NCBI RefSeq assembly: GCF_030811555.1
Contig: NZ_JAUSQZ010000001.1
Span: 6,879,241-6,943,240 of the forward strand
DNA length: 64,000 nucleotides
Direction of reading: 5' to 3'
From: Kineosporia succinea
GTDB lineage: Bacteria > Actinomycetota > Actinomycetes > Actinomycetales > Kineosporiaceae
In this document: in pieces, positions 1 through 64,000 of the stretch
Numbering within the stretch: the first letter of the stretch is position 1
Layout of the letters: every line of letters starts with the position of its first letter
Translations under genes and position numbers: made by a program
Notes under the pieces: generated by a model
Told to the model about the DNA's origin: nothing
Seen by the model: only the letters and a program-made list of their open reading frames with translations
Databases searched by the model: none

Positions 1-867
1 CTTTTCCGGGACCTGACGGCCCCGGGAACCGCGGTGGAGACCGACGTCGACACCGCCTCCGGTGAGAGCACCCCGGACGACGACGGGACCTCCGGCGCGG
101 AGGGCGACGAGAACGAGGAGCCGGGATCCGGGACGGGGGACGGCAAGACCCCGCAGGAGCCCCTGCACGGCCGCGACGTCACCGTGGTCGCGGACAACCT
201 CCGGGCCCTGGGCTACGACATCGGCACCCGCCCGGCCCGCGTCCAGGGTGGCGACGTCTACACCCCGGCCCTCGCCGCGGCGGTCGGACGCTGGCAGAAG
301 CAGGCGGGGATGGACGGCGACGGGGTGATCGGCGCGGCCGACATCCTGGTCCTGCCGGGCCGGGCCCGCGTCGCGAGTGTCGAGGCCCACCTGGGCGATC
401 CGGCCGCGAGCTCGCTCCTGTCGCTGAGCTCGATGAGCAAGGCCGTCACCGTGACGGTCGGGGCCGGGGCCGCGGGCCAGATGCGCACGGGTGACGCGGT
501 GGTCGTCACGATGCCGGACTCGCGGGAGGTCAAGGCCGAGATCGGCGCCATCAGCCGGGTGGCGAAGAAGAGCGACGACGAGTCCAGCACGGTCTCCACG
601 CTCAACGTCACCGTGCGGGCCGAGCGTGCGGCCGACCTGGCCCGCCTCGACGTGGCCGACGTGCAGGTGAAGTTCGCGACCAGCTTCCGGGAAGGTGTTC
701 TGGCGGTGCCGGTCTCGGCCTTGCTGGCGCTCAAGGGCGGTGGGTACGCGTTGCGGACGCCCGACGGGCAGCTGCACGCGGTCACGACCGGGTTGTTCAC
801 GGACGGGCTGGTCGAGGTCGACGGTGAGGGCATCACCGAGGGCCTGCGGGTGGAGGCGTCCGGGTGA
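1..867 (+). CDS. Efflux adaptor with peptidoglycan-binding domain (5' end outside window)
   Basis: The reading frame is open from base 1, so the N-terminus, including any signal peptide or anchor, lies upstream of the window. GTG at 34 is only the first in-window start codon. After a low-complexity acidic linker there is a peptidoglycan-binding-1-like domain (NLRALGYD, then ALAAAVGRWQKQAGMDGDG, ending GAADILVLPG), followed by beta-rich segments like the barrel and membrane-proximal domains of HlyD/MacA adaptors (GQMRTGDAVVVTMPD, VLAVPVSALLAL). Its stop overlaps the next gene's GTG by 4 nt, and an ATPase and an FtsX-type permease follow, so it is probably the extracytoplasmic adaptor of a MacAB-like ABC system. 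The cargo is unknown. The family call is fairly firm; the substrate is not inferable. Confidence 0.8.
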   Translation, partial: LFRDLTAPGTAVETDVDTASGESTPDDDGTSGAEGDENEEPGSGTGDGKTPQEPLHGRDVTVVADNLRALGYDIGTRPARVQGGDVYTPALAAAVGRWQKQAGMDGDGVIGAADILVLPGRARVASVEAHLGDPAASSLLSLSSMSKAVTVTVGAGAAGQMRTGDAVVVTMPDSREVKAEIGAISRVAKKSDDESSTVSTLNVTVRAERAADLARLDVADVQVKFATSFREGVLAVPVSALLALKGGGYALRTPDGQLHAVTTGLFTDGLVEVDGEGITEGLRVEASG

Positions 868-1523
868 GCGTCCTGAGGGTGGTGCGGGCCGCGAAGGTCT
901 ACCCGGGCGGGGTGACCGCGCTGCGGGACGCGTCCCTGGACATCGAGGCGGGTGAGTTCGTGGCGATCGTGGGTCCTTCCGGCTCGGGCAAGTCCACGCT
1001 GCTGAACCTGATGGGCACCCTGGACCGGCCGACGTCCGGCACGGTCGAGCTGATGGGCACGGACGTGACCGGACTGCCCGACCGGGAGCTGTCGGCGGTG
1101 CGGGCCCTGCGTCTGGGGTTCGTCTTCCAGCACTTCCACCTGTCGCCCGGGCTCAGCGCGGCCGAGAACGTCGCCACCGGGCTGCTGTACGCCGGCGTCC
1201 CCCGGCGGCGCCGGCTGCCGATGGCCCTCGAGGCCCTGGACCGGGTGGGTCTGGGCCACCGGGCCTCGCACCGCCCGCACGAGTTGTCCGGCGGGGAGAA
1301 GCAGCGCACGGCCATCGCCCGCGCCGTGGTGAACGAGCCGTCGCTGATCCTGGCCGACGAGCCCACCGGGGCGCTGGACACCCGCACCGGCGCGGCGGTG
1401 ATGGAGCTGCTCGACACGCTCAACCGCCAGGGCACCACCATCGCGGTGATCACCCACGACCGGGACCTGGCCGCGGCGCTGCCCCGGGTGGTCCGGGTCC
1501 GGGACGGGCTGGTGACGTCGTGA
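864..1523 (+). CDS. ABC transporter ATP-binding protein (LolD/MacB-type)
   Basis: A 219-residue cytoplasmic ATPase of the MacB/LolD/FtsE class. It contains Walker A (GPSGSGKST), a Q-loop (VFQHFHL), the signature LSGGEKQR, Walker B with catalytic Glu (LILADEPTGALD) and the H-loop (VITHDRD). The length is typical of a stand-alone ATPase subunit. It overlaps the adaptor by 4 nt (GTGA) and the permease start likewise overlaps its stop, so the three genes are translationally coupled. Proteins of this class drive mechanotransmission through an FtsX-type permease rather than classical import. Antimicrobial-peptide or lipid export are family possibilities, but nothing here selects one. Confidence 0.93.
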   Translation: MSVLRVVRAAKVYPGGVTALRDASLDIEAGEFVAIVGPSGSGKSTLLNLMGTLDRPTSGTVELMGTDVTGLPDRELSAVRALRLGFVFQHFHLSPGLSAAENVATGLLYAGVPRRRRLPMALEALDRVGLGHRASHRPHELSGGEKQRTAIARAVVNEPSLILADEPTGALDTRTGAAVMELLDTLNRQGTTIAVITHDRDLAAALPRVVRVRDGLVTS

Positions 1524-2713
1524 GAGGCGTGCGGCTCTCGCCGGCCGACCTCGTCGGGCTGGGCCTGGTCGGGTTGCGCACCCGCAAGCTCCGGGCGGCG
1601 CTGTCGGCCCTGGGGATCGCCGTCGGGATCGCGACCACGGTCGTGGTCTCCGGCATCCCGGCCTCCAGCCAGCAGGCCCTGCTGCGCCAGCTGACGCTCC
1701 TGGGCACGAACACGCTCAAGGCCGAGGTCTCCACGACCGGCGCGAGCCCGGTCCGGCTCCCCGTCGACGCGGCCCGGCGCGCCGCCCGGATCGGGCCGGT
1801 CGAGACGGCCGCCGCGCTCGGCAACACCCAGCAGAACGTGCGCCGCACCGATCGCTCCGAACCGGGCGACGGCGTCGGGATCAGCGTGCTGGCGGCCGAG
1901 AGCGGCCTGCCGGCGACGGTGAACGCGACGGTGGCGTCCGGTCGTTTCCTCGACGCGGCCACCGAGCGCTTTCCCACGGTCGTGCTCGGGCACCAGGCCG
2001 CCTCGTGGCTGGGGGTCGCGCGGGCCACCCCGGCCGACTCCCCCATGGTGTTCATCGGGCAGCGCTGGTTCACCGTGGTCGGGGTGCTCGAACCGGTGCG
2101 CCTGGCCCCGGAACTCGACCAGGCCGTCATGGTGGGTGTCCCCGCGGCCCGGAGCTACCTGGGCTACGACGGGCACCCCTCGACCATCTACCTGAAGGCC
2201 CGGGAGGACTCCGTCGAGGACGTGCGCGACGTGCTCGGCGCCACCGTGCACCCCCAGGCGGCGGGGCTGGTGCAGGTGAGCCGGCCGTCCGACGCGCTCG
2301 CCGCCAAGAGGGCCACCCAGAGCACGTACGCGGGCCTGTTCCTGGGGCTGTCCGGGGTGGCGGTGCTGGTCGGCGGGATCGGGGTGGCGAACACCATGAT
2401 CATCTCGGTGCTGGAGCGGCGCCGGGAGATCGGCCTGCACCGGGCGCTGGGGGCCAGCGGACGGCAGATCCGCGGGCAGTTCCTGATCGAGGCGGCGCTG
2501 CTGTCCGGGTTCGGCGGGCTGGCCGGGACCGGGATCGGGGTGCTGGCCACGATCTCCTACGCCCTGCACCAGAACTGGCCGCCGGTGCTGCCTCTCACCG
2601 CCGTGCTCGCCGGTCTGGCCGGCGCCCTGGTCATCGGCGTGGTGGCCGGGGTGTACCCGGCGGTGAGGGCGTCGCGGATCGCCCCGTCGGTGGCGATGGC
2701 GGCGCCGGGGTGA
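1520..2713 (+). CDS. ABC transporter permease (MacB/FtsX-type)
   Basis: A 397-residue membrane protein with the MacB layout: an N-terminal transmembrane helix (residues about 20-45, with LRAALSALGIAVGIATTVVV), a large extracytoplasmic MacB_PCD domain (about 50-265), and three C-terminal helices within an FtsX domain (from GLFLGLSGVAVLVGGIGVAN onward, with the motif ERRREIGLHRALGAS). Its GTG start overlaps the ATPase stop by 4 nt. It ends 33 nt from the convergent amidase gene, so it is probably the last gene of the adaptor-ATPase-permease operon. Confidence 0.92.
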   Translation: MRGVRLSPADLVGLGLVGLRTRKLRAALSALGIAVGIATTVVVSGIPASSQQALLRQLTLLGTNTLKAEVSTTGASPVRLPVDAARRAARIGPVETAAALGNTQQNVRRTDRSEPGDGVGISVLAAESGLPATVNATVASGRFLDAATERFPTVVLGHQAASWLGVARATPADSPMVFIGQRWFTVVGVLEPVRLAPELDQAVMVGVPAARSYLGYDGHPSTIYLKAREDSVEDVRDVLGATVHPQAAGLVQVSRPSDALAAKRATQSTYAGLFLGLSGVAVLVGGIGVANTMIISVLERRREIGLHRALGASGRQIRGQFLIEAALLSGFGGLAGTGIGVLATISYALHQNWPPVLPLTAVLAGLAGALVIGVVAGVYPAVRASRIAPSVAMAAPG

Positions 2714-2745
2714 CCGCGCGGCACCCCGACGCCGGCCGGTGGTGC

Positions 2746-4125
2746 CTACGACGGCGGTCGGCGGTCCTTCCACGGCGCCGCGACCTCCAGCTGCGCGGCC
2801 ACGGCCAGCAGGACCCGCTCGGCCCCCGGGCGGCCCACCAGCTGCACGCCCGTGGGGCGGCCCTGCTCGTCGGAGGCCAGCGGCAGTGAGATCGCGGGCT
2901 GGCCGGTCATGTTCACGAACGGCGTGAACGGGGCGAAGGCCTGAGCCCGTTCCAGACCGGCCAGCGGGTTGGCCGGTTCCGGGCCGAGAGCTCCGACGGG
3001 CAAGGAGGGTTCGGCCGTGGTCGGGGTGAGGAGCAGGTCGTAGTGGTCCCACCACGTCAGCACCGACCGGATGAAGGCGGGGGCAGCGGCGAAGGCGGAT
3101 TCCCTCTCGGTGGAGCTCATCTGGGCGCCGAGCGTGGCCAGCGCCCAGTTCAGGGGTTCCACGTCGGCCTCGGTCAGTTCCCGGCCGAGCCGGCGCGCGA
3201 CCTCCTCGAAGACCTCGAGGATGCCGGTCGCGAAGTAGGCGGAGAAAAGCCGGCCGAGCGTCGCGTCGCCCAGGGCCGTGGGGAAACCCGGCTCGACGTG
3301 ATGTCCCAGTTCCTCGAGCTGCCCGGCCGCGAGGCGCACGGCCGCGGCGCAGGCCGGGTGCACGGGCGAACCGTCGATCCGGCTGTCCAGCAGGCCGATC
3401 CGCAGGGGTGCCGGGGTGACGTCAGCCGCCGTGGGCCCGGGCTGCGTGAGGTCCAGCAGCAGGGCGGCGTCCCGGACCGACCGGGTCACGACGAACTCCG
3501 AGATCAGGGCCTGGACCGAGACCGGCGGACCGGAGTCGGCCGGGCGCGAGGGCTTGAGCCCGACCAGGCCGCAGCCGGACGCCGGGATCCGCAGGGAACC
3601 GGCGGCATCGCTCGCGTGGGCGGCCGCGACCATTCCGGCGGCGACGGCGGCGGCCGACCCTCCGCTGGACCCTCCGGGCGATCGGCTGAGGTCCCACGGG
3701 TTGCGGGTCACGCCCCAGGCCCGCGACTCGGCGGTGGGGAGCGTGCCGAACTCCGAACTCGTCGTGCGCCCGACGACGACGAGGCCGGCGGAGCGGAACA
3801 GGTCGACCAGCGGGCTGTCTCGGTCCGCGGCCCGGGACTGCGCCTTCAGCGCGCTGTTCGCGTCCGTGCGCACCTGGCCGGCCACGTCCGCGGTGAGATC
3901 CTTGACCAGGAACGGGACGCCCGCCAGGGGCCCCTCGGCGCTCCCGGCGGCTTCCCGGGCCTGATCGAAATACCTGGTGGTGACGGCGTTCAGCGCCGGG
4001 TCCAGGTGCTCGATGCGCTCGATCGCGGCGTCGAGCAGGTCGGCGGGCTTGATCTGGCCCCGGGCGAGAAGGTCTTTCTGATCGGTGAGGTCGAGCCAGC
4101 GGGTCTGTTCGGCCAAGGAACCCAT
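2746..4125 (-). CDS. Amidase signature family hydrolase
   Basis: A 459-residue amidase-signature enzyme (GatA/fatty-acid-amide-hydrolase superfamily). The Ser-cisSer-Lys triad is recognisable: Lys in FLVKDLT, the glycine/serine-rich stretch GGSSGGSAAAVAAGM, and the nucleophile region DAAGSLRIPAS, where the usual GG before Ser is AG. The frame is open further upstream, but ATG at 4125 is chosen because GAAAGG lies about 7 nt before it, and the sequence from MGSLAEQ resembles family N-termini. The gene stands alone, convergent with the ABC operon and divergent from the secreted hydrolase at 4378. No GatB or GatC partner is adjacent, so a role in tRNA-dependent amidation is unlikely. The substrate amide is unknown. 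Confidence 0.88.
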   Translation of the reverse strand: MGSLAEQTRWLDLTDQKDLLARGQIKPADLLDAAIERIEHLDPALNAVTTRYFDQAREAAGSAEGPLAGVPFLVKDLTADVAGQVRTDANSALKAQSRAADRDSPLVDLFRSAGLVVVGRTTSSEFGTLPTAESRAWGVTRNPWDLSRSPGGSSGGSAAAVAAGMVAAAHASDAAGSLRIPASGCGLVGLKPSRPADSGPPVSVQALISEFVVTRSVRDAALLLDLTQPGPTAADVTPAPLRIGLLDSRIDGSPVHPACAAAVRLAAGQLEELGHHVEPGFPTALGDATLGRLFSAYFATGILEVFEEVARRLGRELTEADVEPLNWALATLGAQMSSTERESAFAAAPAFIRSVLTWWDHYDLLLTPTTAEPSLPVGALGPEPANPLAGLERAQAFAPFTPFVNMTGQPAISLPLASDEQGRPTGVQLVGRPGAERVLLAVAAQLEVAAPWKDRRPPS

Positions 4126-4377
4126 GTCTACCTTTCGGGGAAGCGAGCACGGTGACGCCGCGGCCCGAAACGTCCCGGGCACAAGCCGGAATCGGACGGG
4201 AACGCGGCGTCCGGCTCCGAGTCTGGTCCCGGTCCCCGGGGGCAGCGACTCCTCAGACGACGTTCAAGGATTCGTCAGCTTCCCGGTACGGGCCTGTCCA
4301 AGAGGTTCGCGGTGCGGCACAACCTGGCACCGGCCTCAGCCGTCGAGCAGGAGAAGTCGTCGTTCCCGAGGAGTGAG

Positions 4378-5487
4378 ATGTTCAACCTGCCCATCCGTCC
4401 CCGCGCCCTGCGCCTGCTCGTCGGTGGCACGCTGGCGGCCGCTGTCACGGCGGTGCTGATGGTGGACGCGTCGGGGCCCGCCGCCGCCGGCCCGCCCTCG
4501 CGTCCGGTCACCACGGCGGACGACGTCGTCACCACGACCTACGACCTGGGCGACACCGCGTTCCGGGACCGGGAGTCCGGCGGTGTCGCCGAGATCCGCG
4601 GCGTCGTGTTCCGGCCCCGCACGATCAGGGGCAAGGTGCCGCTGATCGTGATCGAGCACGGCACCTGGTATCCCTGCACGTCGGCGGGCGCCTCGAAGTG
4701 GCCGTGCGAGAAGGGGCGGGCCGACCCGAGTTTTCGCGGCTACGACTACCTGGGACGCCGGCTCGCGGCCCGGGGGTACGTCGTGGTCTCGATCGGCGCC
4801 AGCGGTATCAACCAGACCGCGTTCGCCGACTACGGAGCCCGGGCCCGCCTGATCAACCGGCACCTGAAGCTCTGGAAGCAGCTGCAGGACGGCACCGGCC
4901 CGCTGCGGCCGCGGTTGTCCCGGCTGACCGGTCACGTGGACCTGCGCCGGGTCGGCACGATGGGTCACTCGCGCGCCGGCAAGGGCGTGATGTGGCAGGC
5001 CTCGGACAAGCACCGTCACGAGTGGCCCCGGGGTGTGACCGTCAGGGCCGTGATCCCGCTGGCGCCCACGAAGTTCGACTGGCCCCAGGGCGACAACAGC
5101 GACACGCTCAACACCCGGGTCCCGATCGGGGTCGTGATGGGTTCGTGCGACGGCGGTATCAGCCAGGCGCTCGAGGGACAGGGCTACCTGGACGACGTCC
5201 GGGGCAAGAACCGCGCGGCAGCCCATTCGATCGTGCTCAAGGGGGCGAACCACAACTTCTACAACACCCGGTGGACGCCGCCGACGCCGCTCGCGGACGA
5301 CGACAGCACCTGCCCCGGGCGCACACTCACCCCGGCCGCGCAGCACGACGCCCTGACGCAGTACGCGACGGCGTTCTACGGGCGGTTCCTGCTGGGAAAG
5401 CGCGGGTACGACGCGGTTCTGACCGGTCAGCGTCCGCTGAAAGGGGTCAGCAGCACGACACGTACGGTGAGACCGGTCGGCCGGTAG
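4378..5487 (+). CDS. Secreted alpha/beta hydrolase
   Basis: A 369-residue exported hydrolase. ATG at 4378 follows a GAGGAGTGAG ribosome site, and the product starts with a Sec signal peptide (basic RPRALR, hydrophobic core, then GPAAA-GPP). The mature part has the strand-turn segment VIEHGTWYPC and the nucleophile elbow GHSRAGKG, as in the chlorophyllase/PAF-acetylhydrolase/dienelactone-hydrolase branch, and a late His in GANHNFYN. Paired cysteines (CTSAGASKWPC, SCDGG, STCPG) fit an extracellular enzyme. It is divergent from the amidase and no cognate regulator is adjacent. It is an ester or small-amide hydrolase by fold; the substrate is unknown. Confidence 0.85.
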   Translation: MFNLPIRPRALRLLVGGTLAAAVTAVLMVDASGPAAAGPPSRPVTTADDVVTTTYDLGDTAFRDRESGGVAEIRGVVFRPRTIRGKVPLIVIEHGTWYPCTSAGASKWPCEKGRADPSFRGYDYLGRRLAARGYVVVSIGASGINQTAFADYGARARLINRHLKLWKQLQDGTGPLRPRLSRLTGHVDLRRVGTMGHSRAGKGVMWQASDKHRHEWPRGVTVRAVIPLAPTKFDWPQGDNSDTLNTRVPIGVVMGSCDGGISQALEGQGYLDDVRGKNRAAAHSIVLKGANHNFYNTRWTPPTPLADDDSTCPGRTLTPAAQHDALTQYATAFYGRFLLGKRGYDAVLTGQRPLKGVSSTTRTVRPVGR

Positions 5488-5912
5488 CCCGACACGTCGC
5501 TGGAAGGTGTTCCTGGCGGCCAACTCCTGGGCGCCAGGGCAATCCCAGCCCGACGTGCGGGGCTCAGCCGAGGCTGATCGCGAGAACCGCCAGGACGCAC
5601 GCGACCCCCACGATCACGAGGGCCCAGAAGAGAGGGCCACTGGCCCGCGGCTCGAGGATCTGCTGAGCGCCCGGGCGGGGTTCCAGATGCGCTGCGCGGC
5701 GGTGCGACCAGGTCCGCGCGAGGGCGCGCAGCCGGATCGTTGATGCACGATGTGAAGAGTCGTGTCGACCCACGGGACGCCGTCCAATCTGGCGCTTCGC
5801 TGCGCCGGAAGAACCACTGCCCCTGAAGCATGTGCCCAGAGCGACGGAGTGGCATCAGGAGAGCGGCACGTTCGCCCGTTCGGCCCAACGGGAGCACCAC
5901 ACGCAGTAGCCC
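5488..5912. other. Gene-poor interval between secreted hydrolase and AraC gene
   Basis: These 425 bases lie between the stop of the secreted hydrolase and the convergent AraC-type gene. Several overlapping open frames exist, but none has a ribosome site together with recognisable domains. The only element with some protein-like character is the small minus-strand frame at 5564-5773. No strong terminator hairpin was seen. Confidence 0.5.
5564..5773 (-). CDS. Possible small single-pass membrane protein
   Basis: A 69-codon GTG-initiated frame whose last 23 residues form a convincing transmembrane helix (FWALVIVGVACVLAVLAISL), preceded by an Arg/His-rich soluble part. There is no visible ribosome site and no recognisable family, and a shorter start is possible. 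It may be a real tail-anchored microprotein or a chance frame in GC-rich DNA. Confidence 0.25.
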   Translation of the reverse strand: MGRHDSSHRASTIRLRALARTWSHRRAAHLEPRPGAQQILEPRASGPLFWALVIVGVACVLAVLAISLG

Positions 5913-6821
5913 TTACAGCTGAGGGACCGCTTCGTCCCGGCGCCCGCCGCGGGCGTCCTGGCTCGGGGTGACGCCGAACAGGCGCCGGTACTCGCGGCTG
6001 AACTGCGAGGCGCTCTCGTAGCCGACCTCGTGCCCGATACCGGCCACGTCGCCGGGCGAGGCGGTCAGGCGGATGCGCGCCCGCTGCAGGCGCAGCTGCT
6101 TCTGGTACTGCACCGGGCTCATCGTGGTGACCTCGCGGAAGTGCCGGTTGAGCGTGGCCACGCTGACCCCGGCGTGGCGGGCCAGGTCTTCGGCGCGGAT
6201 CGCCTGCTGGAAGTTCTGCTCCATCCAGCGCGCCGCGCGCCGCACCATGGCGAACCGGTCGTCGGAGCGGCCGACCTGCCGCACCAGGGCACCCAGCGGG
6301 CCGGTCAGCAGGCGCCAGTGGATCTCCCGCTCGATGCCCGGCGCGAGCACCGCGAAGTCGCCGGGCCGCTCCACCAGCCGCAGCAGCCGCAGCACGGCGC
6401 CGAGCAGCTCCTCGTCGGCCGTGGCCACACCGACCGCGGCCCCGGCCGGGCGCCGATCATCCGGGGCGGGGGCCTGCGGCAGGAGCTCGGCGATCAGGTC
6501 GGGCCGCAGCCTCACCCCGGCCGCCAGGAACGGGTCGGCCTGCGTGACCTGGGCCGTGACCGCCAGTTCCATCGAGAAGACCAGGTACTCGCCGCGCCCG
6601 TAGGAGAACTCGTTGCCGGCCAGCGACATCCGCTTGCGGCCCGCCACCACGAACGCGACCATGGGCTCGAAGTTCGAGCAGTACGGCTGGGTCTGCGTGG
6701 TGACGGCCGAGACCAGCGAGCCGGGCAGCCAGCTGCCCCGGGCTCCGGCTCCGGCTCGGGCTCCGGCTGCGGGTCCGGCCAGCCGGGGAATCAGCTCGCG
6801 CAGTTCGGTCAGGGCATCCAC
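5913..6821 (-). CDS. AraC family transcriptional regulator
   Basis: A 302-residue regulator with an N-terminal cupin-like AraC_N domain (about 35-190, with VAFVVAGRKRMSLAGNEF and YLVFSMELAVTAQV) and a C-terminal double helix-turn-helix (about 200-295, with IRAEDLARHAGVSVATLNRHF and GHEVGYESASQFSREYRRLFG). This is the YqhC-like branch, whose members often control a neighbouring oxidoreductase. The divergent neighbour is an SDR. An Ala/Gly linker near residue 20 (AAGARAGAGARG) comes from imperfect CGGCTC-type repeats. The GTG start is 7 nt downstream of a GATAAT -10 box with no ribosome site, so translation is probably leaderless. Confidence 0.92.
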   Translation of the reverse strand: MDALTELRELIPRLAGPAAGARAGAGARGSWLPGSLVSAVTTQTQPYCSNFEPMVAFVVAGRKRMSLAGNEFSYGRGEYLVFSMELAVTAQVTQADPFLAAGVRLRPDLIAELLPQAPAPDDRRPAGAAVGVATADEELLGAVLRLLRLVERPGDFAVLAPGIEREIHWRLLTGPLGALVRQVGRSDDRFAMVRRAARWMEQNFQQAIRAEDLARHAGVSVATLNRHFREVTTMSPVQYQKQLRLQRARIRLTASPGDVAGIGHEVGYESASQFSREYRRLFGVTPSQDARGGRRDEAVPQL

Positions 6822-6828
6822 GCGGGCG

Positions 6829-6859
6829 ATTATCGCATCGAGCGGATCCTGAGCGGATC
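6829..6859 (-). promoter_or_regulatory. Leaderless promoter and direct repeats upstream of AraC gene
   Basis: On the minus strand GATAAT (6834-6829) ends 7 nt before the GTG at 6821, the spacing of a leaderless start. Just upstream the 9-mer GAGCGGATC (plus-strand reading) occurs twice, at 6840-6848 and 6851-6859, with an 11-bp period. That is the format of a direct-repeat site for an AraC protein gripping one face of the helix. Autoregulation is an inference. Confidence 0.5.
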
Positions 6860-6919
6860 AGGCAAGGGACTGCCCGGAACGATCTAGGATCCCCCGGCCG
6901 CCGGGCCGAGGATTGAGTC

Positions 6920-7744
6920 ATGTCGCAGACAGTGCTCATCACCGGAACCTCCAGCGGCCTCGGCCGCGCCACCGCCCGGCACTTCCACCAGCGGGGCTGG
7001 AATGTCGTCGCCACCATGCGCAACCCCGAGGCCGAGACCGAACTCACCCGGCTGCCGGGCGTTCTCGTCACCCGTCTCGACGTCCAGGACACCGCGTCGA
7101 TCACCGCCGCCGTGGCGGCCGCCACCGAGACGTTCGGACGCGTGGACGCCCTGGTCAACAACGCGGGCTTCGGTGCGTACGGGCCCCTGGAATCCACCCC
7201 CCAGGAGGTGATCCAGCGTCAGTTCGGGGTGAACGTGCTCGGTCCGCTGGCCACGATCCAGGCCCTGCTGCCCCAGTTCCGCGCCCACGGTGACGGTGTC
7301 GTCGTCAACGTGTCGTCGATCGGCGGGCGCATCGCGTTCCCGCTCGGAACGCTCTACCACGGAATGAAGTTCGCCCTCGAGGGCCTGTCCGAGTCGCTGT
7401 ACTACGAGCTCGCCGCCCTCGGCGTGCGGGTGAAGATCGTCGAGCCGGGCGGTATCCAGACCGATTTCGGCGGCCGGTCGCTCTCGTTCAGCAACGATCC
7501 CGAGATCGCCGACTACCAGCCGATCGTGAAGAACGTCATGGACGCGTTCGGGACCCTGATGGCCGGGGGCTCGCGACCCGAACGCATCGCCGAGGCCGTC
7601 TTCGCCGCCGCCACCGACCCCTCCGACCGCCTGCGCTACGCCGCCGGGCCCGACGCGGAACAGATTCTCGCGCAGCGGGAGTCGACCCCGGATGCGCAGT
7701 TCCTGCCCGCGATCCGCAGCCAGTTCGGCCTGTCGCGCGCGTGA
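6920..7744 (+). CDS. SDR family oxidoreductase
   Basis: A 274-residue classical short-chain dehydrogenase/reductase. It shows the nucleotide-binding motif TGTSSGLGRA, an Asp after the second strand (TRLDVQD), NNAG, the catalytic Ser in NVSSIGG, and a YxxxK motif (YHGMK). The basic residue after the first Gly-rich turn (MRNPE) suggests NADP(H). ATG at 6920 has GAGG about 8 nt upstream. It is divergent from an AraC-type regulator of the class that often controls reductases induced by aldehydes or electrophiles, so co-regulation is likely. A hairpin with 9-bp arms follows the stop. Confidence 0.92.
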   Translation: MSQTVLITGTSSGLGRATARHFHQRGWNVVATMRNPEAETELTRLPGVLVTRLDVQDTASITAAVAAATETFGRVDALVNNAGFGAYGPLESTPQEVIQRQFGVNVLGPLATIQALLPQFRAHGDGVVVNVSSIGGRIAFPLGTLYHGMKFALEGLSESLYYELAALGVRVKIVEPGGIQTDFGGRSLSFSNDPEIADYQPIVKNVMDAFGTLMAGGSRPERIAEAVFAAATDPSDRLRYAAGPDAEQILAQRESTPDAQFLPAIRSQFGLSRA

Positions 7745-7752
7745 GCACGCGT

Positions 7753-7784
7753 GATGCCCGGCGGAAGGCGCTCCACCGGGCATC
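7753..7784. terminator. Hairpin after SDR gene
   Basis: GATGCCCGG (7753-7761) and CCGGGCATC (7776-7784) pair perfectly over 9 bp around a 14-nt loop. It lies just beyond the SDR stop at 7744 and the minus-strand small ORF that ends at 7792, so it could serve both directions. No T-tract follows, as is common in actinomycetes. Confidence 0.6.
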
Positions 7785-7791
7785 CGTTCCC

Positions 7792-7935
7792 TCAGCTCCT
7801 CGTCTCCGGGCCGTCCGGTATCTCCAGGACGGTGCCCGGGTGACCCGGATGACGGTCCCCCAGCACGCGGCGGCTCACCTCGGCCTCCATCGCGGGGCTG
7901 AACGGGTCGGGGCCGTCATCGCTCGCGGCCGGCAT
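7792..7935 (-). CDS. Small ORF coupled to the beta-propeller gene
   Basis: A 47-codon frame starts with ATG at 7935, and this ATG shares one base with the TGA of the upstream propeller gene (TGATG). The product starts MPAASDDGPDPFSPAMEA and ends EIPDGPETRS. It is acidic and proline-rich with no membrane helix or recognised domain. The stop is 8 nt from a terminator hairpin, so the frame fills the operon end neatly. The stop/start junction supports real translation by reinitiation, but the length is short enough that chance remains possible. Confidence 0.4.
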   Translation of the reverse strand: MPAASDDGPDPFSPAMEAEVSRRVLGDRHPGHPGTVLEIPDGPETRS

Positions 7936-8894
7936 CAGGGGCGCCCGAGGTGGGCCACGAGCAGGTTCGGGTCCTTCTGCGTGGTGTAGGCGGCGTTGGT
8001 GACGTAGACGGTGTCGCCGCGCACCGCGACCGCACTGGGGTTGGACAGCCCGTCGTCACCGGTCAGGATCGTCGTGGTTGCCGGGCCGTCGACCAGGACG
8101 ACCTTGTTCTCGGTGACCAGCGACGCGATGAGCTGCTCGCCCTTGCCGGTGAAGGCGAAGTCGTCGATGCCCTGCAGGTCCCGGGCCTCGGTGGTGAAGG
8201 TGCCGGCGCCCCGGCCGCGCAGGGGCGAGCTGAGTACCGTGCCCCGGTCGAGGTTGGAGACGTACAGGCGGCCCGCGCGGATCTTGGCCCCGTTGACCCC
8301 GAAGAAGCCGGTGGAGGTCAGGGCCGGGTCGGTGCTGAACGTCGTGACGGTACCCCGGGTCCCCACCGAATAGACCACACCCCGAACCGAATCGGTGACG
8401 TAGAGCGTCTTCGTGGCGTGGTCCATCACCATGCCGTTGGGCAGGCCCGACGCCGGCAGGTCGGCGATCTTGCGCGGCCGCCGCCCCTCCTCGAACGTCC
8501 AGATGCCGGTCTCGGCCCTCGAGCCGGTCGCGTAGGCGACGTAGAACGTCCTGCCGTCCCGCACCAGACCGCTGGTCAGCGGGAATCCGAGCAGCGGCGT
8601 GGTGGCGCGGGGGTCCTTCGGGGCCGGGAGCGTGGCCAGCACCCGGACCTCGCCCCGGCTGCTGACGCGGGCCACCTGGCGGGCGCCCGCCAGGGTCACG
8701 GCGACGCTGCCGTTGCGGTCGGTCACCACGTTCTCGGGCATCTGGCCGCCCGCCAGGTCGAAGTGGACCCGGATACCGGCGCTGGTCAGCGGCGGTGAGA
8801 ACGCCTCGGCCGGAACGGCGTTCAGCAGCGCCGCCGCCGAGGCGGAGGCCACGACCGCGGCTGCGGCGGCCAGGCGGGTGATTGACGATGACAT
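7935..8894 (-). CDS. Secreted SMP-30/NHL-type beta-propeller protein
   Basis: A 319-residue exported protein. ATG at 8894 is chosen because it begins a Sec signal peptide (MSSSITRLAAAAAVVASASA, cleavage near PAEAFS) and has GGAG upstream; the frame continues upstream only as antisense of the neighbouring regulator. The mature part shows repeated strand motifs of a six-bladed propeller (PENVVTDRNGSVAVTL, LPNGMVMDHATKTLYVTDS, RGDTVYVTNAAY) as in SMP-30/gluconolactonase-like and NHL proteins. Such proteins include lactonases but also non-catalytic scaffolds. The metal ligands were not assigned, so enzymatic activity is uncertain. It is divergent from the MmyB-type regulator at 9048. Confidence 0.8.
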   Translation of the reverse strand: MSSSITRLAAAAAVVASASAAALLNAVPAEAFSPPLTSAGIRVHFDLAGGQMPENVVTDRNGSVAVTLAGARQVARVSSRGEVRVLATLPAPKDPRATTPLLGFPLTSGLVRDGRTFYVAYATGSRAETGIWTFEEGRRPRKIADLPASGLPNGMVMDHATKTLYVTDSVRGVVYSVGTRGTVTTFSTDPALTSTGFFGVNGAKIRAGRLYVSNLDRGTVLSSPLRGRGAGTFTTEARDLQGIDDFAFTGKGEQLIASLVTENKVVLVDGPATTTILTGDDGLSNPSAVAVRGDTVYVTNAAYTTQKDPNLLVAHLGRP

Positions 8895-9047
8895 GGGTGA
8901 CTGCTCCGATACTGAGGTGGGGGACGGTGAGGCACGCAGGCCTCGCGGTCCCGATCCTGCGCCGCGGGCACCGGGGCAGCCAGCCCGCGTCATGGGTATC
9001 CCCGGCCGGGACACCCAGCGCCGCGGCCGGCTCGGCATACTCGGAGG

Positions 9048-9974
9048 ATGAGTACTGCCGGAGCGCTGGGTGAGACGCTGCAGGCGTGGCGCGCGCGGAT
9101 CAGCCCGGAGGACGTCGGTCTGCCCACCTACGGTGAACGCCGCCGGGTCAGCGGTCTGCGCCGCGAGGAACTCGCCCTGCTGGCCGGGGTCAGCGCCTCC
9201 TACTACACCCGGCTCGAGCAGGGGCACTCCCGCAACGCGTCGCCCGAGGTGCTCGACGCGATCGCCCGGGCCCTGAACCTCACGGCCGCCGAACGCCAGC
9301 ACCTGGGCACCCTCGCCGCCGTCAGGCCGCGCACCACGCCGCGACGCCCACCGGCCGAGCACGTCGACGAGGCCCTCTCCGACCTGCTCACCGCACTCGG
9401 TGACGTGCCCGCACTCGTGCTCGGGCGCCGCAGCGACGTCCTCGCCTGGAACCCGGCCGGCCATGCCCTGCTGGCCGGGCACCTCGCCGCGGACGGCCCG
9501 CACCACGCCCGCACGCGTCCCAACATGACCGAACTCGTCTTCCTCGACCCCGACGTCCGGGCCCTGTACGCCGACTGGCCCGCCAAGGCCCGCGCCGTCG
9601 TGGGCAACCTGCGCCTCACCGCCGGACTGCACGCCGACGACCCGCTCCTGGCGGCCCTGATCGGGCGCCTCTCCCTGAACTCACCCGACTTCGCGCGTCT
9701 GTGGGGCGACCACCGCGTCCACCCTTGTGCCACGGCTGATTACGAACTGCACCATCCGCTGGTGGGCACGCTCACCGTCACCCAGCAGTCGCTGAAGGCC
9801 CTGCAGGCGCCCGAGCAGACGCTGGTCACCTGCACGGCCCCGGCCGCAAGCCCCTCCGCACAGGCTCTGGCACTGCTGGCTCAGCTCCGGCCGCACCTGA
9901 GACGGCCGTCTCACGAAACGCGGATCCCCCGGCATCCGGACGGCGGAGGGCACATGATCGAGATCGCTCAGTGA
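9048..9974 (+). CDS. HTH regulator with MmyB-like ligand-binding domain
   Basis: A 308-residue regulator: an XRE-type helix-turn-helix at residues about 10-80 (RRVSGLRREELALLAGVSAS, YYTRLEQG) and a MmyB-like PAS-related ligand-binding domain (about 100-270, with DVLAWNPAGHALL and ADYELHHPLVGTLTV). This is a common actinomycete architecture, often next to a regulated SDR or hydrolase. GGAGG abuts the ATG too closely to act as a ribosome site, and CATACT ends 6 nt before the ATG, so it is probably leaderless. It is divergent from the secreted propeller gene. A second member of the family lies at the right edge of the window. Confidence 0.92.
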   Translation: MSTAGALGETLQAWRARISPEDVGLPTYGERRRVSGLRREELALLAGVSASYYTRLEQGHSRNASPEVLDAIARALNLTAAERQHLGTLAAVRPRTTPRRPPAEHVDEALSDLLTALGDVPALVLGRRSDVLAWNPAGHALLAGHLAADGPHHARTRPNMTELVFLDPDVRALYADWPAKARAVVGNLRLTAGLHADDPLLAALIGRLSLNSPDFARLWGDHRVHPCATADYELHHPLVGTLTVTQQSLKALQAPEQTLVTCTAPAASPSAQALALLAQLRPHLRRPSHETRIPRHPDGGGHMIEIAQ

Positions 9975-10002
9975 GCGACCGGTGACGGGGGATCCGGGAA
10001 AC

Positions 10003-10046
10003 GGGTGAGGGCACCTGGGGTGCCTGACGGGACGGGGCCCTCACCC
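10003..10046. terminator. Hairpin after MmyB-type regulator
   Basis: GGGTGAGGGC (10003-10012) and GCCCTCACCC (10037-10046) are a perfect 10-bp inverted repeat around a 24-nt loop, which itself contains CACC/GGTG. It lies 29 nt past the regulator stop at 9974. Confidence 0.65.
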
Positions 10047-10055
10047 GGCACCACG

Positions 10056-10080
10056 TGACGCCCGTGGGTTCTGGGCGTCA
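10056..10080. terminator. Hairpin after minus-strand SMI1/KNR4 gene
   Basis: TGACGCCC (10056-10063) and GGGCGTCA (10073-10080) form a perfect 8-bp stem with a 9-nt loop. It is placed about 45 nt past the stop of the minus-strand gene ending at 10124. With the 10003-10046 hairpin it separates the two convergent genes. Confidence 0.6.
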
Positions 10081-10123
10081 ACGAAAGATCGGCGAAGCAC
10101 GGACTCGCACGGCGCGTCACGCT

Positions 10124-11281
10124 CTACACCGGACCGGGCTCCGGACCCCGAGGCGTGCTCAGCAACCGCCGGCGCCGCTCGGCGGTCATGATCGGCCCGA
10201 ACTCCTTGTCCCACAACAGACCCAGCGGCGCCAGGTGCATCCCGGTCTCGGGCGTCCAGTCGCCCAGGCCGGACAGCACCACACCGAACGCCTCGTCGTC
10301 CTGCCCCGCCTTGAGCAGCTGACGCGCCTGCTCGACGGTGCGGGCCCAGGCCGGCGTCCGCGAGAAGTCCGCCGTCAGACCCCGCTCGAACCGGAAGCGC
10401 ACCGCCAGTTGCCTCGCCTGGGAGGCGAACTCGGGCGGCGAGCTCTGCGAGAACGAGGTCATCCGGTGTTCCTGCGCGGCGTCGGGATCCAGGGCGCCGA
10501 CGACCAGCAACGGCAGCAGGTCGTTCTGCACCGCCGCGTCGCCGGTCACGGCCCGCGAGCGCCACATCAGGTCGGAGTGGTCGGGGTCGCCGCCGGTCAG
10601 GGCCCGTACCTGGATCGCGAGCACCAGTGCCCGGGCGTCGTTGAAGCGGCCGGCCTGCTCGAAGACGTCTTCCTCGGTGCGGTCACCGGCCAGGAGCAGC
10701 CGGTAGGCGTGGTCGACCTGCTCGGCGATCTCGGTGTGGGTCTGGCTGTCGGGGCCGTCGAAGGTGAGGAAGGTGGCGTACTGGTCTTCCATCTCGGCCC
10801 GGAACGAGGGTTGTTCCTCACCGGCGCCCGGGTACCAGGTGGTGAAGCCGACGGCGGCCCACTCACCGTGCTCGGAGGTGCGGGCCGGGTCGAGCAGGAG
10901 GTGGTCGACACCGGTGTTCAGGAGCAGGCTGCGGTGCAGCCGAGGTGCGTCCTCCTGCCATTCCTCGATCAGGCCGGGGGCCAGGTCGCGGGTCCAGCCG
11001 ATCTCACCGACGGGGCGCACGGCCCCGAAGTCCATGGTGAGGGCGGGCCAGCCGTCGGTCACGGCGTAGAACTCCCGCAGTGACGGCGGCAGTTGACGAC
11101 CGAGCCGGGTCTCGGCGCGGGCGATGTCGGTCTCGCTCGCGGGGGCGGTGCCGATCCAGCCGGTGGCGCGCATCTCGTCGGTGACGGTGAGCCCGATGGC
11201 CTCGGCCTGCTGGATCGCTTCGCGGCTCCAGCGCTCGAGCCAGGCGCGCAGGGTCAGGTGGCTGAGCAGGCTGCGGGGCAT
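10124..11281 (-). CDS. SMI1/KNR4 family protein (long form)
   Basis: A 385-residue soluble protein with an SMI1/KNR4 fold near its N-terminus (residues about 30-170; hallmark RLGRQLPPSLREFYAVTDGW) and a C-terminal part of about 200 residues with alternating helices (EDVFEQAGRFNDARALVLAI) and no recognised domain. SMI1/KNR4 domains in bacteria often act as immunity proteins against secreted or contact-dependent toxins, but many are simply scaffolds, and no toxin gene is adjacent. ATG at 11281 is chosen because TATCGT lies exactly 7 nt upstream (leaderless) and there is no ribosome site for longer forms. A shorter paralogue lies at 12636, just past the aldo/keto reductase. Confidence 0.82.
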   Translation of the reverse strand: MPRSLLSHLTLRAWLERWSREAIQQAEAIGLTVTDEMRATGWIGTAPASETDIARAETRLGRQLPPSLREFYAVTDGWPALTMDFGAVRPVGEIGWTRDLAPGLIEEWQEDAPRLHRSLLLNTGVDHLLLDPARTSEHGEWAAVGFTTWYPGAGEEQPSFRAEMEDQYATFLTFDGPDSQTHTEIAEQVDHAYRLLLAGDRTEEDVFEQAGRFNDARALVLAIQVRALTGGDPDHSDLMWRSRAVTGDAAVQNDLLPLLVVGALDPDAAQEHRMTSFSQSSPPEFASQARQLAVRFRFERGLTADFSRTPAWARTVEQARQLLKAGQDDEAFGVVLSGLGDWTPETGMHLAPLGLLWDKEFGPIMTAERRRRLLSTPRGPEPGPV

Positions 11282-11415
11282 GATCGCCACGATATCCAGA
11301 GCGGCCCGCCGATCCGGCCGGGGAGGTCTGCCGGTACCCGGAACGCGGGTCACTCCCGGTCGGCGCGGTGCGCGGTGTTGGCTGGGCCCCTCAACCGGCA
11401 GCAGGAGGAGACACC

Positions 11416-12432
11416 ATGGAACACCGGCTTCTGGGCCGCACCGGTCTGGCCGTCAGTCCGCTGTGCCTGGGCACGATGATGTTCGGGCCGTGGGGCAACG
11501 ACGACCGCGCCGATTCGGTCAGGGTCATCCACCGGGCGCTGGACGCGGGGATCACCTTCATCGACACCGCCGACGTGTACTCGGCCGGGGTCTCGGAGGA
11601 GATCGTCGGCGAGGCGCTGCGGGGGCGGCGCGACGACGTGGTGCTGGCGACGAAGTTCTTCATGCCGATGGGCGAGCACCCCAATCAGGGCGGCGGGTCA
11701 CGGAAGTGGATCTTCCAGGCGGTCGAGAACTCGCTGCGCCGGCTGGGGACCGACTACATCGACCTGTACCAGGTGCACCGGCCGAGCGCGGTGATGGACG
11801 TCGAGGAGACCCTCGGTGCGCTGACCGATCTGGTGCGCCAGGGCAAGGTGCGGTACATCGGCTCGTCGTCGTACTCCGGTTCGCAGATCGTGGAGGCCCA
11901 GTGGGTCGCCCGCGAGCGCCGTCTGGAGCGGTTCGTCACCGAGCAGCCGCCGTACTCGATCCTGGTGCGGGGTATCGAGCAGGACGTGCTGCCGGCGCTC
12001 CAGCGGCACGGCATGGGGACGCTGACGTACAGTCCGCTGGCCGGTGGCTGGTTGTCGGGTCGCTGGCGTAGGGACGCGGCGGGCTCGCCGACGTCGTCGG
12101 CCCGCCCCGCGGCGCGGTTCGACATGTCGAGCCCGGCCAACCGGCGCAAGCTCGAGGTGGTCGAGGAGCTGGCGCTCCTGGCCGAGCGCGAGAACCTGAC
12201 GCTGATCGAGCTGGCGCTCGCCTGGGTGATCAACCACCCGGGCGTGACGTCGGCGATCATCGGGCCGCGCACGACGGAGCAGCTGGAGTCTCAGTTGCCG
12301 GCGGCCGACATCGTGCTCAGGGCCGAGGTTCTCGACCGGATCGACGAGCTGGTGGCACCGGGGGTGACGATCAATCCGGACGACAACAGTTACGGCGCCT
12401 CGGAGCTGACGGCCGAGGCGCGGCGGCGGTGA
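11416..12432 (+). CDS. Aldo/keto reductase
   Basis: A 338-residue NADPH-dependent aldo/keto reductase of the AKR11/AKR12-like bacterial group. The catalytic tetrad is visible: Asp and Tyr in FIDTADVYS, Lys in LATKFF and His in YQVHRPS. The C-terminal cofactor-binding region (AIIGPRTTEQLESQL) is also present. ATG at 11416 follows an AGGAGGAG ribosome site, an unusually strong signal for this window. The gene sits between two SMI1/KNR4 paralogues, with no obvious functional link. The substrate (aldehyde or ketone) is unknown. Confidence 0.93.
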   Translation: MEHRLLGRTGLAVSPLCLGTMMFGPWGNDDRADSVRVIHRALDAGITFIDTADVYSAGVSEEIVGEALRGRRDDVVLATKFFMPMGEHPNQGGGSRKWIFQAVENSLRRLGTDYIDLYQVHRPSAVMDVEETLGALTDLVRQGKVRYIGSSSYSGSQIVEAQWVARERRLERFVTEQPPYSILVRGIEQDVLPALQRHGMGTLTYSPLAGGWLSGRWRRDAAGSPTSSARPAARFDMSSPANRRKLEVVEELALLAERENLTLIELALAWVINHPGVTSAIIGPRTTEQLESQLPAADIVLRAEVLDRIDELVAPGVTINPDDNSYGASELTAEARRR

Positions 12433-12635
12433 GTGCACGGCCAGATCCGCGATGCACCACCCGAGGCCGGTCTTGCGCACACGTGCGTGAACGGGACCGA
12501 CGCCCTGTGTGGGACGCAGGCATCCTCGGGTGAGCGCGGTGGCGGATCACCTTTCTGCCTGCGGGTGAACACCGGGGCGGCCGTCGCCGTGTGAACCAGG
12601 AACAGCTGCCCGCCGTACGCCCGAGGAGAACCACC

Positions 12636-13223
12636 ATGCCCGCAACCGCACCGGTCACCGTCGAGGAATGGCGCGCGTTCCTCACCGGGTACAGCCGGGA
12701 GGTCCTGAGCTCCCCCGACCAGGAGCGGGAGCAGGCCACCCCCGAGGGCATCGTCACCGTCTCCCGCTTCAGTCCCGAGATGCTCGAGAGCCGCTGGGTG
12801 GGCAACGTCCCGGCCGAGGAGGCCGAGATCGCCGAGGCGGAGGCCCGGCTGGAGCGTCGCCTGCCCCCGTCGTTCCGGAACTTCTACCGGGTCAGCAACG
12901 GCTGGGGCGAGGCCGGTGAGTTCGGCGAGGACCTGTGGCCGCTGGCGGAACTGGCCTGGGTGCGGGGGCACGACTTCGAGGACCTGGTCGACTCCTGGCA
13001 CGGGGTTCTCGAGGACAGTGTGCTGGCGCGCCTGCGGGACGGACTGGCCATCGGGTATGCGGACGGAGGGGCCGGGGACTACTGGTTCCTGGTGCCCCCG
13101 CCGAACCGGGCCGAGGAGGAGTGGACGCCGTACGTGTGGGCCGCCGGCTCCGGCCAGGAGCCGGAGCCGTTCGAGACCTTCGGTGCGCTCATGGTTTCCG
13201 TCCGTGAAGGCCTGTCCTCCTGA
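12636..13223 (+). CDS. SMI1/KNR4 family protein (short form)
   Basis: A 195-residue SMI1/KNR4 protein with the hallmark RLERRLPPSFRNFYRVSNGW (residues about 68-87). ATG at 12636 has GAGGAG 8 nt upstream. It is clearly related to the protein at 10124-11281: both share the order SRE, then SPEM/TDEM, RWVGN/GWIGT, an AEAEARL/ARAETRL helix and the LPPS-FY-V-GW core. The pair probably arose by duplication and diverged in C-terminal length. It ends shortly after the domain (GALMVSVREGLSS). Function is unknown; immunity is a family-level possibility only. Confidence 0.82.
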   Translation: MPATAPVTVEEWRAFLTGYSREVLSSPDQEREQATPEGIVTVSRFSPEMLESRWVGNVPAEEAEIAEAEARLERRLPPSFRNFYRVSNGWGEAGEFGEDLWPLAELAWVRGHDFEDLVDSWHGVLEDSVLARLRDGLAIGYADGGAGDYWFLVPPPNRAEEEWTPYVWAAGSGQEPEPFETFGALMVSVREGLSS

Positions 13224-13481
13224 TCGGCGATCTCCCGTCGGGACGGCCACGTTCCACGGCACCGTCAGCCGCCCCCGGCCCCCCGGCCCCGGGCTCGGCG
13301 ACCGGGTCGACCGGGTACCGCAGGCACAGCGCCACCGGGCAGTCGCCGCGCGTCGTTGCGGCAGGCAATGGGAAACCCGTGTCCGGCGCCCGGAGTGACA
13401 CCTACGGTGGTGCCAATCCCACTCGAACGGTTCGGTTCTGAGCCATTCGAGACCCAACCGTACGATGCCCGAGGAGCTTTC

Positions 13482-13928
13482 ATGCCATCCTGGACGATGA
13501 CCCGACCGGCCCGCGCCCTGATGTTCGCCGCCGCCGGCGCCGCCCTGACGATCAGCCCGGCCATGACCTCGCCCGCGCTCGCGGCCGGGACGACCAACTG
13601 CGGGACCACCGCCAACGGCTTCGACCACCACGTCGTGGCCAGGAGCAGAACCGTGGGCGGGCACACCATCCAGCTGTGGACCGGGGCGGGCTTCGACGAG
13701 GACTTCGCGAAGATCGCCGCCGGATACCGGTCCGGCGACCGGGTCTGGATCGACAAGCGGAAGACGGGTGCCTCGACCTGGACCCAGTGCGGGCCCTTCT
13801 CCCGGATCAGCAGCAACGAGATCTCGAACCCGGACAGCCGCACCCAGACGCGGGCCTGCTTCGACTACGTGACCGGAGGCAGCCGCAAGGCCTACTGCAC
13901 GGAGTGGTACACCGGCCACAAGGGCTGA
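13482..13928 (+). CDS. Small secreted protein with four cysteines, unknown family
   Basis: A 148-residue exported protein. ATG at 13482 follows GAGGAG and starts a Sec signal peptide (ARALMFAAAGAALTI core, cleavage near SPALAAG). The mature protein of about 117 residues has four Cys (NCGTT, TQCGPFS, RACFDYV, KAYCTEW), suggesting two disulfides, and is rich in aromatic and polar residues (GDRVWIDKRKTGASTW, CTEWYTGHKG). No enzyme motif was found and the family is not recognised. A TACGAT box at 13461-13466 could be its -10. A 32-nt perfect palindrome follows the gene. Confidence 0.75.
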   Translation: MPSWTMTRPARALMFAAAGAALTISPAMTSPALAAGTTNCGTTANGFDHHVVARSRTVGGHTIQLWTGAGFDEDFAKIAAGYRSGDRVWIDKRKTGASTWTQCGPFSRISSNEISNPDSRTQTRACFDYVTGGSRKAYCTEWYTGHKG

Positions 13929-13943
13929 TCGGCACGGACGAAA

Positions 13944-13975
13944 GTGACGGCGCGAGGCCGGCCTCGCGCCGTCAC
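13944..13975. terminator. Bidirectional terminator, perfect 16-bp palindrome
   Basis: GTGACGGCGCGAGGCC is followed directly by its reverse complement, giving a 32-nt perfect palindrome. It folds with 14 bp of stem when a 4-nt loop is allowed. It sits between the convergent secreted-protein gene (stop 13928) and hydrolase gene (stop 14002), so it probably ends both transcripts. Confidence 0.8.
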
Positions 13976-14001
13976 CGTCCTCGAAAGATCCGGTGCCGGC
14001 G

Positions 14002-14721
14002 TCAGACGCCCAGGAGCAGGGCACTCACCTGGTCCGGGACGATGACCATGCAGTCGTGCCCACTGCGCAGTTCGTGCACCCGGGCCGGAGGGACGGTCGC
14101 GGGAACCGGCCGTCGCTCGAATCCCTCGGGTTCGCTGCCGACACAGTGGATGTGGGTGCTCGGGACCCGGTCGGCCGCCGGGTTGCCCATCCGGACCCGG
14201 CCGGTCAGGCAGCCGAGGGCGTGGTCGGAGACCATCGGCTTGAGCCAGGCGACGTCGTCCGGGTCGGTGACCCCGAACAGGCCTGCGGGTGCGGGCATCT
14301 CGGGCAGTGGCGGGATGCGCCACGGGGTTGCACCGCGGGCCGCGGCGTCGATGAGGTGCTGAGTGACGGGCATGACGTCGACCGCGTTCTCACCGTCGAC
14401 CGGCACCATGGCGTCCACGTACACCAGCTGCCCGACGCGTTCGGGAACCCGGTGCGCAACCCCGGAGATCACCATTCCCGCATAGCTGTGGCCGACGAGC
14501 ACCACATCGGCGAGATCCTCCCGCAGGAGCAGGCCGACGATGTCGTCGATGTGCGTCTCCAGGTCGATGGCGGCACCGAGCAGGTGGGCCGTCTCCCCGT
14601 AGCCCGTGAGGGTCGGGGTGAGGACGCGGTGTCCCTGCCCCTCGAGCCGGGTGGCGACCCGTTCCCAGACCTCTCCGGTGTGCCAGGCGCCGTGGACGAG
14701 TACGTACATTCGCGAGTTCAT
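14002..14721 (-). CDS. Alpha/beta hydrolase
   Basis: A 239-residue alpha/beta-fold hydrolase of the esterase/hydroxynitrile-lyase-like branch: oxyanion-hole region VLVHGAWHTG, nucleophile elbow GHSYAG, and a late His in LRSGHDCM. ATG at 14721 (MNSRMYVLVHG) is preferred over the upstream ATG because TACTGT lies 7 nt before it with a good -35 (ATGACA, 18-nt spacer) and no ribosome site, that is, a leaderless promoter. It is divergent from a MarR-type regulator, and the two promoters face each other across a palindrome, so MarR-controlled expression is likely. Confidence 0.88.
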   Translation of the reverse strand: MNSRMYVLVHGAWHTGEVWERVATRLEGQGHRVLTPTLTGYGETAHLLGAAIDLETHIDDIVGLLLREDLADVVLVGHSYAGMVISGVAHRVPERVGQLVYVDAMVPVDGENAVDVMPVTQHLIDAAARGATPWRIPPLPEMPAPAGLFGVTDPDDVAWLKPMVSDHALGCLTGRVRMGNPAADRVPSTHIHCVGSEPEGFERRPVPATVPPARVHELRSGHDCMVIVPDQVSALLLGV

Positions 14722-14727
14722 GGTGCG

Positions 14728-14765
14728 AACAGTACGCCCCATTAACTGTTCCTGTCATGTACCGT
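14728..14765. promoter_or_regulatory. Overlapping divergent leaderless promoters with MarR operator candidate
   Basis: On the minus strand ATGACA (14758-14753), an 18-nt spacer and TACTGT (14734-14729) precede the hydrolase ATG by 7 nt. On the plus strand TACCGT (14760-14765) precedes the MarR GTG at 14773 by 7 nt. The inverted repeat AACAGT (14728-14733) / ACTGTT (14745-14750) covers the hydrolase -10 and spacer, so a bound dimer would block the hydrolase and probably its own gene. Confidence 0.6.
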
Positions 14766-14772
14766 TCTGGTC

Positions 14773-15216
14773 GTGGCACAGGAGAACTGGAACGTCGGGT
14801 CGCGCTTCACCGGTCCCCTGCATCCGCTCGGGCAGCTGGCGGTCCTGGTCAGTGCGCGGATGACGCAGGTGGCCGAGGCCAACGGCGTCACCCCGATGCA
14901 GGCCCGGATGCTGGGCGCGCTGCACGACGGCCCCCGCGGGATGGCCGAGCTGGCACAGTTCCTCAGCATCGAGAAGGCCGCCCTGACCGGGCTGGTGAAC
15001 CGGGCCGAAGACCGGGGCCTGGTCGCCCGGCAGCCGGTACCGGGCAACCGGCGCTCCATGCACGTGGCCGCCACCCCCGCCGGCGCCGAGGCCTCGCAGG
15101 CCTTCTACACCGAGCTCGCCGAGCGCCTCGACGAGATCATCGCGACCCTGCCGGCGCGCGACCGGGAGACCTTCCGGAGCTGGACCCGCGCGCTGGTCGA
15201 CGCCGCCGACCTGTGA
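14773..15216 (+). CDS. MarR family transcriptional regulator
   Basis: A 147-residue MarR-type winged-helix regulator: a dimerisation helix (LGQLAVLVSARMTQVAEANGV), recognition region (MAELAQFLSIEKAALTGLVNRAEDRGLV), wing (RQPVPGNRRSMHVAATPAG) and a C-terminal dimer helix. The GTG start has no ribosome site and lies 7 nt after TACCGT, suggesting leaderless translation. It is divergent from the hydrolase at 14002-14721, the classic arrangement for a MarR repressor and its target; the ligand is unknown. Confidence 0.9.
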   Translation: MAQENWNVGSRFTGPLHPLGQLAVLVSARMTQVAEANGVTPMQARMLGALHDGPRGMAELAQFLSIEKAALTGLVNRAEDRGLVARQPVPGNRRSMHVAATPAGAEASQAFYTELAERLDEIIATLPARDRETFRSWTRALVDAADL

Positions 15217-15445
15217 CCTCCGGGGCTCGCGCCAACCGCCTCGGCCGATCAGGACGCGGGCGTGCTCCTCGAGGGCGCGGTACGGGCGCAGCCCGGCATC
15301 ACGCGCGCCCACCGTCGATCACCCCGGACCCGTCGCAGTTCACCCGCGCGCCCTTTCACCGCCCGATACGGCCGGAGATCTGGCCGCCGTGCAGGCAGGC
15401 CCAAAGACCCTTCCCTACGACCAGGTACTCACGCACTGTGCCCGC

Positions 15446-15907
15446 ATGACCACCCACACAGCGCCGGGTCACCTGTCTGTGAGCGCCTGCTGGCAACACC
15501 TGAGAACGACCGACATCGGCCGCCTCGCGGTCCTGGTGGAGGGGGACGTCGACATCTTTCCGGTCAACTACACCGTCGACCACGGATGCATCATCGTCCG
15601 GACCGCCGGAGGGACCAAGCTGTCCTGGGCCCTGGCCGGCCCACCGGTCGCCTTCGAGACCGACGGACACGACAGCGACGAGCGTCGTTTCTGGAGCGTG
15701 GTGCTCAAGGGCCGGGCCGAGGAGCTGACCGACCTGGACGAACGCCTCTCGGCCGGCGACCTTCCGCTCATGCCCCGGCACGGCGGGCCGAAACACCGCT
15801 TCCTGCGTATCGTTCCCGGCACGGTCACCGGACGCCGGTTCGAGAGCGCCCAGCACGAGCACTGGCACGACCCCCTCGCCGAGGCCCGCGGCCGCACCGT
15901 GCGATGA
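15446..15907 (+). CDS. Pyridoxamine 5'-phosphate oxidase-like flavin-binding protein
   Basis: A 153-residue split-barrel protein of the PPOX-like/nitroreductase-related superfamily: GRLAVLVEGDVDIFPVNYTVD and ALAGPPVAFETDG match the first strands of this fold, and WSVVLKGRAEELTD is the typical later strand. Such proteins bind FMN, F420 or haem, and many have unknown reactions. ATG at 15446 is assigned because the homologous region starts just after it; no ribosome site is seen, and a weak CACTGT box lies 6 nt upstream. It is monocistronic, convergent with the large STAND gene. Confidence 0.82.
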   Translation: MTTHTAPGHLSVSACWQHLRTTDIGRLAVLVEGDVDIFPVNYTVDHGCIIVRTAGGTKLSWALAGPPVAFETDGHDSDERRFWSVVLKGRAEELTDLDERLSAGDLPLMPRHGGPKHRFLRIVPGTVTGRRFESAQHEHWHDPLAEARGRTVR

Positions 15908-16071
15908 GGTCCGCCTCGGCCGTCGCGTCGTTGCCGTCACCCGCCAGCCCTCGGCGTAGCTCTGCCCGCCACCTGGTCTCCCTGCGGCGGGTCTCGGCCC
16001 ACTCGGCCGGGCAGAACCGCGGCCGGTGCCATGGCGGGCTGAAGCCCTGACGCGGGAACGACATCCGCGAG

Positions 16072-19000
16072 CTACCCGATGTCGCAGGTCGGGTGGTAGT
16101 CACCCCCGATGTGACCGGCCCATTCGGCCCGGGTGAGGTTGCGCCCGGCCCGGGCGCACAGAGTGTCGTGGGAGATGTCGACCCGGGTGTCCCAGACCTG
16201 TACGGGGCCGGCGGAACCGCCGCCGAGGACGAGACCGGTGCCGTCCGGGGTGTAGGCCAGGGAGGAGACGTTCCCGAAACGTCCACCGATGGAGCGCATC
16301 ACATTGCCCGTCGAGGTGTCCCAGATGCGGACGTAGCCGTCCCAGCCGCCGGTGGCGATGCTCGCGCCGTCCGGTGCGAATGCGACGGCCTGCACGGGCT
16401 GGTCGCCGCCCTCGAGCACCTGGAGTTCCCGGCCGGTGGTCACGTCCCAGATCCGGGCCGTGCCGTCGAGACTGGCGCTGGCCAGGCGGGTTCCGTCGGC
16501 GCTGAAGGTGAGCTCGTACAGGAAGCTGTCGTGCCCGGTGAGCTCACGCACGAGTTCTCCGGTGTGGGCGTCCCACAGCTGGATCTTGCTGTCCTCGGAC
16601 GAGACCGCCACCAGACTGCCGTCCGGGGTGAAGTCCAGGGCGTTGATCTTGCCCATCGGGCTGGTGAAGGTCTGGACCACTTGTCGTGAGCGCAGGTCCC
16701 AGATCCGGACGGAGCCGTCCCCGTACCCCACGGCCAGTTGGTGGTCAGGGCCGAAGGCGGAGTCCTGCTCGCGCAACCCGGTGATCGCCAGCGGGTGCAG
16801 AGGGCGGCCGGTGGTGGGCTCCCGGACCTGGACCGAGCCGTCGTTGTCCCCGGTGACCAGGTAGGTGCCGTCGGGGCTGAAGGCGACCGAGGCAGACCCG
16901 CCGTACTCGCGCTCGACGGTGCGACGGACGGTCGCGGTACGGGCGTCCCAGAGCCGCAGCCGCCCGTCCTCCAGGCCTGCCACGGTGGCGAGCAGGATCC
17001 CGTCCGGGGAGTAGGCCAGCTGCGTGGCCTGGTTGGCCGTCGCGGGGAACAGCCGTGCGCTGTCACCGGTGCCGAGCGTCCAGATCCGCACCCGGTTACC
17101 CAGGCCGATCGCGATGGAGCGGCCGTCGGGGCTGTAGGTCAGGCCGGTGGAGCTGACGTTCTCGGCGTCGAGACTGAGGGTCGGCATGCTGGTCGCGCCG
17201 TTCAGGTCCCACAACTGGATGACGTCACCGGCCATGGCCGTGGCCAGGGTCGTGGCGTCGGGGCTGAACGCGATGCCCTGGGACTGGGACAGGTCGCCAC
17301 GTCCGACGAACCCGCGGTTCTCACCCTTCTCCGCACCCCACACACGCACGGTGTTCGAGGTCCCGGCGACGGCGAACGTCGTGCCGTCGGGATTGACCGC
17401 GATGAACTGGGGCAGCTCGCTGGGCCGGCCTCTGATGGTGTGCAGCGACTTTCCGGTGCGGGCGTCCCACAGGCGCACGTCGGTGTCGAAGCTTCCGGTG
17501 ATGACCCGGGCGCCGTCGGTCGTGTAGGCGACGGCCATGACGTTGCCGGTGTGACCCGTGAGGGTGTGCTCCAGCCGGCCGGTCTGCACGTCCCAGATCC
17601 GCGCCGTGCCGGCGGTGTTGTCGGCGGTGGCCAGGTGACGCCCGTCCGGGCTGAAGGCGACCCCGAAGACCGGTGCCGGGTCGATCTTCGACGTGGCCAT
17701 CCGGCGAAGGGGACGGCCCGTCGCGGGATCCCACAGGCGGATGGTCCCGTCCCAGCCGCTGGTGGCCAGCATCCGGCCGTCGGGTGAGTAGGCCAGGGCG
17801 CGCAGGGCGTCGGTGTGCCCGGTCAGGACGCGCAGGGTCCGGCCGCCGGCCGCGTCCCAGATCCGGGCGGTGCGATCTTCGGAGACGGTGGCGAAGGTGG
17901 CGCCGTCCGGGGCCCAGGCCACGTCTTTCACGGTGGACGAATGCCCGCTCAGGGTACGGGTGATCGGTGCGTACGCGGTGGTGGTGAGCATGTCGCGGCT
18001 GTCACCGCCGGGATTGAGCCGGTCCGCCTCCAGTGCCAGCAGGGTGGCCAGGCGCGGATCGGCGCGCAGGACCTCGCGGGCCTGGTCGATCAGCCGGTCC
18101 GACAGGATCACGTTGCGGGCGTGTTCGGCGGCGCGGGTCTGCCGGTACGAGAGCAGGGCCAGCCCTGAGGCGAGAGCGAACAGCACGGCGAACGTGGCTG
18201 CGGCCAGCTGCAGATTGCGCTGGCGCCGACGCGTGAGTCTCAGCTGGGCGTCCCGGTAGGTCAGGCTGGCGCCGAGGAACTGCTGGTCGAGCGCCGTCAG
18301 GGCACCGGGGTGCTGCACCGCCCAGGCCTGGAAGGTGTCGAGACGGCTTCCACCCCAGACAGTTCCGGGTTCACCGCGGTGAGTGTTCCAGTAGGTGGCG
18401 GCCGTACGCAGCTCCTGCAGCAGGCGCAGGCCACCGCGGTCGTCACGCAGCCAGTTCTGCAGCCTGGGCCAGGCGGTGATGATGGTCTCGTGCGCCAGGG
18501 TGCTGGTGTCGCGGTCGGACGTGACCAGCCGGCTCTGGGTGAGGCGGTGCAGCACGTCCTCCGCGCGCGGGTCGTCGAACTGGGCGAGAAGGTCGGTGGT
18601 GGTGACGCTCTGGCGGGTGTCCCGACCGTTCTCGTCGATGCTGACCATGCTCAGCAGCATCGTGCGCACGATGGCGCGGTCGGCGTCGTCGTGCAGGTCC
18701 TCGTACAGGGCGTCGGCCGTGGCGCTGACGGCGTGCGCGAGCCCTCCGAGCTCACGGAACCGGGCCAGGGTCAGCACGTTCTGGCTGCGGTTCTCGTACA
18801 GGTCCCGGAGGGTGTGGGCCAGCAGGGGCAGGGACTCCGGGCCCGCCTTCTCCAGCAGGACCCGGGCCAGGCCCGGCGCGAGCGTCAGCCCTGCGGCCCG
18901 GGCCGGGCCCTCGATCACCTCGAGGAACTGGGCGCGTCCCAGAGGCGGCACCACCATGGCCTGTTCGAGATGGGCCGTCATCCCGGGCAGGGCGGCGAAG

Positions 19001-20226
19001 TGGGCGTAGAAGTCCGCGCGGAAACTGAGGAGGACCAGCGCATCCTGACGGGCCACCTCGGTCAGGGCTCTCAGGAACGCTTCGCGTTCGCGTCCGGAAC
19101 AGCCGGCGGTGAACAGCTCCTCGGCCTGGTCGACGACGATGAGTACCCGTCCGGGCCGTTCCGGCCGACCGGGCGGGTCCGGCCGTTCCGGCCGCAGCTG
19201 GGCGAGGGTGCCGCGCAGCGCCTCGGGCCGGGTGGCCAGCTCGTGTTCCAGGGAACCGGCCGCGACCCCGGCCCGGGTGCTCACCTCGACCGCCAGCGCC
19301 CGCAGCGGGCGGTGCCCGGGCGTCAGCTGAACGACCGGCCAGGACCCACCGAGCAGGCCGTGCTCAACCGCCGGCACCAGTCCGGCCCGCAGCAGCGAGG
19401 TCTTGCCGACACCCGAGGGACCGGTGACCACGAGCAGGCTGACCTCGCCGGCGGCCCCGGCGGCGCGGGCCGCCAGGCGGGTCAGGAGCCCGGCGAGAAC
19501 GGCGTCGCGACCGTGGAAGTAGCCGGCGGCGGCCTCAGCCGGGCCGAGCGAGGCCAGGCCTGGATAGGGCGGCAACGACGTCACCGGCCTCTGACCGGGC
19601 TCGACGCCCTGCGCGTGCATGAACTCGCGCAGCTCGGAGTGGCGGATCTGCTCCAGGTGCAGGAGCTGGCCGAACGCAGCACGCTGGGTGGCCGCGTACT
19701 CGTCCACCCGGTCCTGCCCGGCCAGCATCTGATCGAACAGGGCCTGCTGCCCGGTCATGATCGAGTGGCCCAGGCCCTCGAGCGCCCGGACGAGGTCTTC
19801 GTGCAACTGCGGTTCGGCACGGGTCTCCTCCAGCGCCCCACTGGTCTGGAGGAAGCGGCTCAGGTCACGCTGGAAAGCCAGGCGCACCGACCGTTGCTGA
19901 TCACCCGACAGATGCCACTCGAACGATTCCTGCAGCAGGGCGCGCAACCGCTCGGCCCGCCCGTCTTCTCCCCGCTCACCCGGCTCCTCCTGCCGGACCC
20001 GGGACCAGACCTCCTCCACCACCGAGGCCAGCAGGTTCCCGCCGAGACCGGCGATCACACCCGCCGCGCCGGCCGCTCCACCGCTGAGCAGAGCGGGCAG
20101 CCAGATCTCGGCGCTGGTGGCAGCAGCCAGCCCGGTGAGCAGCGAGATTCCCCCCGGCGTGGCCTGACCCCGCACGCGTGCGGCCCAGTCCCGTGCACCA
20201 CTTCGCCCCGCGTCGTCGCCGCTCAT
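16072..20226 (-). CDS. STAND NTPase with membrane segment and 14 WD40 repeats
   Basis: A 1384-residue multidomain protein. Residues about 20-70 hold a Gly/Ala-rich hydrophobic stretch (SGGAAGAAGVIAGLGGNLLA), perhaps membrane-inserting; a helical region follows. An nSTAND1-type NTPase begins near 250 with Walker A (GPSGVGKTS, about 269-277) and Walker B (VLIVVDQAEELF, about 360). A transmembrane helix lies at about 670-690 (AAATFAVLFALASGLALLSY). Fourteen WD40 repeats follow (about 755-1345; GHxxxV, DGTARIWD and similar), enough for two seven-bladed propellers, then a Cys-containing tail. ATG at 20226 is chosen for its GGGGGAGGG ribosome site; ATG at 20265 is possible. Related proteins act in signalling, development or defence; no effector domain or partner gene is visible here. 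Confidence 0.88.
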   Translation of the reverse strand: MSGDDAGRSGARDWAARVRGQATPGGISLLTGLAAATSAEIWLPALLSGGAAGAAGVIAGLGGNLLASVVEEVWSRVRQEEPGERGEDGRAERLRALLQESFEWHLSGDQQRSVRLAFQRDLSRFLQTSGALEETRAEPQLHEDLVRALEGLGHSIMTGQQALFDQMLAGQDRVDEYAATQRAAFGQLLHLEQIRHSELREFMHAQGVEPGQRPVTSLPPYPGLASLGPAEAAAGYFHGRDAVLAGLLTRLAARAAGAAGEVSLLVVTGPSGVGKTSLLRAGLVPAVEHGLLGGSWPVVQLTPGHRPLRALAVEVSTRAGVAAGSLEHELATRPEALRGTLAQLRPERPDPPGRPERPGRVLIVVDQAEELFTAGCSGREREAFLRALTEVARQDALVLLSFRADFYAHFAALPGMTAHLEQAMVVPPLGRAQFLEVIEGPARAAGLTLAPGLARVLLEKAGPESLPLLAHTLRDLYENRSQNVLTLARFRELGGLAHAVSATADALYEDLHDDADRAIVRTMLLSMVSIDENGRDTRQSVTTTDLLAQFDDPRAEDVLHRLTQSRLVTSDRDTSTLAHETIITAWPRLQNWLRDDRGGLRLLQELRTAATYWNTHRGEPGTVWGGSRLDTFQAWAVQHPGALTALDQQFLGASLTYRDAQLRLTRRRQRNLQLAAATFAVLFALASGLALLSYRQTRAAEHARNVILSDRLIDQAREVLRADPRLATLLALEADRLNPGGDSRDMLTTTAYAPITRTLSGHSSTVKDVAWAPDGATFATVSEDRTARIWDAAGGRTLRVLTGHTDALRALAYSPDGRMLATSGWDGTIRLWDPATGRPLRRMATSKIDPAPVFGVAFSPDGRHLATADNTAGTARIWDVQTGRLEHTLTGHTGNVMAVAYTTDGARVITGSFDTDVRLWDARTGKSLHTIRGRPSELPQFIAVNPDGTTFAVAGTSNTVRVWGAEKGENRGFVGRGDLSQSQGIAFSPDATTLATAMAGDVIQLWDLNGATSMPTLSLDAENVSSTGLTYSPDGRSIAIGLGNRVRIWTLGTGDSARLFPATANQATQLAYSPDGILLATVAGLEDGRLRLWDARTATVRRTVEREYGGSASVAFSPDGTYLVTGDNDGSVQVREPTTGRPLHPLAITGLREQDSAFGPDHQLAVGYGDGSVRIWDLRSRQVVQTFTSPMGKINALDFTPDGSLVAVSSEDSKIQLWDAHTGELVRELTGHDSFLYELTFSADGTRLASASLDGTARIWDVTTGRELQVLEGGDQPVQAVAFAPDGASIATGGWDGYVRIWDTSTGNVMRSIGGRFGNVSSLAYTPDGTGLVLGGGSAGPVQVWDTRVDISHDTLCARAGRNLTRAEWAGHIGGDYHPTCDIG

Positions 20227-20416
20227 ACCCTCCCCCGGCCGGGCCACTGGACTCAGCGTAGACATACCCCCACAGAACGTGCAGCGATCCGGCCGAAGTC
20301 ACGATCGCGCACCGCCGAGCAGTAACCGCCCGGCGGCCTGGGCCCCAGCCGCCCACCTGCCCGCCTTGACCGCACCGCTGCGCCACGAGGCCGCTGTCGG
20401 GGCGGGCGCTCCTGCG

Positions 20417-21664
20417 TCAGGACAGGGACGTGAGCAGTGCTGCCACCGCGTCCTGCTCCCTCGTCCGATCCGGGGCGCTCGTCCGGACGGCCGTCAGGAC
20501 ATGGTCGATCTCCGTGTCGTAGAACCCCCAGGCCGCGCCGTCCAGGGGCTGCAGCCGGGACTGCCCCTCGTCCCAGAGGGTCTCCAGGTTCTTGGCACAG
20601 GCGAGGGCCCCGGCCCGGTCCCCTCTCGAGACGCTGGTCCCGATGTTCCGGGTGATGGCCAGCAGAGCCGCCACGTCCGGGGCCGGGAGGTTCTCCTGGG
20701 CCCGCGCCGGGCTCAGTTGAACACCGGACGCGGAGGTCTCGCCCTCGGCGAGCGGGTCGGCGTGCGGCTGCTGCGAGGTGTGGTGCAGCAGAAGGGTCGT
20801 TCCCAGGGCCGCGACGGCGTAGACGCCCAGAGCCAGCCGGTGACGCTTCGGGTCGGCGGCGGACGTGAGCTCGTGGTCACCGGCGATGGTGTCGGCCCGG
20901 CTGTGCGTCAGGTGGGCCACGGTCGCGGCGATGGCGATCAGGAAGACGACGCTGGTGCCGGCCGTGCCGAGTCCCAGGCCCCGCTCCGGACGGGGCGTTG
21001 CCAACCAGTCGCCGATGTTGGCCCCCAGAGGGCGGGTCAGGACGTAGGCGAGCCAGAACGCCAGCACCGGCTGGCCACCGCCCCAGCGGCAGACGGCCAC
21101 CAGGGCGATCAGGGCGGCCGGCAGCAGCACCGCCGTGCCCGGGCCCCACCCGGTCAGCTCCAGCGTCCAGTCACCGGTCGCGGTGCCCAGGGCGAAGGTC
21201 ACGAGCACGGTCAGCCAGTAGAACGCCTCCCGCGGCACGGTGACGATGCTGTGGATCGACAGGGTGCGCTCACGGGCGTACCAGGCGCCGAGGACGACGG
21301 CCAGCAGCACGCCGAAACCCAGGCTGCTGTACTTCAGCGGAAGGCCCTGGCGGTCGGTGAGGACGTCCGTGAACAGGGTGCCGGTGATGCTGACGACCAC
21401 GACGGTCAGCCAGTAGGCCACCGGAACGTACCGTTTCAGCCGCATCTGCACGGTGAGCACCACCGCGAACACGACGGTGAAGAACAGAGCGGTGCTGGCC
21501 AGACCGACGCCGAGGGTCATGTTGATCCAGTCGGCGAAGCTCTCACCGACCGTGGTGCACAGAATCTTGATGATCCAGAACCAGACGGTGATCTCGGGGA
21601 CCTTGTTCAGCATCTGGTGGGCCTTCGGCCCGGGCGTCAGGTGTGCGGCGGTGTTGGTCGTCAT
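20417..21664 (-). CDS. COG4705-type multipass membrane protein, long form
   Basis: A 415-residue membrane protein with about eight N-terminal transmembrane helices, beginning KVPEITVWFWIIKILCTTVG and including the conserved segments ARERTLSIHSI, REAFYWLTVLVTFALGTATG and LAYVLTRPLGANIGDWL. This matches uncharacterised membrane-anchored proteins of COG4705. A further helix (LGVYAVAALGTTLLLHH) leads to a C-terminal soluble tail of about 130 residues that the second copy at 25287 lacks. The tail resembles a small helical extracytoplasmic domain (LLAITRNIGTSVSRGDRAGA). ATG at 21664 is chosen; GTG at 21688 is an alternative. The promoter region is shared with DedA and holds the 10-bp tandem repeats. 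The function is unknown. Confidence 0.8.
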   Translation of the reverse strand: MTTNTAAHLTPGPKAHQMLNKVPEITVWFWIIKILCTTVGESFADWINMTLGVGLASTALFFTVVFAVVLTVQMRLKRYVPVAYWLTVVVVSITGTLFTDVLTDRQGLPLKYSSLGFGVLLAVVLGAWYARERTLSIHSIVTVPREAFYWLTVLVTFALGTATGDWTLELTGWGPGTAVLLPAALIALVAVCRWGGGQPVLAFWLAYVLTRPLGANIGDWLATPRPERGLGLGTAGTSVVFLIAIAATVAHLTHSRADTIAGDHELTSAADPKRHRLALGVYAVAALGTTLLLHHTSQQPHADPLAEGETSASGVQLSPARAQENLPAPDVAALLAITRNIGTSVSRGDRAGALACAKNLETLWDEGQSRLQPLDGAAWGFYDTEIDHVLTAVRTSAPDRTREQDAVAALLTSLS

Positions 21665-21730
21665 GGAAAGCAACGGTGGGACAGCCACTCTGACAATGAC
21701 CTGTACGCCGGCGAGGCCGGCACCGCCGCC

Positions 21731-21793
21731 CAGGGCCGGTCAGGGCCGGTCAGGGCCGGTCAGGGCCGGTCAGGGCCGGTCAGGGCCGGTCAG
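21731..21793. repeat. Tandem array of six 10-bp repeats in a divergent promoter region
   Basis: CAGGGCCGGT occurs six times head to tail without mismatch (21731-21790), followed by CAG. It lies between the starts of the COG4705 gene (21664, minus) and the DedA gene (21828, plus). A period of 10 bp places every copy on nearly the same helix face. It could be an array of protein sites, a hypervariable repeat that sets promoter spacing, or a slippage product; the sequence does not decide. Confidence 0.95.
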
Positions 21794-21827
21794 GTCATGT
21801 TCAGACTCACCCGGCGAGGATGAGGGC

Positions 21828-22511
21828 ATGGGCCCTTCCTACCTCGCCCCCGAGCATCTGATCTCCACCTTCGGCCTGCTGGGCATCCTGGCCGTCGTGT
21901 TCGCCGAGTCGGGGCTGCTGATCGGGTTCTTCCTGCCGGGCGACTCGCTGCTGTTCACCGCTGGGCTCCTCGTGGCCGGCGGGCACTACCTTCAGCAGCC
22001 CCTCTGGCTGGTGTGCCTTCTCGTCTCGGTCGCGGCCACCGCCGGCGACCAGGTCGGATATCTGGTCGGCCGCACGGTCGGTCCCACCCTCTTCCGTCGC
22101 GCCGACTCTCGACTGTTCAGGCAGGACAACCTGACCCGCGCCCGGGTGTTCTTCGATTCCTACGGCGCCCGCTCCGTCGTGCTGGCCCGATTCGTCCCGG
22201 TGGTGCGCACCTTCACCCCCGTCGTGGCGGGCGCGAGCACCATGCAGTACCGCAGCTTTGCCGTCTTCAACGTGATCGGCGGCGTGCTCTGGGGCAGCGG
22301 CCTCACGGTTCTCGGGTACTTCCTCGGCCAGATCGCCTTCGTCAAGGACCACATCGAGCTCATGCTGCTGGGAGTCGTGGCGATCTCGGTGATTCCCATC
22401 GGGATCCACGGGTTGCGAGCCCGCCACGCTCGCCGGGGCTCGCCGGCGGCCGCGATGCGAGGGGATCAGGAACCGCCGGAATCGCCCCAGGCCGACTCGG
22501 CACCGCTGTGA
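21828..22511 (+). CDS. DedA family membrane protein
   Basis: A 227-residue DedA/SNARE-associated protein with the family landmarks: an acidic/Gly motif in the first re-entrant region (VFAESGLLIGFFLPGDSLLF), GYLVGRTVGP, the conserved FDSYGARSVVLARFVPVVRT (with FxRxxP-type Arg) and GVLWGSGLTVLGYFLG. DedA proteins include undecaprenyl-phosphate and phospholipid flippases/scramblases. The UppP gene at 26078 in the same cluster supports a carrier-lipid role here, by inference. ATG at 21828 has GAGG upstream. Its 3' end overlaps the convergent DUF2231-like gene by 46 nt. Confidence 0.9.
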   Translation: MGPSYLAPEHLISTFGLLGILAVVFAESGLLIGFFLPGDSLLFTAGLLVAGGHYLQQPLWLVCLLVSVAATAGDQVGYLVGRTVGPTLFRRADSRLFRQDNLTRARVFFDSYGARSVVLARFVPVVRTFTPVVAGASTMQYRSFAVFNVIGGVLWGSGLTVLGYFLGQIAFVKDHIELMLLGVVAISVIPIGIHGLRARHARRGSPAAAMRGDQEPPESPQADSAPL

Positions 22512-22942
22512 CCGATGCGGACGACCTGCTGCACGGTGCCGACCGCCGCGAGCACGGCGATCAGACCGATCGCGACCAGCACCAGGGGCCGCCGCGCAGG
22601 GGCACTGCGCGGGTGCGCCTCCTGCCACCACAGCCACGTCACCGCAGCTGCGGCCACCAGCAGGATGATCAGCCAGGGCAGTAACCCGTCAGCCAGATGT
22701 GAGTGCTTCTCGATCAGGGGGTCCGGCCCGACCCGATGCTCGAGGGATTCACCGGACGCGGTGGTGACCGGGTAGAGCGCCAGCGCCACCGCCGCCATGA
22801 CTCCGGGAAGTGGACCGGCCCAACGTCGGCACCGTGGCCAGAGGGCTGCGAGGGCCACCAGAAGTGCCGCCAGCGGCACGGCGACCACGGTCGCGTGGAC
22901 GATGAGCGGATGGATCGGGATGCCTCCCACGGTCTCCGGCAC
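22466..22942 (-). CDS. DUF2231-like four-helix membrane protein
   Basis: A 158-residue inner-membrane protein with four predicted helices and the DUF2231 signature near the start (GGIPIHPLIVHATVVAVPLA), followed by ASGESLEHRVG and a conserved-looking His-rich loop (IEKHSHLADGLLP). GTG at 22942 is preferred because GAGGGAGA lies 5 nt upstream; the frame extends to 22993 without a better signal. The last 46 nt overlap the DedA gene on the opposite strand. Members are uncharacterised; the intramembrane His residues have prompted haem or metal-binding guesses that cannot be tested here. Confidence 0.8.
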   Translation of the reverse strand: MPETVGGIPIHPLIVHATVVAVPLAALLVALAALWPRCRRWAGPLPGVMAAVALALYPVTTASGESLEHRVGPDPLIEKHSHLADGLLPWLIILLVAAAAVTWLWWQEAHPRSAPARRPLVLVAIGLIAVLAAVGTVQQVVRIGHSGAESAWGDSGGS

Positions 22943-23153
22943 GGTCTCTCCCTCGAAACCCGGACGCATCACGCACGGTGTGCGCGGCGTCATTCATCCC
23001 TGACTGCCTACAGGGCTCTTCATCGACAACGAGCAGCGGACCTTGATTTTCGCGGGATCGCCACCCTCCCGTCCTGCTGTCCGGACGGCTGTCGCCTGAC
23101 GACGGACCGACGGCTCGCGAAAAGGCGGTCAGCATCCAGCTCGTGCCGTGAGG

Positions 23154-24515
23154 CTACGGCGGGGATCCTGAACTTTTCCTGACCGTACCCAGGCTGGGCA
23201 GGGTCAGTGTGAAAACTGTTCTGCCGTCGATGACGTGAGCCCGCACGTCTCCCCCGGCGCTGCGGCAGATCCGCCGGGTCAGGGCCAGCCCCAGACCGGC
23301 GCCGGGGTGACCATCGGCCGGGTCGGCACGGAACCCCGGGGCGAAGACCCGCTCGGCGTCCAGCGGGTCCAGGCCACCGCCGTCGTCACTGACGGCGATC
23401 ATGGCCCGCCCGCCGCCACCGGTGATCTCTATGCGCACCTCCTGGACGGCGTAGCGGAAGGCGTTCTCGAGCAGGGGGTTCAGGGCACGGCGGGCGATGT
23501 CGCTCTCGACCGCCAGGACGATGTCGAGATCACCGTCGACGACGAGCCGGGCTGCACTGGCGGCCGGTGCCCGCAGACCCTCCAGGGCGTCGCCGACCCG
23601 GCCGAGACCGACGGCGGCGTCACGGACGATCCGGGCCGGCACCAGGGCGGTTTCCACCAGCCCTTCGAGACGGCGGATCGAGGTCAGGAGATGCTCGACG
23701 GCTTCGGCGCCGAGCGGCTCGTGCGGGCTCAGGAGGTCGACCTCGGCGTGCAGATGCGCCAGCGGGGTGCGCAGTTCGTGGGACAGCTCGGCGGTGAAGT
23801 TACGTTCGTGCCGCAGCGCGGCGGCGATCCGTTCCAGCAGCCCGTTGAGCGTGGTGGACAGCTCGCGCAGTTCCAGGGGTCCCGAGCCGGGATCGAACCG
23901 CTGTTCCAGATCGTGCTCGCTCCAGCTGGCGGCCTGCTCGCCCATGGCGCGCACGGGATTCAGTGCCCTCACGATGGTGGCGCGAAGGGCGAAGAACGTG
24001 AAGACCAGCGTCAGGACGATGAAGGCGAGTGAGGTGACGGCGATCAGCTGCACGGTGCGGTTGCGCAGACCGATGTCACTGGACACCACGATGGTCCCGA
24101 TCTGGCGACCGTTCTCGGTGATCGGGTAGGCCAGATGCCTCACCGGTCCGTATCTTTCACTGTCCTGGGTGATCTCCCCGACCTGCAGGAGGTCCTGGCG
24201 CAGCTCGGCCGACAACGGGGCGCCCTCGACCAGTTCGGCACCGAGGTAGATGGAGGTCCCGGCGTCCAGAGCCTCGTCGTTGCCCTCCCCGACCGAGTTC
24301 AGCTCACCGTCGTCGAACTGGACGGTGGCGGCCACGGCCTGGGCCCGGGCGCGCAGGGCGTCGTCCACCTGGGCGGCCAGCACGTTGGCGAGCAGTACGT
24401 TGAAGGCCAGCAGGAGCGCGACCGCCCAGGCCCCGATCCAGGCGATGCCCCCCAGGGCCAGACGCCCGGCAAGGGTTCTCGGGGCGAGTCTGCCTGCCGT
24501 CGCCCGGATCCTCAT
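23154..24515 (-). CDS. Two-component sensor histidine kinase
   Basis: A 453-residue membrane kinase. A transmembrane helix near 20-45 (GAWAVALLLAFNVLLANVLA), an extracytoplasmic sensor of about 115 residues, and a second helix (LIAVTSLAFIVLTLVFTFF) precede HAMP, HisKA with the phospho-acceptor (ELSHELRTPLAHL) and HATPase (NPLLENAFRYAV, DDGGGLD, GAGLGLAL). ATG at 24515 overlaps the regulator's TGA (ATGA), so the two are translationally coupled. The signal is unknown. The surrounding envelope genes (DedA, UppP, COG4705) suggest an envelope or carrier-lipid cue, by inference. Confidence 0.92.
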   Translation of the reverse strand: MRIRATAGRLAPRTLAGRLALGGIAWIGAWAVALLLAFNVLLANVLAAQVDDALRARAQAVAATVQFDDGELNSVGEGNDEALDAGTSIYLGAELVEGAPLSAELRQDLLQVGEITQDSERYGPVRHLAYPITENGRQIGTIVVSSDIGLRNRTVQLIAVTSLAFIVLTLVFTFFALRATIVRALNPVRAMGEQAASWSEHDLEQRFDPGSGPLELRELSTTLNGLLERIAAALRHERNFTAELSHELRTPLAHLHAEVDLLSPHEPLGAEAVEHLLTSIRRLEGLVETALVPARIVRDAAVGLGRVGDALEGLRAPAASAARLVVDGDLDIVLAVESDIARRALNPLLENAFRYAVQEVRIEITGGGGRAMIAVSDDGGGLDPLDAERVFAPGFRADPADGHPGAGLGLALTRRICRSAGGDVRAHVIDGRTVFTLTLPSLGTVRKSSGSPP

Positions 24516-25204
24516 CGTAGGCGGTAGCCCACACCGCGTACGTTCTCCAGCGTCTGCGGGAAGTCGATCTGCGCGAGCTTGCGCCGGGCCCGGGTCACGT
24601 ACTGGTCGAGGGTGTTCTCGCCGACGTGCAGGGCGCCGGGCCACCCGGCGGCGACCAGCTCGGCCCGGCGCACCACCTCCGGGCGGCGCGAGATCAGGCA
24701 GGCCAGGAACCGGAACTCGGTGGGGCTCAGGGAGACCTCACTGTCGCCGTACCGGATGGAGTGCGTCGCCGGATCGACCTGGAGGCGCTCGTCCTCCGGC
24801 CCCGGCTCCGCCTGGGTGGCCATGTACGGGCGGCGCCTGATCACCCCCGCCACCCGGGCGAGCAGTTCGGCGAACTCGAACGGCTTGCGGACGTAGTCGT
24901 CGCCCCCGACCGCGAATCCCGACAGGACGTCGTCCGTATGGTGTCTGGCCGTCAGGAACACAACCCCCGCCGTGCACCCCTGGGCCCGCAGGGCCTGGCA
25001 GACGTCCCGCCCGTCGGCGTCGGGCAGACCGATGTCGAGCACCACGGCGTCGGGTGGTGAGGTAGCGGCCGTCCTCACCGCGGCCCCACCCGTGGACACG
25101 GGGTCCACGAGGTATCCGGCCCGGCGCAGGCCCCGCTCCAGCGTGGTCCGCAGCAGCCCGTCGTCCTCGCACACCAGCACCCGGTAGCGCCCGTCCTCTT
25201 CCAT
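24512..25204 (-). CDS. OmpR/PhoB-type response regulator
   Basis: A 230-residue regulator: a receiver domain with acidic pocket (VLVCEDDGLLR), phospho-acceptor Asp in VVLDIGLPDADG and Lys in YVRKPFEFAELL, then a winged-helix DNA-binding domain (VSLSPTEFRFLACLISR to ENVRGVGYRLR). ATG at 25204 is preferred; a GTG-type start at 25222 is possible. It is the partner of the kinase at 23154. It lies divergent from the second COG4705 gene, across a TCAGAGT/ACTCTGA palindrome whose halves recur in front of the first COG4705 and DedA genes. It is not a KdpE: it forms an operon with its own kinase, well separated from kdp. Confidence 0.92.
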   Translation of the reverse strand: MEEDGRYRVLVCEDDGLLRTTLERGLRRAGYLVDPVSTGGAAVRTAATSPPDAVVLDIGLPDADGRDVCQALRAQGCTAGVVFLTARHHTDDVLSGFAVGGDDYVRKPFEFAELLARVAGVIRRRPYMATQAEPGPEDERLQVDPATHSIRYGDSEVSLSPTEFRFLACLISRRPEVVRRAELVAAGWPGALHVGENTLDQYVTRARRKLAQIDFPQTLENVRGVGYRLR

Positions 25205-25256
25205 GCCCCCACCCTCACGCACACGGGACCGGTGCGGCCGAACCCCGTCAGGCTTC

Positions 25257-25282
25257 GTTCAGAGTCGCCCACCCACTCTGAC
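25257..25282. promoter_or_regulatory. Inverted repeat in the response regulator/COG4705 divergent promoter
   Basis: TCAGAGT (25259-25265) and ACTCTGA (25275-25281) form a perfect inverted repeat with a 9-nt spacer. The right half overlaps CACTCT, which sits 7 nt before the ATG at 25287. The left half with flanks (GTTCAGAGTCGCCC) matches 12 of 14 bases of GTTCAGACTCACCC at 21799-21812 upstream of DedA. The right half with flanks (CCACTCTGAC) matches exactly at 21685-21694 next to the first COG4705 gene. It is a candidate site for the adjacent response regulator. Confidence 0.6.
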
Positions 25283-25286
25283 GGGC

Positions 25287-26081
25287 ATGACCTCGTCGAG
25301 CACGTCGCCTCTCCGGCACCTGAGCAAGGTGCCCGAAGCGACCGCCCTGTTCTGGGCGATCAAGATCGGCACGACCGGAATGGGAGAGGCGGCCTCGGAT
25401 TTCATGGGCACCCGCTCCGTCCCGGTCGCGGCCGTTCTGGTCGCGTCCTCCGGTATGACCCTGCTGTGGTTCCTCGTGCGGCAGTACCGGGCCGACCGCT
25501 ACGTCCCGTGGATCTACTGGGGTGCGGTCGCCATGGTGAGTGTCTTCGGCACCGTGGCCGCCGACGGTCTGCGTACCGTGCTGGGCCTGTCGTACGGGGT
25601 GACCACGGTAGTGTTCGCGCTGACCCTGGGCTCGGTGCTGGCCGCCTGGTACCGGAGCGAGCGCACCCTCTCGATCCACGAGATCACCACGCGGCGCCGG
25701 GAGGCGTTCTACTGGTGCACGGTGATGGCGACCTTCGCGCTGGGGACCGCGGTCGGCGACCTGACGGCTCAGTCGTTCGGTCTGGGCTACCTCGACTCCG
25801 GGATCTTCTTCGTCGCCGTCATCCTGGTGCCGTTCCTGCTCCACCGCGGCGCCTCACTGGGCGCGACCACGTCCTTCTGGGCGTCCTACATCGTGACCCG
25901 CCCCCTGGGCGCCTCGTTCGCCGACTGGGCCGCCGTGCCCCACCACGACGGCGGGCAGGCACTGGGCACCGGGCGCGTGACGCTGGTCCTGCTGTGCTCC
26001 ATCGCTCTGCTGGTGGGCCTGGAGAGCCTGCGGCGCGCGGCGCTGCCCGTGCCGCCGCTCACCTCCGTGGCCGCTCGGTGA
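25287..26081 (+). CDS. COG4705-type multipass membrane protein, short form
   Basis: A 264-residue membrane protein with about seven to eight helices, paralogous to 20417-21664: KVPEATALFWAIKIGTTGMG, RSERTLSIHEITTRRREAFY, FALGTAVGDLTAQ and SYIVTRPLGASFADW align directly. It lacks the long C-terminal tail of the other copy. ATG at 25287 is 7 nt past a CACTCT box with no ribosome site. Its stop overlaps the GTG of uppP by 4 nt, so these two are coupled. Physical linkage to UppP and DedA makes a role near undecaprenyl-phosphate metabolism or envelope ion balance plausible, but no function is established. Confidence 0.82.
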   Translation: MTSSSTSPLRHLSKVPEATALFWAIKIGTTGMGEAASDFMGTRSVPVAAVLVASSGMTLLWFLVRQYRADRYVPWIYWGAVAMVSVFGTVAADGLRTVLGLSYGVTTVVFALTLGSVLAAWYRSERTLSIHEITTRRREAFYWCTVMATFALGTAVGDLTAQSFGLGYLDSGIFFVAVILVPFLLHRGASLGATTSFWASYIVTRPLGASFADWAAVPHHDGGQALGTGRVTLVLLCSIALLVGLESLRRAALPVPPLTSVAAR

Positions 26082-26905
26082 CGGGCTGGGGGCAGAGCGC
26101 CGTCCTCGGAGTGGTGCAGGGGCTGACCGAGTTCCTGCCGATCTCCTCCAGCGCCCACCTACGCGTCGTCGCCACCCTTCTGGGCTGGTCCGACCCGGGG
26201 GCCGCCTTCACCGCCGTCACTCAGCTGGGTACCGAGGCGGCGGTGCTGGGGTACTTCCGTTCGGACATCCGGGCCATCGTCAGCATCTGGTTCGTGTCAC
26301 TGGGCCGTCCCGCGCTGCGCCGTGATCCTGCCGCCCGGCTGGGCTGGTACGTCATTCTCGGCACCATCCCGATCGCCGCGCTCGGCCTGCTGCTGCAGAG
26401 CGCGATCGAGAGCACGTTCCGCGACCTGAGGCTCATCGCGCTGACCCTGATCGCCTTCGGGCTCCTCCTGGGCGCGGCCGATGCCGTCGGCGACGGGCGA
26501 CGCACCATGGAACACCTCACGCTCCGCCACGCCCTGACCATCGGCCTCGCCCAGTGTCTGGCCCTGGTCCCCGGGGTCTCACGTTCCGGCGGCACGATCA
26601 GCGCGGCCCTGTTCCTGGGCTACTCCCGGACGGCCGCCGCCCGCTACGCCTTCCTGCTCGCGATCCCGGCGGTGCTGGCCTCAGGGCTGCTGGAGCTCAC
26701 CAAGATCGGCGGGGCGGACAGCCCGGCCTGGGGACCGACCGCACTCGCCACCGTGATCTCGTTCGTCGTGGGGTACGCCGTGATCGCCTGGCTCCTGCGG
26801 TATCTGGCGCACGGCAGTTTCAAGCCGTTCGTGGTGTACCGGGTGGGACTGGGGCTGCTGCTGCTGGTGCTGGTCACGATCGGAGCCGTGCCCGCATCGC
26901 CCTGA
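26078..26905 (+). CDS. uppP: Undecaprenyl-diphosphatase
   Basis: A 275-residue integral membrane phosphatase of the BacA/UppP family, which recycles undecaprenyl diphosphate to the monophosphate for cell-wall synthesis and can confer bacitracin resistance. Both signature regions are present: GLTEFLPISSSAHL near the N-terminus and PGVSRSGGTISAALFLG in the second half, each contributing Glu/Ser/Arg residues of the inverted-repeat active site. About eight helices are predicted. The GTG start overlaps the COG4705 stop (GTGA), so the two genes are co-translated. A GC-rich hairpin follows at 26955. Confidence 0.95.
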   Translation: MTGWGQSAVLGVVQGLTEFLPISSSAHLRVVATLLGWSDPGAAFTAVTQLGTEAAVLGYFRSDIRAIVSIWFVSLGRPALRRDPAARLGWYVILGTIPIAALGLLLQSAIESTFRDLRLIALTLIAFGLLLGAADAVGDGRRTMEHLTLRHALTIGLAQCLALVPGVSRSGGTISAALFLGYSRTAAARYAFLLAIPAVLASGLLELTKIGGADSPAWGPTALATVISFVVGYAVIAWLLRYLAHGSFKPFVVYRVGLGLLLLVLVTIGAVPASP

Positions 26906-26954
26906 CGACGGGAGGACGCCTACTCCGGCAGGTCGTGCCCGAGGCGAACGAGTG

Positions 26955-26974
26955 GGCCCGGTTCCTCCCGGGCC
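26955..26974. terminator. Hairpin after uppP
   Basis: GGCCCGG (26955-26961) and CCGGGCC (26968-26974) pair over 7 bp around a 6-nt loop, 50 nt past the uppP stop. It is compact and GC-rich without a T-tract. Confidence 0.5.
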
Positions 26975-27075
26975 GGAAACGGGTCGGCGCCTGCTGAGCG
27001 GTGGCGGCGGACGGAACGCCGCCTTTCGTCCGGGGCCCCCGACGCCGCGTCGCCTCCCTTCGGCGGGTCTCGGGC

Positions 27076-27222
27076 TCAGGCGTCGTCGGCGACGAAACTG
27101 CGCAGGTGCTCCCGGATCACGGCCACCATCGCCTCCCAGGCCTACAGGTCCGACGACGGCGACCGGATCATCCAGACCTCTTTCGGCCGTGACGATTCCG
27201 TGCGTCCCCCGGTCGGCGGCCC
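27076..27222 (-). pseudogene. Possible gene remnant with in-frame TAG
   Basis: On the minus strand one frame reads PKEVWMIRSPSSDL, then TAG (27144-27142), then AWEAMVAVIREHLRSFVADD to a TGA at 27078-27076. The C-terminal part looks like a genuine amphipathic helix and protein end. The family is not recognised. It may be the decayed end of a lost gene or a coincidence of coding-like composition. Confidence 0.25.
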
Positions 27223-27357
27223 TCACTCCGCGCACCCCCAGGAGCACGGGCGTTGAGCACCGACAGGGTGACCCGTCGCGACCGGTCCCCGCGACCTCGC
27301 CCCGGGTGGGTGTGGCTCTGCCTGGAACGAGCGCGGCACGCTCCCTACCGTCGAGCC

Positions 27358-28323
27358 ATGGTTTCTTATCAGCGTCCGATCGGATCCGGCTTCGGCGCGA
27401 ACACCACCACCGCACAGGTCCTGGAGGGCCTCGACCTCACGGGCACGACCGCGATCGTGACCGGCGGCTACTCCGGAATCGGTCTCCCCACGGTTCGCGC
27501 GCTCGCCGGGGCCGGGGCCACGGTGGTCGTGCCCGCGCGTCGCCCGCAGGCCGCCGCCGGCGAACTCGGCGGCGTCCCGGGAGTCGAGATCGCGCAGCTG
27601 GACCTGGCCGACCTCGCCAGTGTGCGCACCTTCGCCGAATCGTTCCTGGCCGACGGCCGGTCCCTGGACCTGCTCGTCAACAACGCCGGGGTGATGGCCT
27701 CGCCGCTCACCCGGGTGGGCCCCGGCTGGGAGGCACAGTTCGCGACCAACCACCTCGGCCATTTCGCGCTGACCGCGTTGCTGTGGCCCGCGCTGGTGCG
27801 CGCCGGCGGAGCCCGGGTGATCAGCCTCAGTTCCGTGGGGCACAAGGCGTCCGACATCCGGTGGGACGATCTGCAGTTCCACAACAGCTACGACAAGTGG
27901 CAGGCCTACGGCCAGGCCAAGACCGCCAACGTGCTGTTCGCCCGGCATCTCGACCGGCTCGGCGAACCGGCCGGGGTGCGCGCCTTCTCGGTCTTTCCCG
28001 GCGGCATCCACACGCCCCTGCAGCGGTACCTGCCGAAGGCCGAGATGGTGGCACTGGGCTGGATCGATGAGGAGGGCAACGACATCTACCCCTGGAAGAG
28101 CCCCGACCAGGGGGCCGCGACCACCGTCTGGGCCGCGACCTCGCCCCGGCTCGAGGGCATGGGCGGGGTCTACTGCGAGGACGTGGACGTGGCCGTCATC
28201 GCGGATCTGGCCACCGAGGAGGGGCACAACCGGGGTGTCAACCCGTACGCGATCGACCCGGAGTCCGCGCAACGGCTCTGGGTGCTGTCGGCGGGACTGA
28301 CCGGCACCGACATCGCGGGCTGA
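27358..28323 (+). CDS. SDR oxidoreductase (retinol-dehydrogenase/WWOX-like)
   Basis: A 321-residue short-chain dehydrogenase with the nucleotide-binding motif TGGYSGIG, DLADLASV after the fourth strand, NNAGVM, catalytic Ser in ISLSSVGHKAS and a YGQAK motif (YxxxK). The loop FHNSYDKWQAYGQAK is typical of the WWOX/light-dependent protochlorophyllide reductase-like actinobacterial SDRs. The start at 27358 is leaderless-type (TACCGT 6 nt before ATG, no ribosome site). The gene stands alone and ends at a strong hairpin shared with the convergent kdpD. The substrate is unknown. Confidence 0.92.
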   Translation: MVSYQRPIGSGFGANTTTAQVLEGLDLTGTTAIVTGGYSGIGLPTVRALAGAGATVVVPARRPQAAAGELGGVPGVEIAQLDLADLASVRTFAESFLADGRSLDLLVNNAGVMASPLTRVGPGWEAQFATNHLGHFALTALLWPALVRAGGARVISLSSVGHKASDIRWDDLQFHNSYDKWQAYGQAKTANVLFARHLDRLGEPAGVRAFSVFPGGIHTPLQRYLPKAEMVALGWIDEEGNDIYPWKSPDQGAATTVWAATSPRLEGMGGVYCEDVDVAVIADLATEEGHNRGVNPYAIDPESAQRLWVLSAGLTGTDIAG

Positions 28324-28332
28324 CCGGGGACG

Positions 28333-28356
28333 GGCCCCGGGCCCTCGCCCGGGGCC
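28333..28356. terminator. Bidirectional terminator between SDR and kdpD
   Basis: GGCCCCGGGC (28333-28342), a CCTC loop and GCCCGGGGCC (28347-28356) make a perfect 10-bp GC stem with a tetraloop. It lies between the convergent SDR stop (28323) and kdpD stop (28371). Confidence 0.75.
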
Positions 28357-28370
28357 GTGACCGGTCCGGA

Positions 28371-30953
28371 TCAGGTCCCTCCGCGACTCAGGGCTCCCAC
28401 CGGCGCGTCCTCGTCCGGGCGCCTGGCACCCGCCTGCCGCAACGTCATCACCATCGTCAGCCCACCGCCCGGCGTGGTCTCGGGAACCAGGCTGCCGCCC
28501 ATCGCCTCGGTCAGACCGCGTGAGAGAGCCAGCCCCAGCCCGACACCCGTGCCGTTGTCCCGGTCACCGAGCCGCTGGAACGGCAGGAACACGTCGTCCC
28601 ACTTCTCGCTCGGGATACCAGGACCCCGGTCGATGACCTTGACCTCGACCACACCCGCGTGCGCGCTCACCGTGACCATCGGCGGAGACTCCGGCGGCGA
28701 GTACCGCAGGGCATTACGCAGCAGATTCACCAGGACCCGCTCGATCAGCACCGGATCGCCCGTCACCTCCAGGAACTCCTCCGGGAGATGCACCGCGATC
28801 CTCTCGCCCGGAGAACCGATCTCGTCCAGGGAGATGGCCACGGTCTCGGCGATACTCGTCGGCTGCGGATGCATGGCCAGAGCCCCCGCCTGCAACCGGC
28901 TCATGTCCAGAAGGTTCTCCACCAGCCGGGTCAGCCGGTCCAGCGACTCCTCCACACTGGCCAGCAGTTCGGCCTGGTCCTCGGCACTGAACTCGACCCC
29001 CGGCGCGCGCAGGCCACCCACCGCGGCCTTCGCCGCCGCCAGGGGCGTGCGCAGATCGTGACTCACCGCGGACAGCAACGCCGTGCGCATCCGGTCGACC
29101 TCGGCCAGCGGACCGGCCGCCGCCGCCTGCTCACTGAGCTGCTGCTGCCGCATCGCCACCACTGCCTGCGCGGCGAAAGCCTGCACCACACGCCGGTCCT
29201 CGGCCGCCAGCGGATGCCCGCACAAGGCCAGCGAGACCTTCTCGTCGACCAGGACCTCCGCATCCCCGGCCCCCGGCGTCCGCAGAGTGCGGCCGACCGA
29301 GGCGACGACTTCCCACGACTCGGGATCGTGCTGCAGATCGGGACTCGGAGCGGCATCAGGCCGGCGCTGCAGCAGAGTCGCGCCGTTGAGGCCGAACGTC
29401 TCCCGCAGCTGATCCAGCAGCGCGGACAACGGCTCGGCGCCGCGCAGCACGTGACCCGCCAGCGTGGACAGCGTCTCGGCCTCCGCCTGCGCGCTGGCGG
29501 CCTCACGGGTGCGCCGGGCCGCCCGGTCGACGGTGGCGCTGACCGCGACCCCGACGACCAGGAAGACGGCCAGGGCCAGGATGTTCTCCCCGGACGCGAT
29601 CGTGACCTCGTGGATGGGCGGTGCGAAGTAGAAGTTCAGGAGGAACGTGCCCAGCAGCGCCGCGACCAGGGCCGGCCACAGACCGCCCACCAGGGCCACG
29701 ACCACCACGGCGGCCAGGTACAGCAGGACGTCGCTGTCGAGAGAGATCCGGTCGCGCAGCTGCGTCAGGAGCAGGGTGAGCACACCGATGCCGAGGGTGG
29801 CCAGGACGAACCCGTAGATCCGGCGGTTGCGGCCGAGGGCGTTCTCCACCTTCGGCAGGGCCCGGCCCTGGCGCACCTGCCCGTGCGTCATCAGGTGCAC
29901 GTCCATGCTGCCCGCCCCGTTGGTCGTGGTCACACCGACGCCCGGCGAGAACAGCGACTGCAGGCGGCTGCGGCGCGAGACTCCCAGCACCAGCTCGGTG
30001 GCGTTGACCCCGCGCGCGAAAGCCAGCAGCGACCTGGGGATGTCGTTGCCGACCACCTGGTGGTAGGTGCCGCCGAGGTCTTCGACGAGCGTGCGCTGCG
30101 CCACCAGATGCGCGTGCGAGCCCCCACTGCTGCTCAGCCCGTCGTTGCGGGCCACGTGCACCGCCAGCAGATCAGCCCCCCGGGAGCGGCTGGCCAGCCG
30201 GGCCGCCCGCCGGATCAGCGTCTCCCCCTCCGGCCCACCCGTCAGCGCCACCACGACCCGCTCCCGCGCCTCCCAGGTCTCCGAGATCCCCTGCGCGGCA
30301 CGATAACTGGACAACTCGTCGTCGACCTTGTCGGCCAGCCACAACAACGCCAGCTCCCGCAGCGCCGTCAGGTTCCCCACCCGGAAATAATTCCCCAGCG
30401 CCGCGTCGATCTTCTCCGGCCGGTAGATGTTGCCGTGCGCCATCCGCCGCCGGATCGCCTCCGGCGCCATGTCCACCAACTCGATCGCCTCGGCCCGGCG
30501 CACCACCTCGTCCGGCACCGTCTCACGCTGCGGCACGCCCGTGATCTGCCGCACGATGTCGTTGATCGACTCCAGGTGCTGCACATTGACCGTGGTCAGC
30601 ACCGTCATCCCGGCGTCCAGCAGTTCCTCGATGTCCTGCCAGCGTTTGGCGTTGCGCGAGCCCGGCACGTTGGTGTGCGCGAGCTCGTCGACCAGCACCA
30701 CCTCCGCACCCCGTTCCAGCACCGCCTCCACGTCCATCTCGGTGAACGTGGCCCCGCGGTAGGTGACGGTCCGCCGCGGGAGCACCTCGAGGTCGGCGAT
30801 CATCGCCTCGGTCTGCTCCCGGCCGTGGGTCTCGACGTAGCCCACGACGACATCGGTCCCGCGTTCGCGGCGCCGGTGGCCCTCCTCGAGCATCTTGTAC
30901 GTCTTGCCCACACCAGGAGCCGCCCCCAGGTGCACCCGCAGCTGACCGGCCAT
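28371..30953 (-). CDS. kdpD: Osmosensitive potassium sensor histidine kinase KdpD
   Basis: An 860-residue KdpD with the full domain order: N-terminal KdpD domain with Walker A-like motif (HLGAAPGVGKTYKML) and VLVDELAHTN, a universal-stress-protein domain (about 220-350), four closely spaced helices (about 380-480), a GAF-like region, HisKA with phospho-acceptor (LSAVSHDLRTPLAAAKAA) and HATPase (NLLRNALRYSP, DRGPGIP, GVGLGLALSRG). It senses K+ limitation and turgor and phosphorylates KdpE. It starts 2 nt after the kdpC stop, hence is the last gene of the operon. Unusually, no kdpE follows: the next gene is a convergent SDR beyond a terminator. The cognate regulator must be elsewhere. Confidence 0.96.
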   Translation of the reverse strand: MAGQLRVHLGAAPGVGKTYKMLEEGHRRRERGTDVVVGYVETHGREQTEAMIADLEVLPRRTVTYRGATFTEMDVEAVLERGAEVVLVDELAHTNVPGSRNAKRWQDIEELLDAGMTVLTTVNVQHLESINDIVRQITGVPQRETVPDEVVRRAEAIELVDMAPEAIRRRMAHGNIYRPEKIDAALGNYFRVGNLTALRELALLWLADKVDDELSSYRAAQGISETWEARERVVVALTGGPEGETLIRRAARLASRSRGADLLAVHVARNDGLSSSGGSHAHLVAQRTLVEDLGGTYHQVVGNDIPRSLLAFARGVNATELVLGVSRRSRLQSLFSPGVGVTTTNGAGSMDVHLMTHGQVRQGRALPKVENALGRNRRIYGFVLATLGIGVLTLLLTQLRDRISLDSDVLLYLAAVVVVALVGGLWPALVAALLGTFLLNFYFAPPIHEVTIASGENILALAVFLVVGVAVSATVDRAARRTREAASAQAEAETLSTLAGHVLRGAEPLSALLDQLRETFGLNGATLLQRRPDAAPSPDLQHDPESWEVVASVGRTLRTPGAGDAEVLVDEKVSLALCGHPLAAEDRRVVQAFAAQAVVAMRQQQLSEQAAAAGPLAEVDRMRTALLSAVSHDLRTPLAAAKAAVGGLRAPGVEFSAEDQAELLASVEESLDRLTRLVENLLDMSRLQAGALAMHPQPTSIAETVAISLDEIGSPGERIAVHLPEEFLEVTGDPVLIERVLVNLLRNALRYSPPESPPMVTVSAHAGVVEVKVIDRGPGIPSEKWDDVFLPFQRLGDRDNGTGVGLGLALSRGLTEAMGGSLVPETTPGGGLTMVMTLRQAGARRPDEDAPVGALSRGGT

Positions 30954-30955
30954 GA

Positions 30956-31819
30956 CTACGCCCCGGCCCCCGAGTCGAGCGCCAGGTTGAGCTCCAGCAC
31001 GTTGACGCCCGGCTCACCCATGAAGCCCAGGGTCCGGCCGGTGGTGAACTCCTGGACCAGGCTCTCCACCCCGGCGGGGTCCAGGCCCCGCTCCTTCGCC
31101 ACCCGGCGCACCTGCAGTTCGGCGTACGCCACGCTGATCTGCGGGTCCAGCCCACTCGCGCTGGCGGTCACCGCGTCCGCCGGCACCGCCGGGCTCCCGG
31201 AGGCGGAACCCCTCACCGGCGTGGCCACGTAGCCGGTGTACTCGGTGCCCGGCTCGGCCGGTTCCACCGTCACACCTTCGTAGGTGCCGACGAAGGGCCG
31301 GGCCGGCGCGGCCTGGTTGAGGCTCACCACCCGGGTGACCGGCCCGGTGCCGCCGTCGGCGTGCCAGACGCCGAGCACCGCGCCGACGCCGTCGGGCGTG
31401 CAGTACGGGCGAGACCCGTCCACGCCCTCCCGGGCGCCCACGGCGAGACTGCGCGAGCAGATCTGGGTGAGCAGACTGGGCGAGGCGTCCGCGCCCAGGG
31501 TGTCGACGATGTCCTCCGGCCCGAGATTGGACGCACTGGTGGACAAGGGGTCGTAACCGTCACCGGCCGCGGAGGGCCGGGACTGGAAGTACTGCGGCAG
31601 GGCGTTGCCCTCGGCATCGGTGAACGACTGGCCGATCAGTTCGGAACCGATGACCGTGTCCCCCTTTTCCAGCAGCGAGCCAGCGGCCTTGTTCTTCAGC
31701 CCGGGGATCTGGGCCACGGCCGTCACGGCGAGCGGGTAGGCCAGCCCCAGGATCAGGGTCATCACGATCAGCAGCCGGACGGCGGCGAGGTGCTGACCGA
31801 TCCACGACGGGATTCGCAT
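30956..31819 (-). CDS. kdpC: Potassium-transporting ATPase subunit KdpC
   Basis: A 287-residue KdpC, longer than the roughly 190-residue enterobacterial protein, mainly through insertions in the extracytoplasmic domain. It has one N-terminal helix (VRLLIVMTLILGLAYPLAVT), the conserved GSELIGQSF and YFQSRPS segments, SASNLGPED, ASGLDPQIS, and the C-terminal FMGEPGVNVLELNLAL. KdpC stabilises the KdpFABC complex at the membrane. ATG at 31819 follows kdpB by 21 nt, and its TAG is 2 nt from the kdpD ATG. Confidence 0.95.
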   Translation of the reverse strand: MRIPSWIGQHLAAVRLLIVMTLILGLAYPLAVTAVAQIPGLKNKAAGSLLEKGDTVIGSELIGQSFTDAEGNALPQYFQSRPSAAGDGYDPLSTSASNLGPEDIVDTLGADASPSLLTQICSRSLAVGAREGVDGSRPYCTPDGVGAVLGVWHADGGTGPVTRVVSLNQAAPARPFVGTYEGVTVEPAEPGTEYTGYVATPVRGSASGSPAVPADAVTASASGLDPQISVAYAELQVRRVAKERGLDPAGVESLVQEFTTGRTLGFMGEPGVNVLELNLALDSGAGA

Positions 31820-31840
31820 GTTCGTTCTTCCTCGTGAGTT

Positions 31841-33961
31841 TCAGGAGATTCCGGGGATCGCGGAGATCACCAGGTCGATGATCTTGATCCCGACGAACGG
31901 GGTGACGATGCCGCCGAGCCCGTAGACCAGCAGGTTGCGGCGCAGCAGGGTCGCGGCGTCGGAGGGCCGGTACTTCACACCCCGCAGGGCCAGCGGGATC
32001 AGCGCGACGATGACGATCGCGTTGAAGATGACCGCCGACAGGATCGCCGAGGTCGGGCTGTCCAGGCGCATGACGTTCAGCGTGTCCAGGCCCGGGTACA
32101 CCGCGGCGAAGATGGCCGGGATGATCGCGAAGTACTTGGCGATGTCGTTGGCGATCGAGAACGTGGTCAGGGCGCCGCGGGTGATCAGGAGCTGCTTGCC
32201 GATCTCCACGATCTCGATGAGTTTCGTCGGGTCGGAGTCCAGATCCACCATGTTCCCGGCCTCTTTCGCGGCCGAGGTGCCGGTGTTCATCGCCACGCCG
32301 ACGTCGGCCTGGGCCAGCGCCGGCGCGTCGTTGGTGCCGTCGCCGGTCATCGCGACCAGCTTGCCGCCCTCCTGCTCCCGCTTGATCAGGGCGAGCTTGT
32401 CCTCCGGGGTGGCCTCGGCCAGGAAGTCGTCGACCCCGGCCTCCTTCGCGATGGCCTCGGCCGTGCGCGGGTTGTCACCCGTGATCATCACGGTCCGGAT
32501 GCCCATCCGGCGCATCTCGTCGAAACGCTCACGCATGCCGTTCTTCACGACGTCCTTGAGGTGGATCACGCCGAGCACCCGGGTCGCCTCGGCGACCACG
32601 AGCGGCGTCCCCCCGGCCCCCGAGATCTCCTCGACGATGTCCTTCACGTCGGCGGGCACGCGTCCCCCGTTGCCCCGCACCCACTCGACCACCTGGGCCG
32701 ACGCCCCCTTGCGCAACTGGCGTCCGTCGACGTCCACCCCCGACATCCGGGTCTGGGCGGTGAACTCGATCCAGGTCGCCCCGTGGACGTCCCGCTCCCG
32801 GAGCCCGTGGGCAGTTTTCGCGTGCACGACGATCGAGCGTCCCTCCGGCGTCTCGTCGGCCAGGCTCGAGAGCTGGGCCGCGTCCGCCAGCTCGGCCACC
32901 GAGACCCCGTGCACCGGAACGAACTCCGAGGCCTGCCGGTTGCCCAGCGTGATCGTGCCGGTCTTGTCCAGCAGCAGGGTGTTCACGTCACCGGCCGCCT
33001 CCACCGCGCGGCCCGACATGGCCAGCACGTTGCGCTGGACCAGCCGGTCCATGCCGGCGATGCCGATGGCCGACAACAGGGCGCCGATGGTGGTCGGGAT
33101 CAGGCAGACCAGCAGGCTCACCAGCACGATCCCGGTGACGCCGTCAGCGTTCAGGACCGCGTCGTCCGTACCGAAACCCTGCTCCCGGACGGCGAAGATC
33201 GCCATCGGCTGCAACGTGGCCACGGCCATCAGGAAGATGATCGTCAGCGAGGCCAGCAGGATGTTCAGCGCGATCTCGTTCGGCGTCTTCTGCCGGTTCG
33301 CGCCCTCGACCAGGGCGATCATCCGGTCCACGAAGCTCTCACCGGGCCTCTGGGTGATCCGCACGATGATCCGGTCCGAGAGCACCCGGGTACCACCGGT
33401 GACGGCGGACCGGTCGCCGCCCGACTCCCGGATCACGGGCGCGGACTCACCCGTGATCGCGGACTCGTCGACACTGGCGATGCCCTGGACGACCTCACCG
33501 TCACCGGGGATCACCTCACCGGCATCCACGACCACGAAGTCGCCGAGAGCCAGTTCCGGCGCCCCGACCGAGGTTTCGGTCAGGTCGTCGGGCGAGACGA
33601 CCCGCCGGGCGACCGTGTCCTGCTTGGCCTTGCGCAGGGTGTCGGCCTGGGCCTTGCCGCGCCCCTCGGCCACCGCTTCGGCCAGGTTGGCGAAAAGAAC
33701 CGTGAGCCAGAGCCAAACGGTGATCGTCCAGGCGAACACCGACGGCTCGGTGACGGCCAGCACGGTGGTGAGGAGTGAGCCGATCTCGACGATCAGCATC
33801 ACCGGGTTGTGCCACAGGGTGCGTGGGTCGAGCTTGCGCAGCGCGTCCGGCAGCGAGGTCCACAGCTGCCGGGGGTCCAGAAGGCCGCCGCCGGCCTTCG
33901 GTCGTGCCCCTTCGGGCGGGTTGGGTTGCGCCGGGGGGCGCTCGGTGGTGGTCGCAGTCAT
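31841..33961 (-). CDS. kdpB: Potassium-transporting P-type ATPase subunit KdpB
   Basis: A 706-residue P-type ATPase, the energising subunit of KdpFABC. The phosphorylation motif DKTGT (Asp about 332, in [14 protein letters not shown]), the actuator motif TGES ([10 protein letters not shown]), the hinge motif [16 protein letters not shown] and [14 protein letters not shown] are all present. ATG at 33961 ([10 protein letters not shown]) is chosen because AAGGA lies upstream; the frame runs open to 33994. It is separated from kdpA by 70 nt that contain a small hairpin (33994-34008), the largest gap in the operon, which might tune KdpA:KdpB stoichiometry. Confidence 0.97.
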
Positions 33962-34031
33962 CACAAGTCCTTGAACGGGGGACGCCCGGCGCACCGGATC
34001 TTCTCCGGCACCTTCGGCGCGTCAGGGGTTT

Positions 34032-35696
34032 TCAGCTCAGGCCCTCGGCGATGGGGCCGAGCGCCAGGGCCGGCAGGAAGGTCAGGGCCACGACGATCAC
34101 GACCACGCCGACGAGCATCCCGACGAACAGCGGCTGGTAGGTCTTCAGCGTGCCCGCACTCTCCGGCGTCGGCCTCTGAGCGGCCAGGGAACCGGCCAGG
34201 CCGAGCACGAAGATGATCGGCAGCAGACGCCCGAGCAGCATGCAGACGCCCAGCGCGGTGTTGTAGAAGCCGGTGTTCGCACTCAGGCCGGCGAAGGCCG
34301 AGCCGTTGTTGTTGCTCGCGGAGGTGAAGGCGTAGAGCACCTCGGAGAATCCGTGGGAACCGGCGCTGAGCATCGACTCCCGCGCGGCCGGGTCCGCCAT
34401 CGCGACCGCCGTGCCGACCAGGACCAGGCCCGGCGTGGTGAGCAGGTACAGCGAGGCGAACTTGATCTCGCGCGAGCCGATCTTCTTGCCCAGGTACTCC
34501 GGGGTGCGCCCGACCATCAGGCCGGCCACGAAGACCGTGATCACCGCGAGCATCAGCATCCCATACAGGCCGGAACCGGTTCCGCCCGGCGCGATCTCGC
34601 CCAGCATCATGTTCAGCATGGCCAGGCCGCCGCCGAACGAGGTGTACGAGGAGTGGAACGAGTCCACCGCCCCGGTCGAGGTCAGCGTGGTCGCCGCCCC
34701 GAAGGTCGCCGAGTTCAGCACGCCCAGACGCTGCTCCACGCCCTCCGTCGCCGAGCCCGCGGCCGCCGGCACGGTGTTGCCGCCCCCCAGGCCGTTGCTC
34801 AGGTTCAGCAGCGTGATGCTGCTCAGCGCGATGACGCTCATGGCGGCGAGGATCGCGTAACCCTGCTTGTTGCTGCCGACCATCCGGCCGAACGCCCGCG
34901 GCATGGCCACGGGGATCAGCAGGATCAGGAAGATCTGGATCCAGTTCGTCCAGGCCGTCGGGTTCGACAGCGGGTGGGCGCTGTTCACGTTCCAGAACCC
35001 GCCGCCGTTGGTGCCCAGCAGCTTGATCGCCTCCTGGCTGGCCGCGGGGCCGCCCGGGACGGTCTGGGCCCCACCGGCCAGGGTCTGGATCTCGTTCCCG
35101 GCCGAGAAGTTCTGCACCGCACCGGCCGCCACGAAGACGATCGCGGCCACGGTCGCGACCGGCAGCAGGATCCGCAGGCAGATCCGGGTCAGGTCGACCC
35201 AGAAGTTGCCCAGGTGCTCCGTGCGGCTGCGCGCGAAACCTCGCACCAGAGCCACACACACGGCGACCCCGACGGCCGCGGAGACGAAGTTCTGCACCGC
35301 CAGCCCGGACATCTGGGCCAGGTGACCCATGGTGGACTCACCCGAGTAGGCCTGCCAGTTGGTGTTGGCCATGAAGCTCACGGCCGTGTTCCAGGACAGC
35401 CCGGGAGGCAGGCTGTCGAAGCCCAGCGACAGCATCAGCCGGCCCTGCAGACGCAGCAGCAGGTACAGGGCCGCCAGCGAGATCAGGGAGAAGGCCAGCA
35501 CGCTGCGGGCGTACACGCCCCACGGCTGCTCGGCCCCGGGGTCGACCCCGATCGCCCGGTAGACGCCCCGCTCCACACGGGAGTGCCCGGTGCCGGTGAA
35601 GACCCGGTAGAGGTAGTCGCCGGCGGGCCGGTACACAGCCGCGAGCACGACGACGAGCGAGACGACGAAGACGACCCCCGCGGTGGTGTCGCTCAT
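34032..35696 (-). CDS. kdpA: Potassium-transporting ATPase subunit KdpA
   Basis: A 554-residue channel-like subunit with about ten helices and four selectivity-filter-type loops: [36 protein letters not shown] and the fourth pore region ([14 protein letters not shown]). It binds and conducts K+ into KdpB. ATG at 35696 shares one base with the kdpF stop (TGATG), so KdpF and KdpA are translationally coupled. The length matches the family (about 550-600). Confidence 0.97.
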
Positions 35697-35785
35697 CAGA
35701 ACTTCTCCGGGAACAGCAGGGCAGCCAGCATGAACACGGTCAGGCCGAGTGCGATCACCAGTCCGGCCAGGTTCAGGAGAGTCAC
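35696..35785 (-). CDS. kdpF: KdpF small subunit
   Basis: A 29-residue single-helix peptide beginning (V/M)[18 protein letters not shown] and ending LLFPEKF, the characteristic KdpF ending. GTG at 35785 has GGAG 7 nt upstream. Its TGA shares a base with the kdpA ATG. KdpF is the lipid-like stabilising subunit of the pump. Its start overlaps the stop of another tiny upstream gene (35782-35865) by 4 nt. Confidence 0.92.
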
Positions 35786-35865
35786 AGCCGCTCCACCCCT
35801 CGCACGATCAACGCCAGGGCGCCGAAGAGCCCCAGCGTCAGCAGCAGATACAACAGGTCAAGCAC
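35782..35865 (-). CDS. Hydrophobic microprotein at the head of the kdp operon
   Basis: A 27-residue frame beginning with GTG at 35865, GAGGG 6 nt upstream, encodes a single hydrophobic helix ([20 protein letters not shown]) with a basic/acidic tail RGVERL. Its TGA overlaps the kdpF GTG (GTGA), so the two are translationally coupled in the manner of every other junction of the operon. It is not KdpF, which follows with its own FPEKF ending. It could be an additional pump subunit or a regulator of KdpD/KdpB. Coding is supported by ribosome site, coupling and composition; the function is unknown. Confidence 0.75.
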
Positions 35866-35951
35866 CGCTATCCCTCACACTTTCGACATACGTCCCGGCT
35901 TCCAGCCGGCCGTGAGCAAGCACACCGCCCGGCGGGCCGCGAGGGGAGATG

Positions 35952-36001
35952 CCTTGACGCGTCCTTGACGGGCCGGGCCTCGATCCCGACAGCTTCTTGA
36001 C
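35952..36001 (-). promoter_or_regulatory. GTCAAGG direct repeats upstream of kdp, candidate KdpE site
   Basis: Reading the kdp strand, GTCAAGG occurs at 35969-35963 and 35958-35952, an 11-bp period, and GTCAAGA at 36001-35995, 32 bp (about three turns) further upstream. Tandem heptamers one turn apart are typical of OmpR/PhoB-class regulators, to which KdpE belongs. They lie about 87-136 bp upstream of the first GTG of the operon. No clear -10/-35 pair could be fixed. Confidence 0.5.
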
Positions 36002-36052
36002 ACCGGGGCGGGCGCTCACATCTGCGGCGGCGACCTCACCGGGCCAAACCAC

Positions 36053-36091
36053 GCCGCCCCCGTCGAGAACCTGGTCCTCGACGGGGGCGGC
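36053..36091. terminator. Strong terminator after the import/hydrolase operon
   Basis: GCCGCCCCCGTCGAG (36053-36067) and CTCGACGGGGGCGGC (36077-36091) pair perfectly over 15 bp around a 9-nt loop. It lies about 105 nt past the stop of the MFS gene (36196, minus) and upstream of kdp, insulating the kdp promoter from the long upstream operon. Confidence 0.85.
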
Positions 36092-36195
36092 GGGCATCCG
36101 TCCCGGCCCGACGCGAGAGGCGGGCCGGGACGCAACTGCCGTGGATGCCGCTCAGCGGGGCGGTGTCGACCGAGCCGTCGACCTGCCGGGCCTGG

Positions 36196-37719
36196 TCACC
36201 GCGGCCGGGGCGAGGCCGGCGTCGTCAGGCCCGACGCCGGACGTGGCGGTCGCGGTGGCTGCGGCGCCGATGACGCCGGGTCCGGAGCCTCGCACCGGGC
36301 CGGTCCCCGCCCGCGCGGTATGCACAGGCCGGTGACGGCCGAGACCAGGCCCGCGAGCGCGCAGATCCAGAACCCCCGGGTGAAACCGGAGTCTGAGACG
36401 AGCGACGTCGCCACCAGCGCCGTGCCGAGGCTGCCCCCGAGCGAGCGGGCCAGGGTGTTCACACCGGTCGCGACGCCGATCTGGCTGGGCGGTACGTGCT
36501 CGACCACGGCGTTGGCCAGCGCGGCGAAGGCCAGGCCCATGCCGATCCCCAGACCGGTGCTGCAGACCAGCAACTGCCAGTACCCGCTGTGGTCCAGCGC
36601 GGGCAGGGCCATCGACGCGGCCACCACCAGCGCGCCCCCGGTGATCAGGCCGCGCGTGCCGTAACGGGTACTGAGTCTTCCGGAGACCGGGCCGAAGATC
36701 AGCGACATCAGGGCCGAGGGCAGGAGGAAGAGCCCGGCCACGGTGACACTGGCACCGAAACCATAACCGCCGGAACGGGGTACGGTCAGCAGCTGCGGGA
36801 TCAGCAGGAAGCTGCCGAACAGCGCGAACCCGATGGCCAGCGCCGCCAGGTCCGTCGCCCAGACCGCCCGGCGCCGCAGCACCCGGAGGTCGACGAGCGG
36901 GTGCGGCGAACGGGACTCGCTGACCAGCCAGGCCGCGGCCAGCACCACCGCACCGGCCAGCAGGCTCAGCACCCGTGCGCTCGTCCAGCCCCAGACCCCG
37001 GCCTTGCTCAGCCCCAGCAGCAGGGCCGTGAGCCAGCCGGTCAGCAGCACCGGCGGCAGTGGCGAGATCCCGCCCGGCGCCCGGGACGAGGAATCGGGCA
37101 GCCAGTACCAGGCCCCCACCAGGACCACGAGCGTGAGCAGTGCCGGGATCCAGAACAGCCAGCGCCAGCCCAGCACCTCGACGACCGGCCCGGCCGCGAC
37201 GATGCCGATTCCCCCACCGACACCGAGAGTGCCCGACAGCAGGCCGATTCCGGAGGCCACCCGCTCGGGCGGCAGCTGGTCCCGCACGATCCCGAACGAC
37301 AGCGGGTACAGGGCCCCGGCCGCGCCCTGCACGAGGCGCCCGGCGATCAGCACCCCCATCGTCGGCGCGCTCGCCGCGACCACCCCGCCGACGGCCAGCA
37401 GAAAGAGCACGCCCAGCAGCAGGTTCCGTCGCCCGTACAGGTCTCCCAGCCGCCCGGCCAGCGGTGTGGCGACCGCAGCCGCGAGCAGGTACCCGGTCAG
37501 CACCCAGCTCGAGGTCGAGGGGTCGGCCCCGAGCTCGGCGCCCATCGTCCCCAGGGCGGGGTTGACCAGTGACTGCAGCACCGAGAAGTTGCCGGCCCCC
37601 AGGGCCAGCAGGGTCAGCAGCAGAACGGGGGACGCGCCGGGGCGCCCGGGCGGTGGGGTCGCCTCGGCCGGCGGGTCGCCGGGGAGCGGGGACGAACCGC
37701 CGGCCGAGGCGGGGTTCAC
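36196..37719 (-). CDS. MFS transporter (DHA2-like) closing the operon
   Basis: A 507-residue major-facilitator exporter of the EmrB/QacA type with about 14 helices: motif A-like GRLGDLYGRRNLL, motif C-like GLLSGTLGVGGGIGIVAAGP, and a later DLAALAIGFALFGSFLL half. A Pro/Arg-rich cytoplasmic tail of about 50 residues follows the last helix. The GTG start at 37719 overlaps the hydantoinase TGA (GTGA); the frame continues upstream only as an antisense artefact. As last gene of an import-and-hydrolysis operon it may export a product or a toxic analogue, by inference. Confidence 0.9.
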   Translation of the reverse strand: MNPASAGGSSPLPGDPPAEATPPPGRPGASPVLLLTLLALGAGNFSVLQSLVNPALGTMGAELGADPSTSSWVLTGYLLAAAVATPLAGRLGDLYGRRNLLLGVLFLLAVGGVVAASAPTMGVLIAGRLVQGAAGALYPLSFGIVRDQLPPERVASGIGLLSGTLGVGGGIGIVAAGPVVEVLGWRWLFWIPALLTLVVLVGAWYWLPDSSSRAPGGISPLPPVLLTGWLTALLLGLSKAGVWGWTSARVLSLLAGAVVLAAAWLVSESRSPHPLVDLRVLRRRAVWATDLAALAIGFALFGSFLLIPQLLTVPRSGGYGFGASVTVAGLFLLPSALMSLIFGPVSGRLSTRYGTRGLITGGALVVAASMALPALDHSGYWQLLVCSTGLGIGMGLAFAALANAVVEHVPPSQIGVATGVNTLARSLGGSLGTALVATSLVSDSGFTRGFWICALAGLVSAVTGLCIPRGRGPARCEAPDPASSAPQPPRPPRPASGLTTPASPRPR

Positions 37720-39197
37720 CGCCCGGCCGCCGGGGTGACGGTGGTGGGGCGGGCGACGTAGCGCCCGGTCGGCTCTCCGGTGACGACGCCCTTGGTCAGG
37801 ACCCGGTGACCGCGGACCCAGGTGTCGGTGACGGTCGCGCCGACCTCGAACCCGTCGAACGGGGTGTACTCCTGCGTGGACTCGGAATCGGCCGGGTCGA
37901 CGGTGAAGGAGCGGTTCGGGTCGACCAGCGCGAGGTCGGCGTCGTAGCCGACCGCGATCGTCCCCTTGCTGCCCAGACCGTACCGCTGGGCCGGGTTCCA
38001 CGACGTCAGAGCCGCGATCCGGCGCAGCGACAGACCACGCTTGGTGCCCTCGCCGACCAGGCCGGGCAGGAGGTACTCGGCTCCCCCGAACCCGGACTTC
38101 GCTGCGAAGACGTCCTCGCGGGGATCACCGAACTTCTTCTCGTCCTTGCAGCAGGCGTGGTCACTGACCACCCAGCTGACGTCACCGGCCAGCAGGTGCT
38201 CCCACAGGGCCTCGACGTCGGCGCGCGGGCGCAGCGGCGGGTTGACCTTGCCCCCGATGCCGGCGGCGGTGTCGATGTCGGCCAGCAGGTGCCCGATCGT
38301 GACCTCGCGGCGGAAGTCCAGGTGCGGGAACGTCTTGGCCATCAGCATCGCCGCGCGCATCGCCTTGGCCGAGGACAGGTGCAGCAGGTTGATGTTGGCC
38401 AGGTTCGTCTCATCGGCCAGTACGGCGGCGATGCTCACGGCCAGCGCCTCGGAGTGCTGCGGGCGCGAGGCGCTGTAGGCGGCCAGGCCGGACAGCGTGC
38501 CCTCCTGCTCGACGAGTCTGGTGTAGGCACTCATGATCTCGGCGGTCTCGCAGTGCAGCGACAGCGAGATCGCGTCGGCCAGGTCCGGGAAACGCTCCCG
38601 GGCGGCCTGCACACCGCGCATGACGAACTCGAAGTGCGCCAGGTCGTAGCGCTCGTCGGGCGGGGTCATCAGGAAGCTGGACTGGTCGGACGAGCGCCCG
38701 TGCAGGCCGTGCGAGCCGTAGAACATGAAGATCTTGAACGAGGTGACGCCGAACTCCTCGATCAGCGCGGGGATCTCGTCGATGTGCTGGTTCATCATCG
38801 GCGCCAGGTGGAAGGCGTAGTCGACGTACGAGCGGTCCTGCGACGCGGCCAGGACCTTCGGGAAGAACTCGCGGTACGGACCGCCCTCGTTGAGGTAGTA
38901 CTGGCCCGTGCGCATGTAGGTCAGGCCGGTGGTCACGCCGCCCTGCGCCGAGGCCCGGCTCTCGGTCGTGGTGTCCTCGGACAGCGGGTTGTAGATGCCC
39001 CAGTGCTGGTGGGCGTCCACCACTCCGGGGAAGGCGAGCAGCCCCGCGCCGTCGACGACGTTCGCCACGCCCTCGACCGGCAGACCGGCCTCGATCCGCA
39101 CGAACTTCCCGTCGGCGATGCCGATGTCGAGCAGCTCCCCCGCGTCCGGACCGGCGTCGGGACGCACGACGGTGACGTTCTTGATGACAGTGTCCAC
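37716..39197 (-). CDS. Cyclic amidohydrolase (hydantoinase/dihydropyrimidinase/allantoinase family)
   Basis: A 493-residue metal-dependent amidohydrolase that opens cyclic amides or ureides. The binuclear metal ligands are visible: DAHQHWG (the HxH pair), the carboxylated Lys in TSFKIFMFYG, His in SLHCETAE, His in LLHLSSAKA and Asp in WVVSDHACC. The C-terminal composite barrel follows (GTIAVGYDADLALVDPN). Length and motifs fit D-hydantoinase/allantoinase-like proteins; dihydroorotase is less likely because no pyrimidine gene is nearby. It lies 13 nt after the metal-poor amidohydrolase and overlaps the MFS start. The substrate is probably what the upstream ABC importer brings in. Confidence 0.88.
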   Translation of the reverse strand: MDTVIKNVTVVRPDAGPDAGELLDIGIADGKFVRIEAGLPVEGVANVVDGAGLLAFPGVVDAHQHWGIYNPLSEDTTTESRASAQGGVTTGLTYMRTGQYYLNEGGPYREFFPKVLAASQDRSYVDYAFHLAPMMNQHIDEIPALIEEFGVTSFKIFMFYGSHGLHGRSSDQSSFLMTPPDERYDLAHFEFVMRGVQAARERFPDLADAISLSLHCETAEIMSAYTRLVEQEGTLSGLAAYSASRPQHSEALAVSIAAVLADETNLANINLLHLSSAKAMRAAMLMAKTFPHLDFRREVTIGHLLADIDTAAGIGGKVNPPLRPRADVEALWEHLLAGDVSWVVSDHACCKDEKKFGDPREDVFAAKSGFGGAEYLLPGLVGEGTKRGLSLRRIAALTSWNPAQRYGLGSKGTIAVGYDADLALVDPNRSFTVDPADSESTQEYTPFDGFEVGATVTDTWVRGHRVLTKGVVTGEPTGRYVARPTTVTPAAGR

Positions 39198-39210
39198 GAT
39201 GGTGCTCTTT

Positions 39211-40140
39211 TCAGACGGTGGGGAGCGGAACGGTTCCGGGTGCGGGCATCTCGTGCTCGAGCTCGGGCAGGCTGAACAGGCGGCGGCCGTTGTGGGCGAA
39301 GAGCTTGTCGCGGATCTCGTCGGAGAAGTCCATCGCGTCGATGTCGGCGAAGGTCTGCTCGAGGTCCATGCTCATGTAGTTGGTCGCGAACACGGCCCGG
39401 TTGCTGGTGCTGTTGAAGTTCGGGTTGCCCTTGTCCGAGCGGTCCTTCGACCACGGGTGCTGGCCGCCGAAACCGGTTCCCTTGATGAAGCGGATCAGGT
39501 CCTCGTGCCACAGGTCGGTCGGGAACCCGTCGGCGCCGACGTAGAAGTTGGGCCGGAACTCGGCGTAGGCCATGAGTTCCCGTTCCCAGGGATAGCCGCA
39601 GTGGGTGGCCACGAGCTTCAGGTCGGGGAAGTCGGCGGCGACCCGGTCGAAGAACTGGGGGTGCCCCATCGAGCGCGGTGCCTTGGCGGCCATGCACTCG
39701 ACCTGGAAGGGCACGCCGAGCTCCTCGGCCTTGGCGTAGTACGGGTAGTAGAGCCGGTCGTCGGCCGGCACCTGCGACCACGACGAGTAGGTGTGCGCCC
39801 CGACGAACCCGAAGTCCCGCACGGCCTCCTCGAACAGCCGCACGCCGGGCATCTTGTTGAGCGGGTCGATGCCGGCGGTGGCGAACAGCCGGTTCGGGCT
39901 CTTGGCCACGAAGTCCCGCAGGAACTCGTACGACATCCCCCAGTGCTGCCCGTACTTGCGGGCCGGGATCACCGACTGGCCGATGCCGTAGTGGTCCATG
40001 CGCTGCAGCAGCTGCTCCAGCGACAGCGGGTTCAGGATGCTGGGCACGCGCAGGTGCGGGGGCACCTCGCTGATGTCCTTGACGGCTCCCTCCGGGGTGA
40101 CGGGGACCAGGACGTCGACGATCGGGATGCGGGCTTTCAT
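39211..40140 (-). CDS. Amidohydrolase-2 family protein lacking most metal ligands
   Basis: A 309-residue TIM-barrel protein of the amidohydrolase-2 family (relatives of ACMSD and resorcylate decarboxylase). Family members start with a DxHxH-type metal motif; here the aligned stretch is VDVLVPV, with both His replaced. The His of the mid-barrel motif is kept (ATHCGYPWERE), but the C-terminal Asp that normally follows a FGSD/GTD turn is Asn (VFATNYMSMD). Three of four metal ligands therefore appear missing while the fold is well kept. ATG at 40140 overlaps the upstream ATPase stop (ATGA). It may be a metal-free enzyme, a binding protein or a regulator of the hydantoinase; this is unresolved. 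Confidence 0.85.
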   Translation of the reverse strand: MKARIPIVDVLVPVTPEGAVKDISEVPPHLRVPSILNPLSLEQLLQRMDHYGIGQSVIPARKYGQHWGMSYEFLRDFVAKSPNRLFATAGIDPLNKMPGVRLFEEAVRDFGFVGAHTYSSWSQVPADDRLYYPYYAKAEELGVPFQVECMAAKAPRSMGHPQFFDRVAADFPDLKLVATHCGYPWERELMAYAEFRPNFYVGADGFPTDLWHEDLIRFIKGTGFGGQHPWSKDRSDKGNPNFNSTSNRAVFATNYMSMDLEQTFADIDAMDFSDEIRDKLFAHNGRRLFSLPELEHEMPAPGTVPLPTV

Positions 40141-40985
40141 GACACTCCTCGGCTCTCGGTGCAGGACGGCATGACCAGGTGCCCGGCCCCGGCCTCGGCC
40201 AGGGCGGGTGCGGTCTCGATCGCGGGGCACGGCGCGCTGGTCGCCGTGCAGTAGGGACCCAGCGAGCAGGCCTGCTCGCCGGGGTCGGGTTCGGGCAGCG
40301 GGTCCCCGACGGCGGCCGCCAGCAGCGCCCGGGTGTACGGGTGCCGCGCGTCGTTCCAGATGGCCGGCGAGGGGCCGATCTCCACCAGGCGGCCGCGGTG
40401 CAGCACGGCGATCCGGTCGGCCAGGTAGGCCGCGGCGGGCAGGTCGTGCGTCACCAGCAGGCTGGTCAGCCCGCGTTGGGCGCGCAGGTCCTGCAGCAGC
40501 TGCAGCACCTGGGCCTGCACGGACGGGTCGAGGGCGGAGGTGGGCTCGTCCAGCACCAGCAGGTCGGGCCGGGCGACCAGGGCCCGTGCGATGCTGACCC
40601 GCTGCTGCTGCCCGCCGCTGAGCGCGGCCGGGCGGCGGGTGAGGACGGCGTCGTCCAGCCCCACCGCCTTCAGCGCCGCGCGGACCGGTTCCCCCGCGGC
40701 CCCTCTCCCGCCCAGCGGTTCGGCGACGATCCGGCCCACGCTCATGCGCGGGTTCAGGGAGTCGGAGGGGTCCTGGGCCACGTAGGCGGTGCGGGTCCGC
40801 CCGTCGCGGCGGAACGTGCCGGACGTCAGGCGTTCCTGCCCCAGCATCACCCGGGCCAGGGTCGACTTGCCCGAGCCGCTCTCCCCGATGACCGCCAGGC
40901 ACTCCCCCGGGGCCACCGTCAGGGTGATCCGGTCCAGGGCCACGTTCGCGCCGTAGACCATCCGCGCGTCCTCGAGTTCGATCAC
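40137..40985 (-). CDS. Peptide/opine-type ABC importer ATPase (DppF-like)
   Basis: A 282-residue ATPase with Walker A (GESGSGKST), Q-loop (AYVAQDPSDSLNPRM), signature LSGGQQQRV, Walker B (LLVLDEPTSALDPS) and the oligopeptide-importer C-terminal Cys cluster (CSLGPYC and PCPAIE) that in DppD/DppF-type ATPases binds an Fe-S cluster. GTG at 40985 overlaps the preceding ATPase stop by 4 nt, and its TGA overlaps the amidohydrolase ATG. It pairs with the 40982-41854 ATPase to power the importer. Confidence 0.93.
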   Translation of the reverse strand: MIELEDARMVYGANVALDRITLTVAPGECLAVIGESGSGKSTLARVMLGQERLTSGTFRRDGRTRTAYVAQDPSDSLNPRMSVGRIVAEPLGGRGAAGEPVRAALKAVGLDDAVLTRRPAALSGGQQQRVSIARALVARPDLLVLDEPTSALDPSVQAQVLQLLQDLRAQRGLTSLLVTHDLPAAAYLADRIAVLHRGRLVEIGPSPAIWNDARHPYTRALLAAAVGDPLPEPDPGEQACSLGPYCTATSAPCPAIETAPALAEAGAGHLVMPSCTESRGVS

Positions 40986-41854
40986 CGGCCCGCTCCCACG
41001 GTCTCTTCGGCCACGTAGTGACCGGGTTCCTTCTCGACCAGCGCCGTCCCCGTGAGATCGGATCCGGCCTCCGGCAGCACCAGACGACGTCCGGGCTCGG
41101 GCACCGCGGCGATCAGGCTGCGGGTGTACGGATGCAGCGGGTCTTCGAGAACGGCTGCGGCCGGCCCGTGTTCGACCAGGACTCCCGAACGGAAGACCGC
41201 GATGCGCGTGGACATCCGCCGGGCCAGTCGCAGGTTGTGCGTGACCAGGACCAGGCTCGAGCCGGTGCGGCGGCGTGACTCCAGCAGCAGGTCGGCCACC
41301 CGCACGGTGACCAGCGGGTCCAGCCCCGAGGTGGGCTCGTCGGCCACCAGCAGCGGCTTCCCGGCGAACGTGGCCAACGCGATGCACACCCGCTGGGCCA
41401 TTCCACCGCTCAGCTCGTGCGGATGACGTCGCAGCACCGTCTCCGGGGCCCGCAGGCCCAGATCCGTCAGCGAGCGCACCGCCTGGCTGCGCCAGTCGCC
41501 GCCGGAGCCGAACTGGCGGAAGTGCTCGGCCACCGTGAGCACCGGCACGAGCGAGCGCTGGGTCAGCTGCGGCACGTACCCGACCTGCTGGAAGCGCCAC
41601 CGGGCGGCTTCCTTCGCGGTCGCCGCCACCGGGTCGAAGTCCTGGACCGTCACCGTGCCCTCGACCCCCGTCCCCGTCGGCAGCAGTCCCAGGAGCGAGG
41701 CCAGCAGCGTGGACTTGCCCGAGCCGCTCTCCCCCACGACGGCCAGGACCTCACCGGCGGCGACACCGAGGTGAACGTCGCGCAGGGCGGTCACTTCCGC
41801 CTGGCGGGTGCGGTATCTCACCGTCAGCCCGTCGATCTGCAGGGCCGGGTTCAC
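40982..41854 (-). CDS. Peptide/opine-type ABC importer ATPase (DppD-like)
   Basis: A 290-residue ATPase: Walker A (GESGSGKST), Q-loop (GYVPQLTQRSLVPV), signature LSGGMAQRV, Walker B (LLVADEPTSGLDPL) and H-loop LVTHN. The C-terminal extension (HPYTRSLIAAVPEPG) is that of Dpp/Opp/Nik importers. GTG at 41854 overlaps the permease stop (GTGA). Unlike its partner it shows no Cys cluster in the C-terminal tail. Confidence 0.93.
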   Translation of the reverse strand: MNPALQIDGLTVRYRTRQAEVTALRDVHLGVAAGEVLAVVGESGSGKSTLLASLLGLLPTGTGVEGTVTVQDFDPVAATAKEAARWRFQQVGYVPQLTQRSLVPVLTVAEHFRQFGSGGDWRSQAVRSLTDLGLRAPETVLRRHPHELSGGMAQRVCIALATFAGKPLLVADEPTSGLDPLVTVRVADLLLESRRRTGSSLVLVTHNLRLARRMSTRIAVFRSGVLVEHGPAAAVLEDPLHPYTRSLIAAVPEPGRRLVLPEAGSDLTGTALVEKEPGHYVAEETVGAGR

Positions 41855-42735
41855 CGGGCACCTCCCGGGATCTGCTCGACGTGACCCTGCAGCCGGTGCG
41901 ACAGCTCGCTGAACGCGAGCACGACGCTGAACAGGGCCAGGGACGGGAAGACGACCATCCACCACTGGTTCAGCGGCAGCAGCGGGATACCGGCCTTGAT
42001 CATGGAACCCCAGCTGGCACTGCCGGGTTCGGAGAGCCCGAGGAAGCTCAGGGCGCCGACCGAGGCGATGGCGTAGCCGATCGACAGCGAGAACTGGGGG
42101 AACAGCACGCCGGTGACGTTGGGCAGGATGTGCCGCCGGCGGATCGTGCCCTCACTGACGCCGTGGATCCGGGCGACGGTGACGTATCCGCGTTGCCGCA
42201 CCAGGCGCGCCTCGCTCTGCACCAGGCGGATGAACAGGGGCGTGTTGATGGCTGCGATGATGACGACGAGGATGGTGCGGGAGGTGCCGACCAGCCCGAT
42301 CACGGCCACCGCGACGACCAGCAGGGGCACGGCCTGGAAGACGTCGAGGCCGCGGGTGGCGAGGGCGGGCAGGCGTCCCTCGCCGCTCATCAGGATGCCG
42401 AGCCAGGTGCCGGCCACGGCCGCGACGAGGGCCCCGGCCAGGGCCATGAGCACGTCGAACTTGGCGGCGTGGACGGTGCGGGAGAGCACGTCGTAGCCGT
42501 CCTGGTCGACGCCGAACGGGTACCCGCCGCCCGGCGGGTGCAGGAGCACGGCCGGGTCGGCGACGGTCGGGCTGTGCGGGAACGCGCCGGTGAGCGACCA
42601 GCCGACCAGGCCCACGATCCAGCCCAGGCAGACCAGCACGACCGGGTCCCGCAACACCCGTGGGGCAGCACTTTTCGGGGTCGTCCCGGTGGTGTCGATG
42701 ATGGACGTCGTGGTCGCGTCGGTGGTGAGGCTCAC
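41851..42735 (-). CDS. ABC importer permease (DppC-like)
   Basis: A 294-residue permease with the binding-protein-dependent transport fold: N-terminal helix (VVLVCLGWIVGLVGWSL), HPPGGGYPFGVDQDGYDVLSR (typical LGTDxxGRDxxSR region of DppC), and five core helices with the EAA-type loop (GYVTVARIHGVSEGTIRRRH). The GTG start overlaps the DppB stop by 4 nt. It works as a heterodimer with the 42732-43742 product. Confidence 0.93.
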   Translation of the reverse strand: MSLTTDATTTSIIDTTGTTPKSAAPRVLRDPVVLVCLGWIVGLVGWSLTGAFPHSPTVADPAVLLHPPGGGYPFGVDQDGYDVLSRTVHAAKFDVLMALAGALVAAVAGTWLGILMSGEGRLPALATRGLDVFQAVPLLVVAVAVIGLVGTSRTILVVIIAAINTPLFIRLVQSEARLVRQRGYVTVARIHGVSEGTIRRRHILPNVTGVLFPQFSLSIGYAIASVGALSFLGLSEPGSASWGSMIKAGIPLLPLNQWWMVVFPSLALFSVVLAFSELSHRLQGHVEQIPGGAR

Positions 42736-43742
42736 GATGCGGTCCTCGGGTCCAGGAGCACGGCGACGATGTCGGCGAGCAGGTAGATGACCATGGTCCC
42801 GACCGCGGCGAAGAGCACGAACGCCTGCACCACGGGCAGGTCGTTCTGGGTGATGGCGTTCAGGCCCCACTGCCCGATGCCGTTCCAGGAGAAGACCTGT
42901 TCGATCAGCATGGATCCTCCGATCAGTTCGGCCGCGACGATCCCGCCGACGGTCGCGATGCCCGGACGGGAGGTGCGCAGCGCGTTGCGCATCACGGTGC
43001 GCCGCGACAGGCCGTTGCCGTCGCCGAAGGCGGAGAACTCGGCGGCCAGGGCCGAGCGCAGGGCGCTGGCGGTGATCCGGGCGAACGGCACCGAGGCGAT
43101 CAGGCCGATCGAGAGCACCGGGAGCACGAGGTGACCCACGGCGTTACCCAGCGCGTCCGGGCGGCCGGCGATCAGCGCGTCCACCATGACCGCCCCGGTG
43201 CGCACCGGTGGAGCCGGGATGTTCGCGTCGAGCTGGCCGGTGGGTGAGGGCAGGACGGGCAGGACCACGACCAGGAGAAGGATGCCGAGGACGGCGAGGA
43301 CGAACACCGGAAGCCCTTGCAGGACAGTGACGACCAGGCGGATCCAGCGGCTGAGGTGCTCGCGGGTGGCCAGGACGCCCAGGCCGACACCGAGGACGGC
43401 GGCCAGGAGGAAGCCCGGGACGACGAGCACGAGGGTGCTGGTGACGTGGCCGAGGAGTTCGGACGAGACGTCGGTGCCGGTGTAGTAGCTGGTGCCGAGC
43501 CCACCGGTGAGGATGCCGCCGAGCAGGTCGAGGAAGCGGTGGATCAGCGACTGGTCCAGGCCGAGGGCGGCGCGCTCGGCGGCGATCTGCTCGGGGGTGG
43601 CCAGGTCGCCCAGGCGGGCCCCGACCGGGTCCGAGGGGATGGCGTTGATCAGGAAGAACGTGGCGGTGACGACGATCAGGACGCCGAGGGGGATCATCGC
43701 CAGGCGGCGGGCGACGTAGCCGGCTCGGTGCTTCGTCAGCAC
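42732..43742 (-). CDS. ABC importer permease (DppB-like)
   Basis: A 336-residue permease of the DppB type: N-terminal helix (RRLAMIPLGVLIVVTATFFL), IPSDPVGARLG, and core helices with FGDGNGLSRRTVMRNALR as the ATPase-coupling loop. The GTG start at 43742 overlaps the binding-protein stop by 7 nt, again indicating co-translation. Confidence 0.93.
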   Translation of the reverse strand: MLTKHRAGYVARRLAMIPLGVLIVVTATFFLINAIPSDPVGARLGDLATPEQIAAERAALGLDQSLIHRFLDLLGGILTGGLGTSYYTGTDVSSELLGHVTSTLVLVVPGFLLAAVLGVGLGVLATREHLSRWIRLVVTVLQGLPVFVLAVLGILLLVVVLPVLPSPTGQLDANIPAPPVRTGAVMVDALIAGRPDALGNAVGHLVLPVLSIGLIASVPFARITASALRSALAAEFSAFGDGNGLSRRTVMRNALRTSRPGIATVGGIVAAELIGGSMLIEQVFSWNGIGQWGLNAITQNDLPVVQAFVLFAAVGTMVIYLLADIVAVLLDPRTAS

Positions 43743-45319
43743 GGCTTCGCCGTGGCGGGGTCGAAGTAGCGGGCGATGGTCATCGGGCCGGGGCAGACCG
43801 AGGCCGGGTAGACGTACTGGTTGCTCGACTCGACCAGGGGGATGTCGATCATGTTCTCGTTGGCGCTGGCGATGCCGGGGGCGACGGCGGCGAGCCGGTC
43901 GTCACCGGTGAGGTTCACGGCGTCCTTGACCGCCGCGTCCACTCCCGCGTCGGAGTCCTTCATGTAGTTGGACAGGCCGCCGGTGGAGTGGAAGGCGCTG
44001 AGGAAGAACACCGGGTCGGCCACCAGCGGGGCCTCCAGCCGGATGAACGCCTCGTACTTGCCCTCGTGGTAGGCGGCGGTGAAGTCGGCGGCGCTGCTGA
44101 CGGTGGCCACCTTGACGGTGATGCCCGCCGCGGCCAGCTGCTGCTTCAGGGCCGTCAGCAGGGACTCGGCCGGGACCGGGCTGATCGAGGCCTGGTTGGT
44201 GGTGATCGTGAACGACAGGTCCCCGTACCCGGCGTCGGCCAGGGCCTGTCGGGCGGCCTCGGCGTCGTGGGTGAAGTAGGCCGAGGTGGAGTTCTGGGCC
44301 GGGATCTTGGTGGAGACCAGGGACGTGGAGGCCGTGCCCAGGCCGGAGTAGGGGCCGGCCAGCAGGGCGGCGCGGTCGAGGGCCTGGGAGATGGCGCGGC
44401 GGACGACCGGGTCCTGGAACGCCTTGACGTCCTTGTTCAGCTCCAGCATGTCCTGGGCCTGCGAGGGCATGGCGAGCACCTGCACGTTCTGGTCCTTGGA
44501 CAGGGTGCTGATCGTGCTCAGGGGAAGGCCCGAGACCATCTGGGCCTGACCGGTCTTGGCCATCACGACCCGGGCGGCCGGGTCGGCGACGGCCTGCATG
44601 TTCACGGTGGGGTAGGCGATCTCCCCGGCGTAGTTCGGGTTGGCCTTGAACGTCAGGCTGGTGCCCGGGGTGAAGGCGCTGACCTGGTAGGGGCCGTAGG
44701 AGGCGGTGTTCGTGGACAGCCAGTCCGTGGCCCAGGGGTCGGCGTCGGTGGCGTGGGACCTCACCGTGGCCGAGTCCAGGATCGAGAAGCGGTAGGAGTC
44801 CAGGGTCTGCGCCGACAGGGCGTTGACCTTGGCGTTGATCGTCACCTCGTGCTCGTTGACGACCGTGACCGGGTCGTCCGGGTCGATCCCGGCGTTGGTC
44901 ATGAGCGAGAGGGCGATCGGGTCCTCGAGGGCGAGGATGCGATCGAAGGTGAACTTCACGTCGTCGGCGCTCAGGGTGCTGCCGGCGGCGCTCCTCGCAT
45001 CACCGAGCTGGAGGGTGATGCCGTCCTCGCCGACGTCGAAGCTCGTGGCCAGGGAGGGCTTCAGGTCGTCCGGGCCGGGGACCTGCCCGTCGCTCTCCTC
45101 GAAGTTCTGGTACTCCAGCAGGGTTCCCTTGACCGGGTCCTGGGCGAAGCGGTGCGAGATGTTGTCGTACTTCGAGGGTTCCAGCGTGGTGGTCACGGCA
45201 TCCGTGGCGATGGTGAACGTCGTCGTCGCGGCACCGGACGAGGAGGCCGACGATCCGGCGCAGCCGGCCAGCACGAGGGGGACGGCACACAGGGCCGTCG
45301 CGCTCCAGGGGGTTCTCAT
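43736..45319 (-). CDS. ABC importer substrate-binding lipoprotein (DppA/SBP family 5)
   Basis: A 527-residue family-5 solute-binding protein. The signal peptide ends in a lipobox (VLAGC), followed by a Ser-rich linker; family segments include LADDVKFTFDRI-like SADDVKFTFDRILA, DPVVRRAISQALDRAAL and AYFTHDAEAARQALADAGY. A cysteine pair near the C-terminus (SVCPGP and KPC) could form a disulfide. ATG at 45319 has GGGAG upstream. It heads the eight-gene operon and lies about 44 nt from a GTTCC-N7-GGAAC palindrome. Family-5 proteins bind peptides, opines, nickel chelates or oligosaccharides; the linked hydantoinase suggests a cyclic amide or ureide, by inference. Confidence 0.93.
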   Translation of the reverse strand: MRTPWSATALCAVPLVLAGCAGSSASSSGAATTTFTIATDAVTTTLEPSKYDNISHRFAQDPVKGTLLEYQNFEESDGQVPGPDDLKPSLATSFDVGEDGITLQLGDARSAAGSTLSADDVKFTFDRILALEDPIALSLMTNAGIDPDDPVTVVNEHEVTINAKVNALSAQTLDSYRFSILDSATVRSHATDADPWATDWLSTNTASYGPYQVSAFTPGTSLTFKANPNYAGEIAYPTVNMQAVADPAARVVMAKTGQAQMVSGLPLSTISTLSKDQNVQVLAMPSQAQDMLELNKDVKAFQDPVVRRAISQALDRAALLAGPYSGLGTASTSLVSTKIPAQNSTSAYFTHDAEAARQALADAGYGDLSFTITTNQASISPVPAESLLTALKQQLAAAGITVKVATVSSAADFTAAYHEGKYEAFIRLEAPLVADPVFFLSAFHSTGGLSNYMKDSDAGVDAAVKDAVNLTGDDRLAAVAPGIASANENMIDIPLVESSNQYVYPASVCPGPMTIARYFDPATAKPC

Positions 45320-45362
45320 CTGCTTCTCCCGGCTGTCATGAGCCTGACCTAAGGACGCCGCC

Positions 45363-45381
45363 TGTTCCTCTCAACGGAACA
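45363..45381. promoter_or_regulatory. Palindrome O1, candidate IclR operator near the binding-protein gene
   Basis: TGTTCC (45363-45368), 7 nt, GGAACA (45376-45381). On the minus strand the TTGAGA inside it lies 17 nt before TAGGTC, so it may overlap the -35 of the operon promoter. The same format recurs at 45507-45525. Confidence 0.65.
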
Positions 45382-45506
45382 AGCTGACGGCCATGAACTC
45401 TGACACCCGACGTGGATCGAATCAATAGGAGCTGCAGGACAGCGTGTTAACAGTTGGTTTCCCCAGGAGACGGCCATTTTTCGCCCTGCTCGCGCTCTAG
45501 CAAAAA

Positions 45507-45536
45507 CGTTCCGCCAAGAGGAACGACTGCTATGGT
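45507..45536. promoter_or_regulatory. Palindrome O2 and -10 box of the IclR gene
   Basis: CGTTCC (45507-45512), 7 nt, GGAACG (45520-45525) repeats the GTTCC-N7-GGAAC format of O1, centred 144 bp away. TATGGT at 45531-45536 is a good -10, which puts the palindrome over the -35 region, as expected for autorepression. Confidence 0.65.
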
Positions 45537-45621
45537 CTCGTCCGTCGAGGAGAGCGGGACAATGGTTCCGCGCACCTTCAGCAGCCCGGCCCACGGCGTC
45601 CGGGCGATCGAGAGGAAGTCG

Positions 45622-46398
45622 ATGGCGGAAGCATCGGGAACCGAGTCGGCCGGGCGGGTGGCCGACGTGCTCCTGCTGTTCGCGGACGGCCCGCAGTCCC
45701 TGGGCGTCACCGAGGTCGCCCGCCGGCTCGAGCTGTCCAAGGCGGTGGTGCACCGGATCCTGACCACCCTGGTCGACCGGCAGCTGCTGGCCACCGACCC
45801 GGACACGCGCGGCTACCGCCTCGGCCCCAGCGCGGCCGCTCTCGGGGCGAGAGCCCTGCGCGAGTCCCGGATCCGGGTGGCGGCCATGCCTGTCCTCCGG
45901 GAGCTGGGCCGCCTGACCGGGGAGACCGCCACGGTCTCGGCCCGGATGGCCGACGGGCGCGTCTATCTCGACCAGGTCGAGAGCACCCAGGAGATCAAGA
46001 TGACCGTCGAGATCGGTCGCCGCTACCCCCTGCACGCCGGCAGCTCCAGCAACTGCATCCTCGCCTTCCTCCCCGACCAGGAGCGGAAACGAGTGCTGGA
46101 GGCCGAGTTCACGGCCCTGACCGACCGCACCATCATCGACCCCGAGCAACTGCGCGAACGCCTCGAGCACATCCGCGCGAACGGGTACGCCACCTCCGAC
46201 AGTGAACGCCAGCTCGGCGCCGGGGCCGTCGCCGCCCCGGTGTTCGGGGTCGACGGATCGGTCGTCGGCTCGATCTCGGTGTGCGGTCCCGCCCTGCGCG
46301 TCGACGAGCCGGCCCGGCGCGCGTACGTCCCCCTGGTGCGCTCGGCCGCCGACCGGATCTCGCGCGAACTGGGCTGGCACGGGGGACTTCCCGGCTGA
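45622..46398 (+). CDS. IclR family transcriptional regulator
   Basis: A 258-residue IclR-type regulator: an N-terminal winged helix (SAGRVADVLLLFADGPQSLG, then VTEVARRLELSKAVVHRIL) and a C-terminal effector domain (about 80-250, with RYPLHAGSSSNCILAFLPD and GAGAVAAPVFGVDGSVVGS). ATG at 45622 has GAGAGGAAG upstream; ATG at 45562 with GAGGAG 9 nt upstream would add 20 residues and is also possible. It is divergent from the import/hydrolase operon, with two matching palindromes between them, so it very probably controls that operon, with the imported compound or its hydrolysis product as effector. Confidence 0.92.
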   Translation: MAEASGTESAGRVADVLLLFADGPQSLGVTEVARRLELSKAVVHRILTTLVDRQLLATDPDTRGYRLGPSAAALGARALRESRIRVAAMPVLRELGRLTGETATVSARMADGRVYLDQVESTQEIKMTVEIGRRYPLHAGSSSNCILAFLPDQERKRVLEAEFTALTDRTIIDPEQLRERLEHIRANGYATSDSERQLGAGAVAAPVFGVDGSVVGSISVCGPALRVDEPARRAYVPLVRSAADRISRELGWHGGLPG

Positions 46399-46489
46399 CC
46401 CACCGTTCCTCGGCCCCGGCCTCCTCGTGGTGAGCCGGTGATGAGCCGCGCCCACTCATCCCATCCCGTGCATCCGTGAAAGGGACATC

Positions 46490-46525
46490 ATGACCAGCCC
46501 GGAACGCAGGCCTCCGTGGGCGTGA
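46490..46525 (+). CDS. 11-codon leader ORF coupled to MFS gene
   Basis: ATG at 46490 follows AAAGGGAC, a better ribosome site than any in front of the MFS gene, and encodes MTSPERRPPWA. Its TGA (46523-46525) overlaps the GTG at 46522 by 4 nt; that GTG is in the MFS frame. The PPW end is of the polyproline type known to slow ribosomes. This looks like a translational-coupling or leader-peptide device, though no attenuator hairpin was identified. Confidence 0.5.
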   Translation: MTSPERRPPWA

Positions 46526-47928
46526 CCGCGACGCCCGCACCCGCCGTCACCCTCCCCCGCTCGCTGGCCTGGGCCCTGGGCAGCGGCACCGTGCTCCAGG
46601 GCCTGAACTCGGCCGTCATCGCCGTGGCCCTGATCCCGATCGCCGAGCACTACGGCACGTCCGCCACGATCCCCTGGCTGGTCAGCGGCCTGTACATCGC
46701 CGCCGCCGTCGGTTCCCCGACCGGCGGGCGCCTGGCCGACCTGTTCGGGCCCCGCCGGGTCTACCTCTACGGCCTGGTGATCATCGTGTTGGCCTCGGTC
46801 CTGGGGCCTTTCGCACCGTCGGCGGGCTGGCTCGTGGCCGATCGGGTGCTGCTCGGCCTCGGCACATCCCTCCAGTTCCCGGCCGCGATGGCCGTCATCC
46901 GCGGCCAGGCCGACCGCACCGGGGCCTCCGTGTCCGGCGCCATCGGGGTGGTCGCCCTGTGCGGGCAGACCAGCGCGGCCCTGTCACCCACGCTCGGCGG
47001 CCTCGTCGTGGTGCTGGCCGGCTGGCCGGGGATCTTCTGGATCAACGTGCCGATCGTGCTCAACAGCGCGTTCTGGGTCTGGCGCAGGGTGCCCGCCGAC
47101 CCCGCCCCGGCCCACGGGATCAACTGGCGGGTGCTGGACCTGCCCGGGGCCGGGCTGTTCGTCGCCGCGCTGGCCCTGGCCATGGGGGCCCTGCTCGGCG
47201 CCCGCGACGGGATCTCCGGCTGGCTGCTGGCCACCGCCGCCGTTTCCGCCCTGCTCTTCACCCTGCTCATCCTGCGCGAACGAGCCTTTCCCACGCCATT
47301 TCTCGACCTCGCACTGCTGGCCGGGCACCCGCGGATCCTCCGCACCTGCCTCCGCGGGAGCGTCACCTTCATCGCCTTCTACACCGTCTTCTACGGCATG
47401 CCCCAGTGGCTGGAGGCCGGGCGCGGACTGGGCCCGGCGACCGCCGGGCTGCTCATGTTCCCGGTCTTCGGGATCGGGGTGCTCTCCACCCTCGCCGCCA
47501 CTCGTCTCTCCCGGCGGCTGAGCGCGTCCCGTCTCCTGCTCGTCGGCAACGCCTCGCTCACCGTCTCCGGCCTGCTGCTGGTGCTGCTGGCCGGCGCCGA
47601 CAGCCCGCTGTGGCTGCTCGCCCTGGTCAACGCCCTGCTCGGAGTGCCCACCGGCTTCAACAACCTCGGCAACCAGCTGACCCTGCACCACGGCTCCCCC
47701 GCCCGGGCCGCCGGCAGCGCCAGCGGCCTCTACCGCACCGCGCAGTACATCGGCGCCGCCCTGTCGGCGGTCCTCGTCGCGCACATCGTTCCCGGCAGCA
47801 TCGACGTCGGGGCGGTGTCCCCGGCCGGCGGGATCCACGGGATCGGGCTGTGCCTGATCGTGATCGGGGTCATGCTTCTCCTGGGCGGCCCGGCCGCACG
47901 GATGGTCCCCTCCAGGCGGAAAAGGTGA
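46516..47928 (+). CDS. MFS transporter (DHA2/EmrB-like)
   Basis: A 470-residue exporter with about 14 helices: first helix (LAWALGSGTVLQGLNSAVIAV), motif A (GGRLADLFGPRRVYLYG), RVLLGLGTSLQFPAAMAVI, and a central pair of helices typical of the DHA2 group. GTG at 46516 is the first start, but GTG at 46522 overlaps the TGA of the upstream 11-codon ORF (GTGA) and may be the true one. It follows the IclR gene on the same strand with 117 nt between them, so possible control by that IclR is an inference. The substrate is unknown. Confidence 0.9.
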   Translation: MGVTATPAPAVTLPRSLAWALGSGTVLQGLNSAVIAVALIPIAEHYGTSATIPWLVSGLYIAAAVGSPTGGRLADLFGPRRVYLYGLVIIVLASVLGPFAPSAGWLVADRVLLGLGTSLQFPAAMAVIRGQADRTGASVSGAIGVVALCGQTSAALSPTLGGLVVVLAGWPGIFWINVPIVLNSAFWVWRRVPADPAPAHGINWRVLDLPGAGLFVAALALAMGALLGARDGISGWLLATAAVSALLFTLLILRERAFPTPFLDLALLAGHPRILRTCLRGSVTFIAFYTVFYGMPQWLEAGRGLGPATAGLLMFPVFGIGVLSTLAATRLSRRLSASRLLLVGNASLTVSGLLLVLLAGADSPLWLLALVNALLGVPTGFNNLGNQLTLHHGSPARAAGSASGLYRTAQYIGAALSAVLVAHIVPGSIDVGAVSPAGGIHGIGLCLIVIGVMLLLGGPAARMVPSRRKR

Positions 47929-48165
47929 GGCGGATCAGTCCTCTCCCGACTTCGACGTCAGGAACGTTTCTCCCGAGCTGTGAAGAGTTCCGTCGCCAGC
48001 CAGTGGCCGGTCCGTTCCGCGAACTCTTCGGCCGTGTCCGACCAGAACCCGGAACGGCCCGTCCCAGGATCGCCCGGGACTCGGGGCTCTGAACCCCGAT
48101 CCACCGGCCGAAAAGCCGCCAGCGTGACAAAATGCGCGGCCCGCCGGAGCGCTGTAGAAACTGGT

Positions 48166-49071
48166 GTGATTTCCATCGACTCAGACGTCGCTCAGACCCT
48201 GGACGCCTACCGTGTGTGCGAATTCGCCACCCTGGCCCGGGACGGCACGCCCATCACCTGGCCGACCGCCACCCGGCTGCAGGCCGACGGGACCTTCCTG
48301 ATCACGACGTCGATCTCGTTCCCGCAGAAGGCATTCAACATTCGCCGCGACGGGCGGGTCGCCCTGCTCTTCTCAGATCCCACGGGCAGTGGCCTGAGCG
48401 ATCCCGCGCCCGTCCTGCTGCAGGGAACCGCAGTCTGCCCGGAGGAGGTCACTGGCTCACCGGCGGGTGACGAGGCCTACTGGACCATGCTTTTCGACCG
48501 CCAGCCCAGCAGTCGCGCCTACCTCGAACCGCCTGTGCGCTGGCTGATGGACTGGTACTACATGCGCCTGCGGATCACCGTGACGCCGACGAGCATCACG
48601 ACCCTGCCGGCTGCTCAACCCGCGGCCATATCGGTCGCCGAGCGACCGGATCTGCTCGGTGCGGACCAGATTTCCCGGCATCCCACTGCCGTGCTCGGGG
48701 CGAACGACGACTCGGGAGCACCAGTTCTGGCACGTGTCCGTGCGGAGGCCGGGCCCGACGGCTTCGTGTTCAGCCGTCCGGCGGGTGTCTCGATCAGCGA
48801 GGGCCCGGCCAGTCTGATGGTGCACGAGCACGACGAGCACCTCGCGAACCTGACCAACGTCCTGGTCCGAGGCACCCTGACCGAACTCCCGGACGGTACC
48901 TGGGCGTTGAAGCCGCAGCGCGTCGTGGACCCCATGCCGACCGGGTCCGTGCGCGATCAGCTCCGGCTGGTCAGGACCGGGCGCGCGGGGGCGAAGGGCT
49001 ATCTGGCCAAGCGCCGGCTCAGTCGCCCGGCTGTGCGCTGGGACCTGCTGAAGGAACTCGTCCCCAACTGA
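48166..49071 (+). CDS. PPOX-like flavin/F420-binding protein, two-domain
   Basis: A 301-residue protein. Its N-terminal half is a split-barrel of the pyridoxamine-phosphate-oxidase superfamily (AYRVCEFATLARDGTPITWP, TSISFPQKAFNIRRDGRVAL), followed by a second half that repeats the fold more loosely (PTAVLGANDDSGAPVLARVR, FVFSRPAGVSISEGPASL, VLVRGTLTELPDG). GTG at 48166 is chosen because homology begins right after it; the frame is open further upstream without a start signal. It is monocistronic with a hairpin 10 nt past the stop. The reaction is unknown; a relative of the small PPOX protein at 15446. Confidence 0.8.
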   Translation: MISIDSDVAQTLDAYRVCEFATLARDGTPITWPTATRLQADGTFLITTSISFPQKAFNIRRDGRVALLFSDPTGSGLSDPAPVLLQGTAVCPEEVTGSPAGDEAYWTMLFDRQPSSRAYLEPPVRWLMDWYYMRLRITVTPTSITTLPAAQPAAISVAERPDLLGADQISRHPTAVLGANDDSGAPVLARVRAEAGPDGFVFSRPAGVSISEGPASLMVHEHDEHLANLTNVLVRGTLTELPDGTWALKPQRVVDPMPTGSVRDQLRLVRTGRAGAKGYLAKRRLSRPAVRWDLLKELVPN

Positions 49072-49081
49072 GATGCGGGCG

Positions 49082-49120
49082 CCGGGCGCGTGTCATCCAG
49101 GTGACCGGCAGCGCGCCCGG
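49082..49120. terminator. Hairpin after PPOX-like gene
   Basis: CCGGGCGCG (49082-49090) and CGCGCCCGG (49112-49120) pair perfectly over 9 bp with a 21-nt loop, 10 nt past the stop at 49071. Confidence 0.65.
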
Positions 49121-49275
49121 AGCCGGAATCCGCTTCACCTGCTGACCAGTGCGTGAGTCCCGATCAATGCCCCACCCGGGACTTTCGCGATCCGGATCGC
49201 CGGTCTCGGTGAGGGCCCGTCACGACGTGGGCGCGGCCGGCACCTGCTCAGGCCGGGGTGTGGGGGCCAGGTGGG

Positions 49276-49743
49276 TCAGCCGGCGGGCAGGGCGCCGAGC
49301 TGGTCACTCGGACACCGGCGCAGGAAGGCCGTGCCGATCCGGAGATTGCGCCCCACGCGCGTGACACCCGGAACGAACAGGAGCACGGCGACCACGACCA
49401 GCGCCGCCCTCGCCCCGCCCGGTGCCATCAGGAACGGGCCGATCTGCAGGAGCAGCAGGGCGGCCCAGAGCATCGCCTGATAGCGCTGCGCCCTCAGATT
49501 CGTGGCGTACCGCCGCAGGACCAGCAGTTCGGCGTCATCGGCCCCGGTTCGCAGAGCCCGCTCCAGCCGCGCCCGCTGCTCCCTCTCCGACGGCCGCTCA
49601 CGGGCCTGCGGGAACTCTACGCCCTGGCGGGCCAGACGCCGCTGGTCACGGATCGCGAGAACACACCCCGCGACCGCGTACAGCCCACCGACGAACCCGA
49701 CGACCGCCCCGGTCCAGCCCATGGCATCCATGCCGCTCATCAT
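49276..49743 (-). CDS. Small three-helix membrane protein, unknown family
   Basis: A 155-residue protein: a transmembrane helix near 8-30 (GAVVGFVGGLYAVAGCVLAI), a strongly charged middle part (QRRLARQGVEF, ERPSEREQRARLERALR) likely forming a cytoplasmic helix, and a C-terminal helix pair (AMLWAALLLLQIGPFLM and AALVVVAVLLFVPGV). ATG at 49743 has GGGAG 9 nt upstream; other Met codons follow closely. The family is not recognised. It ends about 155 nt from the terminator after the convergent PPOX gene. Confidence 0.65.
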   Translation of the reverse strand: MMSGMDAMGWTGAVVGFVGGLYAVAGCVLAIRDQRRLARQGVEFPQARERPSEREQRARLERALRTGADDAELLVLRRYATNLRAQRYQAMLWAALLLLQIGPFLMAPGGARAALVVVAVLLFVPGVTRVGRNLRIGTAFLRRCPSDQLGALPAG

Positions 49744-49828
49744 CCGGGCATTCTCCCGCAGCCACACCCCCGGCGCGCCCGGCGAACCGGGGGACCGCGA
49801 GAATCACTGCCCTGCAGAGAATTCCGAC

Positions 49829-50446
49829 CTAGCGGTTCCCGTCCCGCAGTGCCGCGAGCAGCACCCCGTCCACCATGGAGAGCACGAACTCCTCGTCGAC
49901 GCTCTGCTGCAGGAACAACGCCCGGTAGGTCAGCATCGACGGGATGACCTGCGCCAGCGCCTCGATGCTGTCCGGCTGCGCGTACTCCCCCCGGGCCACG
50001 GCCCGCTCGATCAGAACCCGGTACGCGGCCGTCGACGGCTCGATGATCGCCTCGCGCACGGCGACCAGGGCCTCGGGCGATCGGGACATCATCGCGCTGA
50101 CGCTGGACAGGATCCGCAGGCGGCGCTCGCCGCTGCCCAGCCAGCCCGGGTCGAGCAGGGCCAGCAGGTCCGACCGCAGCGCACCGGTGTCGGCGAGGGC
50201 ATCGGCACCGAGGTCGGAGGAGTCGACGCAGGCGATCGCGGCCAGGATCAGCTCGTCCTTGCCGGCCCAGCGGCGGTAGATCGTGTGCCGGCCGGCACCG
50301 GCGCGGGCGGCGACCATCTCGATGGTCACGTCGGCGTAGTCCGTCTCGGCCAGCACGTCGAGCGTGGCCTGCAGGATCTGGGCCTCGCGGGCGGGGTCGC
50401 GCCTGCGCCCGGCCGTGCCGGTGGAGGTGGGGGTGGTGCCGGTCAT
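49829..50446 (-). CDS. TetR family transcriptional regulator
   Basis: A 205-residue TetR/AcrR regulator with an N-terminal helix-turn-helix (ILQATLDVLAETDYADVTIE, MVAARAGAGRHTIYRRWAGK) and an all-helical ligand domain with a C-terminal TetR_C-like part (IPSMLTYRALFLQQSVDEEF). ATG at 50446 lies 6 nt after TAGGCT with no ribosome site, that is, leaderless. It is divergent from the NTF2-like gene at 50557; an 18-bp perfect palindrome sits between the -35 and -10 of that gene, a classic TetR operator placement. Confidence 0.92.
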   Translation of the reverse strand: MTGTTPTSTGTAGRRRDPAREAQILQATLDVLAETDYADVTIEMVAARAGAGRHTIYRRWAGKDELILAAIACVDSSDLGADALADTGALRSDLLALLDPGWLGSGERRLRILSSVSAMMSRSPEALVAVREAIIEPSTAAYRVLIERAVARGEYAQPDSIEALAQVIPSMLTYRALFLQQSVDEEFVLSMVDGVLLAALRDGNR

Positions 50447-50485
50447 CGGGTCAGCCTACGCAGCTTCCGCCCCCGGCCACGATTG

Positions 50486-50509
50486 CGGCACTGGGCAGTG
50501 CCGTATTAG
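50486..50509 (+). promoter_or_regulatory. TetR operator candidate and -10 box for the NTF2-like gene
   Basis: CGGCACTG-GG-CAGTGCCG (50486-50503) is a perfect palindrome, followed immediately by TATTAG (50504-50509) as -10 of the gene at 50557. Repressor binding there would directly exclude RNA polymerase. Confidence 0.7.
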
Positions 50510-50556
50510 GGTCGAACACGTCCCCGCCCCCTTGATCACCGTGAAAGAGGTCGACC

Positions 50557-51021
50557 GTGACCAGCACCGTTGCCGAGCCCACCGGCGTCCGAAAGCTTCT
50601 GGACCGCACCGATGTCACCGAGGTTCTCTACCGGGTGGCCCGCGCCATGGACACCCGCGACTGGGACCTGTTCGCCCGTTCGTTCACCGCCGACGCCCAG
50701 GGCGACTACGGCAGCAGCTCGGCCGACGGCCGTGCGGAGATCCTCGCGATGGCCAGGGCGTTCCTCGAGGCGCTGGACGTCACGCAGCACCTGCTGGGCA
50801 ACGTCGAGGTCAGTGTCGAGGGTGACACCGCCACCACGCGAGCCACTTTCATCGCCCAGCACGTGCGTGACGCCGCCGAAGGCGACGGGCAGCTACTGAT
50901 GGGCGGCACCTACGTGGACACGTTCCGGCGGAGCCAGGACGGATGGCAGATCACCCACCGCCGCATCCGCGGTCTGTGGAGCAACGGGAATCCGGCGGTG
51001 CTGGGCATTCCGCTGGGCTGA
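50557..51021 (+). CDS. SnoaL-like/NTF2-fold protein
   Basis: A 154-residue protein of the SnoaL-like/nuclear transport factor 2 fold, the large group containing scytalone dehydratase-like and ketosteroid-isomerase-like enzymes. Family features are DRTDVTEVLYRVARAMDTRDWDLFARSF, the acidic DAQGDYG turn, HLLGNVEVSVEGDTATTRATF and the final DGWQITHRRIRGLWSNGNP. The GTG start has AAAGAGG 6 nt upstream. Expression is probably controlled by the divergent TetR protein through the palindrome at 50486. It may isomerise or dehydrate a small hydrophobic substrate; not determinable here. Confidence 0.88.
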   Translation: MTSTVAEPTGVRKLLDRTDVTEVLYRVARAMDTRDWDLFARSFTADAQGDYGSSSADGRAEILAMARAFLEALDVTQHLLGNVEVSVEGDTATTRATFIAQHVRDAAEGDGQLLMGGTYVDTFRRSQDGWQITHRRIRGLWSNGNPAVLGIPLG

Positions 51022-51124
51022 CCGCCTCGGTTCGCGTGCCGAACGGGAAGTGACGCGCATGCTGTCTCCTCACGTCGTGACGCGTTGCCAGCACCGATCC
51101 GGTCCTGGTCGGCCGAGCACGTGA

Positions 51125-52879
51125 TCACACCTCGAAGAAGAGCTGGGACGCCTGTTTCAGGACACCGCGGCGGTACTCGTCACCGAAGCTGCACGCCGCC
51201 GTCCACAGGGCGTGGGTGGCCGCCTTCAGCGGATCCGGCTCGGCCGCCTGCTGGATCACCCCGAGCGTGTAGTGGGCTCGAGACCAGTTGGGGGTGCCCT
51301 CCACGGTGATGGCGGCCTCGAGCGCCTCGTGGGCGGGCAGATCGGTCTCGGGCGGGTCGTTCTCCGGATGGACCGGTGCTTCTGTTCCGGCCTGGCCGAA
51401 GACCGCGACGCTGAAAGTACTCCCGGTCTCGGCCGTCTCGTCTCCCGGCTCGTGACGGTCGAGGAGCCGCCACTGCTCCCCGCCGACCGAGTCGAAGGGT
51501 GGAGGGAGCTCCTGCCCGCGGTCGAGATGGTCCAGGGCGAGGGCGACTTCGGGCAGGGCGGCGGCCAGGCCGGACGCCGTGCAGGCCCGGCGGGCCGACC
51601 ACCGGGCGATCTCCCGCTGAACGTCGGGTGCCGCCGCCGCGATCCGTTCGGCGAGGGGTCGATCGAACAGGGTGAGCTCGCGGGCGTACACCTCGATCAG
51701 CCGCGGGCTGGGCGGATCGTCGCCCCAGGTGAGACGACTCATGAAGTCACCGTGCCACGGGTCGTGGCGCGGATCCTCCTGGGGGTGCGCCACCGGGCCG
51801 GGGGCTTCGCCGCTCTGGGGTTGCGAGGCGGAGAACGTCGCGGCCAGCTGCCCGGCCTGATCGAGCAGCGCCTGCGTATCGGCGACCGCGTGCGAGGCCT
51901 GGGCCAGCGCGTCGAGGGCCGCCACCAGCGGATCTTCGTGGTCTGCGGCAAGGATCGCGGCGATGACCCAGTCGAGCGGGCACGGCTCGACGCGGCCCGG
52001 GGGTGATGGCAGCGACGTGTGGAGCAGCGCCGCCACCCGCGCTTCTTGCGTGCGCCGCAGGGCCTCCTCCACCTCGGGCCGGCGCTCGAACCCGGGCGGC
52101 AGGATCTCGTTGCGTGCCTGGTGCGTCAGCGCTTTCGTGATCCAGTCGGGGCTTTCGGTCTGGTGCTCCCCGGCGCACCGGCGGGCGGCCCGGTAGGCCA
52201 CGGCGCGCTGTGCGGCCGGCGCGGCGGCGGCGATCTGCTCGGCCAGGTCGCGGCGGCGCCTCACGAGCCACTGCGCCGCGGTCACGTCGATCAGCAGGTC
52301 GCTGGGCGGGTTGTCGCCCCAGCGCTGCTGGATCTCACGACGGCGCGCTTTGACGTGGTCACGGGCGTCGTGCCAGTAAGCGGCGATCCGACTGCCCTGA
52401 CGCACGATCCGCTCGGGGGCCGGATCCGCGGGCCAGAACGTGAGTTCATAGTGGTCGACGAGGGGTTCGTCGTGCATCACCACGTCGGCGTCGCGCCCGG
52501 CATCCATGCCTCGCGCGCTGTAGCGAACACGGTGGGGCACCGGCAGCAGCTCGAATCCGCACGGCACGCCCTCACCGGCCCACTGCATGACCACACAGGG
52601 GCCCTCCGGCACGAACGTGGCCTCGACCACGTCTTCCCACTCCGACCCCAGCGGCACCGGCCCGTCTGCGATCACGACCCGGAGCCCGACGTCACCCGTG
52701 TGCACACCGGTGGTCAGGTAGAGAGCACCCGCCTGGGCCGCCCCCAGCAGGCCGTTGATCTGACCGGCGAAGTCCTCAAGATGATCGACGACGTCGTCCG
52801 GGTTCTCGGGTTCCACATACGCCTGCCCGTACGACACCGACAGTCGCCCGTCGTAGACCACCCGCACAACGTCCTCCAT
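51125..52879 (-). CDS. Unknown 584-residue protein with internal duplication
   Basis: A soluble protein of unrecognised family. The N-terminal part (1-120) is strand-rich (VVRVVYDGRLSVSYGQAYVE, LGAAQAGALYLTTGVHTGDV) and resembles, loosely, immunity-type domains. Two homologous helical units follow, near residues 187-275 and 385-470. Each starts WGDNPPS/WGDDPPS, continues LIDV/LIEV, then LAEQIAAAAP/LAERIAAAAP, and an ARR helix, ending ILPPGFE/ELPPPFD. A spacer rich in Pro/Glu links them, and the C-terminus has a helical repeat-like stretch (SRAHYTLGVIQQAAEPDPL). ATG at 52879 starts the frame; no ribosome site is obvious. It is monocistronic. Confidence 0.7.
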   Translation of the reverse strand: MEDVVRVVYDGRLSVSYGQAYVEPENPDDVVDHLEDFAGQINGLLGAAQAGALYLTTGVHTGDVGLRVVIADGPVPLGSEWEDVVEATFVPEGPCVVMQWAGEGVPCGFELLPVPHRVRYSARGMDAGRDADVVMHDEPLVDHYELTFWPADPAPERIVRQGSRIAAYWHDARDHVKARRREIQQRWGDNPPSDLLIDVTAAQWLVRRRRDLAEQIAAAAPAAQRAVAYRAARRCAGEHQTESPDWITKALTHQARNEILPPGFERRPEVEEALRRTQEARVAALLHTSLPSPPGRVEPCPLDWVIAAILAADHEDPLVAALDALAQASHAVADTQALLDQAGQLAATFSASQPQSGEAPGPVAHPQEDPRHDPWHGDFMSRLTWGDDPPSPRLIEVYARELTLFDRPLAERIAAAAPDVQREIARWSARRACTASGLAAALPEVALALDHLDRGQELPPPFDSVGGEQWRLLDRHEPGDETAETGSTFSVAVFGQAGTEAPVHPENDPPETDLPAHEALEAAITVEGTPNWSRAHYTLGVIQQAAEPDPLKAATHALWTAACSFGDEYRRGVLKQASQLFFEV

Positions 52880-53059
52880 GCTCTCCGCTTCCCGGTCATG
52901 AGCATGCTGGCAGGAGGCACCGACAATCTTGGCCGCCGACCTGTCTCCGCGGCTGTGCCCGACCGATCCCGGGAAGACGCCGTGATCACCCGTGGGCGCC
53001 CGCCGCGCCGTACTCGCGCACTGGCTCCCGACGGCCCTCCGGACCTGGCCCCCGGCGAC

Positions 53060-55780
53060 TCAGCGCTGATCGCCGACGGTTCTCGGCACGTGCCGGTCGA
53101 CGGCGCCCTCGAAGGCGAGGACCACGTCGTCCAGGGACGCTGCCCGCTGCGGGGCCGGCCCCTCGTACCAGCCGGCCGGCATGACCGTGTGAATGTACGT
53201 GCCCGCCGGCTGGATCCCGTCGCGGAGACGGTGGAAGTGGACCACGTCGCGCAACCGGACGGCGGTGGGATCCCCGGCCGCCTCCAGGGCCAGGGCGCCG
53301 TTGTGCAGAACCGCGAGGATCTGGGTCAGATCGTCCTCGGCGCGGAAGCGGCGCAGCGAGGAGCGCAGCAGGCGCAGGGCCCGGTCGTTGTCGAGGCCGA
53401 CCAGGGTCTGGGCCAGCATCAGTTCGCTGAGCGCGGCGGTCCAGGTGCTTCCACAGGCCAGGCCCCGGTGGACGGCGGCGCCGAGGCGTTGCTGACCGGT
53501 GGCGGTCCGCCCGGCCAGCACGAGCGCGGCCCCCAGCGCCATTTCCGTGGCGGCCATCAGCCAGGCCACGTTCGCCCCGGTGGCCTGCGCGTTCGCCTCG
53601 GATGCGGCGGACACGGCGATCTGCGCGTCTCCTTCCGGCAGTTGCGCCAGCGCTTCGTAGTACCGCAGCTCGGCGAGCAGGAGGGCGTCCCCCGGGCCGG
53701 CGTCCACGGCCCGGGCCGCCTCGGCCAGGACATCGCGCGCGGCAGCCGTTTCACCCGCGGTGTAGAGCAGCCCGGACAGCGCCGCCCGGGCCCGGACGAC
53801 GTCCTGCAGCGGTGCGTGCGGCGCGGCCGCGAGTGCCGCGGTGATCGTCGTGCGGCCCTCGGCGAGCAGGCCGCTGCGGATCCAGAACCACATGAGCTGT
53901 GCGGACGTTCGCAGCGCGGCGCCGGGGTCGTCCGCCAGGTCGTGGGCGATCGCGGCGCGAATGTTGGGCATTTCCAGCCGTAGCCGGGCCATGGCCGACG
54001 GCGCGGCCTCGCCCTGCAGGTCCTGAGCGGCCCGGGTGACGAGGTCGCGGGCCCAGCCGGCGTGGGCCCGGCGGCTCGCCTGCGGATCCTTGTCGATCGA
54101 CGTGCAGTAGGCGCGTATCGTCTCGAGCATCCGGTAGCGCGCCGCCGGGTTGCTGATGTCGGCGGTGACCACCGACTGGTCCACCAGCGCCGCGAGCGCC
54201 CCCACCTGGAACCCGGCCGCCTGGAGCGGGAATCCGCCCTCGTACGGCCACAGACTCACCGCCAGGTCACGCTCGGGCCCGGCCAGCAGGTCGAAGCTCC
54301 ACCCGATCGCGGCCCGGAGCGTCGCGTGCGGCGTCATCGTGCCGTGCGGGATCGGGCCCAGCAGTGCGAACCGGTCACCGAGGTGCGCGGTCAGCTCGCG
54401 CACGCTGAGGATACGGGCCCGGGCCGCAGCCAGTTCCAGGGCCAGGGGCAGACGGTCCAGGGCGTCGGCCAGGTGCCGCAGGTCCTGGTGGTCGTCGGGA
54501 CCGGGTGCCCAGCCCGGCCGGACCGCGCGGATCCGATCGATCAGCAGCGCCACCGCGCCCTCACCGGTCAGCGGTCCCAGCGGCAGGATGTGCTCGCCGT
54601 CGACCCCCAGGGCCGTACGGCTGGTGGCCACCACCCTCAGAGCCGGGACCCGCACGAGCAGGTCGATGACGAACCGGGCGACGTCGTCGCTCAGGTGCTC
54701 ACAGTTGTCGAGCACGAGCGGTCCCGGTCGCGAATTCAGGTGCTGCACGACACTCTCGCGCAGATCGCGGGCCCGACCGGGCAGACCGAGGCCCTCCCCC
54801 ACCGCAGACATGAGCAGCGCGGGATCGGTGACGTCCGCGAGACGGATCACGGCGCAGGCAGCCGCGGACGCCTGCGCCCACTCCGTGACCAGGCGGGTCT
54901 TACCGGCCCCGGCCGGGCCCACGACGGTGACCGTCCGGTGCGCCGCCACCAGCTGATCCAGCACCGCCAGATCCCCGGCCCGCCCGACGAACGAGGAAAG
55001 GGGCCGCGGCCGGCCCGGGCCCGGTTCCGCGGGCGCCACGGGGCCCTGCAGCTGCGGATCCTGCGCGAGGATGCGGTGCTCGAGCTGCTGCAGCTCCGGG
55101 CCGGGATCCACGCCGAGCTCCTCGGCCAGCAGGGTCCGGACCCGGCGCAGGGCCGCCAGCGCGTCGGCCTGACGACCCGCGCGGTACAGCGCGAGCGCGA
55201 GCAACTGCCAGCGACGCTCCCGGTACGGAGCGCCCCGGACCAGGGCTTCCAGGACCGCGGCCGCCCCGGCGTGCTCACCGGCGGCCAGCAGCGCCGCCGC
55301 GCTGTCCTCGCGTGCGCCCTCGCGGTACTCGATCAGAGCCGACCGGGCCGCAGCCAGCTCCGGATCGTCCGGACCGTCGGCGTAGGGCTCGCCGCGCCAC
55401 AGCCCCAGCGCCCTCTCGAAACACTCGTGAGCCTCCCGCGCGCGGCCCGCCGGCATCAGAGCCCGGGATTCAGCGACGAGCCTCAGGAACTGCCCGGCGT
55501 CGGACGTGCTCGTGTTCAGCCGGTAACCGCCGCCCTCCCGGAACAGGTCGGCGCCCGGCAGCACCCGCCGCAGACGCGAGACGTACACCTGCAAGGAGCC
55601 CGCCGGATCGCCGGGCGGGCTGCCCTCCCACACACCCTCGGCCAGCCGGGCTTCGGACACGGCCTGACCGTCCGCGGCCAGCAGCATCGTGAGCAGGCGG
55701 CGCTGGAGACGGCCTCCCAGCTGGATCGGGCGACCCTCGTCACTCGCAGCGAGAGGCCCGAGCACGGCGAAGGTCAGCAC
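53060..55780 (-). CDS. AfsR/SARP-type regulator with NB-ARC ATPase and TPR region
   Basis: A 906-residue regulator. The N-terminus is an OmpR-like winged helix (LTFAVLGPLAASDEGRPIQL, EARLAEGVWEGSP, YVSRLRRVLPG) joined to a bacterial transcriptional-activator domain (to about residue 245). An NB-ARC-type ATPase follows (Walker A GPAGAGKTR near 300, VLDNCEHLSDD as Walker B) and a C-terminal TPR-like helical half. GTG at 55780 is chosen: starts further upstream would overlap the divergent oxidase gene, and the fold begins exactly there. SARP regulators usually activate secondary-metabolite genes. The divergent FAD oxidase and downstream F420-type oxidoreductase are the likely local targets, by inference. 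Confidence 0.9.
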   Translation of the reverse strand: MLTFAVLGPLAASDEGRPIQLGGRLQRRLLTMLLAADGQAVSEARLAEGVWEGSPPGDPAGSLQVYVSRLRRVLPGADLFREGGGYRLNTSTSDAGQFLRLVAESRALMPAGRAREAHECFERALGLWRGEPYADGPDDPELAAARSALIEYREGAREDSAAALLAAGEHAGAAAVLEALVRGAPYRERRWQLLALALYRAGRQADALAALRRVRTLLAEELGVDPGPELQQLEHRILAQDPQLQGPVAPAEPGPGRPRPLSSFVGRAGDLAVLDQLVAAHRTVTVVGPAGAGKTRLVTEWAQASAAACAVIRLADVTDPALLMSAVGEGLGLPGRARDLRESVVQHLNSRPGPLVLDNCEHLSDDVARFVIDLLVRVPALRVVATSRTALGVDGEHILPLGPLTGEGAVALLIDRIRAVRPGWAPGPDDHQDLRHLADALDRLPLALELAAARARILSVRELTAHLGDRFALLGPIPHGTMTPHATLRAAIGWSFDLLAGPERDLAVSLWPYEGGFPLQAAGFQVGALAALVDQSVVTADISNPAARYRMLETIRAYCTSIDKDPQASRRAHAGWARDLVTRAAQDLQGEAAPSAMARLRLEMPNIRAAIAHDLADDPGAALRTSAQLMWFWIRSGLLAEGRTTITAALAAAPHAPLQDVVRARAALSGLLYTAGETAAARDVLAEAARAVDAGPGDALLLAELRYYEALAQLPEGDAQIAVSAASEANAQATGANVAWLMAATEMALGAALVLAGRTATGQQRLGAAVHRGLACGSTWTAALSELMLAQTLVGLDNDRALRLLRSSLRRFRAEDDLTQILAVLHNGALALEAAGDPTAVRLRDVVHFHRLRDGIQPAGTYIHTVMPAGWYEGPAPQRAASLDDVVLAFEGAVDRHVPRTVGDQR

Positions 55781-55883
55781 CCGGTCATGAAATATCGCGA
55801 TGTCTGCCGGTTGCAAGCCAGGTGTCTGGACCGCAACCCACAGTGTGCGCAGACCTTCTGCCCGGCCCGACATTGGAATCCAT

Positions 55884-57239
55884 GTGAACACCGCAGATCT
55901 CGCTCCCTTCCATCAGCCCGGCACCCCCGGCTACCTCGACGCCTGCCACTCGTTCCAGCTGGCCGTCCCGGTCGATCCCGCCGGCGCGTTCGTCGCGCGC
56001 AGCGTCACCGACGTGGTGCGCGCCACCGACGTGGCCCGGCGGACCGGGCTGCCCCTGCGGGTCAGCACCACCGGCCACGGCATGGGCGCCACCGCCCCGG
56101 TCACCGGTGCGCTGCTGGTGAACCCACAGATGGACGACGCGGTGCGTATCGATCCCGAGGCCCGAACCGCACGGGTCCCGGCGGGTGCGCGCTGGGCCGA
56201 CGTGATCGCCGCCGCCGTCCCCCACGGCCTGACCGCCGTGCACGGCTCGTCCGGCACCGTCGGCGTCGTCGGGTTCCTCCTGGGCGGCGGTATCAGCTTC
56301 TACGGACGCCGGTTCGGCGTCGCGGCCAACCGGCTGCGTTCCATCACGATCGTCCTCGCCGACGGTGAGGTGACCACGGCGAGCGCCCACGAGAACCCGG
56401 ACCTGTTCTGGGCCCTGCGCGGTGGGGGCGGCGGTTTCGGCGTCGTCGTCGAGGTCGAGATCGCGCTGGTGCCCATGCGCCGCATCGTCACCGGTATGAC
56501 CGTCTGGGACGCGGCCGAGGCCCACCGCCTGGCCCCGGCCTGGCAGCGCTGGAGTGTCACCGCTCCCCCCGAGGTGACGACGTCGCTGCGCCTGCTGAGC
56601 GTTCCGCCGCTGCCCACGGTGCCCCCGCAACTGGCGGGCCGGCACATCCTGGCCATCGACGGCGCCGTGAGCGCGGTCGGCGACGCGGACGTCCCCGCAG
56701 CCGAGCGGATCCTGTCGGACCTGATGACGCCGCTCACCGGCCTCGCCGAACCGATCATGAACACCTGGACGACCGCCGGGCCCGAGGCGCTGCCGCTGAC
56801 CCACATGGATCCGGCCGAGCCGATCCCGTTCCACTCCGACACGGCGCTGCTCGAGCCGCTGGACGCCGACGGCTGGTCCTCGCTGCTGAACGCCGCCGGC
56901 GTGGGTTCCTCGACCAGCCTGCTGTCGGTCGAGTTCCGCCAGCTGGGCGGCGCGTTCGCCGAGCCCCCGGCGGACGGGGGTGTCTTCTCGCACACTCCGG
57001 CCGCGTTCCTGTACTGGGCCTGCGGTCTGCCGGGCGAGCAGACAGGCAAGGAGTTGGCCGGGGTCCGAGATGCCCTGCTCCCCTACCGGACGGGTTTCAC
57101 CGCGCCGACTTTCGCCGACCACGTCGATCAGCCCCGGCGCACCTACGACGAGACGACCCGCGCCCGGGTCGAGCGGATCCGCGCCACCGTCGACCCGGGC
57201 GGCCTGTTCGCCGGTGGCGTCGAACCGATCCGGGACTGA
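55884..57239 (+). CDS. FAD-dependent oxidase of the berberine-bridge-enzyme family
   Basis: A 451-residue flavoprotein with the PCMH-type FAD domain: RSVTDVVRATDVARRTGLPL, VSTTGHGMG (region of the His flavin attachment in this family), and HGSSGTVGVVGFLLGGGISF. A substrate domain and a C-terminal BBE-like segment (YDETTRARVERIRATVDPGG) follow. No second covalent Cys attachment site is obvious. GTG at 55884 starts the frame with only GGAA upstream. Homologues oxidise alcohols, sugars or alkaloid-like metabolites using oxygen. It is divergent from the SARP regulator and ends at a strong terminator. Confidence 0.9.
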   Translation: MNTADLAPFHQPGTPGYLDACHSFQLAVPVDPAGAFVARSVTDVVRATDVARRTGLPLRVSTTGHGMGATAPVTGALLVNPQMDDAVRIDPEARTARVPAGARWADVIAAAVPHGLTAVHGSSGTVGVVGFLLGGGISFYGRRFGVAANRLRSITIVLADGEVTTASAHENPDLFWALRGGGGGFGVVVEVEIALVPMRRIVTGMTVWDAAEAHRLAPAWQRWSVTAPPEVTTSLRLLSVPPLPTVPPQLAGRHILAIDGAVSAVGDADVPAAERILSDLMTPLTGLAEPIMNTWTTAGPEALPLTHMDPAEPIPFHSDTALLEPLDADGWSSLLNAAGVGSSTSLLSVEFRQLGGAFAEPPADGGVFSHTPAAFLYWACGLPGEQTGKELAGVRDALLPYRTGFTAPTFADHVDQPRRTYDETTRARVERIRATVDPGGLFAGGVEPIRD

Positions 57240-57247
57240 CCTCCGCT

Positions 57248-57282
57248 CCGGGCTCTTCCCGGAAGCCCCGGGAAGAGCCCGG
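57248..57282. terminator. Strong terminator after FAD oxidase gene
   Basis: The arms 57248-57262 and 57268-57282 (CCGGGCTCTTCCCGG against its complement) pair perfectly over 15 bp with a 5-nt AAGCC loop, 9 nt past the oxidase stop. It separates the oxidase from the F420-type gene, although read-through is possible. Confidence 0.85.
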
Positions 57283-57331
57283 GCCCACCACGATTCATCC
57301 ACCACAGCTCCACCACAGCAAGGAGTCACGG

Positions 57332-58183
57332 ATGCGCATCGGCATCGGTCTGCCCAACCAGGTCCGGGACGTGCGGGCCTCGGTCATTCCCACCTGGGCC
57401 CGCCGGGCGGAGGACGCCGGGTTCGCCACCCTGGGCACGACCGGCCGGTTCGCGTACCCGGGGGTGATGGACACGGTGGCCCTGGCCGCGGCGGCGGGTG
57501 CCACGACGTCCATCGGGCTCCTGAGCCAGGTCCTGCTCGCCACCACGTGGCCCGCCGCCCTGCTCGCCAAGGAGGCCGCGTCCATCGACGGGGTTTCCGG
57601 CGGCCGGCTCACGCTCGGCCTCGGGGTGGGCGTCCGCGAGGACGATTTCGTCGTTCCCGGCCACGGTCCCCGCGGCCGGGGCGCCCGGATGGACCGCGAC
57701 CTGCGGACCTACCGGTCGCTGTGGGACGGTGACCCCGTGCCCGCCGGCACGAACCCGGCCGTGCCGTCCGGAACCCGGCGCGTCCCGATCCTTTTCGGCG
57801 GCGGCACCCCGGCCGCCTACCGGCGGATGGCACACTCCTCGGACGGGTACATCGCCGGCTCCGCCCCGGCGCCCCTGGTGGCCGGGGCATTCGACGCCGC
57901 CCGCCTCGCCTGGCGCGAGGCCGGGCGGAGCGGCCGGCCCCGGCTGGTCGCCCTGAACTACTTCGCGCTCGGCGATCCCGACCGGGGCCGCGCCAATGTC
58001 GGCGACTACTACGCCGCCACCGGCGCCTACCAGGACCTCGTCGTGAGCGGCGTGCACACCGACGCGGCATCGGTCCGCGACGCCGTCCGGCAGTTCGAGG
58101 ACCTGGGCGCCGACGAACTGATCCTGGGCCCCTGCACCGATGATCTCGACGAGATCGCCCGGCTGGCCGACATCGTCCTGTAG
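57332..58183 (+). CDS. F420-type luciferase-like monooxygenase/oxidoreductase
   Basis: A 283-residue TIM-barrel protein of the luciferase-like (LLM) class, probably F420-dependent: IGIGLPNQ at the first strand, AEDAGFATLG, LLSQVLLATTWPAALLAKEAAS, SGGRLTLGLGVG and ILFGGGTPAAYRRMAHSSDG are standard landmarks. ATG at 57332 has AAGGAG 7 nt upstream. Length is slightly below the usual 300-330. It follows the FAD oxidase on the same strand, so the two may act on related metabolites, but a terminator lies between them. Confidence 0.9.
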   Translation: MRIGIGLPNQVRDVRASVIPTWARRAEDAGFATLGTTGRFAYPGVMDTVALAAAAGATTSIGLLSQVLLATTWPAALLAKEAASIDGVSGGRLTLGLGVGVREDDFVVPGHGPRGRGARMDRDLRTYRSLWDGDPVPAGTNPAVPSGTRRVPILFGGGTPAAYRRMAHSSDGYIAGSAPAPLVAGAFDAARLAWREAGRSGRPRLVALNYFALGDPDRGRANVGDYYAATGAYQDLVVSGVHTDAASVRDAVRQFEDLGADELILGPCTDDLDEIARLADIVL

Positions 58184-58205
58184 CCGGACCCGGCCGTCCC
58201 TGATC

Positions 58206-58218
58206 TAGGATTCGGGCG
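58206..58218 (+). promoter_or_regulatory. Leaderless promoter of GH10 gene
   Basis: TAGGAT at 58206-58211 ends 6 nt before the GTG at 58218, and there is no ribosome site. No good -35 was seen. Confidence 0.5.
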
Positions 58219-59933
58219 TGGTCGGCACCGAGGCACTCCTGTCAGGCAATTCGGGTGCCGGGTACCCGCGCACGCTGGTCGCGGTGGCGTCAGGCCTCCT
58301 GCTCGCCCTCCCGGGATGCACCTCGCCGGCCCCAGCACCGAAGGAGCAGGTCGTCGACCTGCTCCAGCAGGACTGGCAGCACGTGCCCGGGGTGAGCGCC
58401 GACGGAGACGGGTTGCACGTCACCGCAACCGCTTTGAGCATCGTCGACAGCGGGGACCACCGGCCGAATCCGCCGCTCAACCTGGCCGGCACGCACCTGG
58501 TGACCGAGGGCGACTTCTCCCTCGAAGCGTCCCTGACCGACGTGACCGCCGATGCGTCCTGGGCCCTCTACGACAGCCCGCCGGTGATCGCCGACGAGTT
58601 CCGGATCGAACCAGCCGGCCTGCGGCTCACCCTCGAGGACGACGACCTCGGGATCATCGTCTCCGACGGCTCACCCCAGCAGGACGTGGGCGACCCCCGT
58701 CCGGTGTACGACGAGCACGTGACGCTCTCCGATCCGCAGGCCCCGCTGTCAGTCCGCCGGTCCGGGGACACCCTCGAGATCTCGAGCGACGGGGAAACCG
58801 TGGCCTCCGTGCCTTTCGGGGAGGTGTTCGCGTCGGGAGAGCTCTGGCTGGGGTTGTCGAGCGACGACGGCACTTTCGGTGTCAGTTCCCTCACCGCCAC
58901 CGCCGCAGAGCTGACCACCGCGGGCCCGGCCGTCAGGCAGGCCGAGCCGTCGTCGCGGGGGCTGCAGGCGCTGGCCGAGCGCGCCCGTCCCGGCTTCAGG
59001 ATCGGCGCGGCGGTCGCGCTCGGCCCGCTCGCCTCGGACGCGGAGTACGCGCGGGAGTTCGTCGGCAACTTCGGTGCCCTCACCCCGGAGAACGCGATGA
59101 AGCCCCAGTTCCTCTCCCCGCAGCGGGGTGTCTACACCTTCGAGGAGGCCGACGCGATCCTGGCGACGGCCGAGAGCAAGGGCATGACGGTGCACGGGCA
59201 CACCATCGCCTTCACCGAGGCCATGCCCCGCTGGATGCAGGAACTCCCCACCGGGTCGGCGAAGGATCGCCGCGCCAGCGCCGACGCCCTGCTCGACTAC
59301 CTCACCACCGTGGTGACGCACTTCCGGGGACGTCTCGCCTCGCTCGACGTCGTCAACGAGCCGTTCGACCTCGACCAGGGAACCAGCCTCCAGGAGAACG
59401 TCTGGTACCGGACCTTCGGGCCCGGCTACCCGGCGATCGTCTCCCGCGCCGTCCACGACGCCGACCCCGACGTCCGGCAGTTCATCAACGAGAACGGGGC
59501 CGACGTACCGGGCGAGCGCCAGGACGCTCTTCTCGACCTGGCGCGCGACACCAACGCACGGGGCGGCCACATCGACGGCGTCGGCCTGCAGTCCCACGTC
59601 TACGACCTCGAGACCGACGCCATCTCCGCCGAGGACCTCGCCGACACCCTCGACCTCTTCGACGAAGCCGGGCTGCACGTGCGCATCTCCGAGAACGACG
59701 TCACCGACGACCAGGGCACCGACGACCAGGCGGAGCAGTACGCCACCGTGCTGGCCACCTGCCTGGACTCCCCCACCTGCGTCTCCTACACCACCTGGGG
59801 CGTGGACGACCGCTACGACTGGTGGGTCGACGACGACGGCAGCGCGCAGCAGGGCCACGACTTCCTGTTCGACGAGGGGCATCCGACACCGGCTTACAAG
59901 GCCATGACGCGAGCCCTGCGGTCCTCCCGGTGA
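58218..59933 (+). CDS. GH10 xylanase-like lipoprotein
   Basis: A 571-residue lipoprotein (signal peptide core LVAVASGLLLALPGC with lipobox Cys). Residues about 45-235 form a strand-rich accessory domain resembling LamG-like modules (ISSDGETVASVPFGEVFASG). A GH10 barrel follows (about 250-571): GNFGALTPENAMKP, HGHTIAFTEAMPRWM, acid/base Glu 381 in DVVNEPFD, and nucleophile Glu 492 in RISENDV, where typical GH10 enzymes have TELD. GH10 enzymes hydrolyse beta-1,4-xylan. The SEND variant and membrane anchoring are unusual, so the exact substrate may differ. The GTG start is leaderless-type. Confidence 0.88.
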   Translation: MVGTEALLSGNSGAGYPRTLVAVASGLLLALPGCTSPAPAPKEQVVDLLQQDWQHVPGVSADGDGLHVTATALSIVDSGDHRPNPPLNLAGTHLVTEGDFSLEASLTDVTADASWALYDSPPVIADEFRIEPAGLRLTLEDDDLGIIVSDGSPQQDVGDPRPVYDEHVTLSDPQAPLSVRRSGDTLEISSDGETVASVPFGEVFASGELWLGLSSDDGTFGVSSLTATAAELTTAGPAVRQAEPSSRGLQALAERARPGFRIGAAVALGPLASDAEYAREFVGNFGALTPENAMKPQFLSPQRGVYTFEEADAILATAESKGMTVHGHTIAFTEAMPRWMQELPTGSAKDRRASADALLDYLTTVVTHFRGRLASLDVVNEPFDLDQGTSLQENVWYRTFGPGYPAIVSRAVHDADPDVRQFINENGADVPGERQDALLDLARDTNARGGHIDGVGLQSHVYDLETDAISAEDLADTLDLFDEAGLHVRISENDVTDDQGTDDQAEQYATVLATCLDSPTCVSYTTWGVDDRYDWWVDDDGSAQQGHDFLFDEGHPTPAYKAMTRALRSSR

Positions 59934-60037
59934 GCGACGCCGGTCGGCCGGGCCTCGTCCGCGCTCCTCGAGGTGCGAAACCCGGACGATCCACCCAAAG
60001 TGTTCACAGCCAGCCACTCACACCGCAGGAGGATGAA

Positions 60038-60286
60038 GTGACGCAGACCCAGACCCCTCTGGCCACCACCTCGACCAAGCAGTCGAATGTGCTGTCGATC
60101 GTGTCGTTCGTGCTCAGCGCCCTGGCGGTCTTCCTTCTGCCGATCATTTTCGGGGTGGCCGCGATCATCTGCGGTGGCGTCGCCGTCTCCCGCAAGGAGC
60201 GGCTCGGTGTCACCGCACTGACGGTTTCCGTCGTCGCGACGATCCTCGGTTTCGCCCTCGGCTACCTGGTTTTCGCGAACAGCTAG
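60038..60286 (+). CDS. Small two-helix membrane protein (DUF4190-like)
   Basis: An 82-residue protein: a Thr/Gln-rich N-terminus (TQTQTPLATTSTKQSN), then helix one (VLSIVSFVLSALAVFLLPII), a short loop with a basic VAVSRKERLG turn, and helix two (VSVVATILGFALGYLVF). This layout matches DUF4190 proteins. GTG at 60038 has AGGAGGATGAA upstream; the ATG at 60033 runs into a stop immediately. It is followed by a hairpin. Function unknown. Confidence 0.82.
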   Translation: MTQTQTPLATTSTKQSNVLSIVSFVLSALAVFLLPIIFGVAAIICGGVAVSRKERLGVTALTVSVVATILGFALGYLVFANS

Positions 60287-60294
60287 GTCTTCCC

Positions 60295-60331
60295 GGCCCG
60301 GCCGGTGCTGAGCCCCCGCACCAGCCGGGCC
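60295..60331. terminator. Hairpin after DUF4190-like gene
   Basis: GGCCCGGCCGGTGC (60295-60308) and GCACCAGCCGGGCC (60318-60331) pair over 14 positions with one mismatch, loop 9 nt. It separates the convergent genes ending at 60286 and 60392. Confidence 0.7.
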
Positions 60332-60391
60332 GACGGGAGCAACGAAAGTCAGCGGTGCTGAATCGCCACTCCCGTTGCGGCCGAAGGGTAT

Positions 60392-61186
60392 TCAGAACAC
60401 CGGTTCGGAGATCTCCGCATTGTTCCCGCAGCTGACGGACTGGGCGCGCCGGACCTCGGCCGAGCCTTCGGCCAGGCCGCGTCCCAGTACCTCGCTGCGG
60501 CCGGCACCGGCCCGCTTCCCGGTCCTGTCGAGGGTGACCGTGCGGCGGGACACCGTGTACGTCTGCTTCGCCGAGTCGTACTCGGCACGGTACGAAACGA
60601 GAATGCGCCCGGACGCGTCGCCCACGCAGCCGACCCCGTCACCGGTGCCCTCGTACCCCAGATCGAAGAGCCAGGGCCGGTTCTCGGTGTCCGTCGTGGC
60701 CACGATGTAGCAGTTCACCACGCTGTACAGGGCCGCCGAGCGGCCGAGGTTCACCAGGATCACGGCGGATCCGTCGCCCAGCCGCCCGGCCAGGGCGCTC
60801 ACCCGGTCACCGGCCCGCTGCTCCTGGGCGCCCTCGTCCCACTGATTGAGGACGACGGAGAACCGGGCCCCGCCGGCGGTGCTGACCCCCAGCAGACGGA
60901 GCCCTTCGTCGTGAGCCAGCCACAGCTCGTCCGCCAGCCCGTCGCCGTCCAGGTCGTCGGTCCCGGCCCGGTTCACGTCGTCGGGAACGGCTCCGCCACC
61001 GGCCGGGCACCCGGCTCCGCCGGGCGCCGGGCCGAGGCCGGCGGGGCCCGCCGTTGCGCGGCCGGCGGTCGGGTCGGCCTCGTGGGCCTGACTGCCGCAG
61101 GCCGTCGACGTCAGCAGGGCGAGTGACACCGCCAGCGTCCACCGGACCGGCAGAGGGAACCAGGCGCGTCCGTCGCGGGTGCTCAT
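60392..61186 (-). CDS. Lipoprotein with EF-hand-like Ca-binding turn, unknown function
   Basis: A 264-residue lipoprotein: signal peptide (FPLPVRWTLAVSLALLTSTAC) with lipobox, a Gly/Ala-rich linker and a mature domain with an EF-hand/dockerin-like Asp loop (DDLDGDGLADELW), as in FG-GAP/VCBS propeller repeats. Four further Cys occur (GAGCPAGG, VNCYIV, GVGCVGD, SVSCGNN). ATG at 61186 follows TATGTT by 7 nt with no ribosome site (leaderless). Probably an extracytoplasmic binding or sensor protein. Monocistronic. Confidence 0.75.
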   Translation of the reverse strand: MSTRDGRAWFPLPVRWTLAVSLALLTSTACGSQAHEADPTAGRATAGPAGLGPAPGGAGCPAGGGAVPDDVNRAGTDDLDGDGLADELWLAHDEGLRLLGVSTAGGARFSVVLNQWDEGAQEQRAGDRVSALAGRLGDGSAVILVNLGRSAALYSVVNCYIVATTDTENRPWLFDLGYEGTGDGVGCVGDASGRILVSYRAEYDSAKQTYTVSRRTVTLDRTGKRAGAGRSEVLGRGLAEGSAEVRRAQSVSCGNNAEISEPVF

Positions 61187-61311
61187 GCCCACGAACATAC
61201 GGGGCGTTTGCGGACCATCAGGGAGCCGGGGTGACCGCCCGCGCCGGTGAGCCATTTCACCACGTCAGAGGCTTGTCTCACCGCGCCGGTCTTAAAGCAG
61301 CAGGTGTAGCC

Positions 61312-61331
61312 TAAGCAACGGTCGTCGCTTA
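61312..61331. promoter_or_regulatory. Inverted repeat upstream of SDR gene
   Basis: TAAGCAACG-GT-CGTCGCTTA (61312-61331): the 9-base arms are complementary at 8 positions. It lies 72 nt upstream of the SDR start, a plausible site for a dimeric repressor. The regulator is not identified. Confidence 0.45.
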
Positions 61332-61402
61332 ACGGCCTCGGGTTCGCTGGTCGACGACCGGCCTCCGAACCCTTCGAGGACGAAGATTTTCAGGAGATCC
61401 CC

Positions 61403-62191
61403 ATGTCCCAGCAGCGTTTCACCAACCGCGTCGTTCTCATCACCGGCGGCGGCTCGGGCCTCGGTCGCGCCTCGGCCGTCCGCCTCGCGTCCGAGGGCGC
61501 CAAGCTCGCCCTCGTCGACATCGCCGAGGCCGGCCTGAAGGCCACCGTCGAGGCCGTGCACGAGATCGCCCCCGACGCCGAGATCCTCACCGTCACCGCC
61601 GATGTGGCGCAGGAGGCGGACGTGGAGAACTACGTCGCGAAGACCCTCGAGCGCTTCGGCCGGATCGACGGCTTCTTCAACAACGCGGGCATCGAGGGCC
61701 GGCAGAACCTGACCGAGGCGTTCACCGCGGCCGAGTTCGACCGGGTCGTCTCGATCAACCTGCGCGGCGCGTTCCTCGGCCTGGAGAAGGTGCTGAAGGT
61801 GATGCACGAGCAGGGTTCCGGCATGGTCGTGAACACCGCGAGCGTCGGCGGCATCCGGGGCATCGGCAACCAGTCCGGCTACGCGGCCGCCAAGCACGGC
61901 CTGGTGGGCCTGACCCGTAACTCGGGCATCGAGTACGGCCGCTTCGGCATCCGCATCAACGCCATCGCCCCCGGCGCGATCTGGACGCCGATGGTCGAGG
62001 ACTCGATGAAGCAGCTGAACGCCGACGACCCGCGCGCCGCCGCCGAGCAGTTCATCCAGGGCAACCCGACCAAGCGTTACGGTGAGGCCCCCGAGATCGC
62101 CTCGGTCGTCGCGTTCCTGCTCTCGGACGACGCCAGCTACGTCAACGCCACGGTGGTCCCGATCGACGGCGGCCAGTCCGCCGCCTACTGA
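61403..62191 (+). CDS. SDR family oxidoreductase
   Basis: A 262-residue classical SDR with nucleotide-binding motif TGGGSGLGRA, Asp in LVDIAEAG (NAD preference suggested), NNAGIEG, catalytic Ser in VNTASVGGI, YAAAKHG (YxxxK) and the C-terminal VVPIDGGQSA. ATG at 61403 has AGGAG about 7 nt upstream. Glucose-dehydrogenase-like and oxoacyl reductase-like SDRs share these features, so the substrate is undetermined. A 20-bp inverted repeat upstream suggests dedicated control. A hairpin follows at 62218. Confidence 0.94.
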   Translation: MSQQRFTNRVVLITGGGSGLGRASAVRLASEGAKLALVDIAEAGLKATVEAVHEIAPDAEILTVTADVAQEADVENYVAKTLERFGRIDGFFNNAGIEGRQNLTEAFTAAEFDRVVSINLRGAFLGLEKVLKVMHEQGSGMVVNTASVGGIRGIGNQSGYAAAKHGLVGLTRNSGIEYGRFGIRINAIAPGAIWTPMVEDSMKQLNADDPRAAAEQFIQGNPTKRYGEAPEIASVVAFLLSDDASYVNATVVPIDGGQSAAY

Positions 62192-62217
62192 TCCACCCCG
62201 GGGCACCGGATGCCGGA

Positions 62218-62237
62218 GGACGGAGCGTGCTCCGTCC
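62218..62237. terminator. Terminator between SDR and hydrolase genes
   Basis: GGACGGAGC (62218-62226), GT, GCTCCGTCC (62229-62237): a nearly perfect 20-nt palindrome that folds with 8 bp and a 4-nt loop. It lies between the convergent stops at 62191 and 62278. Confidence 0.65.
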
Positions 62238-62277
62238 CCCGGCCGGTCTCACCGCAGCCGCAGCGCGCCCGCGCCGT

Positions 62278-63129
62278 TCACCGGACGCCGACCTGCGGTG
62301 CGAGCCAGACGGTCTCGATCACGTCGGCCAGCGCGGCGGGCTGCGACAGCATCGGCGAGTGCGCGGAATCCAGCTCGAACACGCTCGTCGGGCGGCTCGA
62401 GATCGCGTCGATCTCGCGGATGAAGCGTCGCTGCAGGGCCGGTCGCACCGCCCTGTCCTGGCTGCACGTCACGTAGCTGTGCGGCACCGCACCGAACCGC
62501 TCCGGCGTGACGTCCAGGGGTTGCCCGGGCACCCCGATCGGGCCGTCGACGCTGATCAGGTCGAGCGCGGCCCGCGCGGTGCCGGGTTCGACGTCGGCGT
62601 AGAGGGCCTGGCGCAGGTGCTCGTGCCGGCTCGGGTCCCGGGTGTCCAGGCGCAGGGCGCCGATCGCCGCGAAGTCACCGGTGAACGAGTGCCGCAGCAG
62701 GTCCCCGTCGTTCTCCGGCGTCGCGATGTAACCGGCCGCGGGAAGGCCGGCCACCGGGGCGAAAGCGCTGACGTACACGAGGTGTTCGAACAGGTCCGGT
62801 TCGAGCTGGGCGGCGAGGGTCGCGACGACGCCGTGCATGCTGTGCGCGAGCACGACGCACGGCGCTCCCCCGCCGATGAACCGGATCTGCTCCAGCAGCG
62901 CGTGCGCGGCCGAGGTGGCGGTGACGTCGGCGAGCGGTGAGGGTTCGGTGGCGAAGGTCTCGGGGGCGAACGGACGCGTCCGGGCGGCTTCGGGAGCCCG
63001 GGCGTTCAGGCCGTGCCCCTGGACGTCCACCGCGACGGACGGGATGCCCCGGGCGGCCAGGTGGGTGGTCACCGGGCTCCACACCCAGCTGCCGTGCCAG
63101 AACCCGTGGACAAGAATGACGGTACGCAT
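62278..63129 (-). CDS. Alpha/beta hydrolase
   Basis: A 283-residue alpha/beta hydrolase: oxyanion-hole motif LVHGFWHGSWVW, nucleophile elbow AHSMHG (Ala replaces the first Gly), DGPIGVPG in the cap region, and late His in FELDSAHSP. ATG at 63129 is 7 nt after TAGCGT and has no ribosome site (leaderless), so its own promoter lies in the 30-nt gap behind the MmyB-type gene. Adjacency to a MmyB-type regulator fits the frequent pairing of that family with a regulated enzyme gene. Substrate unknown. Confidence 0.88.
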   Translation of the reverse strand: MRTVILVHGFWHGSWVWSPVTTHLAARGIPSVAVDVQGHGLNARAPEAARTRPFAPETFATEPSPLADVTATSAAHALLEQIRFIGGGAPCVVLAHSMHGVVATLAAQLEPDLFEHLVYVSAFAPVAGLPAAGYIATPENDGDLLRHSFTGDFAAIGALRLDTRDPSRHEHLRQALYADVEPGTARAALDLISVDGPIGVPGQPLDVTPERFGAVPHSYVTCSQDRAVRPALQRRFIREIDAISSRPTSVFELDSAHSPMLSQPAALADVIETVWLAPQVGVR

Positions 63130-63158
63130 GGACCCGACGCTAGGAGCGCCGGACCGGC

Positions 63159-64000
63159 TCACCCACGTACAGGTTGTGAGGGGATGAGCGTGCGCCCGCT
63201 CAGCACCTGGTCCAGCCGCTGACGGCTCGGGGTCCCGGGCGCGGGCTTGAGCACGTACAGGCGCTGGGACGAGGTGACGCTGGTGATCACCGAGCACTCC
63301 AGGTGCAGCGCGCCGACCTGGGGATGGGTGATGACCTTGTCCGCGCAGTGCCGGGCCATCACGGTGTGCTGCTCCCACAGCTCGCCGAACTCCTCGCAGC
63401 AGGCCCGCAGGTCGTCCAGCATCGCCACCGCTCGCGGGTCGGGCTCATGCTGCTCCAGCACGGCGCGCAGGTCGGCCACGTACGCGAGCCCGGTCTGCGT
63501 GTGCTGCTCGCGCGGCTCCAGGAGGTCGCGCCAGCCCGGCTGCGCGAACCACCGCCAGGTCAGGTTGGGCTGCCATCCGGGCAGGTCGACCACGTCGCCC
63601 AGGAGTTCGCGGTTGAGCCAGTTCTGGGCCAGGACGTCGTTGAAGTGGTCGGTGATCGAGGCCGGTGTGGAGTCGTCGAGGGCTTCGAGCAGGTACTGCA
63701 GTCCCGCATCCACGCCCTCGCGTTCGCGGCGGTGCGGGGGCGCCGCGTGCCCGGCCAGCCGGTACAGGTACTCCTGCTCGGCGGCGCTCAGCTGCAGCAC
63801 GCCGGCGACCGAGGCCAGGACCGAGGCCGACGGGAGGGCACCGCGTCCTCGTTCCAGGCGCTCGTAGTAGACGGTGGAGATGCTCGCCCGCTCGGCGACC
63901 TCCTCGCGGCGAAGCCCCGGGGTGCGGCGGCGGGACCTCGGGGGCAGGCCGCAGGCCGCGGGGTCGGCCGCTTCCCGGCGGCGGCGCAGGAACTCTCCCA
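63159..64000 (-). CDS. HTH regulator with MmyB-like domain (5' end outside window)
   Basis: The frame is open through the right edge, so the N-terminus is missing. The visible part starts in the XRE helix-turn-helix (GLRREEVAERASISTVYYER, then LERGRGALPS) and continues into the MmyB-like domain (QPNLTWRWFAQPGWRDL, a Trp-rich segment, and HPQVGALHLECSVITS). It is a paralogue of the 9048-9974 protein. The downstream hydrolase gene begins 30 nt after its stop and probably belongs to the same regulatory unit. At least 280 residues are present. Confidence 0.9.
   Translation of the reverse strand, partial: GEFLRRRREAADPAACGLPPRSRRRTPGLRREEVAERASISTVYYERLERGRGALPSASVLASVAGVLQLSAAEQEYLYRLAGHAAPPHRREREGVDAGLQYLLEALDDSTPASITDHFNDVLAQNWLNRELLGDVVDLPGWQPNLTWRWFAQPGWRDLLEPREQHTQTGLAYVADLRAVLEQHEPDPRAVAMLDDLRACCEEFGELWEQHTVMARHCADKVITHPQVGALHLECSVITSVTSSQRLYVLKPAPGTPSRQRLDQVLSGRTLIPSQPVRG

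Follow-up and report, generated by a model that had tools for sequence, protein, structure and literature searches.

KdpZ, a conserved single-helix microprotein encoded before kdpF, is a candidate partner of the KdpFABC potassium pump

The KdpFABC complex is a textbook P-type ATPase that is known mainly from Escherichia coli, and structural work rests on the E. coli pump. KdpF stabilizes the complex or tunes its activity in E. coli, as sarcolipin-type peptides do for other P-type ATPases. In Clostridium acetobutylicum, a 1997 study reportedly assigned small hydrophobic peptides to orfZ and orfY, and we know of no function for the kdpZ/orfZ of this organism. The C. acetobutylicum operon is cited as kdpZYABCXDE (PMC5401905). 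The same source describes, for the kdpFABC operon of Mycobacterium smegmatis (MSMEG_5391), a 120-nt leader determined by 5'-RACE and called a 5'-UTR, and a mapped KdpE site that reads CCGTAAAGAAACCATCAAGGCC (PMC5401905). For Caulobacter crescentus, a structured kdp leader of ~100 nt is described (PMC8552747).

The DNA considered here is a stretch of 64,000 nucleotides from Kineosporia succinea (the window), in which the minus-strand gene order is kdpZ, kdpF, kdpA, kdpB. We coin the name kdpZ (or Z) for the 27-codon frame at the start of this order and for the family to which it belongs. The features of the locus are as follows.

35953..35968, minus strand: TCAAG-N6-TCAAG direct repeat, ~103 nt before kdpZ, resembling the M. 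smegmatis KdpE site
35872..35876, minus strand: GAGGG ribosome-binding site of kdpZ, 6 nt 5' of the GTG (from the sequence)
35782..35865, minus strand: kdpZ, single-helix microprotein, 27 aa, GTG start, TGA stop (open reading frame and family HMM)
35785..35802, minus strand: kdpZ codons 22-27 (CGA GGG GTG GAG CGG CTG) with the likely kdpF Shine-Dalgarno (sequence and codon usage)
35782..35785, minus strand: GTGA, overlap of the kdpZ stop and the kdpF start (open reading frames)
35696..35785, minus strand: kdpF, 29 aa, GTG start at 35785 (PF09604, E=2.6e-6; TIGR02115)
34032..35696, minus strand: kdpA, K+-binding subunit (PF03814, E=9.6e-219; NCBIfam)
31841..33994, minus strand: kdpB, P-type ATPase subunit (open reading frame translation, DKTGT motif only)
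30324..30947 (G000:C1:6909564-6910187), minus strand: KdpD N-terminal domain, downstream, same direction (PF02702)

The identities of KdpF and KdpA are certain. As read from the window, the GTG start codon of kdpZ occupies 35865..35863 on the minus strand, and the product is one hydrophobic helix with RGVERL at its C-terminal end. A sequence-only reading of this DNA had described a 27-residue GTG frame with a GAGGG site, one hydrophobic helix, and an RGVERL end, whose stop overlaps the kdpF start by GTGA; all of these are present, the overlap at 35785..35782. It had also taken the frame to be an extra small protein besides KdpF, and the family searches agree: kdpF matches PF09604, whereas a match to the window kdpZ is absent from both Pfam and NCBIfam at E<=1. 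Ten kdpZ relatives gave insignificant Pfam or NCBIfam matches only (best E=0.085). Within the genome of the window, kdpZ is matched once. A search of open-access journal papers found no functional description of the protein.

A frame of 27 codons with a GTG start and no Pfam or NCBIfam match could be a chance or noncoding frame in a 5' untranslated region, and the stretch before kdpF is indeed called a 120-nt 5'-UTR for M. smegmatis (PMC5401905). We consider this reading highly improbable and reject it at the level of sequence on the basis of selection, an HMM with an antisense control, recurrence across phyla, and constant placement. Substitutions are not random, with a pN/pS of 0.44 over 40 disjoint pairs, as the sequence-only reading had anticipated for a real gene. 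When all 714 pairs at 5-30% divergence are taken, the true frame gives 0.59 compared with 1.06 and 1.44 in the other two frames. The rows behind these values are 108 (106 unique) of the 141 kdpZ loci, those in which the frame ends in a motif-like tail, and the tail codons are thus selected for conservation. Codons 2-21 alone, which this choice does not affect, give a pN/pS of 0.49 (43 pairs; Fisher p=5e-15, computed from counts with sites taken as independent). The 78 nt 5' of kdpZ, taken unaligned from a fixed offset and near saturation, give 1.02, which serves as an unconstrained baseline and not as a matched control. An HMM built from other loci finds the window frame at E=1.2e-12 among 1,196 six-frame peptides of the 64-kb window, with a runner-up at 0.48. 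Together with homologues in the same place at 79 of the 80 named loci described below, this score and the frame contrast in pN/pS indicate that kdpZ is, as far as sequence can tell, a real protein-coding gene under purifying selection, with features far beyond chance.

The 80 named kdpA loci are all actinobacterial and are those nearest to the window, the best 80 of at least 592. The family HMM was seeded with 63 peptides from them. At E<0.01, kdpZ is found before kdpF in 79 of these best 80, with Tomitella (L170) as the sole exception. Among these best 80 of at least 592, Kineosporia babensis has the closest KdpA (77% identity). In the taxonomic family to which the window's genome belongs, a kdpZ query matches at E<=1 in 13 of 13 genomes and at 15 loci, 13 of which have the order kdpZ-kdpF-kdpA. 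At one locus, L013, the frame starts like kdpZ but reads on, lacking the usual tail, and is followed by kdpF, with no kdpA in the 2.1 kb examined. The translated kdpZ-kdpF stretch of a same-genus genome (G005, L014) is identical to that of K. babensis (L098).

The distribution is less even across the phylum. Of 70 loci drawn phylum-wide (L016-L085), 38 have kdpZ at E<0.01 and 32 have no detectable copy. Because many kdp loci are without a detectable kdpZ, it is not a universal subunit. Overall, kdpZ is found at E<0.01 in 141 of the 185 loci with a placeable kdpA start (from 187 sequences, a few of them duplicates), and the best antisense score in the same stretches is E=3.1. At four loci, three mycobacterial and one presumed (L028, L106, L113, and L117), the helix is kept and the RGVERL-like tail is lost (for example LRLGS, LKLEL), which suggests decay or altered function of kdpZ. 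L081 (G389) and L082 (G108) carry a divergent second kdpA in tandem with a normal one, and neither kdpZ nor KdpF was recognized before the divergent copy.

The family also extends beyond the actinobacteria. When a model built from the named actinobacteria only was applied to 26 nonactinobacterial loci, the six best matches were all the expected frame before kdpF (Microvirga, Thalassospira, Phenylobacterium, Azospirillum, Caballeronia, and Shinella; E from 3e-7 to 2e-3). Noise in the same search lay at E=0.73 for the best antisense frame and 0.44 for the KdpF frame of Raoultella. The scores of Mycetohabitans (0.16), Deinococcus radiodurans (0.17), Sinorhizobium meliloti (0.21), Rhizobium (0.62), and S. 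fredii (2.2) are weak with this model, and these frames are likely members of the family. The Mycetohabitans protein (WP_338861741.1, 34 aa) lies in the same place with a 4-nt overlap with kdpF and scores E=8e-8 with an iterated HMM, which may have had it in its training set. At E<0.01, this iterated model, in whose training set several nonactinobacterial loci may be included, finds kdpZ in 8 of 13 alphaproteobacterial loci, 2 of 2 betaproteobacterial loci, and 1 of 2 Deinococcus loci, and in 0 of 2 gammaproteobacterial, 0 of 2 cyanobacterial, 0 of 3 Bacillota, 0 of 1 Bacteroides, and 0 of 1 Halobacterium loci. Look-alike frames in Bacteroides, Niallia, Acetobacter, Paracoccus, Novosphingobium, and Lichenicola fail at this threshold, and kdpZ was undetected in E. 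coli, Raoultella, Halobacterium, two cyanobacteria, and two Lactobacillales. E. coli K-12 has no kdpZ-like frame before kdpF. The sequence-only reading had supposed an actinobacterial protein, which is correct for its presence in that phylum and too narrow in that Pseudomonadota and one Deinococcus have it as well.

Annotation of kdpZ is uneven. A tblastn search of plasmids with the window peptide gave no match; the rhizobial version matches 162 plasmid records at E<=10. Among 20 of these 162 rows, 16 have no listed feature and 4 are in unannotated records, counts that rest on an incomplete gene table. The Mycetohabitans gene is annotated in 8 of 9 plasmid records under the NCBI name 'potassium ABC transporter ATPase', which is misleading, and the Azospirillum lipoferum gene falls within a 'hypothetical protein'. 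The expectation that gene callers skip the frame therefore holds for part of the records only, as others do annotate it.

The residue pattern was taken from the 87 distinct products that are exactly 27 residues long, with other lengths excluded. Asp3 is present in 72, Thr10 in 64, and Phe14 in 82, and the tail has Lys/Arg22 in 80, Val24 in 78, Lys/Arg26 in 85, and Leu27 in 79. The tail motif is [KR]xx[VC][DE][KR]L. The window frame shows the full set of family features, namely a single hydrophobic helix of ~27 aa, Asp3, Phe14, a basic C-terminus, and a location before kdpF. None of the 87 carries a net positive charge over its first five residues (87/87), and 78 of 87 carry one over their last eight. 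This charge pattern predicts an N-out, C-in topology, with the N-terminus probably outside and the basic C-terminus inside. The most informative helix positions are 6, 10, 14, and 18, and the conservation moment of the helix, calculated at 100 degrees, is not significant (p=0.15).

Could kdpZ simply be a KdpF duplicate that has diverged and is redundant in function? KdpF is likewise a single-helix protein of similar size (~29 aa) with a charged C-terminus, encoded next door in the same operon, and at one locus (L080, G133) kdpZ overlaps kdpA directly with no KdpF found, as if replacing it. The two nevertheless form separate families by HMM and hhalign. The profile-profile probability between them is 1.8% over 1 column, compared with 99.1% for kdpZ against itself, and we reject a paralogous relationship on this basis. 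No kdpZ match to PF09604 or TIGR02115 appears at E<=1 while the neighboring kdpF matches, and the KdpF motif is PE[KR]F, not the kdpZ tail motif given above. Furthermore, kdpZ and KdpF coexist in 145 of 147 distinct kdpZ loci, which makes a redundant KdpF copy very unlikely. The presence of kdpZ does vary with the KdpF C-terminus, at 134 of 150 distinct loci with a PERF-type end, 11 of 32 with another end, and 2 of 13 without a recognized KdpF; this association is confounded by phylogeny, and we do not treat it as proof. The regular expression used for the kdpZ tail in this tabulation is loose and passes L160, L167, L169, and L172 despite their altered tails.

In 124 of 139 kdpZ loci with a recognized kdpF (L065 and L080, which lack one, are outside this count), the overlap with kdpF is exactly 4 nt, and kdpZ and kdpF are probably translationally coupled. 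The likely kdpF Shine-Dalgarno sits within kdpZ codons 22-25. GGG accounts for 78% of the glycine codons at position 23 compared with 23% in kdpA, and GTG for 76% of the valine codons at position 24 compared with 45% in kdpA. Because the ribosome site of kdpF lies inside these codons, conservation of RGVERL is partly at the RNA level. The tail is also kept where the overlap is missing, as KAVERL with an 88-nt gap (L104) and as KGVDRL with a 112-nt gap (L126). RGVERL is thus held by two constraints, and its conservation, which had been read as a property of the protein, is in part due to the kdpF Shine-Dalgarno.

The near-constant overlap and the overused GGG and GTG codons at the kdpF ribosome site would also be expected if kdpZ were a leader or coupling frame, in which the selected trait is translation of the frame, opening the kdpF start or bringing ribosomes to it, and the peptide itself is idle. 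We regard this as rather unlikely. Codons 2-21, which are clear of the ribosome site, show selection on amino acids, the helix and basic tail persist across the 88- and 112-nt gaps, and homology of the peptide extends to Pseudomonadota. Gene order argues in the same direction. In G121 (L065), the end of kdpB lies ~9 nt before kdpZ, which is followed by a short KdpF-like frame and then by kdpA, so that kdpZ is not at the operon head. This kdpB is 69% identical to the window kdpB over the part within L065, and the short KdpF-like frame is not recognized by the KdpF HMM. In D. radiodurans, kdpB precedes kdpA and kdpC, and kdpZ-kdpF lies directly before kdpA, ~450 nt behind kdpB, although this gap could hold a promoter. 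These two gene orders indicate that kdpZ travels with kdpF-kdpA. The marks of a leader peptide, a function independent of sequence and a place at the transcript head, do not appear to describe kdpZ.

The repeat before the window kdpZ reads TCAAGGACGCGTCAAG and agrees with the M. smegmatis KdpE site at 16 of 22 positions, counted by eye. The pattern TSAAG-N6-TSAAG, chosen after seeing the window, occurs upstream of kdpZ in 15 of 141 loci, including the duplicate pairs window/L001 and L014/L098, compared with a mean of 0.02 and a maximum of 1 in simple shuffles. Between kdpZ and an upstream transporter-like gene (36196..38001, minus strand) is a strong GC-rich hairpin at 36049-36095, perhaps a terminator, to which a simple terminator scan gave no score. 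A sigma-70 scan found nothing. Rfam returned four microRNA matches only for the kdpZ leader, all over one hairpin and far below cut-offs, and an RNA element there was rejected for this reason.

The sequence-only reading had left the choice between the pump and the sensor kinase KdpD as partner. kdpZ could act on KdpD in the way that MgrB and similar small membrane proteins act on PhoQ. A KdpD-domain match is present in 78 of 79 genomes searched, KdpD follows the pump genes in the window, and a KdpE-like box precedes kdpZ. With KdpD so nearly ubiquitous, however, co-occurrence cannot decide the partner. A further point for KdpD comes from L015 (G009, contig 17), where a KdpE-like box, a kdpZ-like frame with extra residues, a KdpC-like end (recognized by eye), and kdpD remain, with no match to kdpF, kdpA, or kdpB. 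This looks like a deletion relic of a kdp locus and is the only case seen of a kdpZ-like frame near kdpD without kdpF.

A 40-row kdpZ alignment, some rows of which come from the same genomes, was searched in 396 genomes of the phylum. All 31 matches below E=1e-4 are at kdp loci, 29 directly before kdpA and the other two (G304 and G329) directly before kdpF, with kdpA broken or not found in the stretch examined. A further 12 matches score between 1e-4 and 0.01; 6 of them lie beside kdpA, and of the 6 that do not, 5 are inside frames of at least 248 residues. Matches at E<=1, found in 205 of 396 genomes, are mostly noise. In G346, kdpA and kdpZ lie at 2.36 Mb and the only KdpD match at 3.83 Mb of one contig, 1.46 Mb apart, and kdpZ and the KdpD match are on different contigs in G258, G194, and G173. 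The KdpD domain of G121 (a genome 96% complete) is found only in a 392-residue frame, and DUF4118, the KdpD membrane domain, was not found there at E<=0.001. G304 has kdpZ-kdpF with neither KdpD nor DUF4118 found, although its kdpA reading is broken. At L215 (G329), a kdpZ-kdpF pair has no kdpA behind it in the examined stretch and a KdpD-domain match nearby. The window's genome has a second KdpD gene (G000:C1:3809976-3810599), far from its single kdpA and without a kdpZ match. Thus, the linkage of kdpZ is to kdpF-kdpA, not to kdpD and not to the operon head. Because the three genes remain together where kdpD is distant or where no KdpD membrane domain was found, KdpD appears the less likely partner; we consider action on KdpD unlikely, and linkage favors the pump.

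The reading that we prefer, and hold to be reasonably likely, is that kdpZ encodes a protein that serves KdpFABC as an accessory subunit or a modulator. In the window, kdpZ is the first gene of a kdpZ-F-A-B operon, and its product is probably made in step with KdpF through translational coupling. This product would most likely join or transiently bind KdpFABC on the KdpF/KdpA side, where it could stabilize the complex or tune its activity. A search of the PDB with the kdpZ profile gave nothing below E=2.1. The PDB KdpA chains matched comprise three distinct 557-aa sequences in 25 entries, which we take to be the E. coli protein. A broader proposal, which we put forward only tentatively, is that the high-affinity K+ pump of many bacteria might be a five-protein KdpZ-F-A-B-C complex, with the four-subunit E. 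coli pump as the exception and kdpZ acting like sarcolipin on stability, affinity, or inhibition. If kdpZ does encode a subunit or regulator, the model complex would give an incomplete picture of the pump in many actinobacteria, alphaproteobacteria, and others. Published work with kdp constructs or deletions, and '5'-UTR' readings (M. smegmatis, perhaps Caulobacter), would then need rereading. For annotators, kdpZ is a concrete, unnamed family to model.

Overall, kdpZ looks, from its sequence and setting, like an overlooked partner of KdpFABC without a counterpart in E. coli K-12. It resembles sarcolipin/phospholamban, CydX, and AcrZ, single-helix partners of pumps and oxidases, in size, topology, and genetic linkage, an analogy for which no sequence relation is claimed. 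The M. smegmatis kdpFABC leader of 120 nt is called untranslated (PMC5401905) but is long enough for kdpZ, as judged from other mycobacterial loci. In 7 of 9 such loci (five mycobacterial and four presumed, with the later kdpZ start chosen by script in two), kdpZ starts 80 nt before kdpF, an offset that would put it inside the M. smegmatis leader. The C. crescentus leader may also hold kdpZ, as Phenylobacterium has it. The kdpZ of C. acetobutylicum precedes a further small gene and kdpA and shares a transcript with them when K+ is limiting; it is alike in position and, at that level, likely a precedent. To this known position, the present analysis adds the breadth of the family, the selection acting on it, and an argument for the pump over KdpD.
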